From assembly GCF_037975245.1 (NCBI RefSeq), contig NC_092565.1:22339499-22403498 (forward strand): a DNA stretch of 64,000 nucleotides, in the 5' to 3' direction. The notes under the pieces were generated by a model. The model saw nothing but the letters and a program-made list of their open reading frames with translations. It searched no databases and was not told the DNA's origin. Positions 1-64,000 of this stretch are shown piece after piece. Position 1 is the first letter of the stretch. The number at the start of each line of letters is the position of its first letter. A program made the position numbers and the translations under genes. This stretch comes from Apostichopus japonicus (taxonomy: Eukaryota; Echinodermata; Holothuroidea; Aspidochirotida; Stichopodidae).

Positions 1-536
1 TTGCAATAAAGATTGAAATTCATTTTTTCTTCCAGCTTCTTTGCTTATAAATGTTATAATGTGTCAATTTGAAATGTACTGAGTGTCTAATTACTGCTGA
101 CCGGATGCCCCTTCCACCCCTCTCTCTTTCTAATAACTGGTCTGATGCCCCATCTACCCCTCTCTCCTTTTGCTTTTGGTAATTTCTTCTTTTGCCAAAA
201 TTATTAAATATTTAATATAAATGATGTGTAAATTCAAAATATAAACCTATCAAGACTTTGGAAACTCATACAGACTCTTTACAAGGTGTGCTAAAACCAG
301 CATTCCGAAGTCATCTTAGTAATAAAATGTTTTTTCCCAAAAAAAATTCATAGAAGTATACCACTAAAAATTATAGAATTCCTATGCAAAGTTATATAAT
401 TAATACATTCTGTATCCCACCCTTAGTTTTTCCTATCTTTATGGCAAGGAAAACAGAGAAAACTTACAGACAAAAAATTGGAAAGGCTTTGCTTTATATA
501 TATGTAAACGTTAAATTATTCCCTGGTCTCTTTCAG

Positions 537-662
537 GAGCTTGGTACAGCACTCGATGTGAAAAGGACAGTCTGTTGCGTACTTGTGAAAGAAAGTGACG
601 ACTACAAGGAACACTATGATGAATGTTTTAAACAACTCAAGAGCCTTCCACCACCCATCTGA
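537..662 (+). CDS. Terminal coding exon of an unrecognised gene (partial)
   Basis: A pyrimidine-rich tract ending in CAG (531-536) is followed by an open frame of 41 codons that ends in TGA at 660-662. The peptide starts ELGTALDVKRTVCCVLVKES and ends with LKSLPPPI. It is charged and soluble-looking and contains an ESDDYKEHYDECFKQL helix-like stretch. The acceptor plus the sudden non-repetitive peptide argue for a real last exon entering in phase 0. The rest of the gene would lie before the window. An AATAAA at 987-992 is a possible polyadenylation signal. I do not recognise the family. The last codons lie inside a small tandem repeat that continues into the 3' UTR. It could also be a chance frame. 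Confidence 0.45.
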   Translation, partial: ELGTALDVKRTVCCVLVKESDDYKEHYDECFKQLKSLPPPI

Positions 663-749
663 TCGGCGAGCCATCAAGACCCTACCACCACCCCCATCTG
701 ATCAGCGAGCCATTAAGAACCTTCCACCCCCTATCTGATCAGCGAGCCA
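637..749 (+). repeat. Three-copy 37-39 bp tandem repeat spanning the stop codon
   Basis: Units at 637-673, 674-712 and 713-749 share the pattern AAGA-CCTTCCACC-ATCTGATCAGCGAGCCA. The first unit contains the last codons and the TGA stop of the preceding exon. The other two repeat that stop in the 3' UTR. Confidence 0.75.
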
Positions 750-2878
750 ACTACCAAGTCAGAACTTTACATATCAAAGGGAAACCAAATCAGTTACCAT
801 TATAATAGTTAAGAGGTGGTTCTTTGAAAAGATTTCTCTACCAGCTGGGGGAAAAAATATTGAGGAGAAAAATGGATCCATTTTTGTGGGTTTTTTCTTT
901 TTAATGTCACTTAGAGGAAATTTTGACGTGTTGGCGTTCAAATGATAAGTTTTGGTTGTAGAAGTTTGAAGGTATTCAAGGAAATGAATAAAATGTGACA
1001 TATTTCCTTATCTTCTCAATTGACCATCTAGGATCCACCACAAGAGACTTGTTTTGCATAGCTACACTATTGGTCGTGCAAATGCCAGTAATTAAATCTT
1101 AAGACAGTTGGATTTTTATTCTTATCTTTGTGTACATCAGCCTTTTACACTTCTCCAGTCTCGGATCCAGGATTTCTCGGAAGGCAGGACTCAAGGAAGA
1201 CGAGCATTACTATATACTAAACACAATACCGAAATAGCAGTGGCCTAAAAACAGCAAAACACAGCAAAAAGAAAATAGATTCTAATAAAGTCTACTTGCC
1301 TTTTGAGAAAGTTACTTCAGACAAAAGGTTCTCTATAAAGCTGACATGGCCAGGATTGACTACATACGTTTCTGTCTTAGAAAGATCTAGAATAAATTAT
1401 ATACTGAATAGTGGTCACTATTTGAAATGGTTTTGCGAGAAGTCCTTATAATGTTTATTTTATCAGATATCTTGAGTAGACTCCGATGATATTTGGATTT
1501 CTGTCATGTTTATTTATGTATCATTTCCTTCGTTGACAAACCAGTCAGCCATGTTCAACCTGACCTGTGGAGAATTGAAAAGAAAGAATGTAGTATATCT
1601 CAAGAAAAGTATAAATAAATGAATGACTTTTGCAAAACATTTGAATTTGAATTTCTTCTCTCATACTCAACTCTTTTAAGTCTGAATTTGAACTTTTCCA
1701 TGTTTTATCCCCACCCCCCCCTCCCTTTTCGTGCACTCAAGTATTACAGTAGCTGTTAACAATCAAAGACTGCGGAGTGGGTGACACAAGGGGCATGTGC
1801 CACCAAAGACTTGAGACAAAGCAAAAAAAATTACCCTTTCCATATATACTAAGTGCCCCATTTTGGTAAGGAGCTTTTCCACTGCTGTGGTTATGAAGTG
1901 CCATTGAAAATATGATATATGAATGTTGTCAAAAAATGCCCTTTTAAGAAAAATTAGAAACATTTAATAATAAAGTGCTTCAAAAGAAAACACTCCAATG
2001 TGGTACGGAAGTTTTGAGGTAATTGAGTCGTTTTCCCTTCAAATTAAAGTCACATCCGTGGTGCCCCCCTCCACCATGCACATTGAACCCTGTTCCTCTT
2101 TCCATGATTTCAAATATTTTTTTACTGTGTTGTATCAAGCCATGGCTGAAGTATCACAATTTCTACAGTGACATGACCAGAAAAGGTATCACTGGTTATT
2201 TGAATAAGTATCACTGGTTATTTGAATTTTTCTGAAAATATTTCAGTGACTAATCTCATGGACTCATCAATTGCTAGACCGTAGTTTTTGGGTCACTCTT
2301 GTTCAAACTATAAGAAGCATTTTATTGACTCGCTGACAGCTTTCCATTGAGAAGTCATGCTGGGAAATATTTGGAGGGTCATAGTAAATCTGAACGTAGG
2401 TAATAATTATGGCACTTTTCAAGTTGACTGAAAATTACACGTGTTCTCAAGAAATATACTCTGCTACCATTCAACTTGTGTACCTAGAGTATTATCTTTG
2501 GTGCTCTCAGGACGGACTGGGGCAAACATTACTACCTGTTCAGTTTTCTAACCCCACGGTGCTGGAGCTTTGAAGCTAGTGGTCCATTTAGAACATCAGT
2601 AGCAATTTGCAATTTTAACGATCAAGAGGAAATCAGCTCACTGTCATTTGTGAGTTAAAATTATTATATATACAGACAGTGAATAGGGAGGTTAATGAAA
2701 TAGAGGGCGGTTTTCAAACCTAAAACCCTCGGTTTGAAAACCCTCAATTGCCAACTTTTTCTCCTTCCATTGTTAGCAATCTAAAATTATGGAATAAGTG
2801 CGAACGATCTCTAGTGAACTTCACGCAGGGAATGGAATTTACTCCCTGCCTCGTTGTGCACTAACAATGTGGTACTCT
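750..2878. other. Non-coding stretch, no gene seen
   Basis: AT-rich sequence with only short chance frames. The one notable structure is a perfect 12-bp inverted repeat at 2709-2720 and 2731-2742 (GGTTTTCAAACC / GGTTTGAAAACC) with a 10-nt loop. Confidence 0.6.
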
Positions 2879-3160
2879 ATGGTGGCCAAATGGCTAAGGC
2901 GTCGGACTCGTGATCCAAAGATTGCTGGTTCGATTCCTGCCTAGTTCATTACGTTGATGCTTTATCTCACTTGCCTCTCTCCACCCAGGGGTTAAATGGG
3001 TAACTTGTTATTGGGCGTTATAACTGCTGCCGACTGGAGGGATTGTCTCTGGGAGAGTTTATCAGTAACATAACGTCTGTAAAGCGCTTTGAGACCTATC
3101 GCTGGTGTAAAGCGCTATATCAAAATCAAATATTATTATTATTATTATTATTAATATTAT
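2879..3160 (+). mobile_element. tRNA-derived SINE with LINE-type tail and (ATT)n end
   Basis: The head has an A-box-like TGGCCAAATGG and a B-box GGTTCGATTCC (about 2881-2942), the internal promoter of RNA polymerase III. After a unique body, the 3' part carries the paired words GTAAAGCGCTTTGAGA and GTAAAGCGCTATAT (about 3078-3121). Such words occur in tails of L2/CR1-type LINEs and the SINEs they mobilise. It ends in (ATT)n from about 3130. The order tRNA head, body, LINE-like tail and microsatellite end is that of a SINE, not of a functional tRNA gene. Confidence 0.8.
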
Positions 3161-4534
3161 TCTGTCACCCTTGTACACGAGATGCATTCTGGGTATGTGG
3201 TCCACCTGCAATCTAATGGACAATGACCGTCTTTGTTAGGCTAAATAGGATTGGGCTCAGTTAACATCGCTTCCAGTTAACGTTTTATGATTCATTCTAT
3301 CTTATTGTTCAGTGTGGGATTTTTGTATAACAAAAAAAAATTAAAATTTTAAAGAGAAAACGTCATGGAGAATAATTTGTGGTAATTATTTAGGGACTTG
3401 AGGCCGCCTGTGTGCCCTCTTCTTTGTGTTTCTTGACTCAATACATCAGTCTGTTTATCTGCTGTTCCCTGTTATCCGCGATTTCAACAACGAATTTCGA
3501 ATCAGTAATTAACTTTAAGTTCCAATCCATTAAACATCGACAATAGGAAAATGTAGATTCTTGTTTACAACGACACAATGCGATCGATATAGTCTATGAC
3601 TAGATCGCCTGCAGGTATTTATATGTATATATAGATAGATATGTATCACTAAAGAGAGGTCTCTCATTGTAAGTTAATACGAGTCGCTCAGTCAAATATC
3701 CTCCATTGTACAGACGGCGCCACTCGTCCCGAAAATCAGGTCACACTCCAACGGAATTAAATGTCTTGTTTATGCATCGCCTTTGTGTTATTGATTACAA
3801 CAACCCAAACTTCAATGACCTACGGCAGCGACATCGCCCAAGAAAAGGGATTCCCCAGTTTGCAAAGTCCGAAAGAGTGCAGGGAGTAGGGTAGACCTAA
3901 ACAGAGGTGGCTAGAAGGGGGACGGTCAGAGAGGGGCCCGAAATAAATTAAGGGGCCGGAGAAATGTATACTCATTTTCATAATATACTTAATAGAAAAT
4001 GATTAATATAAATACGGGACCCGCGGTGACGTAATTGTCTCGTCAGGCCTGTATAGGTGATCGATTTCGTTATCAGTTTCAACGTCGGATACGTCCGAAA
4101 CCGACGCATGAATTATTCATAACTCTTGCAATGTGACGTCATCTGTTCACTTTGTTTTTGTAAACACAGCTGAGCAAACGTTAGCATATTTAGTGCGAGA
4201 AAATATAAATAAAGAAAATCATTAAAATATAGCATTTCTCAACTTCCTTGACTGTATATGTAGCAAGATAAACTCATACAACTTCATATGCAATGAAACA
4301 ACATATTTAGAGCACCTTAGCTTCTCTCATCCCAAATTGTCCACAAGAACGACAGAGAAAAGAGAAAATAAATAGAACTGGTTGTTCCAAGGCCATCAGA
4401 GACGGTGGTCAGAGTGCGTTGTAGTTTCTGATACAATGTGACCATTTTAGCATAGCCAGCAATTTTGGATTCATATTTTAGATCCTTTTAAGGAAGGATC
4501 TAGAATGCATTACTACTGAACTTTACGAGATCGA
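3161..4534. other. Non-coding stretch, no gene seen
   Basis: No coding exon or recognisable repeat family. It contains short (GATA/TATA)-rich words near 3620 and chance frames only. Confidence 0.55.
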
Positions 4535-4645
4535 CGGTTCACAAACTTTGGGGAGCGACCCGTAACTGGGTCACGAAAAATAAGATTCTGCGGGTCGCGG
4601 GAATTATATTCCACTACGTCGGAAAATTCATGCTTATTTTTCGGA
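4535..4645. mobile_element. Possible hAT-type DNA transposon remnant
   Basis: The words GGTTCACAAACTTTGGGGAG, CGACCCGTAACTGGGTCACG and GCGGGTCGCGGG resemble the ends of many hAT elements. An 11-bp perfect inverted repeat (CGAAAAATAAG at 4574-4584, CTTATTTTTCG at 4633-4643) lies inside. No flanking duplication was found, so this is tentative. Confidence 0.3.
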
Positions 4646-7600
4646 TCAATTACCTTCAGTCTATAGTGCATGCAAGCTTTCATTCATTCTGTATGATATC
4701 GATTCTGGAGAGTGGGCCGGGTCCTGGCCCAGTCCTCGTGGGAAAATCCATGTGTCGTACGTCCTGACAGTTTTCGGACCGCATTGTAACTATATATACT
4801 ACATATATATAGTAGGCTACATACATAATTAGCTCTGATATGTCTTTAATACATTGTAACATTATTTCAAGGGGTTCGTCAACTACATTTGAATGCTATA
4901 CTGTATGATATCAATCTTCTTTCAGATGTCATATATCTATAATAGTTCCCTCCTTTCTGTCGCGCATGCATGGTCGTGGCTTGTTTGCAATGTAACTGTA
5001 TACAACAATATTTAGTCTTGGAGTGATATGTAATACACACCGCTCACGGTCTAAGGAGCATGTATACACACATTTTGTGCTACAGAGTAAACACGCTCTT
5101 TTAGAAAATAGTCGTTTTCCTTAGACGCTCAAATTTCCATTGCTTGGAACTTAAATCAGATAATGACAACTGAATGTCGGACCGAGTTTATTGCCCTCGG
5201 AAGGCCATCGATCGATTCATCCGGTAAGCCTATAGCATGACCATAGATTGTATAGTATGGATGTGTAGAAAGGATGATGGTGGGGGGGGGGGGGGGGTAG
5301 GGGCGTATAAATTTCACGTTGACTGGGGCAAACCACAAAATTACCTCAAAACTTCCCGTTTAATTAAGCTGCACCATCTGTCCATTGCGTATCAGAAAAA
5401 TTCTAGTATCTGAATGTTTTCCAGAAAAGGGCACTTATTGTGAACTTAATAATAAGTTTCATGAGATGAACTCTTTAAATAACAAATTGCACAATTGAAT
5501 TAAAAAAAAAACCCACAACTAATGGGTACTTTCTTTATTACAGAAATGGAAAAAGATACGCGCTTTTCCTTTATAATGGGGCCAAGTTCTAATTTATGAA
5601 ATGGAAAACTATAAGTTGGGATAAAGAGGAGGTTGGGCCCGTGATTCCAGCCCCCCCCCCCCCCCCGTGCGACATTAAAGGTCACCTGTGTTGGCCCCAA
5701 TTTTAGCATGCGAAAATTTAGTGTTTAGAGAAATTCTTGTTGAGATTGGAGGATCAGTGACTTATATTATTTAACCTTCGAACATATTCGAGTTAGCAGT
5801 ACCACAAAGCCGGAAAAGTTTATACTGAGAAAATTAAATGTAAAAAGTTGATGTTTTAATCCTGTGGTATGCCATTTTTTTTTTAGAAAATCTTTCTATG
5901 GTTACAATAACAACAAAATTACAATGTGGAAGTATATATAGCATAAACCCGAAAATTAATATTGATCATTGTTTGTCGAAGAATAAACTGTTTGTTTCAT
6001 TTAGGGGAGGGGTCGAAGAGAGGGGAAGTGAATGGGGAGGGGTCGCGGAATGGGGAAGTGAACGGTTAATAAGAATGACCAAAAACCAGAAAGGTCATTT
6101 AAACCCCCCCCCCTTCCCACCCCTCCCCGAATATGCTTGAAAGTCCAATATAATTTTCATGACTTAAACTTGACTGCATTTGCAAAACATTTTCTCTAAA
6201 TGCAACATTTTAATTGTACATTTTAACATTCCTTGAATCGTTTCAGTCAATAATTGTACTTATCTTTTTTACCGTTCTTTAGTAATATCTTATGGAAATA
6301 TTAAAATTTCCTGGCCAGACAACCATGATTATATTTGGTATAAATCCTAGCAGTTTTTAACAGCATAACATTGGGTACCGATGCAGATAACCTTTAAGGG
6401 CTGCGCAAACCAATAACGGTAGGATTAGCGTCTTAATTATGGGTTCCAAATTAAGTTGACTTATCTATCCTCTTAATTAGCTGTACATTACCTTTATAAT
6501 TGCAATCAAGACATTTTGTATAGACAAACCCTTAGTTTCTATGTTTACCTTTTTGTTTTACTACTCCTTCGCCGAAATTTGTTTGTTTGTGGGCAGGAAT
6601 TATTTACTAGCGATACAGGGAAAACAAGAAGAAAAACTTAGAGCAGACGACATTTTCTTAATTACTTGTATGGATATACTATTTAGTTTTTGGATTTTCT
6701 TTGTTTTAATTTTGTACATTGTCGTCTTTGTGTTTAGGATTATTACTTTGTTCTCATATTGGTTTACTAAATCAATGATTGGATTAGTGAACCGATTAAT
6801 CTCACCGTAATTTAGCAGGCTGTAGTTTCTTTGATGAAAGGATTATCGCTTCGAGTATACATCGATCGTCTTTCTTGATGTAAGTTAAAGTTTCTTTTGC
6901 TAAATGTTTAATTTAAAAACAAAGAAAAACCAATTAAGGAGGAAATGGGTCTGAGAAGACTCCTCCAACGAGACCATCTTCTTCGAAAACAATTTGGTTA
7001 CTTATTATTAGCCTGTACGATATCTTCCTGACAAAGTTGCATCACATCACTGTATATATCACTGTAAACTAAAATTACATCAATTCTGTTGCTTCAAAGA
7101 TACCGTATGTAACTATTGTATATACATATGCATGGTGCGGATCCCGCAGAGGGTATCGGAGAGAGTACCCGGGTCTAATACGCATGTGCATTCCTTACTT
7201 TTACCAAAGTTATTTCTTATAATGTACCACTATTTCAGTATTCAATTCGATCGGCCCTATATCCACCGATATTTTTTTTCTCTCGGCACCTCAGACGAGA
7301 ATTCCTGGATCCGTTATATACTTTTACATGCATAACGTTTGTATATCGGAACAGCGGTAATGCATTATGAAGCAAATAGTTTGCACTACGTCCTTCTTTG
7401 TTCCGACGTTCTATAACATAGACGGCAGTAATCTCCCCTCACCCCCCCCCTCCCCCATATACAATGTACAGGTAATATGATGCCGTGAATGGACATGGCG
7501 GTTCATGATACATATAGGCTACTCTATACGGCTAGGTCCCACCACACCTTCAAGAGACTATATAGCAGGTGTGGAAGCCTCCACGTCCTTAAATGTATTA

Positions 7601-10233
7601 TAACTTTTAGATTCTGTTACAAAACTGGGACACGTGCCCCCTCCCTCCCACCCTCTGCCAAACTTAGCTCACTTTTACTATCATCTGATAAAATATAATA
7701 TATAGGTCTAGTACAGAAAAGTACGCATTCCATAGTCCCAACATGTTTTGACGTCCTATCCAATGCAATTAATCCCCTTTTAACCTGTTAACGTAAAGTG
7801 ATCCCATTGCACTATTTCTGCAGTTATATTTGCCTTATGGCTTCTCTTCAGCATTGCTGGTCATTAAACTTTTTAATTATGTTATTCCATAGCAAATAAT
7901 TGTGTGTGAACCATATACAGGTTTATTGCATGATCGTATTTCACACCATAAAACGAAAATAAAGATAGTTAACCAGCATCCTGTTGCCTGGAGTATATTG
8001 AACTTTTAATAACCCATATCTACACTGAGACGTACATGAAAGGGGTTGGGGTGGGGTGGGTGGGGTGGGGCGGGGGCCGGGGGTGGAGAGTTGGTGTAGC
8101 GCCAAAAACAACATGCTTAAATGACGTGGGGAGCCAGATCAGTTTTGGGGGCCCAATTACGTCACCGGGTCTCCCTCTTTGAAGCCACCTACCTTGTGCC
8201 TTACGGATGTTATGAAAATAGCCGGGAATAATTTTCATTGTATACTCCTTTAAATTGACCCCAGACCAAGGAGCTGTAAGCCCATGACACCCTCCCTCTC
8301 TCTGAGAGAAATGAGGGAGGGGGTCATGCAGGGGTCATATCTATTGACTCTATGGAGGCTGCCACTATATAAGGTAATAGCAACCATGCATGATTGGTGG
8401 TTATATATATATATATATATGTCCTTATATGTGTATGTAAATCACATCCTTTTCGAGGAGGTGTGTGGACGTTATGAAGTGAGGAAAGTAGGACTCAGGC
8501 GCATCAGAGAGAGGTAACGAGGATCATGTGTGGAGTGCATGAAGCTTAATTTGCTTCTGTCTCATAGAGTCTTACATAAATATATATCTGTAACACCCTT
8601 ACATCTCTATTAATTACTGAGAAATCTTACTGATTAAATTTGACCCTTCATGTGTTATTGTAAAAGTCTGTATTCAATGTGGTAAGTTCACCAAGTTCAC
8701 TGAATAATCTGACCGCAGCTAATATAAATTTTCAGTGTTTCATTTTGTGGGACAATTTGTCATCATCACAGTAACTCGATAACAGAATATATTTTTTTGT
8801 AAAAAAAAAAAGTATTTCACACCTGACTGAAGTTCCTCTATCTCACAAAGAATAATTTCGCAAAAGGTGTTGTTTTTTCACCCTCAAACGTTGCCACAAC
8901 AACTGTTTATTCAGCGATATATATTTGCTAGCAACAGACTTTAATGGTTTCGCACCTATTTGTAACAAATGCTTGTAATATATGATTAAGCATAAGGGCT
9001 TCGTTTTCGGCATCCGCTCATAAATTCACAACTTACAATATGTACAAACAAAATACTTATTGAAGGCAAACAAGCCTATATGGTAACGTTCAACATTATT
9101 TCGGTTCCTTCAAAAACGAATATTTTCAATTTGCAGTGTGTGATAATCTCCCCTTAAGTATACATGTTTGAAGGTTTATTCGCATAATCAGCCGTTATAT
9201 ATAAGGTGTTGACACCCTAAACAAAGATCAGGAACTCACCGACAAATGATATTGTATGATAAACTAACAAATATAATTTTAAGAACTTTTGTCTGCGTGC
9301 TCAGCTGTATTTTACGTTTGAATCAAAGGCGAGCCGCTTCGTAAATCCAAAAAAACTCAACATGCTCACGTTATCTCGTTAAATTTATTTCACTCTAATG
9401 GAAAACGAATAACAGACCTTATTATTTTTTTGGCTGTGTGTCATATTCGTGTATATAGCTTGGTGTGGCAGTGTTTGGCTGCATTAGGTTCATGTCGTTT
9501 GGTGCTTGCACTTTTTTTGAGAAGTATAAACGCCTTTGATATGTTCAAAGAAAGTCTCGGAGGATTGATTAAATATTTGTATGACAAAATGGGTGCACGA
9601 TTGGGGGAGGGAATGGAGAGGGTGTGGTGGGTGGGAGTTTTGGGGATGGGGTCGACTGTAGACGTAAATCTCTGTAGTGAAAAAAAAAAGGCGATGAGTG
9701 TTTGACTGTATATATACCAGTACACGATAAGCGTTATATATTGATTAAGGCAATGAATATTCATATATAGATGTTTTCAAATATGTACCCCACCCTACAA
9801 AGGTACCTTCTCCACTAGACCCTGATTAATACTTTATCTTCGCAAATGCACACTGAGCATTGGTATGGTTTCCTTGAAATATGTCGTTCTACATGCTACA
9901 AGGGACAAATGAAACATACATATGTTTCATACATGTATTTCTAATGGGGAGGATGTGGGTACTGTTACTCGCTGGAAGTCAGAGCTATATACGGCTCTGC
10001 TGGAAGTGCATGAAAACATCAAGGAGGAACCCTTGTATGATCCAGGGCGTGAAACCCGGACTGATCATACATATCACTGAGAGAGAGAGAAATTGTCATA
10101 TGAAATTGCTTTTTGAAGCATTTTATTCGAGGGATCAATACGCAATTGCTCCTATACGCTCCTATAAGAAGAAAGTCAAATGAAAAAATTAATTAAAAAA
10201 TTAAATTTAAAAAAAAAGTAAAAATTAAAAAAG
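4646..10233. other. Long non-coding stretch with homopolymer and G-rich tracts
   Basis: I see no supported gene. Present are poly-G at 5282-5297, poly-C at 5651-5666, a very G-rich segment at 8041-8087, (TA)n at about 8402-8420 and another G-rich segment at 9602-9652. The frames of 60-110 codons here have no domain signature. One at 6541-6810 looks membrane-like only because it is T-rich. Confidence 0.55.
8041..8087 (+). repeat. G-rich tract, potential G-quadruplex
   Basis: Eight runs of three or more G are separated by one or two bases. This fits the usual G-quadruplex folding rule several times over. Confidence 0.6.
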
Positions 10234-10323
10234 TAAATATGAATGTAAGAGACTGACTTCGGTCAGCTTGCGGCTTGATAAGCCAATGAGGCTTCTTCGC
10301 GAGTTCCTGCTTGCATGCAGGAG
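10234..10323 (+). mobile_element. Headless SINE copy (plus orientation)
   Basis: About 90 bp, nearly identical to the reverse complement of 10572-10660. The shared core contains AGACTGACTTCGGTCAGC and CTTCTTCGCGAGTTCCTGCT. This copy lacks the tRNA-like head found on the partner and is preceded by A-rich DNA. It looks like a 5'-truncated copy of the same family. Confidence 0.65.
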
Positions 10324-10571
10324 AAACTAAAATACATACATACAAATTAGATTTCGTTCTTTCTTTCTTATTTTTTGGGTTATTCCGCTGTTCCATACTA
10401 GGTCCATGTTCCCCGGCTATGTCTACATGTTTTGTTTTGTTGGTATTAAGAATGTAACAATGCCCCCAGCTGCCGCCCACTGAATAGAGCATACACTGTC
10501 TTGTTGAACATACCATGCATTGTCATCGGGCTGTATTGATAATAAAGCAGATGCTTACATTGTATATTAGA

Positions 10572-10797
10572 TCCTCCTGCAAGCAGGAACTCGCGAAGAA
10601 GCCTAATTGGCTTATCAAAGCCGCGAGCTGACCGAAGTCAGTCTCTCACATTCACATTTAACGTCCATGATTATGAATTGTTAATTGTCAACAACTCTGT
10701 AACTGGACGACATACATTAATCTGGGAGTGACTCGAACCGGGGACCTTATGATTCAAAGGCACCGGTGTTAACCACTGAGCTAACACTCCGGTGCAT
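10572..10797 (-). mobile_element. tRNA-derived SINE (minus orientation)
   Basis: Read on the minus strand from about 10797, it starts with a tRNA-like head. An A-box-like TTAGCTCAGTGGTTAACACC and B-box GGTTCGAGTCAC lie between 10788 and 10730. About 70 bp of linker follow, then the conserved core shared with 10234-10323. Part of the head is duplicated just outside the element. I cannot name the family. Confidence 0.7.
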
Positions 10798-10875
10798 TTG
10801 GCGATGGATCGTACTATTTGGCGATGGATCGGAGCTAACACTCCGTTGCATTCAGTTGCATTTGGCGATGGATCG
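10797..10875. repeat. Local direct repeats beside the SINE head
   Basis: TTTGGCGATGGATCG occurs at 10797-10811, 10817-10831 and 10861-10875. GAGCTAACACTCCG from the SINE head recurs at 10832-10845. The sequence beyond it (10870-10970) has a diverged partner at about 11558-11650, sharing the words CCGTTTT, GGGCTGAAGG and GGCGTT. Confidence 0.6.
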
Positions 10876-10975
10876 TAACTTTGTCGAGAACCGTTTTGGG
10901 AATGGAGGGGGGGGGGGGGGAGGGGCTGAAGGAATTTGGGACGTAGGCGTTGATGAGTCTGTGGGCGGACCAGCC

Positions 10976-13900
10976 TTATATGGTTTTATAACATCAATTG
11001 ATTTAATGATGTGGCGAGGGTTACAAGACGGCCAGTTATTATTGCTGTGACTTGCAAATAACGAAGAATGAAGTGTGAACAAAAAACTTTCTGTCGCTAA
11101 GTATTTTGAAAAAAAGAAGAAGGAAAAAAAAACGAAGAGAGGGTAATATACACACCAGTTCTTCCATTGCTCCATGAGAGCCCGCATTTTCTTACTTTTT
11201 AAATCTCCTGCAACTATGAACGTTCAATAGACGTTGAAACCTCATCATGAGGTAAAGGAGCTAAAGAGGATGGTCAGTTCGTCGGTATTGAAAGATATTT
11301 TAACATTGAATTGCGTTGAGAAGTGCGTAGCAAGGAGCAACGTTAATTAACCTTACCCACTCGCAGGAATAGCAATGGGCTCCTTAGGAGAGTCCACATT
11401 GACCTAAGTCCAACCACGGTTTGGGCTTGGATGAGTATGAGGATGAGTATTTTTGTTTTGTACTTGGCACCTCGAGCTCTTATAGACGCCCAGATATGAA
11501 ACTCTCAGGCTTTCTCTGTTGAGGACAGGAGTTTCGATTGAGTTCAGTTTTAGTGGGTATCGGGATCGAATTGATGTACTTTGTCAAAAACCGTTTTCTT
11601 GGGCTGAAGGAGAATGGACGGAGGCGTTTATGAGCGGAAGAAAATTCAAGGACTGTTCTGAACAGTATTGAAGACATAAAGAAATAAATGAAATCTTCGG
11701 ATTTTATAACTTGTCTTCTGCAGCCATTAATGGTCATATTTGTCGGTCCTTGACAACGCGAGTTCGCGCCACTGTTCAGATACCTAAAAATATCAAAATC
11801 TCGGGGGACGGGCGAAAGGGGGGGGTTAGGTACCGTGAAATCCTCAAACGTATACTTATTCATTTTGTAGATAAGAATGCCCATTTTGTTTTGTGTTTTA
11901 ATTGTGACATTCAAATATTGGATGTTTGGTAAGGTATACGACAACTGACAGAGGGGGGGGGGGGGGGGCTGCAGTGCTAACACATTTATCCGACCAAATA
12001 TATCATTGTCTCGAGAGAATTTCATCGTTTTTCCGACATCTGTTTGATCCGAAGAAAGAAAATATTGTGCTGGTGCGTTACCCCACCGTACCCCACACAC
12101 TTACACCCCCCAACCATTGGAACATATATGATTGTGACTAATGTATCGAGTGACACTAAACCATAACATTATCATGCCCAATAACACCATTTGGCAGACT
12201 TTTTAAAGCAATTTAATCTGTCCAAGCGATTGGAATCAAATACTGATGAATAAAAAAAAAATACACTTTGCAAGGCGAGTATCTCTCTGTTTGAACTTCC
12301 TTCGAAGTGAAAATCCGATATATCTAAATCCGCATCATTTAACTGTTTACTGTTTGTTTATTGGTCGTCATCTGGTCGCCGTAATTGACAGATTAACTAG
12401 ATTGTTGTCCTAACACTGGAAGTATCTATTTTGTTTTCTTTATATGTGTATTCATTACCGTTCAGTTTCTGGTTATACTTTAGCGGATCAGTAACCTTAA
12501 CGGTAAACTAAAATTTCACCCTTGTCGCCGTAACGGTCTCTTCACATCAACAATAAAACATTTGGGGTTTGCTAAATACCTCCGACACCGACCGGGGAGC
12601 AAGGAACGGTAAACATTATGAGATGGTTTACGCTTCCAAAAGCAAGGCAAACATGATAATGGGTGTACATTGTCTGTGCCAACAAGTGCTATAAACGCTC
12701 TGGAAAAAATTGAAAAGAAACAGAGAACAGAAAACCGAGGAGAGAAAATGAGAAGACCATGATGATGTTATAGAGACAATTTAATGCAAGAACTGAAAGG
12801 GAAACAAATAACAGATCAATAATTGTTTAATTACCAAAAGTCGGATTCCAATTGAGTCATGTAGATGTAAAGTCCTATTTCAAGAAAAGTCACATGCCAA
12901 TTAGGTCAAAGTCATGTGCGTTTGCATACAGAGTCACATTCAAATTGACGTTATATTCGAGCAAGTCGTATATGCCAGTCAAACTCTGGATAAGTTAACT
13001 TGTGACGTCAGAGTCACGTGAAATCGCACTCATGTAAAGTCATTTGTCAAGTACGTTGAGATATTCTAAATAAAATAAAAGTCTCTTCATTCATTTCATT
13101 ATCACCAGTTTATATTGTAAAACATATTTATAATGAGGATTATCAAAGACTAATACATATATCGATATATACATATCAGTATTTGCGTAAAGATATTAAA
13201 GTAACAGGTTAATGAAGGGTTGAAGGCTTATGTTATACTAAAAAATAAAATTAGTCTACAACGAAGTTTCAAGTACTTTTGTTTAAATAAAGATTGCAGC
13301 ACGGAAACTAAATGAATTTCTGGAAGATTGTGTTCTATAATTTTGAAAGATAAGAGAATTGATGAATCCATACGGTGGATGTTTTCGACATTATTGACTT
13401 TTTCTTGACATCCTGATGAACTCGGGTCATATCCCGAGTCTATATGTCACATGTCGTGTGTAACCTCCTTTGCCCAGTCACTCTTGTGAAAGCATTAGAC
13501 TACATGCTTTGCAGGGTTTCGACAGAGATGAATCCCCCCCCCCCCCTTAAAACGAGGACTTCATGGGAGCAATGTCTTGGTTTCTCTGCACTCTGAACAG
13601 TTCAACCTATACAAATGTTATTCGCAGAATAAACCTTATTGACAATTTTCAGCTTCGTTGTGCAAACACAGAGTTCCAGCCCACTGAACATAAAACTAGC
13701 CCATTTTCGCAAGTTCGATACTTCTTGGCATTTAAGTCACAATTTTAATTACTTTTGTGTCCAGTTCGTGTAGTTTTGATCTACAAAAGCAACCCGCAAC
13801 AATAAACTCTGCATTCATTGACACAAATAAACACACCAATGAGAGAGAGGTTTACTCAGTAGTTACAATTTGACCAATCAGGTGAGCCCTTTTGCAAGGA

Positions 13901-14622
13901 AAGTTTACCTCAAAAGTGCAATGCCCTTGTTCAACCACGACACACATGGTTTGTAAACAATACAGCGAGCGTCGTGGATTTTTCTCGTCGACTTTAGTGA
14001 AGGTTGACTTACACGTTATATAACACTGATTGCCGATAAAAATTCATAGAAAATATTTAATCCTATCCTAGAACGGTTATAATTCACTTACTGTAAAATT
14101 ATTTGTTTTTATACCGCTAGGACACGAACGAGAAGGGTACGAATAAATTTTCGTTTCTGATGACAGAAGGATGCCGATTAATTAAAAATCTAGTGTTGTT
14201 CTAGGCTGGTCTAATTCCGCATCTCTCATGTTATCAATTTGTAAAACGTTTTCCGTTTAAGAATTGATTTCAGAATACATCTTGGCAGCATCACAGTGTT
14301 TCGTTTTGGGGATATACAATCTGTGAAGGGAAAGTTCTACTGAAGAAAACTTTACATCTCTGTTTCTTAATTTGGAATGCTTCGCTGTAATTCCAAGTCT
14401 ACGAACCTATATATATATATCGAAGTGGAACAACAAGAATTAGTTGGAAGAGGCCAAGACAGTGAAACAGAAAACAATGCATTTAAAAACGAAAAAGAAT
14501 TAATTTCGGATTTGACGGAGAACTTGAGAATCGTATTTGATCCTACTATTAAGGAAATTATTGACTTTATATTGAAGCTGCAAAATTTGTAACAGAGCCA
14601 TATTATTTTAAACTATTTTCGG
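10976..14622. other. Non-coding stretch upstream of the forkhead gene
   Basis: There is no supported gene. Poly-G at 11953-11968 and poly-C at 13534-13546 generate false proline- or glycine-rich frames, including a 206-codon frame at 11480-12100. Degenerate GTCA-rich repeats lie at 12855-13052. The last part may hold promoter and 5' UTR of the FoxI gene. A 71-codon frame at 14377-14592 lies in that presumed leader and has no recognisable domain. Confidence 0.5.
12855..13052. repeat. Degenerate short repeats built on AAGTCA/AGTCAC
   Basis: The words AAAGTCA, AAGTCACATG, AGTCACATTC, AGAGTCACGTG and AAAGTCATTTG recur at irregular spacing of roughly 20-40 bp. This suggests an old, decayed satellite. 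Confidence 0.45.
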
Positions 14623-14652
14623 ATGGCAGAAACATTACCCATCGCCCCAAAG
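14623..14652 (+). CDS. Possible alternative first coding exon of FoxI
   Basis: ATG at 14623 opens ten codons (MAETLPIAPK) that end exactly at AAG|GTGAGA, a strong donor. A matching acceptor (GATCAG) ends at 14739. Splicing this 87-nt intron joins the exon in frame to the forkhead gene and adds 13 residues before its first ATG. A branch-like CTAAC is present, though only about 10 nt from the acceptor. No homology supports it, so the 14749 start remains the default. Confidence 0.35.
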
Positions 14653-14748
14653 GTGAGAACTTACTAATTCCACCATAAATATTTATAGTCTTTACAATTT
14701 AGACTAAAATTATTATTTTGTTTGTAAACTAACGATCAGGCATTAATC

Positions 14749-15672
14749 ATGTACGGGAGTATTGCTCAGTTTCCACACATTTTTCGTGGAATCACTACGT
14801 CGCCATGTTGTGACTACGCTTGTACTGGAGATGGATATCCCCCACTTTGGTTGACGTCACCCTATCTCACAGCCAGCATTCAGTCGGCTATTTCAAGACT
14901 GCCGAGTTCATCAACGTGTATTTTCCCTTACACTTCTAGCCAGGCCATGGGACAAATAGCCGGGCTACCCGCATCCGCCTTGCCAGGTGGAGACGCCTTC
15001 GCTTGGCTCTCCCCGCACACCCAGCAAGAACTCTACCGTCTGGTTCGCCCGCCGTATTCGTACTCGGCGCTTATAGCGATGGCGATACAAAGTACAACCG
15101 AGAAAAAGATTACACTCAGCGGAATTTATAAATACGTCGCTGAGAACTTTCCCTTTTATAAGAAGAGCAAAGCTGGTTGGCAAAATTCGATCCGACATAA
15201 TCTGTCTTTAAACGACTGTTTTATTAAAGTACCTAGATCGGAGAATGATCCCGGGAAAGGACATTACTGGATCCTCGATCCAAACTGTGAAAAAATGTTC
15301 GACAACGGTAATTTTCGACGTAAACGTAAGAGAAAGGACCCATACGAGAATCGACCATCGTCGAAGAAAATTCACACGGAGGAAATGATTCCATCTTCAT
15401 CAAAGTCATCGTCATCATCAACAACAACAGAAGCAGCCTCTTCACCGGATGCACCATCATCTCCATCTTCCTCCTCTGTGATAGGGAGAGGAAGCAGAGA
15501 AGAGGTGCAGGCTTTTGACGATGAGCAAGTTGCACAGCGGAGTTTTGAGATACCAAGAACGGAGTCGATTCTAAAGGTTAAGTTAGAAAAGAAAAGAAAC
15601 GATAAAGGTAACTTCAGCGTGCATCGTTTGTTAGCAAAATCAGAAAACAGAAGAGTTTTGGAATTTTCATAA
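14749..15672 (+). CDS. FOXI: FoxI-class forkhead transcription factor
   Basis: A sequence-specific DNA-binding protein of the nucleus. The 307-residue frame begins at ATG 14749. The forkhead domain spans about residues 100-194. It starts [17 protein letters not shown], has the recognition helix [15 protein letters not shown] (144-158) and ends in the basic wing [10 protein letters not shown]. The block [20 protein letters not shown], with [19 protein letters not shown] after it, is typical of FoxI proteins, which act in vertebrate ectodermal, ionocyte and pharyngeal development. A serine/threonine-rich linker covers about 214-246. Near the C-terminus, FSVHRLL (289-295) fits the eh1-type Groucho-binding pattern. 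The domain is uninterrupted by introns. AATAAA at about 15969 is a possible polyadenylation signal. The forkhead identity is certain and the FoxI class very likely. Confidence 0.93.
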
Positions 15673-17749
15673 ACTTTTTTTAGACTTTATTTGGAAAGTA
15701 TCATAATTCATGGAAGTTACAAGACAACAAACAAAGCTGTGAGGAATACAGGCGAAGAGGAAAAAATGGCCAAGATGGAAACTTTATTTAAATAATAATT
15801 TTTGACTTACCGTTGTTTGTCATATTTTCCCTAATTAAAAATGAAAAAGTGCTGTTTTCCGAAGAACCTCTCCCGCGTTCTTCCACATTTTTTTTCAAGA
15901 TGAAATTCCGTACGCGTTGACCATGTGCATACATAAATCCAGAGATAATGCGCCAACTGACCAACGTCAATAAATTTAACGAGTAACTATTTCCAAGAGC
16001 GATGAGTACTAAAGCGAAGAGAGTATTTACACATCAGTTCTTTTCATTACATAATTATGGAAAAATAACTCTTTGGACACATTGTTTACGTATAATGTAA
16101 GTCTCTGTATATAAGAAAATGTTTTCTGTGAAGACCAACCAAATAGAGGAAAAACAGAAAGATATCTTTTGTGAGTATAGAATTTAGAGTTTTCTTTTAT
16201 ATTCAAGTTAAGCAATTACATTTTTTTTTAAAGAAGACCGTTGTAGTAATATATTTGGTAAGCTGGTAAAGAGGGGGAACTGGCTGTTACAAGAAAAAGA
16301 ATGTAATGTAATGTATTTATTTATTTATTTATTTTAAAAACATCATTCACGAAATCAAGTAGTGGTAAAAATGATGAATACTCCAACGGTGCTGTTAACA
16401 AGCTAATTTATTGTTCACATATAAATTAGTCAATATTAAAAGGTACGGTTTGCTCTTTGAACAAAAATTCTGCCAAATTATGGAAGGAATTTGCAGTCAT
16501 ATAATATGTTTTAAATTGCAAATTGATCATTTTGGTCAAATATTTTCGTTCTAAAATGTAACTGTGTTTTAGACACTGAACTATCGTATAATGTGTATAT
16601 AACAGAGATTCCCTAATGCAGCTATTTTTAGTTAGTTCACCGACTTTCGACAAAATTAAGGGATGCATTGCTATGTTATTTAGGTGTGAACCAAGGTATT
16701 TTAAATAGAATTTAAATAATAAGCCTCACATTTTATTCAGATGGCTTTGAACAAGTTATAAAATACGCCTGATAGAACTCGAGTTTTAGTTTGCGATCTA
16801 AAATTCACTCATGTAATAATTTCAGAAAGAAAGAAAAGATATGATCAGTTGTATATGTTACAGAAGCTATATGTATTTGGCTTATACTTTTAACAAACCT
16901 ATAGCGAATATTAAAAAAAAACTGTGATTGCATATGTCATATTAAAACACTCTCGTAGATTTTTGATTTTACCAAATGAATAGATGAATGTTGTTATCAT
17001 TATTTACACTTCGTCGTTCAGACAGTCTCGTATATTTATTTATATATACACAAATATAAATTGATCACACGTAAAAAGCAAAGTTGTTATAAATATGAAA
17101 AGGTTTTAGTCCCGTATTTGAGATTACGCTTCACCATTGTCAAGCTGTTGAACCGCTTTTGTTCTGGTTTTATTGCCAAAATCTGCTATTTTTTTGTGTG
17201 TATTTACCAAATTAATTCTATCCTCGGCCTACGTGTAGAATGTTAGCCCAGCTATCGTTATATTTGTGTTTTGAACATGGTTTCTATACGTTATTGTGTA
17301 CCAGTGCTAGGTTGTTTCTTGCTTTGCGTAATTAAATCGATATCCATCTAGTTTATTTATTTTTGGGGCTTTAAATTATTCAATGCACAATGTTAATCAA
17401 AGGGATTATCACTACATGGGTTTTGCTTTTGAATAACATTAATATGACTGAACGATGTGTTACAATATTGATGTACTGTATAATAATTGTGAATACTCTC
17501 AAAAGGTGAATTCTCACTGATTATAATTAAAAGTGGAAACCGTTCTTAGAAATAACCAGGCAATTATTTCCATTACGACGCTTAAGCGACCACGAATGTG
17601 TGAGAAGCCCGCAAGGGATTACAACTTTCACGTAGGGTGGCTTCCAATTCAACATTTTTAAACTCAAATTTGGGACCTTTTCAATTTAAAAAGTCATTTC
17701 AGATGAGAAAACCGTAGATTGCTTTGGATGAAAATCCCACCTTAGTATG
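15673..17749. other. 3' flank of FoxI, AT-rich non-coding
   Basis: It probably includes the FoxI 3' UTR. A (TTTA)n microsatellite lies at about 16313-16335. No other gene was found. Confidence 0.5.
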
Positions 17750-17840
17750 ACCCGGCCGGGGATCGAACCCCGCACATTCCGATTACTAAGTCTCATTGCT
17801 TTAAATGCCACCGCCTTTATCCACTCGACCACAACACCGA
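17750..17840 (-). mobile_element. tRNA-like SINE head with long variable arm
   Basis: On the minus strand it reads GTGTTGTGGTCGAGTGGATA (A-box) with GGGGTTCGATCCCC (B-box) about 50 nt later. That spacing and the leading GTGG-CGAGTGG match class II tRNAs (Ser/Leu type) with a long variable arm. The anticodon stem pairs poorly, so I read it as a SINE head or tRNA pseudogene, not a working tRNA. Confidence 0.55.
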
Positions 17841-20800
17841 AAGATAAGAAGCCGGTGCATGAGTTTACTCTACAAGACTTGGTATGCTTCAGTCCAACCG
17901 AAAACCGCAACATCCCTCACGATGGATTGACTTTCCAAATTTGCGGATAAAACACCCACCCACCCACATACTAATGAAATTATATTTGTGACACACGTTT
18001 TTGGTTGTTGCATAAGACTAAATCGTAAATACCTAGCTTATTTCTCGTTAAAGAATGATTTTAGGCACAATTTGGATCTTGATGTGTCATAATTCGAAGA
18101 AAAGAAATTGCTACAAATGTTTCTCTTGATTTTCCCATTTTTCAAGATATTCATCATTAAAATATATCTCTGGAATGCTTGTTAATCAGATATCATGTAG
18201 CAGTAAACAATAATTTGCATATTTATTTTGTTTTTGTAATCTTTCTAGATGGATAAATCTTGCTTGTTAATATTATTTTAATATATTTTCTTGCCTTCAT
18301 TTTAGATGTAATTCGTGGGTCGATGGTCTTTGCCTTACATTTTCAAATTAATGCTAGTACCTTGAAATTAGTTGGCTATGTCAGGTCTGGCCAATTTATA
18401 ATAAGTATTGTGTATAAAGACAATTAAAATATGCTGTATTTGTAACAAAATGTTTGTTATTTTGTAGTAAAGATTACTGACTTGATACGAAAAATAAAGA
18501 TAACCGTTGTAGCGGCAGTTTTAAAATATATAGTATTAATTCAAGAATTTTACTCTATTTACAGCTGTAACAGCAAAAGTGTGACCTAAACTTCGATCGA
18601 AACATTGATCATGCACACACACGCTACCGCAGATAACCATATCTACACATAATAAATTGTATATGCCCCCCCCCCCCCACCCCCATAAACTCTACCCTAC
18701 AACACTACTCTCACACAGAAAAGAAAGGGGAGAGGAGGGGAAAGAAAGAAAACGAAAATATAACTATAAGTTAAAATATTTGAAAAAAATGTTTAAGTGA
18801 AATTGGAAATGTAAACTAATTAAAATACAATAAAAACAAAATGTAGAATAGATTCACTGAACAAAATATTCAATAAACCTACTCTGTCCATCAATTTACC
18901 TTCAAAGACGAGGGTAAAAGCTCTGGATTGCTGTAGAACTTATTGAAAAAATGTTTTACTTGCAAAACTTCCAATTGCTGCAGAAGTTTTAAACTATTCC
19001 CGACCTATCCCAGACATTGAAATGTATAAACTAATAAAATGCCTCAACAGGCCCGTACAGCCACAGGGTGGGGGGGGGGGGGAAGTCCTCCTTGCAAAGT
19101 ACTGTCAGCCACCATCATGCGCACAAAAAGTTACAGGATACGAGTATTGTACCCTTCCTTAACCGTCGGTGCCCCTACAACTTCCAACTACAACTTCCAA
19201 AATTCCTGGATCCGGGACAGTGTGTCAGTGAGGCAAATGCTTTGAAGGTGGCATAAAGTTTGTTTTTGAATGTTTGGTAAAAAAGTTTGAACATTATTTT
19301 GATTCTACAAATATTCGGAAATAGAACTGATGATAATTGGGGCAAACACCAAAATGTATTTTATTAATGAAATAAAAACATGACCGAGTATGTTTATTTA
19401 GGTTCATGATTTTTTATTAATGTAAACCAAAACAATTTAGTGTCAGATTAATACAAACAAACTGTTTATCGTTTAAATTTATCACCTCTTATGCAAATAT
19501 TCAATGCAAAATGTTGCTTCCCACTTTGTAGACAAAAGAAGAAGAATAAGTTAATGATTCAATTTGGCCTTCCGTCCTTTGTGTGTCTGAAAATTAGTTA
19601 AAAGTATCAATTTATCATGATTTCACTAGAGAGCAATAAATATTACCTTAACCTACGCAGTTAATATATATTGGGGCTATGTTGTGGTTTGTGCATTTTA
19701 CGTAATAAAACAGGTGACGCTGTTTTCTTTTGCACTGTTTCAAGATTGTTCGTTGATAGCTCTCATGAAAAATACATACTTTTGTTTACACTATTTAAGT
19801 CATGTCTTAAACATACAAAAAACTTCAAACGAGAAATATAAACTGCAAACATTTCGGCATGCCTTTGTGGATAATTTGTAAATTGCTTAAAATGAAATCA
19901 TCTACTTGACAGGAATATACACGAATATGTAAAAAAAAAAAATCGGCCTTTAATCACACCTGCGAAATGTAGTGTAATTAATAATATATCAACCAATTCA
20001 ACTGATTGTCCCCTTTTTTAAATTAATAAGATAAATTTTCAATTTGTAAGTTTCGTTTTCAATTTTTTAACTACAGTAATTTTTTTAATTCGCAATAGAG
20101 GACAAAGCGTATATGGTATCATGAAAAGTCGTACCTTGATCAGCGCCTGATGGGACTGTCTATAACACTGATTCTCCTTGGCACGTGAGGTTTGTTCTGT
20201 ATATATTTTCGATGTCACATGAAACTGCTTTCTTCAAACAAAATATAGAGTAGAGATGTAAGATATGTTCTTTCTTTGCTATATTTATTATTTCACTTGT
20301 AGCAAGACAAGCAGGCTCAAAATTCTCCATACGAAACTGAATATGAACGTATCTATTTTTCCTGTCCTTTTCCGCTAAGATACAATAACAGATCATTTAA
20401 ATTGAAAAAACAAATCCGAAGGACACGAAAATAATACTTGACCAGCAGTCTAAATTCTACAATACAAATCTTCGGTTCGCTTCCATTATGGCAAAAATAT
20501 TTTATAGCCTGCTTCCGAATTTTTAATTTTCCCATCACAAGCTAATAGCTCGACCTGACAACTAACTGAGCAATATATGTAAATTTGTAAACCAAGTAAG
20601 AATTCACATCCTACCTCCTTTAAGCTCAACATGAAGAAAGAAAGAAAGAAAAATAGGAAAAACCAACAAAAAAAAAAGAAGGAAAAACAAAAATAAGAAT
20701 ATAATAAAAACAAAGCAAATGCATTTGTAAATATGGAATTGACTAGAAGTGAAAATTATTTTGAATTAAAAGGATTATTCATTATCTAACTCATTGTGAT

Positions 20801-23800
20801 AATTTTTTAAATCTTTTGTTTTAAACTCATTTTATCTTAATAATACAAATAAACTAAAAAAGAAAAAGGATATTTCATCATGCATTGCTTTAGGGAGCAA
20901 AATTGAGCAAAACTCGAAACTTCCGACTTAAATGAATGAGTCAAGTCCTTCTGTCATAAACTTACGTACCTAAAGATAACATTCACACTTAAAACTACTT
21001 AATGGTATAGAGAATTGTGTAAAAATATGTCGGAAATGTTAACAAGATATTATATACAAAACTAAACACAGAATTTACTATTCTTTTCTTCTAATTTAGT
21101 TCAAAATAGAGATTTGGACATAGTGAAAAAACACACCCACAAAAAACATTTGTAGCAGACATATACATGAAATGAAATCCAAGAAAAAGTTATGATAGTT
21201 TTGGGTTAAAACTCGCAAAGGACCTTTATGTCTCTAAGAAAAATTTACTGAAAGTGTTACATCTATATGTAAAATTAAATAATGGAAGAGCATAAATTAT
21301 TTTTCTTACTACGCCTAGGCCTATAGAATGTTTCCAGACTGAAAATAAAACTAATGATTGGTTTCCTTTCACAAAGACAAATTTGTTTGGGATATATTTA
21401 AGGTTTGTATATAATATTAATGATAGATAGAATGATAGATAGATAGTTAGAATAAGGTACTTGCTTAGCTCGCTTATCTATGCCGAGATGACAGGCATGC
21501 ACAAGTGGGCTGATGAAAAAAACAAGCAACATGAACAAGAAAAAACGTAGATATCAACCTAATGATAAATTTCAATGCTCTTGCGGTCAGGGATTGGAAA
21601 GGAGTTCCGAAGATTAGGCTCACCAATAGCGAATTCTTTTGATCCAAATTTGGTGCGTACCCGTGGTACAAAAAGTAACAGGGTAGCTGGGTGAGTAATG
21701 TTCACTTAAAACATCATGCATTGTGTCTGAACATCAGCTTCATAATTTCATTTGAAGTAATCAAGAACACTTTCTTGTATCTGTAACTGATTGCGTTTGA
21801 GCTGGCGTGTTATCAATACTTACATGACACAATAACCTGGGTAAGATATTTATCAGAATAAATTTGAATCATTCAATAATTTGCTCGATACTCGAAAACT
21901 AACACTTTCTGTTAGCAAAGAAAACAAAAAAAAAACTTGCATGGAGGGTGTGTTAAGTCTGTTCAACGTTGTATCTGTTTTTAAAGAATAATTACTCTAA
22001 GTAAAATGTTGCCTTATGGATTTGAAATTCACACCACCTTTGACCCGATTCATTAACCTTGCTAGGTTTTCCATATAGACTAGTTAAATCTATAAATTAA
22101 TTTCTTGAAATAGGCCCCTAACTCATGATCATTGTAATCTGGAAAGAGAAAGCAATTTTACAACATCAATCATTTTTTTCTTCAAAACTAATAGAGGACA
22201 CTGACTTGGAAATTCACTTCAAACAAAAGTGAATGAACAATCTCTTATGATTTTTTTTTAATATCATCGATATCTTCATATTGTACATAAATTGACACAC
22301 AAAAAGACAAAAAGGTTCAAGCAAGTTCAAGTTTTAAATGAGAGAGCACAAGGGAAAGAGGGAGGGGGGTGGAAGTGTCCCCACATACCAGGTAAAAATA
22401 ACGACAATGTTCAGACAACTATAAGCATAAATATTTGTTTTGCAAACCAACCTGCATTAACTAACTATTTTACTATTACCACTATTCAGCTTTTTCCTTG
22501 CCTTTAAATCGCCAGTTTCACAAAACCTAGGCATTACTTGCTATACAATATCAACAGAGAAAGCTGCTGTTAACGACCCTCATAATTTAGTTCTTTCAAG
22601 TGTATAAAATCTAACAACGACTAACTCGATGTTACGAAGCAGTCTTTCCTATCTGGTCAAATAATATATGACCACTGACTGGCTGTACCACCTTGTACAA
22701 ACAAAGAGAATAAGCTAACTGGAAGGACAGATGGTTCTCTAAATATTGTGAATGAGGTTGTTGCATAAGGTGAGCAAACTATTTTGATTATATATAAAAA
22801 TCAATACTGTCGTATAGCAACAAAACATCTTTTGTGTTCAGCTTAAGATAAAATGACAACTTGATTGTTTGCGCTGAATGAAATGTAATCTTTTTTGTTA
22901 GTTTTGCAATAATTCATGAACTATATGAATATCATATCTGTTAATGGTTGGTAACATTATAACAGAGCAATCTAGTTATCACACGTAGGTGACGTTAAGT
23001 GGATACATCTCAATTCATGCTGTTACAACTTACATTCGATTAATCATAATTACCAAGTTTATGAACCATTGTTAGTAAGAGACAGAAAATGTTGTATTGC
23101 ACAAAATTTAATGTAATGCTAATTTCATCATTGCTGGTGCGATTTCACATTTACAGGGACACTGTCTTCTAATCATTCTGTTCAGTACACCCTGGTTTTG
23201 TCTCAATGCACTAATATAGCTTTAAAGTATATCACCATATAATCTATCTTTTGTTTATTATATTGAAGCAACTGCTCAAATCATTGTGCAAAATTGACAT
23301 TTTATCCTCTGCATATGAAGTCTAAATGAAACATTCTGACTGATAACTTTAAAAGTTTGGCGGTAACAATCCCTAAATCAAAGATTTAAGAAGTAGGTTA
23401 CAATAAAAAAGTATTACCTTAAATGGTAAAATTTGTCTTCTAAACAGACTAGAATATTTGAAGAGTCAGTGTCATCTTTAGCATCCACTGAATATGTCGT
23501 GGGTGTGGTGGTCGGCAAAACAGGGCGGAAGAAAGATGATACATCTGTTGGTTGTGTAACTCACAGTAAGGTCAATTACATTGCTTGGATGTTTGTTCAA
23601 ACTTAGCATTTCAATTTACACTTTTTCCATGTAGTTACAATTTTTAGCTCAAAAGTACAAATTTTAAGTTGGGTAGTAAGGAATCTGTCGTGTCCAAAGC
23701 GGTTCATTTAGTTCTGAAACATCAGAAAAAGTCAAAATAGTATCTGAAATAATATACATTATCTAGAATTGTGCAATTTGTATACTTCAGCCCATGCAGG

Positions 23801-24119
23801 GGTGAATCTGTTTAGGACATCAGTTATAGTTTTGCCAATTCTCTTCCAAAATCCAAGAAAATGCAGATCGGCCATCAGCTTCCTGATGGAGATATCTGCA
23901 TCATCATTTCCTCTGCTTCCTCTCTTAATGCTTCTGCTCTTTCAGCCAGTTCCAGCTATCGAAGGAGAAAACAAAGGATAAAGTAAAAATACCATGAGGG
24001 GATAATGAAATAACGAGCATAGATTACAAACGTAACAACTGTATGATCAAACCAGGAACAGAAAGTAAAAAAAATAATTTATAATCAAATTGTTTGAAAA
24101 GGCAAAGAAATATTTGGTA
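17841..24119. other. Long AT-rich non-coding stretch
   Basis: No gene is supported. It contains poly-C at 18666-18678, poly-G at 19070-19082, a purine-rich patch at 18717-18760 and a (GATA)n patch at about 21421-21446. All open frames are short and lack domains. Confidence 0.55.
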
Positions 24120-24197
24120 AGAATGGGCTTCAAACCAGTGACCTAAGGAATATGGGTACTGTGTTCTAACAACTTAGTTAATCCAGCCCTAAAAATT
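24120..24197 (-). mobile_element. Decayed tRNA-like SINE head
   Basis: The minus strand reads GGGCTGGATTAACTAAGTTG, then GGTTTGAAGCCC. These resemble A-box (TAGCTCAGTTG) and B-box (GGTTCGAATCC) sequences at tRNA-like spacing. Several mismatches show it is an old, inactive copy. Confidence 0.45.
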
Positions 24198-24548
24198 TGG
24201 AGAGTGCTAGGGATAAGATGGCAAGAATGGGTCAGCACAAAGGAACTGCTAAAGAGAGCAAAAATGGGACTACTAAGCATCAAAATTCAGTAAAGAAGAT
24301 GGAAATTCATTGGGCATATATTGTGCCAAAACCCAAACAATGACAGCAACATCAGCATGACTTGGGCACCAGAGGGCAGGAGAAAGGGAGGGCGACCAAA
24401 AACAACATGGCGCAGGACAGTAGACAAAGAGAGGGAGAGGGCTGGTTGGCGATCCTGGAATGAGGCCAGAAACGCAACTGCCGACCGAGATAAACGGAGA
24501 CGCTCTGTGGAGGCCTTATTTGCCTCTAGGCAAGAAGAAGACAGATGA
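24198..24548 (+). pseudogene. LINE reverse transcriptase C-terminal fragment
   Basis: One frame runs from WRVLGIRWQEWVSTKELLKR through an in-frame TAA at 24291-24293. It continues with RRWKFIGHIL, RRKGGRPKTTWRRTVDKE and RRRSVEALFA to a stop at 24546. The order GH-L, GRPK-TWRRT and RW/RR-VEAL is a widespread signature of the C-terminus of non-LTR retrotransposon ORF2. It is 5'-truncated and has an internal stop, so it is a dead insertion downstream of HELQ. Confidence 0.75.
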
Positions 24549-24988
24549 GATGAGAAAAATTTGTTGGAAATGAAAACGTCTTCTTGTCATGGTTGCTGGT
24601 CAGAAGCCTTGTTACTTTGCAAACCATGTGAGCAGGGATGACACCCAGGTTTCATTTTGGTTTCAGTTTGGTTTCATTTGGACTAGAATCCCAACGGGGC
24701 ATGGTAGATATTAAAGAGGACATTCGTTTGTAGAATGTATCAATAAAACACATTCAATTTAATGAAACATTCCAGTTTTCAAGTAAATTAGCAAATTTGT
24801 AGTGCAAGAAAAAAACACTCACTCAGCTTACAGTAAAAAAATAAACTCTTGCAGAATGAGAACACTATATAATTAATTAATGTTTACTCTTTCTTACCAA
24901 ATTATTTCTACCGTTTAATGACATCAACCATGACCATGTTATATAATATAGCTTCTTCATACTGAATGTCACACAAGGGATTGAAAAA

Positions 24989-27900
24989 CTAACAAAAATT
25001 CTTTCCTGATTTAGAAGAATATAACATTTCTAAACCACCCAACCTCATTCTTTTCCTCGCTTCCTCTTTAATATGAAGGCATCTCACCTTAGCAGCTGAT
25101 ATTATTTCCGTGGCTATCTTCTTCGGTAAATGTTCTACATCTCTTACCAGGGTTTCAACGTTAGCAAAGGCCAAATGTCGTAGCGTCTTGTACCCTGCTT
25201 TGACAAGTTGCCTTGCACGACCCTGCGGGAGAAATTGGTCATAGGCACACTCTGTATTTCTCTCAAGTTTAAACTGATAAAAGACCCTAAAAAAAACTAA
25301 TAATTTATTTTATGATGCACATCGTTGACAGACAATAAAACTACATCCTTATTAATCCTACATATGTGCCTCTCAGGTGTTTGCAGTCTCATTAAAGGGA
25401 GTGAAGACATGCGCAAAAAGAAACGTCTAATGCCGGTAATCTGATCTAGTTTTGAATGAGGTGTAACAGAAGTGTTAGACACCACCATCGGTCCCAGAAA
25501 ATACACACACACAGCTTGCTACCATCGGCAATTAGACACTAGTGTACAGTCAGTACATACAGCTGCGGTCAATACCCACAGCACAGTGTACCAACAATGC
25601 AGCGATGGACATCTCAGGTCCAGCTAAAGATAACAAGGTATCACGTTTCATTACTGTACTGTCTGCATTTTGTAGCGACACGAACAAAACGTCACTTGCA
25701 AGCAACAGAAAGTTAACTTTTTCATATGGCCCAATGCGGTTTGGGGCGAGTCTTCAATGCCTTTAAATACTGAGCCATCTGAAGTCCAGACGGTAACATT
25801 AACATGTAGGTATGGACTGAGGAGCAAATGTCATCGTCACATTTAGCCTTAAAGGAGCATTCCAGAGATTTATATATTTTAGAGGTGAATATCTTGAGAA
25901 CCGGGACAGCTATAGAAACACTAATTGCACAGCTATTGAACAGCTAATTGCACAGCTAATTGCACAACAATGAGTTACCAGTTTGACTATAAGAGATTTC
26001 AAGACTATAGTGTCTAAAATTATCCTTTCATATACTTAAATGAGTTACCAGTTTGACTATAAGAGATTTCAAGACTATAGTGTCCAAAGTTATCCTTTCA
26101 TACACTTTTTAAAATGAGTTACCAGTTTGACTATAAGAGATTTCAAGACTATAGTGTCTAAAGTTATCCTTTCATACACTTAAATGAGTTACCAGTTTGA
26201 CTATAAGTGATATCAAGACTATAGTGTCTAAAGTTATCCTTTCATACACTTAAATGAGTTACCAGTTTGACTATAAGAGATATCAAGACTAAAGTGTCCA
26301 AAGTTATCCTTTCATACACTTTTTAAAATGAGTTACCAGTTTGACTATAAGAGATTTCAAGACTATAGTGTCTAAAGTTATCCTTTCATATACTTAAATG
26401 ATTTACCAGTTTGACTATAAGAGATATCAAGACTATAGTGTCCAAAGTTATCCTTTCATACACTTTTTAAAATGAGTTACCAGTTTGACTATAAGAGATT
26501 TCAAGACTATAGTGTCTAAAGTTATCCTTTCATACACTTAAATGATTTACCAGTTTGACTATAAGAGATATCAAGACTATAGTGTCTAAAGTTATCCTTT
26601 CATACACTTAAATGATTTACCAGTTTGACTATAAGAGATATCAAGACTATAGTGTCTAAAGTTATCCTTTCATACACTTAAATGATTTACCTGTTTGACT
26701 ATAAGAGATATCAAGACTATAGTGTCTAAAGTTATCCTTTCGTACACTTAAATGAGTTACCAGTTTGACTATAAGAGATATCAAGACTATAGTGTCTAAA
26801 GTTATCCTTTCATACACTTAAATGAGTTACCAGTTTGACTATAAGAGATATCAAGACTAAAGTGTCCAAAGTTATCCTTTCATACACTTTTTAAAATGAG
26901 TTACCAGTTTGACTATAAGAGATTTCAAGACTATAGTGTCTAAAGTTATCCTTTCATACACTTAAATGAGTTACCAGTTTGACTATAAGAGATATCAAGA
27001 CTATAGTTTCTTAAGTAATCCTTTCATACACTTTTTAAAATGAGTTACCAGTTTGACACCTGACACTTCCAGTAGAGGTAGCAAGTCAGCTGTGGCACAA
27101 TATGAAAGGTCATAGGTCACTTTACCAAGAAGTTGGTGGATTGCCCAAAACTGAGGAAGATCCTGTCGGATGTAAGATGCAGGAAGAAGAAAAAAGAATG
27201 AAAAACAGAAAATTGGGTATTATGTAATAAAGGAATTGTTTTACATATTTTATAAAAATGATTAGCATATACTTAGTAGGCCAGCATGATATAATAATAA
27301 AGTTATAGATCAATTTTCATTGTTTTAATTTGTTTTCTTTACTCTGGTCATCCTAATCTTGTGCATGATACCAGGAATGGATGTTAGCTCTAGATTCAAA
27401 TTTTCAAACAAGAAATGTTTCCGATTTAGAAGTGAATATCCATTATTTAACAACACTGTAAGTGATTAACATATATGTTTGTGTGTTCACAGTGACAGTG
27501 CACTACAAAAGTAACCAATATTAAGATAAATTTAATCAAATTATATCAAAGATAGTAAATGTCATCAATAATTATGTGAACTGGTCTGATTGTGATCTTT
27601 TCAAGGCACTTACTCATACATAACTATTAAACTGTCAAATTTATATACACACTGTAAGCTTGACTTCTGCAGTGCTAGATTAAACAACAGGTTGATACCA
27701 AAAATTACCCCTCAAACTAAACGAACATGAAATCATTTCATAACAGGGGTAGGGGTGTTTACTTCACAATACTCCTGGGTCAATAGAAGTTTCTAGCTCT
27801 TTCACAATACCATTTGTTTTTAATAAATACCACACACCGTGGTCTTACCTCACAGAATCTCTGAATACTGGACGCAAAGCTCGCAGCCGAGGTGAAGAGA

Positions 27901-30900
27901 CTCTGGACAAATCCTCGGGATACTTCAAAACGTTCTGCGACTTGCCAGATGCTCTTACGGTTCAGGATATTCCAAAGCATTAGTGCCAAATAAAACCGTT
28001 TGGCTTGCAGTTCTGAATGGTCTGTCTGAAAGGTATTGACATTGAATGGTCACATTCAGTGATGTACATGTGGCAAACTGTTCAAAAGAGTGGGGGGGGG
28101 GGGAGTGGTGCATGGGAGAGAAGGGGTTGGGGAGGAGGTAGACTATTTCCAAGGATGAATCATGTTACCTAATGATTCCCAACAGGGACATAAAATAGCG
28201 CAGCATTTGTTTTACCTAGAGTGGTGGTGAAATGCTGATCAATACCACCTGCCCTTTAAACCACCTCCATACAACCCCCCCCCCCCACAAGATGGGAATG
28301 GGTGACAGTGTCTTGTCTGTGATGTCACAATTGCATGTAATCTTCATGACCTTAACTTTTCCCTGTTATAACATTCATCTTGATTTGTCCTATAAATGTG
28401 ACCTAATTGACATATTTGAGATAGCAATCAATTGAGATGGAATTAAAGGCAACACCAATATCTTATATATTTGGGTAAGAATATTATTTTCAAGCGAAAC
28501 AAAGACATATTCTGCCCAATTTTTATGATGAAATCACTTACTCTGCTTAGCGCGCTGTCGTTGGATATTATTGTAAAAATTTTGACTTGCAAAAAAAAAA
28601 AAAATCGTTTGTTTGTTACAAAACCTATTACTAGGATTTCATTTTCACCTACTAGCTCAGAAAATTTACCTTTTTTTTTTTTAAAGCTGTCAGATATTCC
28701 CATAGAAATATATCTGTATCACTTTAGGATATCAGATTCAACAGGTCTGTTAAGAGAGTGGAGAACAGGGGGAAGTGGGGGGGGGGAACAAATCAATTGG
28801 ATCCTAGCCAATTCTTCCTCTCCTGCCAATGCTGGCATTCAGGTTTAAGCTAACACCCCAGAACAGATGCAAGGAGTGTTTAACCGGATGAAAAGTGTCA
28901 GACTATTACAGATATCTGAAACTTACAAACTTCTTGGATGAAGAACCAGTAATCTTGCTCTTAACGAAATGTTCTGTGATTCCAATCAGTTCTGCAACCT
29001 TCATCTCAGCATCACAAAGAGTAGAGAACTGGAGAAAATAAGACACAAAGAAGAGATGAAAAGGAATGTAGAAAACAAGAGGTCTGAAGATAACAGATGG
29101 ATGAGGTTAGAATGAAGAATAGACGGGAACACAGACGATCATTTGCAGTAAATGGGGAAATAAATAAATTAACCAAAAAAACACCAAGATAAATATAAAT
29201 AAAGAAGCAAGCAGCTAACTAATTCAGCAACAATTTTAATGAAAAACTGTAACTACCTTTAAAAATCCAACTTAAATTGATCATTTTTTTGTAATAATTA
29301 GTCTTTTGGTTAAAAACCATTAAAAAATATGGAAAATTGTGATACAGTATTTGAAGATGGTTCATTTCATGGTTCCCCAATCAAATCAAAGTTGCATATT
29401 CACTGAACTTCAAACTTTGTTTCTCCTCTCCCACAACCCACCCCCTCCCCCACCCCTGCATTAAATCTGCTTCCTCTGCCCCCTGGGTCCAAGGAAACAG
29501 ACGATGGGACTGATAGAGATTAAAGATAAGATTGGTAGAAACCATACCTGTCTATTGAATATCAACCAGTCTGGTACGACGGTCAGAGTTTGCTCGTAGG
29601 GTGTGACCAGAAATAGAAGGTGAAGCGTATTAGCTAGAACCATGCCTTGGCCACACACTTGTTCTAAATCTTGATAAAGACGACTGCATTGATCAATATC
29701 TATGGCTCCTAAATATGAAAGGATAATATATATGCTTTTAGACAATAAGATTAATTGACTGTAGGATGGGTCTTAAGCAAAACCTTCAATAAAGCATTTA
29801 AAGCTACATCTATCAGTGCAGGTTGCATTGTAATAACATTTTCATGTTCAACTAATTAGCAATGCCAACACAGTTTATAGTGATCATCTATTTAAACTGT
29901 ATGTAAATATAAGTCTATGAAAGGCCTACAGAGAGGCATAGAATTTTAGCCACTTGCTATAAAATAGAAAAATGCAAGTGCTTAAAAAGTCTAACGGCTA
30001 AAATCAGTTTTCCTGAATCGCAACACAAATCAGTTACAGCACACGATTATGGAATAGAGAACACTGCCATCAATTCAATTACCTGAGGTTGGTAAGGATG
30101 GGGTGAGGGGGCATGAGGGGGCAGGGGAGAGACACTTGAGAGGGCATTACCAGAACTTCAATTGGCAAGCTATATTATAAATGAATTATTCAAGTCAGGA
30201 GGATGACTTTCAAGTTGTTACACTGACCTTTAAAGGCAGCTTTGCCAAGACTCGTTACTTCTAGTACAGATTGGTCGGACATTTCGCATCTTTTCGTTTT
30301 CACCAGTTTTTGTTCGATAAGCTGCTGAAGTGCTTCTTCTGTCAGTGATGGTACTTCTCTATGATTTGCGCTTCCCTGGATGCCGAGCAAGGTCTTACTA
30401 ATGAATGTTTGTATCGCCTCTTTTGATGCTGTAAGCTGTGAAGATTGATCAAACTATTTCTATGATTTTTCGGTAGACATAAAGAGATGCAACTGTTCAA
30501 ATGGCAGCATTAAACAGTAATGTGTAAGATTTTCCTTTCAAATGGATAAAAACAAACTTTCTTCTTTGCGGTTATCTCAAGGCTTGAAAGCTATCTCACT
30601 TTAAAGTAAAGCAAAAAACGGAACTGAAAAGGAAAAAAAAAAAACACTCCTTTTTCTTTAACGACTGGAATGTGGTTTTGTGAAATAAGAATCGGAACCC
30701 AAACAGGATAAGAAGCTGACAAAGAAATGGTTTTATATGGGTTGACACTTAGCCCAGTTAACACAGTGAATTTATTTAAATCCTGGTCCAACAACTACTT
30801 TTATTGCACTTTAGAAAATCCATTTTTCTTTATAAAGACTTGTTTTTAAACACAGTATCTTTCCTTTAAAGGAAAAGCTGATTGTGTGAACATAATGTCT

Positions 30901-33900
30901 TCTGCCACCTAGATCTGCCACCTAGATCAGAAAGAAAATGTTGATGTGCTGGGTCAGTGTCATGTTACTTAATACCTCTAGAAACAACATAAGACCCATC
31001 AACACCTAACAGTTTCATACGAACACAACTATTTGCATATGAAATCTGGACTGACATTTTTTGTTTTAACCAAGTGAATATATAAAGTGTATCTAATTAT
31101 CATGATTTTATATCATGTTAGTTATAACAGAGGGGAATATTGCACTATATATACATGAGTGGTTTTCCATTTTTTGGAGAACACAAGAGTACAGTACATG
31201 CACAGCTTGAATGTAACCCAAGCCAGCCGACTTGTTTTTTTTTGGCTGGAGATAATGTGTCATTCATAATGGAAAAGAAAAATATACTTCAGTTAAATCG
31301 AAAAAAACTTAGGTCAATATCTTTTCCCAAATTCTAAATATACTTTTGGAATGTACACTATTATTACCAGGTAAAACCAGAGAGACATTGTTAGCTTAAT
31401 TGTCATGACGACATTACAATTAACTGCATGTTGCCAGAAACTTTCATAGGATTTAATTTAATTTTCATAACTTGTATTGGCACCATAGAAAATGCTATTC
31501 AGGTATGAATTGACCTTGGGATGCAGAAAAATCTCCCACCCCCCCTAAACAATAAATTTAGCCACCAGAATATCCCTTTAAATGATATAAAGGCAGAATG
31601 GACTCACCTGTAGAGCAACTAATGACAAAATGAGACTACGAAGGCCCTTTCCTTCATCATGGAGCAGGCTACTGTGGCATCCCTCAAGGGGAGAGTTTAA
31701 CATGTCTGCTACCTACAAAGGTTGGACAAAAAGAAGTAAACACAGAAATCAAAACAACTGCTTATACTTTCGCAAGCTTTCTTCAAAATTATCGTGGGAT
31801 CATGTACAACAAACACATCAATTCTGAGACCAACAACCTTTATTGAGATTAGCAGCAGTGAATGGAGAAATAAGGTTTTTTGGAAGTGTGGGGTATCAAA
31901 AAGGATTCATTAATAAAATGAGTCACGCAGTAACTAATGATAACCCTTTGCCCAGATATAAGTGGTAATTAACCATTTTATTAACAGAGATTATTGATAT
32001 ACATTGACGCTGAGTAATTCACATGGAAAGCTGACCAGGAAACGTAAAGATATGTTTTACAATTGAATAAAAAATTTCTGAGTTGACACACATATCAGAA
32101 ATCAAATCAAGAACAACTTGGCATATTCTGTAAAATAGTACCACTTGGGTTTTCTTGTTTTGAATGAAAAAAGTCTGACCACAGTATTAACAGACTATTA
32201 AATACTTCCTATTAAGAGTCCGTTATGTACATTGCAGATGAGAAATACAAAGAATGATTAATACATTCTTCAGAGCTTCTTCAGTGATTCTCATGTTTAC
32301 TAGGACATCTCTCACCTGTTTACGATCTCTTTCCTGAACGATCAGGATACTCTCCCCGGTTGAATCAAAGCCTGCCCTCCCAGCTCGACCAACCATCTGC
32401 TTGTACCTGCTGCAGGTCAAAAAGTCCCTGGCTATGTAAGGACTTCGGAGGATGACCCTTGTAAGAAAAACGACCCCCAAAAAAGAAGTGGCCAGAAGAA
32501 GGGTATTGTAAAATGACTAATGTTGGCTTTTCACGGTTACTTTATTAATAAACATTAACTACTGTCCTGCAGGCAATACTGGTATGAAGCATTGCCATTC
32601 ATCAAGAAAATTGTTTGAATAATTCATGTTAATGCGACAGAAACAGAAGATTTCTTTCTTTGGGTAAGTTGACACCATCAGTTCATGTAGACATGCAGAA
32701 AATCAGATAACTACTGATGTTGAGTTATGTGTGCAGGTATTAATAGATGTGTCCATCTACTACAATGGATATAAAAGTTATACTACAACTTGGAGAGAAC
32801 CTAACACCAGAGATGGCCCTAGCAATTAAACAACATCAAAGATGGCCCTAGCAATTAAACAACATCTGAAATTGGCCACGGGTCAGGGTTACTTATATAC
32901 CGTCGCACCTAGGCTACAGTAATCACAGCAGCTTAATCTTTAGGTTATAACATTAGGCCTTAATGTTAGGCTCAATGTTAGGCTTAAACATAACAACAAC
33001 CAGTGACAATGTTATACTTTGTTATACTTATAGTAATAGTATTAGTAGTACTACTGTCACTACTAGAATAGGCCTATATACAGTATGCTATACATTGTTG
33101 TTTCAAGTTTAAGGATGATTTATACCTCTTTGCGGGTAAATTAACACCAGCAGCTAGAGTGGACGTACACGTTAGAAGACACAGTGTTCCATCATTGTAT
33201 GACTCCTCAATTAGTTTCCTCTCGTCCATGGTTAAGCCGCTGTGATGATAGGCAAGGCCGTACGGGACCGTTCTCCTCAGAGTGGAACACAGGTTATCGT
33301 CACACTCTCGTCTCAGAGCAAGTAACAGCTCTTCCTTCTCCTGCTTCTTGTGAGCTAAAATGGTCTTTGATACATTTCTAAAAAGCAAAATATAATAACA
33401 GGTCGATATGGGGTTATATCTCTTAAGGTATATATGCATGTGTGGTGCTATTGGTCTTACAGAGGTAATGTCAGTCAACAACAACTTTCAATGTGTAATA
33501 ACACTGTTTAGTTTATCTCTAGTTTTTCTTTTATCTTATAAATCTTTTATCTAGTTTATCTTATCTCTAGTTTATCTCTAAAAGAAATGAGGGGCTTGCT
33601 CTCATCCACCCTGACAGATTTGAGCTGTCGTCCTGAGGAATAAATACCACTACTTTCAATTTCAAGTTATGGTTGCATTCTCATAACATTGTGGAACTTT
33701 GGAAATACATAACTGAATGGCCCAACTCCAAATCTCATAATTCTTCTTCCACTTCTAAAAAAACTGCATATTTCTTTATGTTATTTCCTTGACAAGATCT
33801 ATTCAAATACTAACAGGATGAAAGAACAAAGAACAGAAAAGCAGAAACTTACCTTGGCATATATTTGCATATAAGCTGTGCGACACTTTGACAATTCTTT

Positions 33901-36900
33901 TTAGTTGAACAGAAAATGAGGCAAGAGTTGTAAGGTATTACTTCCAAAGCCAAACCCAGCAAATGATCTGGGTCATTTTTCTTCATTGCACTATTATACT
34001 GTAGAAGTCAAACAAGAGAAATGAGAGAGGATATCTTTAAAGCAGAGTTCGAGGCTTTTCCTCTGAATGAAAAGTTACTTCAGACGGTGCTGAATCATGC
34101 AGTTCAATATATATAATACTTTCTGGCTGAGTGCTCAAGTAATGCATTATTTTAATTTTTTTAAGATTGGGCTGGGTAAGTGGTGCAACGGTATCTAGGG
34201 CTAAAGAAGATCATATCAATATTTCGATGTTACAAATAGCATTTCTGTTTAAAGTGAGCAAATAACTGAAAGAGGCTTGGAGCACTGGATCCATTCAATC
34301 CTTCATATACCCACAATTTGTGTAATACTTTTGTAGTCAACTGAATTTGTTTGTCATAAAAATACTAAAAAGCATCTGACTGCAATACCACTGTAGAAAT
34401 TTGATCATCATGCATAGCATTTTTGCAGGGCATTACTTTGGGCTCACATTTTGTATAGCACTTTGAGGTGCATGAAATTTACTTGTCAAAATATATTAAA
34501 AGTAGTTTGATTTTGTGCAAATAAGCTGTGATACATCTTTGCATAATTTGTGAATAAATGACTCCATTTTCTATAACCTTTTTCTAGCCCTATACAATAC
34601 CAGATAAATTAATTCCTATGCTGAAACTATGGGAAATTTGACAGTGACATAACATTTTGAATCGGAAGAAATTTTCAAGTATAGAAAAATAGAGAAGACT
34701 GTGTTTTGAGGGATAAGCACATCAAACAGAGGTTACCAGCTGTACTCACAGGGAAAGCAACATTTCTTGAGTGTGTAAATCGATCGTCCGGACAGAGGGC
34801 GCTTGTGTTAACTTGATAGAGCCCATCTCCTATCTTAATGTGCTCAGTAAGCTCCACCTACATGGGCAAGAGAATAGATGCGTAAACTTGACGGTGCACA
34901 TTGTAAAGAAAACTATAAATGTCAGGGCTTGAAATCCTTGAAAACCATCTGAATGAGGTTCATGGAAAAATTAAAAGTCCTTGTGGGAATTCCCCACAAG
35001 AAATATAAAATTGAAAACAAAGAAATAATAAATAGAAACAGATATATAAAGGCTAAGAGTTAAATATATGCGAGCACACAGTATTCGCCTATATTTTTCA
35101 TTATAATTTATCCTTATGTATCAGGAGTGCTCAGTTGCTTTTCTTCCCAAGTAATATTGGGAAGTTGCCAGAACTATCAATCATGTTCCCAGATTCAGTT
35201 CCTCCAATCCTCCTGTTGGTATTAAGCCTTTCATATACTTTTATCTAATACATACAGTACGTATACAGTCAACTCCAGGTGCTAATACATATGTATGTAT
35301 CTAGGAATAAAAAATGACTGCCTTTTGTAGTACTCACTGGACGGAATTGACTTGTATAAGATTCGGCATCTAGATACTTGGATATGTCTTGGATGTTGCT
35401 TAGTGTGGCACTCATACCAATGATCTGAGATAACCCAAGGTGCAGTAATTTGGATAACATCCCCTCAAGAGAAGCACCTCTTCTACTTCCGTCCCCCAAC
35501 ATATGAAGCTGTGTAAAAGGAAGAAAGTTTGTGTGTCATTTTTTCAAATTTTTTATCTCTGCTTTGCTATTTAAAAGTTACACTGTTGTGAGCAGCAAAA
35601 TTCTTTATTCCAAATGTTTAAAATGCTTGATAAAGTCATTATGTGTCAACCATTGGTACATCTTCCAAAAGGTTGATTGAGAAAGTGTGCGGCGTACCAG
35701 ATGTGGGACATAGAGTGTGAAGTGCTAAAGCACATTTCCACGTTAATTGCATGTTTGATAGATGGTAAAGTGAATAACATACTGGAGACTAGTCAACTGG
35801 AGTGAAGCTTTTAATTCACTCATCTAACACTTGTTTGTTAGTGACACAGTTACTGCACTGTTTCTTAAACTACATGTTGCAAAGGATACCTCCCCAGCTG
35901 ACACCACACCCCCCTCCCCCCCCTTCTTGCTGCCTCCTATAGGGTCCTTAATGGGGACTTGAGTGTCCCTCCTGATTCTTTTTTCTACTTAACTATAAGA
36001 AAGATTGCAATTTTAGCTACTTATATAGCATCCACTCACTTGCTAATACTGTGCCTACTGCCTAACAGACCTACATAAAGTAGATCATGTTTACAGTAAA
36101 CAGTGAGATAACAGAAAGACAAGCAAGAGCATTATCTGGACTGATCTTAAACATAGCAACATAATTCTGACCTCATCCACAACGACAAGTCCGATTGAGT
36201 CAATTCTCTTCTCAGTGATGAGGCTGTTCACAAGGCTGTGGGCTTTTTCTATGGTACAGACAAACAAAGCATTTTTCTTCCTACGCTTTCTTGGTGGTAT
36301 CGAACCTTTAGTACCTGCATATTCTTCCACCAGAAAGCCTAATTCAACCGCTAATACTGACAACGATGACACCTGTCGAAAGTATGTACAAGAAAAAACA
36401 TTTGCAAGTACAGAATACTGCAGAAATACCACAATATGTCAGGTTTACAATTTATTAATGGTGGAATTGCTACCGGATAACTGATGAGGGCATAAGTGGA
36501 GGATCATTGTCCCTTCTCTGCTCTCCCCCGCCCACTTTCCCCATCTTCAATGGGATTACCTCAACAACTCATCCATTAATAAGACTGATATATAATACTT
36601 GTAATTGCTAAGAAAAATGAGCACATTGTTCACAAATCTCAGCAGGGTTAGAAAGGACTGCACGTATGAAGTTTTGAAGCTGTGTACAGTGTAAGTTCTC
36701 TTCTGTTAAGTTATTAGGAGAAAACTTGGTTTGAAACCAACGATTGAAGTTTGTGAATCCTTAGTGGATTCTATGGAGTATATCTGGAATCATAGTTGGC
36801 TTCCATTATCTGTTTTCTAACTTCTATACACATACTTATATTAAACAATCTGTGTTCTATACACATACTTCTATATTAAACAATCTGTGTTCTATACACA

Positions 36901-39900
36901 AAATTATATATTAAACAATCTGTGTTATGTGTTCTATACACATATTTATATTTTAATCAATCTGTGTTCTATACACATATTATATATTAAACAATCTGTG
37001 TTCTGTGTTCTATAAACATACTTACACATTAATCAATCTGTGTTCTGTGTTCTATACACATTCATATATATTAAAAAATCTGTGTTATGTGTTCTATACA
37101 CATACTTATATTAAACAATCTGTGTTCTGTAATCTTTGTTATGTGTTCTATACACATACTTGTATATGAATCAATCTGTGTTCTATACACATACTTATAT
37201 ATTAATCAATCTGTGTTATGTGTTCTATACACATACTTATATAATAATCAAACTGTGTTCTGTGTTCTATACACATATTCATATATTCATCAATCTGTGT
37301 TCTGTGTTCGATTCACATACTTATATATTAATCAATCTGTGTTCTATACACAGACTTATATATTAATCAATCTGTGTTCTATACACATACTTATATATTT
37401 CTCAATCACCTATCATAAAATTGACAAATTTTTCCTTTGGTTTGTTCTTGAAGGAAAATTGTTTGTCAAACTTTCATAAAAATTGGAACCACAGAACAGT
37501 GACAAGTGAGAACCCTATACAGTACATACCTCAGCATGTGATAAAGCACCAGTTGACAATGAAGTTATACATGTATGTTGCTTTTCAACAATCAAAGCAG
37601 GTAATAAGTCATTTACTCTCTGAATTTGTCAAAGTCACATTCAACTTAACAAAACATTTTTTTTTTAATAATTGTAAATTTAAACATTTCTGATTTCTCC
37701 GAGTTAAACAAAACATACTCTATCCGTCTCAAGAGTTGAAAATATCATGTTTAGTGTAAAGCCAGCTGCACACTGTTTGACTGATCATGAACTGACTCAA
37801 CTCAACTGTCGTTACGGGGACAATCTTGGTTAGTCCGGCAGTGTGCATGTCCTCGAGACTATGACCTATCAAGATTTTGCCAGCTTTAAGTCGTGTCGTC
37901 TTCAGTCGGGGAAAACTAAACATGTAGCGATTCCCTGACTGGCAGACGGCAGTGTGTGGTGGTTCACGACTAAAACCGCAGTTTTAACAAATTTAAGCAA
38001 TCGCTTGGTAATTTATTCGAATCTGACCTAAACTAGCTCTGGGTCTTTAATTGCAAACAGATGCTGTGTGCGCTCATCAGTCAATCAGTATGCAGGGTTC
38101 AGTTGTCAGTCTGTGATGGGGTCTTCACAATAATCAGAACTAGGTCCCAACTGTCAAGTTGAGTCGGGCAGTGTGCCGAGGGCTTCGAATTAAAACTTTG
38201 GAACTACGGTAATACCTTTTCCTGGACGATGGAGACGTACGGTAATATCAAGATGGCGTCCTTCTGATGGCAGAGCAGCTGCTGGAATATCAGAATCTCA
38301 GCCACTAAAGTTTTACCACCGCTGGTAGGCAGAGAATATATCAAGTTCTTGCGAGACTTAACCGATGGAAGTGTCAAACATGTATGCTGCCAGTCTGAGG
38401 AAACAACATAACAGTGAGTGGTGCATGACTCGATTAGCAACATTAAAAGAATGAAGTGACCCTAACAAATGGGTCAAATTTATGTATAACATTTAATATG
38501 CCTTGGTATATTAATATAGAACTACCAATTGAAAGGTTCTTGGTTTTTAAATTAGGTGCAAATTTTAATGGTAGTCCGGTAGTCCGAGACGAACAAATTT
38601 CTATTCCGACAACAAAACCAGTTGTGGGGTTGTCAAGGAGAAAACTAGATATTTACATCAAATTCAAATCGCATTGTAACTAAATACCCCCAAGTGAAAC
38701 GATAATTTGTTATCGCCCCCAAAGCTGATATTCTAATCACCAACCAACACATCACTCCTTCAGTGTACAGTAAATCCTACAGTGATATAGTGCTCATTTG
38801 TTACTTTGCTACCTTTCTTGAGAAACCAAATTTTATGTTGGGACAACCAACCTGTAAGGCCTGGTTTGGGGGACAACCAGAAAACATCCTAAAAAATGTG
38901 CAGGGAAATTCATCATTTGGAGAACTATCCAGTACAGTGGCTTTAAGTGCATTAGTTAATCTCAATAAAACCCTCTGAATAATTCTTTCAACATCTCGTA
39001 AAAAGAACAAAACATATTTGGCAATCCAATCCATACAGTTCTATTTCAAAACATGATACTGTACAGTAGCATGGACTTTAATTACTTAAAGTGACTTTCT
39101 AAGACTGTCAAAGATCAGCATAACATGAAAAGACTTCAAAAGAGAATATTATATTATATAATTGTAATACAACAGCATGCACAAATTTGTATGTAGTTCA
39201 GTCATAATATTCTGTAACATAACAGAACAAACTACTGTATGCACAAATTTGTATGTAGTTCAGTCATAATATTCTATAACATAACAGAACAAATTACTGT
39301 ATTGTGGTATGAGCTGTCTGCGTGTCATACAGTCCATAATTGCTGATAAAAATTCATTCCACGATTGACCTCGGTTGAGATTTTCGAATGAAACAAAATT
39401 CTGGTCAATAAGCAGCAAATTACTTTCTTCACATTAGTAGCTCAGATAGAGATTACAAAAGCTTACCATATAATGTTGTAATGCCCCTGTGTAACGTCAG
39501 TAACTCTTGGACTTTGCTTGGAAGGCCATAAAATGGTCCAATATCTTTGTCGCCTTTGTCATCGGTATCTAAATTAATCATCTCTTTCAAGGCGTCATCG
39601 ACTCTCACTCTGCGATTAACGCTGGAGGAACGCTGACCTATGGGAGTGGATTCTCTAGCATTCTTGTGCAGCTTTCGCTTGAGCCTACTTCCTAAAGATA
39701 AATTGAAGTCATTGGAAGTTTCTGACTTCTGAGATTCCACCTGATTTATAGAATTGGCTCCACTGTCTTCATTTGGTATTAAATTTCTTCGTTTGCAGAT
39801 AGGAGATTTGTTTGTAATATTGTCATCAATTTCCTCATCAGGTTGATTTTGCTCGTTCTGTGATGCTTCCTGTGTGTGAGTGGTCAAAGCATCAATGCTT

Positions 39901-41930
39901 TGGAACCAAGTCTCTGACTTTGTGCAATTTTTATCTCGACTGAACTGTCTACTTCGATGGCAGTCTTCCTCCTTCATAAACTTGTGTTGATGAACGAGAT
40001 CAGGATCAGCCTGTTTGTCATATTGGGTACTAGATACCACAGGCAGCAAAGCAGAATGCTTTTCTTGCCTAGAAGCTCTTCTATCTTGCCGTCCTTTCCC
40101 CTTACCGTCACCACTGCCAATATTTATCACGTGATCAGAAATTCTGCTACAATCACTTCCAAACAATTCTGGAGATCCAGAGAGAATAACGTTAACTTTC
40201 TGGACCAGGTCGAAAGGATCGAGTCTTTGAGTTCCATCCTGTTCTAGTACAGTCTGATCGCCTCCATTTGTCGGTGTGTTGACCTTTATCTGACTTTGAG
40301 CGACTAGACTATCAATATCGAGATTATTGTAAATCGAATCGTCGTCCCAGTCAGCAGGCTTTGGCACATCAAGAGACACTCTCTTTAAAGACAAAGGAAT
40401 AAAGTTTAACATAGAGAAAACAATTACAGTATGGCAAACCAAGTCCAAGCAGTCAAGGTGATTTTAAAGTACTGGTCCCAAATAATTTAAGCATGCTAAA
40501 AATGAAGTAAAAGTTTGGAAAAGTCTCCTTTCTGGAGATTCTGACTCAACAGATTATTTTTCCACTTAAAGAGGCATTCCCTTAGACCATTGGCTGTCTC
40601 TATAAGGTATAGTATATGCTATAAGGGATTTTCTAGTGGATGAATATGATTGCTTAGCAACATTGCTGAGAATTTTCTGAATGTTTAGGCATAAACCACA
40701 TTCTCATGGCACTGGGTATCTTGATAATATGATTTTCTCAAAGTTTGTGATATTTTGTTATGTATCTGGCAACAGCAGAATGGATGATGTCATCAGGGCA
40801 CTTCAGCATAACATGTCTTTGATTTTCTTTATAATTTGTCAATCATTCATCCACAGGGGAAAGAAATATTTCTAAAAAACAAAAAACAATACATTTTGAT
40901 GGGAGTTCTAAGTACAGAGAAACATGTTCTAAATGTGAACAGGTTCTACGATAAATCAACAAGAAGATTTCTATAAGCACGAGTAAAGCTTTTGAAGGGC
41001 ATATGCTCAAATAACACCATGGAGTAGAAGTTTAGCGTACAATAGTTAAAGTAAGTTTTTATCCTCGATATAAGTTTCACATCTGTTGTCACCAGAAGAT
41101 CTAAGTACATTTGTTTTAAGTATGAACATGGGAGACCATTGTATAGATTACTTACATATTTGGAAGCACTGTGGCTGACCATTAAATATGTTTAATATGA
41201 ACCTAGACCAACTGAAATTGCTTAAATTGGTAACATTCTCACTTTAATACCAGTTTGTATTGACTTTAATACCCACTTGTTGGTATTTGAAAGAATAGTA
41301 ACAATAAAATGTACTGGAGATTGGTTTTATATTGAAATTAAAAAAAAACACTAGTTAAGAATTTCTCTCAACCTGCAGTAAGTGCACAGTTTGTTACTAT
41401 GCTGTTGTTCATATTGGAGTTTAAACATAGAACATTGAACTACTCTTTACATTAGTTGTGTTTTGATACAGTTAAAAGTTTGACAAGTATGCGGACAAGA
41501 ATTTCTGCTATAATGAAACCAAGTCTTTGATCAAGAAAATGGAGTTAACATATTTATCAGGCTTTAAGGATATATTTGTGGAAAATGAAAATGATGCTTA
41601 TGAAGTAATTAAAAAGTCACAGGAACATACATGCATCGTACTGTAAGTCGATGCATAAATAGTACTAATTTTGATCTGTGGTATGTAACATTCTAAGATT
41701 AGATTAAAAGCAAAAGATAACAATGAAATAACAAACAAAAATTAAAGTTACATAAAGGACAAAAAGTATTTAGGGTTACTCACTTTTTCCTTTGTACAAG
41801 TAGAAGAATCAGTTTCTGTCTTATTTCCTGAGATTTTCAAGTCTTGTTTCTGTCGCTTTGAATGAACGTTGGAAGCTAAACTCCCTTTACGCTTCTGAGA
41901 AGAAAGAGCTCTTCGAGTAAGATGACTCAT
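24989..41930 (-). CDS. HELQ: HELQ (POLQ-like) DNA repair helicase, 16 exons
   Basis: A superfamily 2 Ski2-type 3'-5' DNA helicase that acts in the nucleus in replication-linked double-strand break and crosslink repair. Exons in transcript order: 41784-41930, 39467-40382, 38216-38394, 36172-36372, 35341-35508, 34750-34857, 33853-33998, 33126-33377, 32316-32457, 31608-31712, 30228-30435, 29548-29708, 28927-29028, 27849-28025, 27049-27162, 24989-25222. All introns are GT-AG, phases are continuous, and the 3360-nt CDS gives 1119 aa, close to about 1100 in vertebrates. Motifs: Walker A TSGGKT (378-383), DELH split over exons 4/5 (480-483), SAT (514-516), [12 protein letters not shown] in exon 8, and [10 protein letters not shown] (726-735). 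The poorly conserved N-terminus ends in the family block [13 protein letters not shown]. Exons 10-15 encode the winged-helix and ratchet region. Exon 16 carries the helix-hairpin-helix-like end ([14 protein letters not shown]). I read an intact gene. The start is the first ATG of exon 1, and any 5' UTR exon is unseen. Confidence 0.95.
25971..27056. repeat. 70/74-bp minisatellite at the HELQ exon 15 donor
   Basis: Fifteen full units and a partial sixteenth start (TGAGTTACC or TGATTTACC) at 25971, 26041, 26115, 26185, 26255, 26329, 26399, 26473, 26543, 26613, 26683, 26753, 26823, 26897, 26967 and 27041. Spacing is 70 bp, or 74 bp where the unit ends CTTTTTAAAATG instead of CTTAAATG. The last copy is the true end of HELQ exon 15 and its donor, read on the minus strand as CAAACTG|GTAACTCA. 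The array occupies the exon-proximal part of intron 15 (25223-27048). Confidence 0.95.
32809..32873. repeat. Short tandem duplication in HELQ intron 9-8
   Basis: AGATGGCCCTAGCAATTAAA followed by CAACATC occurs twice in direct tandem, about 29 bp apart, between exons 9 and 8 of HELQ. Confidence 0.7.
35931..35999 (+). mobile_element. LINE 3' tail fragment in HELQ intron 4
   Basis: This stretch (AGGGTCCTTAATGGGGACTT, GTGTCCCTCCTGAT, CTTTTTTCTACT, AACTATAA) closely matches 45002-45064, the 3' end of the LINE at 44083-45065. It is a strongly 5'-truncated copy of the same family, antisense to HELQ, between exons 4 and 5. Confidence 0.75.
36820..37407. repeat. AT-rich minisatellite in HELQ intron 3
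   Basis: About 15 units are built on CAATCTGTGTTCTATACACA and TACTTATATATTAAT. Length alternates between roughly 34-38 bp and 42 bp, because some units carry an extra GTTCTGT or GTTATGT. The repeat produces a spurious 130-codon plus-strand frame with a periodic composition. Confidence 0.9.
39179..39302. repeat. 62-bp tandem duplication in HELQ intron 2
   Basis: Two near-identical copies (39179-39240 and 39241-39302) begin GCACAAATTTGTATGTAGTT. They differ at only two or three positions, so the duplication is recent. Confidence 0.9.
40383..41783 (-). other. HELQ intron 1
   Basis: GT (41783-41782) to AG (40384-40383) intron of about 1.4 kb. No repeat family or nested gene was recognised in it. 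Confidence 0.7.
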
Positions 41931-43874
41931 TTATGCAAGTTTTCCCTTACTTCCATGAAGGAATTTAATCACTCACTGCAATGAAGAAGATGAAAGATAC
42001 CACTGCACAATTTTATACTAATCTGGATTATTTTTTTGGCTATTGGTCATCTTCATTTTAAGCCTTTTCATAATATGAAATCATGTTCATAATGCAACAG
42101 CTTTCAAGCAAGATGGTCAAACTTTGTACCTCACCTTCAATGAGTCATATTTAGTGCATGAAATTTAATACATACAAGGAACAAAGTATAGACCATATCT
42201 TTTGAAGGAAAATTAAAATCTCATCTCACTTTTATGAATTTTATTGACATCAAGTTCCACATTCACATACCATTCAGGTTATAGTTGTTGTTAAACAGGT
42301 ATAATAGGCCATAGCTGGCGAATGTTCCCAGAAGTTAGTTTGGCTTTTTATACTTAAAATTGGCTTTGACCTAGCCTAGGCTACAGGCCAATTGTTATGT
42401 TCCTACGTTTTGTTTGTGTTGTTCCATGCAAGGTGCATATGTCGTACCTACAACTAATACTTTTACTGTACTACTAGTAGGCACAACTTAGGCCGAACAC
42501 TGTTAGAGCCTAACAACCTACTACTACTGTAGTACTACTACTACATTAGTCCGCAGGTGCTCACAGTGTAGCGTAAAATTGCATGCATAATCTAACACTA
42601 GTAACATTACTTAACAAGGTCTAGGCCTAGCCTTCTGATAAAATTGTCTTCTTCTTCCAGTATAGTGCTAACTTCAACTTTGAAGGCTCATGCACTTGAC
42701 TGACAGGTTGGCTATGTGGACATTAGTCTAACTGGATTAGGTTTTTAAAAGCTTCAGCAGATTGGGCCCTAATAATAGTAATAGACTCCTTGTATTGTAA
42801 TGTAGACTAAGTTATGCATATCACAAACACAACTAATGTTAGTATAGGAGTAAGGATACTTGTATTTAAGCTTTTCGCCAATGCTACAAATATATTAGAA
42901 TGATTGGATACGACTTTGGCTAGTAATATCCGTATTAACTATTATATAGGCTAGGACTTAGTACTGCGGCCTGGCTTGTTAGGCTCTATAGGCCTAGGCC
43001 AAGAGCAAACATTAACTTTGACCGCTACAATAAATACGAATTTGTACTTTGGGTCAACCTGCGAAAGCTCCGACATCCGACCATGACAGTTTAAGTAAAT
43101 ACTTCAATATGCATGTAAGTCTATGCGATTTGTCTCTTGACTGCACATTAATAATTGGCTATTTTATTACCACCACGGTCAATCGGTGTATTTCGAATCA
43201 TTCTACCTTTCGCTAAATGGGTACCAGTATAGGCTAATGAAAATTCAATCGAACCGCCTTTCTGTCTAGTTTGACGCATAGTATTATTGCTAAACCTTCG
43301 AGCAAGCTCAATCCTCACACAAGAACACATTTATGTACGCTGGAAGTTTACAAAGTTAGCAAAAAGAGTACCATGCAATCAACTTGAATCAAGTGATAAA
43401 TTTTTCGTTTCATTTTTTTTCGCTTTATTTTCACGAAAATCCCATCAATATAATGTCTTAGATGAAACACTGGCAACAGACCATGTCCAAACGTTGTAGT
43501 ATATAATAATAATTTTCAATAACGAAGTTTGGAGATCAAACACTTCCAAATGTTAAGAAACAAATAAAAAAAATTGCAGGACAAATTTACATATGGGATG
43601 AGGACCCAAATTGGATATAACAAAAATCGAAATTTTGATCGAAGATGAGTCAAGTCGAAATGACGTTGCAAAAAGGAGTAATTTCGAGAAAGCAGTGAAA
43701 TTTTTATGACAAAATATTGGCGAAGTATCATAAAAAAAATTAAATTTCAGTCATAAAATGTTGAATATAGAGAAAAAAAAATTAATTTCGATAGTCAAGT
43801 TGAAAAGTTAAAAAAAAAAAACCGACCTGTGAGGGGGGAGGGGGCGGAGGGGTGTAAGTTGTTGGTATGCTACT
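41931..43874. other. HELQ 5' flank
   Basis: It presumably holds the HELQ 5' UTR and promoter. No TATA box or divergent gene was identified. There are several TAGGCCTAG-type palindromic words and AT-rich sequence. A G-rich patch lies at about 43830-43853, just before the U2-like segment. Confidence 0.45.
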
Positions 43875-43888
43875 CTAGCACGACTTAA
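43875..43888. repeat. Left arm of perfect 14-bp inverted repeat
   Basis: CTAGCACGACTTAA here is the exact reverse complement of 44083-44096, enclosing the U2-like segment. The right arm lies at the start of readable LINE reverse transcriptase sequence. Confidence 0.9.
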
Positions 43889-43890
43889 CA

Positions 43891-44080
43891 CGCTTCTCGG
43901 CCTTTTGGCTAAGATCATGTGTAGTATCTGTTCCCTTCGGGAATGGTGATACACACCTGACGATGATCACACAGTCACAGTCCCGATGCAAGGGGACTGG
44001 GGCTGAGAGCGGATCAGTCGTTTGGTAGTTTGGTTTTCGTGCCCAGGTTCTTTCCTGGGTGACTTTTTCTTAAAAAGTAA
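43891..44080 (+). ncRNA. U2 snRNA-like 5' segment (not a functional U2 gene)
   Basis: Bases 43891-43933 match the start of metazoan U2 snRNA with one visible difference (CGCTTCTCGGCCTTTTGGCT, then AAGATCA-GTGTAGTATCTG). This includes the branch-site-pairing GTAGTA. After GTTC the sequence departs from U2. The usual stem II and the Sm site (AATTTTTGG type) are absent. The rest can form hairpins: TCCCTTCGGGA, CAGTCCC with GGGACTG, and CCCAGG with CCTGGG. It runs straight into LINE sequence, so it is better read as a U2-derived head or 5' UTR of a retroelement, or a chimeric retrocopy. Confidence 0.7.
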
Positions 44081-44082
44081 CT

Positions 44083-45065
44083 TTAAGTCGTGCTAGGGCA
44101 GAACGTTACTAGTGGGGTTCCACAAGGGTCTGTATTAGGTCCCTTGTTGTTTGTTGCCTATATAAATGACATCGACGGAGATATTTTGTGTAAAGCTAAG
44201 AAGTTTGCTGATGACACCAAATTGTATTCTGAGGTCTCTTCCAAAAGCGATTCTGAAAAAATTTCAAGCGGATTTGGATAAGATTTTTTCCTGGTCTCAG
44301 GGGTGGCAAATGCTTTTTAATATTGTTAAATGTAAGGTAATGCACATTGGTAGTAGTAACCAAAAGTTTACATACAATCTTAATGGTGTGGAGTTACAGG
44401 AAGTCTCTGTTGAAAGAGACCTAGGTATCTACATTGACTCATCTCTGCAACCTTCTGTCTTGAAGCTGCTAAAAGAGGTAATAGGGTTTTAGGTATGATC
44501 AAGAGGAACTTCAGTTTTCTGAAAGAGGACATCGTAGTTAGGCTTTATAAGCAGTTGGTTAGGCCTCATCTGGAGTATGCTGTGCAGGCCTGGAACCCTT
44601 ACTTTGCTAAGGATAAGGCAGTATATACTGAAAAGGTCCAGAGGAGGGCTACTAGTGATTAGTTCCCTAAAGAGGGTTCCTTATTATAGGAGGTTACAAC
44701 TGTTAAATCTCACCACACTGGAGCTTAGGAGGTTACGTGGGGACTTGATCCAGGTTTTCAAGATTGTGTATGGTTTTGACAATTTATCCTTTACCGACTT
44801 TTTCTTGTTTGCTAACAGTAGTACTAGAGGTCATAATATTCGGCATAACTTTTTTCTAATAGGGTTGTGAATGAGTGGAATGGTTTGCCTGAGAAAGTTG
44901 TACTTGCAAGTAGTGTCAATGGGTTTAAGAATGCTTTGGACAAGCACTTTAAGCGTTGTAATCGGGTCTGAGTGTTTGTGTACGGTTTTTTTCCCTCTCT
45001 CTAGGGTCCTTGATGGGGACTTAAGTGTCCCTCCTGATCCTTTTTTCTACTAAACTAAACTATAA
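44083..45065 (+). pseudogene. Decayed non-LTR retrotransposon (RT core to 3' end)
   Basis: The reading starts at [16 protein letters not shown] and [11 protein letters not shown], the reverse transcriptase palm with the catalytic FADD. In shifted frames it continues with WQMLFNIVKCKVMHIG, LVRPHLEYAVQAWNP, LRRLRGDLIQVFKIVYGF and VNEWNGLPEKVV, then a stop near 44970. At least two frameshifts and an in-frame stop (about 44660) make it inactive. The order matches CR1/Jockey-type LINEs. The 3' end (45002-45064) is shared with 35931-35999. The N-terminal RT and endonuclease are missing, replaced by the U2-like segment. Confidence 0.85.
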
Positions 45066-45178
45066 CAACAACATACAGGAATTTTCTTGTTTCACCCAAC
45101 ATTTTCTAAAATGCCTGTAAGTCACCTTCCATCCTCAAGATTTTTAGACCATCAGTAGTTTATTTCGTCCTCTTCAAC

Positions 45179-45425
45179 CAGGCGCGTAGCCGGGGGGGGG
45201 ACGAAGGGGGCAGCCGCCCCCCCGAGCATTTTATTTGTTTTTATGTTTTTATGATATCGCTAGTATTTTCCTGGGAAGTACCATTTCCAGCGATCTGGGA
45301 GACATTTTCAGCCAAAATTTTCTTGTACGCTTCGCGCCAAGCATGGTGGCGCTACGCTTAGATAGTTTGCAATGCCGAATCTACAGTTTCGCCCTTCCCT
45401 TGGCAAATTCCTGGCTACGCGCCTG
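45179..45425. mobile_element. hAT-type MITE (non-autonomous DNA transposon)
   Basis: The 247-bp element starts CAGGCGCGTAGCC and ends GGCTACGCGCCTG, perfect 13-bp terminal inverted repeats. The flanks TCTTCAAC (45171-45178) and TCTACAAC (45426-45433) match at 7 of 8 bases, as expected for an 8-bp hAT target duplication. The interior holds a G8 and C7 palindromic patch and no transposase, so it must depend on an autonomous relative. Confidence 0.8.
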
Positions 45426-45433
45426 TCTACAAC

Positions 45434-46286
45434 ATCCAAGCATCACAAAAGATGATGATGGCTCAGAAAATGCCACCTCCCCCCCCCCCCATATCAATAC
45501 ACCAGGTCGTCCGGCCAAGCATGTCGTTGGTGGGTAGAGCAAAATGTTCTTCACTTGCCTGGCGATCCGGATCTCCGTCAGTTAATGGAATGGGAAATTA
45601 ACTGCAAGACATTTGGGAGTTTAATTACAAATTAACTGCAAAGAGAGATGGGATTGAAAACTCATCAAGTTATGCTCAAGGTGCGATTTCGTCTGTTTAA
45701 TGACATTTTCTCTGCCAGACTCTTCCACTAATTCCTGACTTCACACACCTTTCGTCATCGTAATTGATAGAAAGTGCTTGTAATTCCACCGCCTGTGCTC
45801 CCTTGTGTTGTAGGTAGCCTTAGAAGCAAAATGGTACTCAGTCATCACCAGTGTAGTGTACTTTGAGTGCGTGTGTTAAAAAAAAATAAGCTATTTGGAA
45901 GAAAATTTTCGCGGAGGGGAGTAGGCATGCTTTCCCATGCCCACATTGGTTACGGTACGGCCCCGTATGCAATAAACGTAAACTATCAAGTATTTTCAAA
46001 TACATATGTAGTACGTGTGTAACTAGGTTCACGCAAGTATTTCATGTCCCAATATTATGCTAACTCAAATGGACAAAGTGTCAATCACTGAATCAATATT
46101 AACCTATTCAGCATCTCATTCTAGAGAAGCAGATCACTGGTGCTATTTTTTTAGTATTTATTTATTCGCATTTTTATCCAGGGTTGCTTATTCAGCAAAA
46201 GTTGGTTTCCAATAAGGCCAGGCTTTTTACAATAAACGTTATACATAACAAGTAAGACATAGCAATACAAAAACAATTCAATGTAC
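45434..46286. other. Non-coding stretch
   Basis: No gene was found. A C-rich tract lies at about 45480-45491. The remainder is unremarkable. Confidence 0.5.
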
Positions 46287-46752
46287 AGATACCGTTTTGG
46301 CGAGATGCATGTCGACAAAACGTCAAATTCCCGACTCATTTTGACCAGTTAAGACCTCTCGACAACTAAAAAACAAGGAGCCTATCGAATATTTTGCCAA
46401 CTTTTAGTCGTCCCATTTGTCCCCGAAAATTCTACCGGTGGTGGAACTTTGTCTTCCCCCTCCCGTTTTGGCGAGGTGCAAATCGACAAACGTCAAATTC
46501 CCGAGTTTTGTCGTTTTGACGAGTTAAAACCTCTCGACAAATTAGGCTACGTCAATTTTCAAATTGTTTACCTTTTGTCGGACTATTTGGTTTGATGTCG
46601 TCAAACCGTAAATTTTCACATTTTTGTCATCATGACGAGTTTATGCATCGCGGCAAAATGTAAATTTTCCATACTTTTTGGCGATTTAGAATATATCGTC
46701 AAAACGTAAATATTCAACTTAATTCTTGTCATATTGACGAGTTGTTGCGTCA
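46287..46752. repeat. Degenerate repeats with GTCGTTTTGACGAGTT-type words
   Basis: Four diverged units carry the order CGACAAAACGTCAAATTCCC (or CGTAAATTTTC), TTTTGTC-TTTTGACGAGTT and CTCGACAA. The GACGAGTT-like words are near 46340, 46518, 46633 and 46736. The motif is partly self-complementary (TCGTCAAAACG type). Confidence 0.6.
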
Positions 46753-48302
46753 ATTTACATGTTCCTTCTACGCTTCCGTACCGTGCGGATGATTTTAGAT
46801 CAGTGGTTACAGCGCTAGCGCCATCCTCTGATTTTATGGAGGAACTCTATAGTAGTGGTTGTCTTAAAATAGCGCAATGGAAGTTCCCGACATAGAGCAT
46901 GTCTGTATTAATTTCTGTGGTATATGATATGTGTACAGATAACGCGTGCATTGGTGATATTCAATTCAGTGTTATACATAGAAATTGAAGTATGTTAGTT
47001 CAATTCTATGGTGATATCGAATTAAGCGCCACATGAACTTGAAGAATTTCCCAGGTACCATAAATCAGAATCGATTTCCACGGAATTACTCAAGCGGAAA
47101 GAGCTACACAAAAGGTACGTGACAAGGGAAGTAAGTACAACTTCGATTTCATTCACAGACGTACCTCACCAGGGAACCCTGAACCACACAAACTGTTATC
47201 GGAAATTGTTCAATGCTCAAGACAGTTGTTATTAGTACTAGTAGTAGACATACTAGGCATAGTAAGTAGTAGTAGCCTAACAAATGTCAGTAACGATGTA
47301 CTCTGTAGTTCTACGCCTAGCCTTTACCTTGTTTTTCGCCAGAGTCATGTCGAAGATGTCTGGTTCAAAATAAACCAGGTTTAGGGATCGGGATAATACT
47401 TTTTAAGTCTATGCTGGAGGCTACAGTAAGTTGTGTTAGGCCTCTACGCTAGGTTATAATAATTATTGTTTTAAAACTATGTATGTATCCATCCCAATTG
47501 ATCCTACTACAACAGTGTAGTTAGCTCTGTGCAAGGCTTATTAATGCACCCCCCCCCAAAAAAAAAAAAAAAAAAAAATTGTGCAAATGTAAAACAATGA
47601 ATGGGACTAATAGTGGAATAGTCTATTCCACTTATTGCATAGAACAAGGTGCTGAATTACAAGCTATTTATTTGGTGTCAAAGTTGCAATCAGCTTGGCT
47701 CACTGCTGTTAAAATCAATGGAAAGATCGCCCATCCAATTTTCACATGATAGGTTATAGAAACAATAGTCTCAACTACTTAGAACAGTTTATACACTAGT
47801 AATGGATAAAGTTAGGTTCACATTTGTTTCCATGTGTTTGTGTTAAATTAAATACCACACATTCATCTTGTGTTTCTTACTTTGTATGTTTTAAATAATG
47901 GTTAACATACTTTTTTGTAAAACAAATGGCCAGCAACCTGATTAATATTCCATACCGGGTGCTAGGAAGATATCAGGGTATCATGTATCCTATTCTCTAA
48001 AAGTATTCACCTCACAGGCCACAATGAATGGATGCCCTTGCTATATACTATACCAAGGTTTGGGCCGGCAACATATACTTGTACCTGCTTGATGGAGGAG
48101 GTTTACATACCAGGTCACTCCACCCAAAGTTTAGTGCTTGAGTGCATTTAATGATGATGCATATGGTAAATGTGATATATATATAACTTGAATCTTGAAT
48201 ATTCTTAATATGTTATGGAGGCGGTCAGTAGACTGATTGAATAGGTAGAGTAGGAGAGGTTTATTGAGCAGGTTATTGGTTACTTTTCTCCCCTTCCTCC
48301 AG
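46753..48302. other. Upstream region of the TRIM-NHL gene
   Basis: It is non-coding as far as I can see. It includes a C8-A19 run at about 47551-47578. The final 30 bases (TTTTCTCCCCTTCCTCCAG) form a 3' splice site ending at 48302, so this is probably intron and one or more 5' UTR exons lie upstream, unidentified. Confidence 0.5.
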
Positions 48303-50411
48303 ATGTCTGATCCGGATGGTTCCATGGGCCGGCTTGCTTCGGTACAAGATGAACTTGAGAGTATGGTGGAATGTCCTGTTCATTTTGGTGTCCTGGTTCA
48401 GCCAAAGAGTCTCCCGTGTGGTCATGTCATCTGTTTGGATTGCATTAGACGCTGGGTGGAGGCACGAAGAGGTATCCTTGTCTGTCCTGAATGCAACAAT
48501 GAACAAATTCTGCCTCGTGGGGGTGTAGAAGAGCTTCCCAACAGTTACCGGTTAATGAAACTTTGTGAGTATTTGGGTAACTTGAATATTGTCGCCAGTG
48601 CCTTGGAAGGCGATGCCCAGGCTAACACCGCGGCTCCACCAGTTATGAGGTGTGATGATCATGTAGAGCTGCCGTTGGACCGAATCTGCAGAGATTGTAG
48701 GCAGCCAGTATGTCAGGAGTGCATGAGGACCCAGCATGCCGGTCATCTTTGCTTAGATGGTAGCACCTTCTTGAGACACATGGACCGCCCATTGAAGAAA
48801 CTTCAGGACCAGGCAAAGATGAAACAGAGAGAGGCAGAGAGATGCCTTGTTGAACTGAAGAAGATGAAAGTACAGCTGAATGTAAGCCGCGAAAGTGCAA
48901 ACTCTGCCATCGACCACTACGTCATGAGATTGATGGAGAAAGCAACGCAGGCTGGTGATAGTCTCAAGAATCAAGTGGAAGCAATGTACCACGGTAAAGT
49001 ACGGATGCTGGAGAACCAGGAGAGCTCATTAGATGGTATCATCTATGAAATTGATGGTGCAGTACAATCTGTGCATGATCAACCCGGTAACCTGCAACAG
49101 AATCTGGCAAGCTTACCACCACTCGTGGATGACACTTCCAAACGACTCAAAGATGTGGAGAAGATCACTGTTCCATCAGCGCCAGTTGTAAGCAGCGACA
49201 TCTGGGTAGAAATGAATGAAGGTATCTTTGACTGGTTCAAACCTCAAGGGAAGAAGGAGATAGGCCAAGTTGTAACCTCAGAGGTCGCTTGTCCGTCAGA
49301 GTGTGTTGTGGAAATTGTGTCCAAGAGACCCACACTACCCTTCGAAGAAGTTGTTGTGGTACTCGCCATAAATGATGGTCATGGTTCTCAGGTCAATGTT
49401 CAGGATATAAATTTTATTTCAGCAGAAGTCGTTAAGGCCAATGGCAACAAGGTTCAGCAGGTGTTTGAAATGTGTGGCAATGGAAAATTTGTCACCAGCT
49501 TCACACCACAATCTATCGGTAAGTACCTCCTTATTGTGAAGGCCTACAACCAGAAGGTGAAAAATTCACCCCTGAAAATATTGGTGAAGCCAAGAGGAAA
49601 ATCCACGGTAGATTTGAAAGGACATCCTACGTTCTCAGCAATACACGACGTCCTCAAGGTCGGTGATAACTACCTAGTCCTCGATTCAGATAATGTGAAC
49701 ATGGTTGACAAAGAAGGACGATTGGTGAACAAATTTGTGATAAAGGACAAAGTGTTTCAGCCGTATGCCGTGGCCTGCCACAATCAAGCCTACTACGTGA
49801 CAGCTCTCAAGGGGAAGAAGGTGGTTAAATTCAGCAGAACTGGCCTCCCGTTACTGGAGATTGGACACGGTGTCCTTCAGGCGCCAACCGGTATAGCTGT
49901 TGCCAAAGACGGTACCATATACGTCGCCGATGACAAGAAAAGTTGCATTTATGTCTTTAGAAGTGATGGTCAACTATGTCATCTGCTTAGTGGACCTGGC
50001 AGTGACAGGGAACAAATAAGTCACCCCTGGTACATCAAATTCAACACTCACGGCCACCTGGTGGTGGCGGATTGCGGCAACCAAAGGATCCAGGTCTTTG
50101 ATCCCCAGTCTGGGAAACATTTGAAGTCCATCTATGTAGATCACAATGGGAGACCATTAGGGTGCAGAGGCCTGGACGTTGACGTCAATGATAACATCTT
50201 CGTTACAGCGAGACAGCCTGGAGGTGGTGATCAGTTTGAATGTGTGAAAGTTTACAGTCCAGACGGGGACCTTCTTGGATCGTTCGCAGAAAGCCCTGCC
50301 AAGAAGGGTCTCCATTTTGTCCGGGGCATAAATGTGGTCGGTGGTGAAAGCAAGAGCACAGCTCTTGTTGCAAATGGAGGTACCTCTAGCATCAAATTCT
50401 ATATCATCTAA
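48303..50411 (+). CDS. TRIM-NHL protein (RING, B-box, coiled coil, filamin, NHL)
   Basis: A predicted E3 ubiquitin ligase or RNA-binding regulator of the TRIM2/TRIM3/TRIM71 architecture, 702 aa. The frame is open from 48264, but the CAG acceptor abutting ATG 48303 makes MSDPDGS the start. The RING uses C24, H27, C39, H41, C44, C47, C61 and C64, so the second ligand is His where Cys is usual (CPVH instead of CPxC). The B-box 2 ligands are C117, H120, C129, C132, C137, C140, H145 and H148. A coiled coil follows at about 155-255, then a filamin-like domain at about 325-425 (DWFKPQGKKEIGQV onward). From about 430 to the end is an NHL beta-propeller (for example GHGVLQAPTGIAVAKDGTIY and HGHLVVADCGNQRIQVFDP). 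The coding part is a single exon. AATAAA at 50447-50452 is a likely polyadenylation signal. I cannot assign a one-to-one orthologue. Confidence 0.92.
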   Translation: MSDPDGSMGRLASVQDELESMVECPVHFGVLVQPKSLPCGHVICLDCIRRWVEARRGILVCPECNNEQILPRGGVEELPNSYRLMKLCEYLGNLNIVASALEGDAQANTAAPPVMRCDDHVELPLDRICRDCRQPVCQECMRTQHAGHLCLDGSTFLRHMDRPLKKLQDQAKMKQREAERCLVELKKMKVQLNVSRESANSAIDHYVMRLMEKATQAGDSLKNQVEAMYHGKVRMLENQESSLDGIIYEIDGAVQSVHDQPGNLQQNLASLPPLVDDTSKRLKDVEKITVPSAPVVSSDIWVEMNEGIFDWFKPQGKKEIGQVVTSEVACPSECVVEIVSKRPTLPFEEVVVVLAINDGHGSQVNVQDINFISAEVVKANGNKVQQVFEMCGNGKFVTSFTPQSIGKYLLIVKAYNQKVKNSPLKILVKPRGKSTVDLKGHPTFSAIHDVLKVGDNYLVLDSDNVNMVDKEGRLVNKFVIKDKVFQPYAVACHNQAYYVTALKGKKVVKFSRTGLPLLEIGHGVLQAPTGIAVAKDGTIYVADDKKSCIYVFRSDGQLCHLLSGPGSDREQISHPWYIKFNTHGHLVVADCGNQRIQVFDPQSGKHLKSIYVDHNGRPLGCRGLDVDVNDNIFVTARQPGGGDQFECVKVYSPDGDLLGSFAESPAKKGLHFVRGINVVGGESKSTALVANGGTSSIKFYII

Positions 50412-50446
50412 AGTTCTCAGACAGATATCAACCCACTGCAGACTTT

Positions 50447-50452
50447 AATAAA
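50447..50452 (+). terminator. Polyadenylation signal of the TRIM-NHL gene
   Basis: AATAAA lies 36 bases after the stop codon, within T/A-rich DNA. Confidence 0.6.
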
Positions 50453-50484
50453 TTAAATTTGAAAAGGTATTGGTTTAAGTTGTT

Positions 50485-50580
50485 GATGTATGTATATGTG
50501 TGTATGTATATAAGTGTATGTAAGTGTATGTTTGTGTGTATATATGCGTGTATGTATGTGTGTATGTATGCATGTATGTG
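50485..50580. repeat. (GTAT/GTGT)n microsatellite
   Basis: Irregular run of GTATGTAT, GTGTGTAT and AAGTGTATG words directly downstream of the TRIM-NHL gene. Confidence 0.8.
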
Positions 50581-52614
50581 AATTTTGTGAAATACATAAT
50601 GCTCAAGTACTCTACATGTAAATGACAATGTTAAATATATACCTCTAAATCTATATATTAGAACAGTGTACTCTTGATCAAGGTAGATATTCACCACAGC
50701 AATAAATTTGCAATTTTATTCCCTTTATGAATAATAGTTACAGAGAGGTGAAATTTTAGGTATAAGATATGCAGTGGTCTTCCTTTGCTTTTAAAAGAAG
50801 CCATTAAACAGAAAAAAAAAACAAATATAGAAATAAATACATAAAAAATACACAAAACAATAAAACAACAATTTGCATGTATAGCTGATTGAGTCTTAGA
50901 TTCATGGTGGAAGTGCCAAACATCCTGATTTACATTATATTTTCTTCCTCATTGTTAGGGATAATCTTGTCATATTTTTCATTATTTGTGCTCAAGTATT
51001 GTAGGATCTGAAGTAAAGGTGCCTTATCTTTATATTAGAAATGTTAAAATCACACTTGACTTGAAGATGATAAAATTCACAATTACAGGAGGATGTTGTA
51101 TCCACCTCCCATTTTAGATTTTTTTATTAAATATGATTAAAGGTGCTTAGCCCTTCAGGGAGCTTTTTACTTTGGTGAGCCTGATCCAAAATGTTTTGGC
51201 AATCCTAGAAATGGTTGAGACCCCAGTTTGAATGTACATACAAGGATCAGAAAATAAACAATATTGTACTATATGTTGTATATACGTGATTTCTAGGATA
51301 CAGTAGCACCCTATCCATGGTGCCATGATCTAAGACATTTAGCACACAGTAGCCAGCAATGCTGAAATGACAGTAAAATTTTATTTTCATGATGTTTACT
51401 TAATATTCCCAAGTGTTATCATGACAACTCAAATTTCAACAGTACTGTGCTCTTCAACTGATTTAAGGAAAGGTGCCATGCACACAGTTTTGAATAAAAC
51501 CTTTTTTTTTCATTTATATGTTTCTATATGCCAAAGTCTAGACAGCACATCTCATGTATCCCATTTTGTAGCAATGTGAATGTTGGAGGATGCACATGAT
51601 TAATTAATGCAGGCATAGTATATTCAAATGTATGCAGGAATTTTACTTATTGATAACTTGCTACCATATACTGGCTCAAATGTATTCTAAATCATACAGG
51701 CATTGAATCAAATTAATGCATTGTTTAATTTGTTGTTTTTTTTCCCGATTTCTCTTTTTTTTTTAATCCATTTTATTGCTGCTCTTTTCCCTGTTTGAAA
51801 ATACCTTGTTTATTAAGATAAACCAGTTTTTCTAATATTTGTGAAACATTCATATAGTAGTTTCAACACTAATTGATAGATACACATTACGTGTACAGTA
51901 ATTCCTATGTTTATTACTAGACCATTTTTTGCATCAACTTTACACCACTTTAACCGATTTATTAGTTTTAAACTCTACTAAGTTGCTAAAATTTCAATTC
52001 ATTTTGTGTATTTTGTTGCAGTCCAAGTTGTCATATAACAAGCAATGTACACCAAGAGTCCTTGCACATTGTACATATGCAACCTTTTTGAAAGGTACTA
52101 ATTTTTTTATGGTAGTGCCTCTTTTGTTTTTTAAATGTTCCCTTGATTATGTAACATTATGTCTATCAGTTTCGGTCTGGAAAAGTGAAATAATTGAAGA
52201 TAGCAGGAATCACAGAGGTACCCTCTAGAGAACCTGTCTTTAGTTTCCAGAGGGGGACAAGATTTTCTTACCTTTCTTTTTGTGGTAAAAGTGTTATTTT
52301 TTGGCACACAAACCGATTTAGTGGAGATTCATTCTACAGAGTTAGATGTTTACAGTTGTAGCATAATATACTCATCATATGTCATAAGTCTCATATTATC
52401 AATTTTTAGTTTTTATGTTAGAAATATCGATCCAAGCTCAGGTTCATGTCAGAACAATTGCTTTTTCATTCCAAAGGTGTCACTTTTGTATCGGCAAACT
52501 GGAAGAGGATTCAATTTAATTTGTCGTTTAGTAAGATTTCTAAATAAAATAAAACTATTAGCAAACTGCTTATCCACTAGAGAGCCTGTGTAGGAGAATG
52601 TGTAAAAGTAAGTT
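50581..52614. other. Non-coding stretch
   Basis: AT-rich, no domain-bearing frame and no recognised repeat. Confidence 0.5.
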
Positions 52615-52700
52615 GGCCTGACGTTTCGATCCTAGCAGGATCTTCTTCAAAGGCTAGATGACAAGTAACAGTAACAGAAGGGACAAAAACATGCACAGAA
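52600..52700 (-). mobile_element. Penelope-like retroelement end fragment (tentative)
   Basis: The minus strand reads GCCTTTGAAGAAGATCCTGC and GGATCGAAACGTCAGGCC. The translated form is FEEDPARIETSGQL. This signature recurs at ends of Penelope-like retroelements in many animals. No reverse transcriptase or GIY-YIG sequence was recognised nearby, so only an end is present. The adjacent 52700-52900 is purine-rich with an imperfect repeat of ATAAAC-GGAG-GGACAAGA. Confidence 0.5.
52616..52654 (-). ncRNA. Hammerhead-ribozyme-like fold
   Basis: Read on the minus strand: stem I GCCT (52654-52651) pairs with AGGC (52619-52616). The core is TTGAAGA (consensus CTGANGA, so C3 is T here). Stem II is GATCC/GGATC with loop TGCTA. 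GAAA follows, then CGTC. The layout matches a type I hammerhead with almost no stem III, the form reported in Penelope-like elements. The C3 change would weaken or abolish cleavage. No assay or covariance search was possible. Confidence 0.4.
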
Positions 52701-54808
52701 TACAGATAGATTAATGAGCATGGTGAACACAAAAGAGATAGATGTAAGAGGATTAGTAGACAAGGGATGGAGAGAAGAAAGAAAGAAACCAACAGGGGAA
52801 GAGGAGAGGTAGGAGATAAACAGTGGAGGGACAAGAGATGATCAAGGGAAGGGGGTAGGGAATAAACTGGAGAAGGACAAGACAGAAAGGTGTGGAGAAA
52901 GATTTTGTAAGATTTCTATCAGTAGATTGTGAAATGTGTTTCATAATGCCCTGAATATTGCTTTAAGAGAGTGTGCTACTGAATATTCATGAGGCAATAA
53001 TGAAAGCAAACATGTATGAACTCTATTAATTATATAATCTTGCACAAGATAGAATTTATGATTTTTATTTTAATAACTTTTAATGACCAAAGCTACTTGT
53101 TTATTTAAACACATTTTAAGTAGAAGATATTAAAAAGGTTTCAGTTTAAAATAGATATAGTGTATTGCTTTTGAGAGCAAAGTTGTTTTGTTAGGCCAAA
53201 TTTTAATATAAGGTTGTAGAAAATACACACGTATATCATTTCATTTATATGTTAAGACACAGATGGCAGGTTAATTGTTAACATGCTGTTTCCAATGTTT
53301 CATAGATAAATAAGTAGGATTGGATTAGTGAGATTAATAAGTGAGAGTAGAAGGATGGTTTGAAGTAACTTTGGTATTAATTTGACTAGGAAGATGTCAA
53401 AATGCAAAATTGTTACTTGCTCTATCGTCTTACTGTGCATGTGCCAGCTGTGACTCTTCAGAATTGTAGATTCAAAAAGGAAGGACAAACTTTGCTTTGA
53501 CCCAGATGTAGATAAGTGACCTGGACATGACAGGGTCAGAGTGTGCAGGTCATGTGTCAAAAATCTTGCAAAGGTTTGTAAGCCAGCTGGGTGGATGGTA
53601 GTGCATACATTGAAGGGAGACATGTAAACATTGTCAGTTTGTAAATACCTACACCAGATAAGTTGTAGGGTTACTTTGGTCCTTATTTGTCAACTATATA
53701 AAATTAAACAGCAGCTGATAATAGTGTAATCTTTCTCTATTCTAAAATTTAAACACCTTGTACAAAGTAAACTTCTAATATTTAGAATAAATATGTTTCA
53801 GCTGTGATGGTAAGAACTTCTTTAAGTAAAAACCGAAGTCAGAAATGAAAAGTATGATTCGTACTTCATGCACCATACGAGGTAATGCCATTCATCACAT
53901 CGTATAACTACATAAAGCTGAAATTAAAACCAACAAAAATCACAGACGCACAACACAAAAGAATCCAGTGTATCTATAATTTTGTTAGTCATATTTAAAA
54001 AGTGGGGTGGGGGGGGGGTGGGAGTTGAAATGGTTTCTTGATTTTTGTTATGCTATTCATCATATATTGCAATATAAAGTAATGCTTTTTTTATTATATA
54101 CTGAGGGTGCCGAGATTGTACCGTTTAAAATCGAGAACTTGCTTGTAGTAGCTGATTGCACAACTAGTGAAATGGTTATTATAAACTAACTTGTTGATGT
54201 CAGTGATGATGTAAGATGGAGTCGTGTTCCGTTTGTTGATCGTAAGAGATATGGTCGGTACTCCAAGGTAATAATATTAGTTTATATTGCATACACTTCA
54301 AATGTACATTTGTTTCAAGCCAAACAGTCACTTTTCTATTACCAGAGTAAACCAAGAATTATCTTGATGTCTTCGTGGTGTACTAGTCTGCAAGGTACTT
54401 TAAAATGAAAATAATAGCATAAATTCTGTTTGGCATAAAACCACAGCTCAACAATTTGTGGTTGCTTGACATGATTCTGCTAAGGCATATGTTTATTTGA
54501 TAATGCATTCCCTAGTTTGCACTGTGTTCTGTATTTTGTGTTACTGTTCAGTTTCGACTTGTTATGGTACCTTTCATTGCTTGCAATAAATAAAAACTAA
54601 TCATAATAATATATGTTGTACTTTCTTTATTATAAATATTCTGAGGTTGAAACTGATCAGAGAGAAGTAAAAGACAAAATCAAACAGTCAATAATAATCC
54701 AAGATGTAAATTAAATTGACGACATTAATGAAACATAAATCATGTCGACTGAATGTTCAATCAGCAATAATAACCATCACTGAAAGTAGGAACAATTCAG
54801 GTAAACGA
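52701..54808. other. Non-coding stretch
   Basis: There is no supported gene. A G-rich patch occurs at 54003-54023. Confidence 0.5.
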
Positions 54809-55051
54809 CAGGGGCGGATCTAGGATTTGAAGGCGTGGTCCTGAGGTCATTGACGGCCACTCCAATGTAGGGGGTGTGGTCTCCCCCAGAAAGGATTAAC
54901 ATTTTAGCCATGAAATGGTGCATTCTGAGGCCTATTTAAGTATTATTAGATCTACATGCAGGGTTGTGCTAGTAACTAATCTTACTGCTTGTGTGGGGTT
55001 GAAATGGGAGGGGAGGGTGGACACCCCAATCGCTCTCTGGATCCTCGCCTG
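54809..55051. mobile_element. Possible DNA transposon remnant (CAGGGGCGGATC end)
   Basis: The left end CAGGGGCGGATCTAGGATTT and the right end CTGGATCCTCGCCTG are imperfect inverted repeats. The interior has the GGGGGTGTGGTCTCCCCC palindrome. No clear target duplication was found (GTAAACGA against AACAACAA), so the boundaries are uncertain. Confidence 0.4.
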
Positions 55052-55916
55052 AACAACAAAGAGATACTCCAAACACCGGAGGATACCCTGTACCGTAGTT
55101 GTATTTGGTGAGCTGATCAACTCTTGGAAATTAATAAACTGCTTGCATGCATGATATGAAATTCAAACACAGTATCAATCATTTTGCCTCTGGAGGAAAA
55201 CAGGCTTCTTGATCCTCTTATGGAATAAAATTTTAAATGTTCTTTAAAAGTAGTTTGGTTGTCATAACACACCATGTGGTTACATCGTTGCAGGTTTAAA
55301 AACTCAATTTAAGGATAAAATGATGTCCTTTCATGTAAAAGCAAAGTTCAGAAATGTACCCTTGTTATCAAATCTGAGAGAATGATGATTTAAGTCCAAA
55401 ATTTGCTTGACAATATTTCAACTGGACCCACATGTTCGTAACGATTCTATTTTCTTTTTTTTTTGCAATCTGCATGATTTCCTTTCAGTTACTAAAGCAA
55501 TACTGAATATTTTTTTTTTCATTTACCAATAGGGATGGTAGGAAATAAGCTGTATACACTGTCTTCAATGAAAAAAAAACAGGCCAATTATATTCAATAC
55601 CCTGATTAGACTCCCTTTGATTTAAAATATCAGGTAACTTCATAACAGAAACCGAAAGCTTATTTTACCAACTTCCTTGTCCCCGTACACCACATTCTTT
55701 TTGTAACATAACACCTGCTTCATTATAAGAGAGAGTCAGTCTTCCTGGTGCAGGTAGGAGGATGAAGGGTTCCTTATTTGGCTGAAGTAAGTTGTTCAGT
55801 ACTGTTTCTGTTGAGAATGCATGAAGTAAACCCTCAAACTGACCTAGTAGGCCTAGGATGAACCTGCCTTCATTGTACTTTTAAACAGTGCCTCCTGAAT
55901 CCGAGCTACACCAAAT
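55052..55916. other. 3' flank of RPP30
   Basis: It probably includes the RPP30 3' UTR, read leftward. No other gene was found. Confidence 0.45.
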
Positions 55917-58900
55917 TCAATTTGACTTCAGTTTTTTAGACTTTTTCTTCTTTGGTTCATCATGATCATCTGTATTCTGTCTTTTTCCTGCATCTGTTGA
56001 TGGTGGTTTGCTGCCCTCTATTTTCCACTTATCCTTTTCTGGGATACTTGTCACATGACCTATGGTGATTGATGACTTCACAGTTAATCTTCTGGTAGCT
56101 TTAGGAGGAGGGTGGAACAAAGAGAATGAAAAGTATATTGATTCCGTTAAAACTCCAAAACCATTTTGGGTCACTATTTTGAAGAGGATACGAACAAGGG
56201 AGATTGATGCATGAATGCAACACCAACTTCTGTACCACTGCACTGTAAATAAATAATTATTTCTGCTTGTATCATCTGATGACAAGCTTGTTTGTTTGTA
56301 TTAGCCGAAACAATGGAAAATGTCAAGAGAAAGGTTACCTGCTTTTAATAAGAGGGCTCTCGGTGTTGATGTGAGAGAACTTTTAGCTTGGCCTTCCTTC
56401 ATCCCAAATAAAATGGCTCTGTAGGTGTAAAGTTAAGGAATAATATCCAAACCAAATGTATGACAGTGACAAGAAAAAAAAAATATTATAAAATTATTCA
56501 ATGCAAATAATTATGGCACAGACACCTATGTTATGTTCAAGTCTACAATAAAAGAGTTTTAGAAATAATGGAAAATATCATCTCGGGGATGCTTGGGATC
56601 AAGCCCTAGCTGGCAAGAGCAGGAGTATATGCTTTTCTTCATCCATGAGCAACCCACAGTTTCCCTAACTGAGTAGATCTTTCAATTTCTAAAACTTGTT
56701 ATTGGGTTGCCATGGAGATTTCTTAGCATGTAGATTTACCTACGTAGCATCACTTAAAATAACCTTCCCTCCAAGCCAATTATTAAAATCAAGAACCTTG
56801 TACAAATCATTATCTTTATCAGTATCTCTACTTTCCTTTGGTATTTCCTGCATTTCCAGGGATCAACTCAAAGCATTCCAACCATCAACAAAAGTTAACA
56901 AAACTTAGTTACAAAAAGCAAAAAAAAAAAAAAATCATCTACATTTTAAAGGATACAGGTTGGCTACATCATATGGTGCCCTCAGGTCTGTAGGCTGCAG
57001 AGAGAAACATACAAAATGTTAGCTAAGACAACAATATATCTGCAGTAGCTTCTACAAAGATATCATTTCTTATAAAGCTAAATTATACAGAAGTGTTCCC
57101 AAAAGTGAAACCATTGAAATTGCTATGCATTAAGAGGGAAATTTCAAGATGGTACTAATTCTTCTAATTCTCACATAGAGGAGTGTCTGTTACGACCTGG
57201 TTAGTACCCATTATTGTAGCCTAGCATGCTTTCCTGTACTCGTAGCTACCATCATGAATTTGTACTTGTACCCTGAGCAGAAATCTAGTACAGCCGCAAC
57301 TGGAACATGAAGTATTCATACTGGGGGCTTAGTGCCTTGTACTCCATACTTGTACTCATTAGAAAGAGAAATCTACTTAAATGTACTCTTATTCATGCTG
57401 TTGCACTCGTACTACAAATCTGGTTACCACCATTATGTGTCTCAGTAATGAGAAATGCTTTGCAATTGACAAAAACTTTGCAAAAGGTGGCCATTGGGGA
57501 TTAATATCAAAGTTTGTGACGTTTTGACAGCTGTTATGATCACTGTTGTTACTTCTGCTATTAAATACAGATAAATATCAGATCAAAGATATATCGTAAT
57601 TAAATTACAACTAACACAAATACCTAAAGCTTAATAAAAATGTAAACAAACAAACAAATAAATAAAAGCACCTACAAAAGGTAAAAAGAAAAGGTGGTCA
57701 TATCTATCGATGACATATATATCCAGTTAATAATCTCAGAGAATCATAAATATAAAATAAAACTTAATGTGTTTTATTTAAATACAAGACTCTTCGGCCT
57801 TTGATTCTCGATCAGAAATTTGGTCCGTAAACATTACTTTGGTATATTTTAGGGGCATATGTTTGCAATAGCACAACCAAAATAAAAATAGCTGTTTAAT
57901 ATTAAACTTGTTATTTGCACCAAAAGAAATATACTAACATGAAGAAACAAATGAATCTGTTTGTAGCTTATGCTGGAATTTGGGTTTTCATGGAACAAGT
58001 TGTTCCAAATAGACAAAATTTGAGGAACTTACCCACTCTGCACCACTTGATATGATGGTGTTCTGTCCTTCTTTCCTCTGCACAAAATCTGTTGTATTTT
58101 GAAAAACGTATCTCCTGCATGTTGTATCTCGTATTGCGGGACCATAGGTAAATTCAAAATATTTCCCTAACCTTAAAGCCTGTTGGAGAGGAAAAAGTCA
58201 CCCTCAGTACAAGAGATGGATTGTCAGTAACCAAAAACTATCTTATGAGAGAGAGAAAAGGTCTGGTACCAAATAAATCAAAACCTCATCTTATCAGATG
58301 AGATGCCATCTGCAATAAAAGTATATTTGCAGAGTAACTTTCTATTTAATGTTTTCATACTATTTTTACTTCAATCAGTTTTTGTTTATTGTTTACAATG
58401 AACTGCTCTGAAGTGATAATGAATGGGGGCGGGGGAGGCTCAGTATTGAGAATCTAAACTAAACTATGCAGTGAAAAGTAACTACTTTTTTGTTCTGTGA
58501 TATACTTACAGTTTGCACATATTGGTGCTTCAAATGAAAACCTAACCAAGTGCTAAAGTCAAAAGTGATGAGGTCAACGTTGAGTTCACTGCAGGCCACC
58601 TGGAAGGACTTTTCTGTGGTAGGCTGAACTGCCAGGATGTCATAGGATTTAATTTTATCATTACCCTGTGTAAGAAAAGATATGTGAAACAAAGAGCTAA
58701 TGATCAACAGTTCTGAAGAAAGGTAAAGAAATAATAATGAATAATACAATATGTTTTTCTTAAATACAATATTTAAGAAATTATGGCGGGATTGATGATG
58801 TGGTGCTATTGAAGAAAGGAAAAAGCAACAATATGCAACACTGTGATGTGGCCATCCTATCTCTTGAAACATCTTACTTCTATTTCAAGTCATTGTTCTC

Positions 58901-61900
58901 TGACTTTAATAAGAAAAAAAGGTAAAGAGAAAAGAAAGAAAAGAACCCACAGCTACACAATCACCTCAAAATAGTAACTCAGTGAGTAGTCTCTGACGCC
59001 ATCAAGACAAATATTCATTGTTTTTGTAGCTCTATTGTCATTCACTTATTACTGGTGTAGTTTATTACTGACATAGAACAGGGATATTCCAATGGCTGAG
59101 GTTGATTGGCTTAATGAAATCTTCTGAATCTTAAGGTCTAAACTGATATTTGTATGGCAAGCATGTAAATTTATCAAATTTGGCAGTATTTTTGTGAATG
59201 CATATATGGCAACAGAAGAGTGATTAATGCCATCTCAGCAATTCAGCTGAAAATGTATTTGTTTTATTTTTCAAATAATATTTCACTCACTTATTTCACA
59301 GAGCTCTAGAAATTAGCATTTCTACAAAAAGGATTTTTGTTTTATAAAATTCAAAATACAGAGAACCTTAACAAATAAGTACACATTCCAAATGTATCAG
59401 ACTTGAAGAAATATCAATAAGAAGATTAAAATAAGAAAGTAAAGATTTTAAAGAATAATTGCCATTATGAAATTACCAACCACCAACTATACTGTGATTC
59501 ACTTCAGGGACGAATCGAGTGTTTAAACCAGTCAAAATAGGTGACATTCCATCAACCATACATAGCTAGAGTTACAGAAAAGATCTTGAGAAGGGGTTTT
59601 CAACAAAACAGTTTTAAATATTTTCCTTCGCCATATAAGTGTGACAGTTTTGCTGCTTCCTGAATATCCCTTTAAACATTTGGAGTTACAGTATGTTATG
59701 GTCAGTGTACTATCAACACTAGGCTTCATGGTAAAGCACTGAAAGAACTGAATCTTCCTGTTGAATAAATACTGCTAAAAATGCTGTAAAATTTCAAGCA
59801 AAGCATGATAAATTTTGTTAATTTTTATTTTTTTATTATTATTATTTTCAACAATTAACAAAGAAGATAATAAAAACCCACCAAGTAAGAATTGTTGGTT
59901 TTGTCAGAGAGAACAACAGTGATGCGGCTTAACTGCTGAAACTGAAAAAGAAGGAAAACATAAGTATAAACATGTGTCTTAGGCAATTACCATGTGTAGG
60001 TTATTTCATAATTCTTGTGGTATCAAAAAAGGAGAATATAAAAAATGTACTGATAAAATATTTGATTTTTGAGTGATTAATTTTTTTTATCATCATATTA
60101 GAAAACTCATTTATGGGGCTGCTATGAAATAAGATCATCAATGAATGATACACCTGGTGAGGGAAAGAAAATATTCTCAACGAATGAGACGATGAAGAAA
60201 GCACTGAATGTTGTATAAAATGTAACATCGGAATCTTCAGCAAAACCTATTTCCAAGTCAATAAATTCAAATTCATTCAAAATCAACATAAAATACATTT
60301 TTAACTTTGTAATTTAGGCATGGCCAAATTTGATGGACTCACATTTTGCTGTTCTTCTTTAGTTAGTTGAAGTTCAATTGGGGGTGGTGCAGCTGTAAGC
60401 TATGGTGAAGAAGAGATGAAGTTTGAATACAAATCATTTTAAAGAATAATACTGTAAAGAGATTGTGCTTGGGTTTTTGTAAAACTTTTAGTAGTAACTT
60501 TTGTTAAAATGTTTACCCATTGTAGTCCTCAGAGTTCATTAGGTAATACTGAAAATGGCTTTTGACAATGTCTTCCATTCTTCTAAGGTAGAAATCTTTC
60601 TTCTCAGACATAATTTTTTCCCTTTCTTTTAAACTTGGGTATAGTTAAGATGCTTAATAACAATATCATGATATCATGTGCGGATTACATCCTACTAATA
60701 CTTGGATATCTATTTTAAATAAAGGAATGATTAGAGGGAATTCCATAGTCAGGAGGTGAAGCAGGGGATGCGAGTGGGAGTGGGAGGGGTGCTGATGGAG
60801 ATGGAAGGATAGAACCCAGAGGACAGTTATGACAGCTGTTAATATTGCACCCTCATAATTTAAATACTACTTGATATCATCACATCACTATTAAGGTCTA
60901 ATATGTGCCTGGAAAGAATCCAGAAGTTCAAATGTGCAAACATGTGGGTTAAATATCAACAATATAAAATACATTGTGCATTTTTTTCCGTATAAATATT
61001 TGTTGACCTTGTTAATTAAATGTTATATTTGAAAATAACACAGAACAAGCAAGTTTTATGAATAATTTCAGTTAATCTCTCATCTAGCAAAGTCAAATGG
61101 GTTGAACTACTTTATCAGAACTCAATACTTCATATTCATGGTATGAAAAAAAATGAAAAAAAAACACAAGTTTCATCCTTCATTGTCAGAAATATGTCAC
61201 TTTAAGTATCCTGCAGGTTCACGCTTAGTCTTCACAAACTCCAAAGTTTATAAAGCTATGCTTGATGAAAATATGTCTTCAAATAAATGCAATTTTAAAT
61301 ATATTATTATTTATATCTTATTATTGATACCTCATTGCCATTCTTCAGCACAGTAGTAACAGCAACAACTTCGTAACCAACTGTAACAGAGGAAAAAAAG
61401 CAAATTTGTTATCTTTTTGGTACAGTGGTCCAGAGAGGACACAGAATTAAAATTAAATAGATTATTATCTTGAAATTTTGACTTCAAGCTACTGTACTCC
61501 AACCTTTCCACTTATATCTCAAACTTTTGACAATGTCTTTCAACAAAGGTAAACCCTTAAGAAATGGTTTGCAAAAGTTTTCAACAAATACAGATCAATT
61601 GCATCAGGCCAAGGAGCTTTGGAAACAATGTTTAGACAAAGCAGCTCCTTTAAGACAACCTCATCCAAAAATAAGACTGTATCCAGTTTAGGATCATCAC
61701 TTCCCCCCTGAAAATCTGGAATACTACTCCTATCTTCCATTGTGATAACTGATCAATTGATACAAAATAGTTGTTCAAAATATCTGCAAGATCCTGACAA
61801 TCAGTATTATCTGCTTTTAGTGCCCTAAGAGAAACAACCGTATCTTTATCTGTCTGCTTTGACCTGACATAAGAAAAGAAGGCCTTTGGGTTATCCTTAA

Positions 61901-63769
61901 TAGTTAAGGCAATGTTATTTTCAAATTCAATTTTGCTTCAGAGACTAAGCATTCTACATTCAGCTGATAAATTTTGAACTTGGCCAAAAACGATTCAGAA
62001 TTAGTCCTCCTAAACAACTTCTACATTTTACACTTTATGGCTTATTGCACATCTAACTTTCTTATTCATGCAGGAAGGCATACTGCTTTGACGACAACAA
62101 TTCTTCCACGGAACATGATTTTCTATAATGACCTTAACTTATCAGCTAAACAGATCCAAGACTGAGAAGCACTCATGTCTGTAAACAAATTTATCCAATC
62201 TGTCTCCTTTAGTAAAGTTTCAACCGCTAGTTCCTAGTTTTCCTAGGAAAGCAACATGCTGATGCAAAAGCGATCTTGCACAACATCTAGAAATTATTAC
62301 CCTTCCTACCGCTGGAAGCATTTATCCAATTAATGTCACCCCTGATAACAATATCACCAGGCTTTAGCAGCCTTTCTAATTGATTCAAACAGAAGCCATC
62401 GTTATCTTCACCCTTGATAGGAGAACAGTAAACAATGCAAATCGTAATAATACTACTGGACCTCTTGGAGTTATCTGTGGAAAACTCGCACCAAAAGAAC
62501 CTTGCAACTGAGACTTCTTAACATCAGACTTCAGATCCTCAAGAAGAACAGTAAATTCAGCAAAATTTTACAAATACTTCTAGCATTGGTAAAGACAATC
62601 TTCAGCTTATCCCTGAAACTCTGTACCTTAGCACCCTTCCTGATACTGTTAGAACATCTTTAAGACATTGTGCCCTTATGGATGCAACTTTTAATATCCT
62701 AGTAACAATACTGAGTTACACTCCTCCTACAACAACTCAGGACATATTCCCAAGGGTGTTACTAAAACGAATGACAATTGCGTTACACATAACGAATGAC
62801 AATATGCTGTACACACTAAAAAATTGCGTTGACTAAAACGAATGACAGTAATGACAGCACAGACATTGCTTCAACCGGATATCACAGTTCAGACTTCGTG
62901 GGTATCTAGATCTAGTAAAGTACGGACAAGATAAAAACGCACCTTATACTAGTAAGCGAAATTGTAAGTCTGATTTAAAAAGTAAATTTAACGTCATTTT
63001 TCCGATATTAATTGTTAGAAACTAACAATACTATAATCTTGAAATGGCTTCAGTTATCTTTCTATACAAATCTACAGAGGTAAAAAGCACAGCACTCAAG
63101 CGCATTCTAACACAAAAACTTTCCCTGTGGTTTCTATCCGTAAATTACACCAAAACCCTGCAACCACGTAACATGCGATTTTCCTCGAATCATTTTTGCG
63201 CAGAAAACCAATAACCGCATTTACTCCACACCGTTAATCATTCTATCTCCACTCAACACTGTCCTTCGTTGTCATTCGCTGTCATTCGTTGTCATTCGCA
63301 AATGATAATTAACCCTGTACAAAGTCAATTGTCATTCGCTGTCATTCGTTTTAGTTTGTCCCATTCCCAACAATGTTAAAGACTAGCCTATACTATAGTA
63401 TCAGTGTAGCTAAGCCAAGGCATATAGTATTTTCAGTGATGCTAACTGAATCGAGCGTTTTCGAATGCTAAGAACTCACGTGTACGCACAAAAAATAGTG
63501 GAACGAACAAATGAACAACTTACTACCAGCCCTGCTGCCTTAACAACCGCAATGGCAGAAAGACAAAATATCGCAGAATTGATACCCAATGCAAACACAA
63601 CCGCAACATTCTCTCGACAAGGCCTAGCACAAATTTCTAAAAGTAAATCAAAATTTCATATGCATTTGGCATCGAAAATACACTCACGTCTACACGCAAT
63701 TCTGAGGGTGTGCTTCTGAGCAACTGCATCTTTTACTCTCGCAATGTTTAGGTCGTGAAATTTAACCAT
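55917..63769 (-). CDS. RPP30: RPP30, RNase P/MRP protein subunit p30, 9 exons
   Basis: A protein subunit of nuclear RNase P (tRNA 5' maturation) and RNase MRP (rRNA processing), with a PHP-like TIM-barrel fold. Exons in transcript order: 63688-63769, 61331-61380, 60343-60399, 59882-59941, 58510-58665, 58033-58179, 56957-56994, 56339-56418, 55917-56098. Introns are GT-AG with matching phases. The 852-nt CDS gives 283 aa, against 268 in human. The start MVKFHDLNIARVKDAV matches the family start (M-F-DL). Conserved blocks are LGYEVVAV, SYDILAVQPTTEKSFQVACS, LNVDLITFD, FTYGPAIRDTTCRRY, NTIISSGAEW, APYDVANLAILFGM and the tail KATRRLTVKSS. It ends in a lysine-rich stretch (PKKKKSKKLKSN) in place of the human KKAKCEG tail. 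The short exons 3 and 4 are the least conserved and the least certain. Intron 1 holds a dead LINE and an inverted-repeat element. Confidence 0.93.
61540..62570 (-). pseudogene. Dead CR1/L2-type LINE (endonuclease to RT start) in RPP30 intron 1
   Basis: On the minus strand, in broken frames, the endonuclease part reads IITICIVYCSPIKG, LERLLKPGDIVIRGDINW (GDFN motif as GDIN). After several stops come LKETDWINLFTDMS, then NNIALTIKDNPKAFFSYVRS, LADILNNYFVSI and KAPWPDAIDLYLLKTFA (the KAPGPD block at the start of reverse transcriptase). It has stops and frameshifts, lacks the RT core and is in the same orientation as RPP30. Confidence 0.8.
62761..63355. mobile_element. Inverted-repeat element with GAATGACA repeats in RPP30 intron 1
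   Basis: ACTAAAACGAATGACA occurs at 62761 and 62832. Its reverse complement, TGTCATTCGTTTTAGT, ends at 63355. GAATGACA or TGTCATTC recurs many times near both ends (62769-62845 and 63269-63350). The roughly 400 bp between are unique and AT-rich. The layout suggests a foldback or MITE-like element with subterminal repeats. No target duplication could be fixed. Confidence 0.55.
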
Positions 63770-64000
63770 TGCTTTGCATTAATTATTACCACCACATGTA
63801 ATCCGGTAATTAGGGTTTACTGGACGTTCTACGTTGTTCGTAAGGTAAATGCTCGATGAAAAGCCTACATATTATGTCTTGGTTGTACAAAACGGCATGT
63901 TAACTCTGACTAAACTGTTGCTGCGAGGAACACCGATTAGGGAATTTCCCGGGTAGCCTTCCATTATAAATAAACAGCCGACCGAAGGCGCAAGTACTTT
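63770..64000. other. RPP30 5' flank
   Basis: The sequence upstream of the RPP30 start codon probably holds its 5' UTR and promoter. No TATA box or other gene was recognised. Confidence 0.4.

Follow-up and report, generated by a model that had tools for sequence, protein, structure and literature searches.

The closest described systems are "mirages", a class first reported from lancelets: minisatellites that lie across exon/intron boundaries in the lancelet Adh, TnC, globin and PGBD5 genes (PMC3087553; PMC3902484). Their units are 10-160 bp long, carry AG/GT signals in many copies and are unstable in length; splice sites are duplicated, and the mRNA is spliced regularly, without aberrant products (PMC3087553; PMC3902484). 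In human IFI6 (6-16, G1P3), a minisatellite gives several splice donors, and two of its downstream units are reported to be used, yielding three mRNA species (PMC4526556, citing Turri et al. 1995). Besides this human case, mirages are reported only from lancelets in the literature we searched, which contained no report of an echinoderm mirage (this is not proof of absence) and nothing on competing 5′ splice sites. The array that we describe here in the HELQ gene of Apostichopus japonicus is a further mirage, in an echinoderm, of the class already known from lancelets.

The window is the whole 64,000-nt stretch of DNA that was analysed; positions refer to it unless a contig is named. The following features lie on its minus strand (a slash within a donor marks the exon/intron boundary):

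27049..27162, minus: HELQ exon 15, 114 nt, phase 0, open frame; acceptor 27162, donor GT at 27048
27041..27048, minus: authentic exon 15 donor, CTG/GTAACTCA
25223..27048, minus: HELQ intron 15, 1826 nt
25969..27057, minus: mirage minisatellite of 15 complete 70/74-bp units and one incomplete unit, the first beginning 9 nt inside exon 15
27001..27003, minus: in-frame TAG in the first unit; the ORF ends at 27001 when the exon 15 frame is read on
25971..26981, minus: 15 intronic decoy donors, 11 GTAACTCA and 4 GTAAATCA
26683..26690, minus: strongest decoy (GT at 26690), CAG/GTAAATCA, that is CAG/GTAAAT; its use would give a 472-nt exon 15
25088..25222, minus: HELQ exon 16, acceptor 25222; helix-hairpin-helix-like end with ...IISAAK; donor GTGAGATG at 25087

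When spliced, exons 14-16 encode a protein that matches Pfam POLQ_helical (8.5e-14) and HHH_5 (7.2e-6; 26.8 bits, just below the Pfam cut-off of 27), and their PDB matches are DNA polymerase theta structures. Exons further upstream match DEAD (3.4e-20) and Helicase_C (4.4e-12), so that an SF2 helicase core, a POLQ/HELQ-type helical domain and a terminal helix-hairpin-helix are all present. We take the gene to be HELQ and not POLQ, given that its N-terminal and helicase exons resemble human HELQ. The sequence-only reading had treated exon 16 as the end of HELQ; its helix-hairpin-helix-like character stands, and it may yet be followed by further exons, given the strong donor at its end (25087). 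The reading frame is intact on either side of the array. Another HELQ intron holds a second minisatellite (35/42-bp units, 36822-37407) that falls short of the adjacent exons. Frames resembling non-LTR retrotransposon reverse transcriptase, judged by eye (...FADDTKLY), lie at 24294-24548 (+) and 44087-44870 (+).

Tandem Repeats Finder (TRF) reports the array at 25969-27057 with a period of 70 (alternatives 144 and 214), 15.3 copies, 93% matches and a score of 1823. Read on the minus strand, each unit is GTCAAACTG/GTAA(C/A)TCATTT...TCTCTTATA. Donor-like sites number 16, starting with the authentic exon 15 donor and continuing with 15 intronic copies whose GT lies at 26974, 26904, 26830, 26760, 26690, 26620, 26550, 26480, 26406, 26336, 26262, 26192, 26122, 26048 and 25978. 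The intronic units have in common a 17-bp core of nine exon bases plus donor, and the first unit is contiguous with exon 15. The recurrence of the exon's last nine bases and donor through the intron, in 15 copies with 70/74-bp units, had been noticed from the letters beforehand and is confirmed; splitting the array returned exactly the claimed 11 GTAACTCA and four GTAAATCA copies. The earlier limits need correcting: the exonic first copy begins at 27057, with the end of exon 15 at 27049. At its far end, the 70-bp array is directly adjoined by a short repeat of 12 bp (GTGCAATTAGCT on the minus strand, 25906-25966).

The lancelet mirages (Adh3, TnC, globins BflGb6/BflGb9 and PGBD5) and the HELQ array share boundary-spanning units with splice signals and edge units that are excluded from homogenisation; the HELQ array differs in its echinoderm host, its gene and its length (15 intronic copies). 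As one haplotype seen at the DNA level, it fits the anatomical definition of a mirage at every point examined, covering the boundary with 70/74-bp units at 93% matches and having a homogenised core without the edge unit. It also resembles the IFI6 minisatellite, which lies at an exon/intron boundary with multiple splice donors (PMC4526556). There, repeat copies are reported to be used and the frame appears to stay open, judging from the isoforms, whereas in HELQ the TAG in the first unit closes the frame and any use of a copy would lead to a stop.

Intron gain under the Rogers model (potato RdRp, ATP2A1) likewise involves a within-gene tandem duplication that copies splice signals; at HELQ, by contrast, an existing intron has been lengthened, with no sign of a new one. 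A related idea is that each unit (GT...TATAG, TCAAACTG, GT) acts as a candidate mini-intron plus 8-nt exon, so that the intron would be removed stepwise by recursive splicing or an intron would be born. All complete units begin with GTAA and end with TTATAG ahead of the next copy, and introns have been proposed to arise through tandem duplication of a boundary (PMC3087553). However, the pyrimidine tract is weak and short, an 8-nt exon would be hard to define and shifts the frame, and no observation requires this reading, which we consider extremely improbable.

We scored donors in bits from a standard metazoan matrix, not fitted to the species, and by U1 duplex energy. On this splice-site model all 15 decoys reach or exceed the authentic donor at 6.4 bits: they score 6.4-6.6, except for the copy at 26690 at 8.8. 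The claim that CAG/GTAAAT is the stronger donor is borne out by both measures, the U1 pairing being -8.3 kcal/mol for this copy and -5.0 for the authentic site, which has the weakest U1 pairing among the 12 HELQ donors scored. At a threshold of 6.35 bits, 16 sites fall within the array, where the remainder of this strand predicts approximately 1.9. With the threshold raised to 7 bits, one site is left and 1.5 are predicted, so the array is enriched in weak donors only. The donor 9-mer alone is unable to discriminate the authentic site from the decoys.

Predicted local RNA openness was 0.02 at the authentic donor and 0.02-0.17 at the decoys, most of which are more open. We therefore dropped RNA accessibility as a cause of donor choice, since the decoys are as open as the authentic site or more so. 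As the authentic donor is weak and less open than most decoys, its preferential use is not explained by the donor itself.

A DNA search of the whole 671.6-Mb genome found the array at a single locus, ruling out an origin from a dispersed repeat or transposon. The exon-side unit 0 differs from the remaining 74-bp units at 4-5 positions, and those differ among themselves at 0-2. Unit 2 is identical to unit 10 and unit 1 to unit 12, and each intronic 74-bp unit is preceded by a 70-bp unit with the GAAATC variant. The identical units and the fixed order of 70 then 74 bp show copying in blocks of two to three units, and the set-apart unit 0 together with the periods of 144 and 214 is what unequal exchange typically leaves when the edge is isolated. 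An assembly artefact in copy number was considered, as assemblies easily collapse or expand tandem arrays and one of the published amphioxus mirages had been assembled wrongly in the draft genome (PMC3087553). We give this almost no credence for the HELQ array, given its irregular unit differences, its unique flanks and the similar arrays found genome-wide.

Variable columns are as frequent in the donor core from -3 to +8 (2/11) as in the rest of the unit (11/63; Fisher P = 1.0), and the result is similar for intronic units only (2/11 versus 8/63; P = 0.64). Because the donor columns vary as much as the others, the comparison gives no sign of selection for or against the decoys, although it has little power on homogenised arrays.

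To ask how common such arrays are, we scanned this genome with patterns in which a consensus donor occurs three times at intervals, and read the flank wherever the array start was within reach. Among 24 other donor-bearing arrays with a readable start, 12 have a plausible coding exon end at that start; the flank of the remaining 12 showed no convincing coding end. The candidate mirage loci are L034, L036, L041-L043, L051, L077, L079, L080, L082, L083 and L085. Homology confirmed the host exon at 5 of the 12:

C1:1921500-1924500 (L034): YJU2, exon end ...ATNPMK/GTGAGT; Pfam 2.8e-12, PDB YJU2 2e-12
Amino-acid transporter array: homology 8.4e-8
GT21 glycosyltransferase array: homology 1.3e-10
SPTLC1-like array: PDB 1.1e-5
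KRI1 array: homology 4.8e-28

The other seven (L042, L051, L077, L080, L082, L083 and L085) are supported by an open frame alone, with an acceptor-like AG visible in most. Identities of VPS39 for L080 (unsupported by PDB or Pfam) and TTC17 for L077 (unsupported by Pfam) were rejected. At the 12 loci, the units include between 4 and about 39 bases of the exon. Most of the decoys are as strong as the authentic donor or stronger, many reaching 11-12.6 bits, and the frame read past the exon end invariably runs into a stop, no more than about 200 nt on. Since the patterns detect consensus donors only and the HELQ GTAACT escapes them, the true total of arrays is larger. Donor-bearing arrays at exon edges thus appear to be common in the A. 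japonicus genome, with strong and weak donors alike.

YJU2 is itself a splicing factor gene; its mirage has 39/41-bp units and 29 decoy-like copies, many equal to the gene's own strong donor, AAG/GTGAGTAA. At L082 (C17:904500-905480), a glycine-rich exon with its donor (GTAAATATC) has imperfect copies upstream, possibly an exon-scale duplication. We also considered whether donor motifs seed arrays. The donor pattern and its reversed control gave similar numbers of matches (986 versus 726, 63 versus 51 and 65 versus 54), the spaced-pattern matches are overlapping ones from a few arrays, and AAGGTAAGT taken singly occurs less often than its reverse (8447 versus 16338); the idea was dropped on these grounds.

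These arrays bear on whether the HELQ copies do anything. One possibility is a regulated poison extension, in which decoy use would retain the TAG and lead to NMD or to HELQ without its C-terminal helix-hairpin-helix, with copy number tuning the output. The stop lies in the first unit, as in the sequence-only reading, and occupies 27003-27001, so any use of a copy would end translation before the exon 16 helix-hairpin-helix end. The weakness of the authentic donor next to 15 equal or better decoys, one of them clearly better, is also in favor, as is the reported use of IFI6 copies (PMC4526556, citing Turri et al. 1995). Nevertheless, the donor bases are conserved no more than other bases of the unit, unrelated genes in the same genome carry similar arrays, and lancelet mirages yield no aberrant mRNA (PMC3087553; PMC3902484), leaving a poison extension quite unlikely. 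Distinctly improbable, too, is a splicing rheostat in which the decoys, including CAG/GTAAAT, divert some HELQ transcripts to the stop-containing exon and array length, differing between individuals, sets dosage. The suggestion that this array is special or regulatory found no support: mirages are a named phenomenon with at least five confirmed and up to 12 candidate cases in this genome, many of the other arrays have far stronger decoys, and the donor bases in HELQ vary as much as other positions of the repeat.

The copies could instead serve as extra landing sites for U1, aiding the weak authentic donor or suppressing premature intronic polyadenylation. This would suit the donor with the weakest U1 pairing of the 12 in HELQ, next to 16 sites in 1.1 kb, and the U1 snRNA genes of the same genome have the canonical 5′ end ATACTTACCTG. 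Yet very strong donors, which need no such help, also have mirages, and the motif is without conservation; we regard the proposal as very improbable. The U1 snRNA genes themselves include a tandem of at least 42 copies with a repeat of approximately 856 bp at C20:29019462-29087219 (loci L002-L013), beginning with ATACTTACCTG wherever the start was read.

The HELQ mirage is, very probably, a near-neutral passenger whose 5′-most donor is used and whose copies are tolerated. On this reading, a short tandem duplication that by chance spanned the exon 15/intron 15 boundary gave rise to the minisatellite, which then grew by one to three units per step through unequal exchange or slippage. Every copy has an exon end and a donor because the break lies 9 nt inside exon 15. 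The copy spliced would be the 5′-most one, since it belongs to a real exon whose definition starts from that exon's own acceptor; the decoys, all 15 of them, would leave with intron 15. We infer that the authentic donor is the used one through exon definition and first transcription: it would be favored by being transcribed first and by being paired with the acceptor and exonic signals of the real exon. The flanking exons keep an open, conserved frame, so most transcripts presumably must use the 5′-most donor. The first two decoys would give exon 15 lengths of 188 and 258 nt, both compatible with exon definition, and a low-level leak to a stop-containing, NMD-prone product is plausible.

We suggest that the frequency of such arrays in an echinoderm genome deserves more attention than HELQ alone. 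Many equal donors at one locus amount to a natural experiment on how the spliceosome chooses a 5′ splice site, and a uniform 5′-most rule, if true, would be visible at once in RNA-seq.

Other observations were made in the same genome. COX1 is best matched at the beginning of contig C35, and this match contains 11 in-frame TGA codons. Animal COX1 has the sequence T-N-H-K-D-I at a place where C35 reads ACT AAA CAC AAG GAC ATT, so AAA encodes Asn. Since AGA also occupies positions of Ser and TGA encodes Trp, the code is the echinoderm mitochondrial one. Several COX1 fragments also lie on a small separate contig (C29:14745-31219), perhaps mitochondrial-like or duplicated mitochondrial sequence beside C35. 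Bindin is known from sea urchins and starfish, and a bindin gene is present in this genome as well (PF02084, 5.2e-29).
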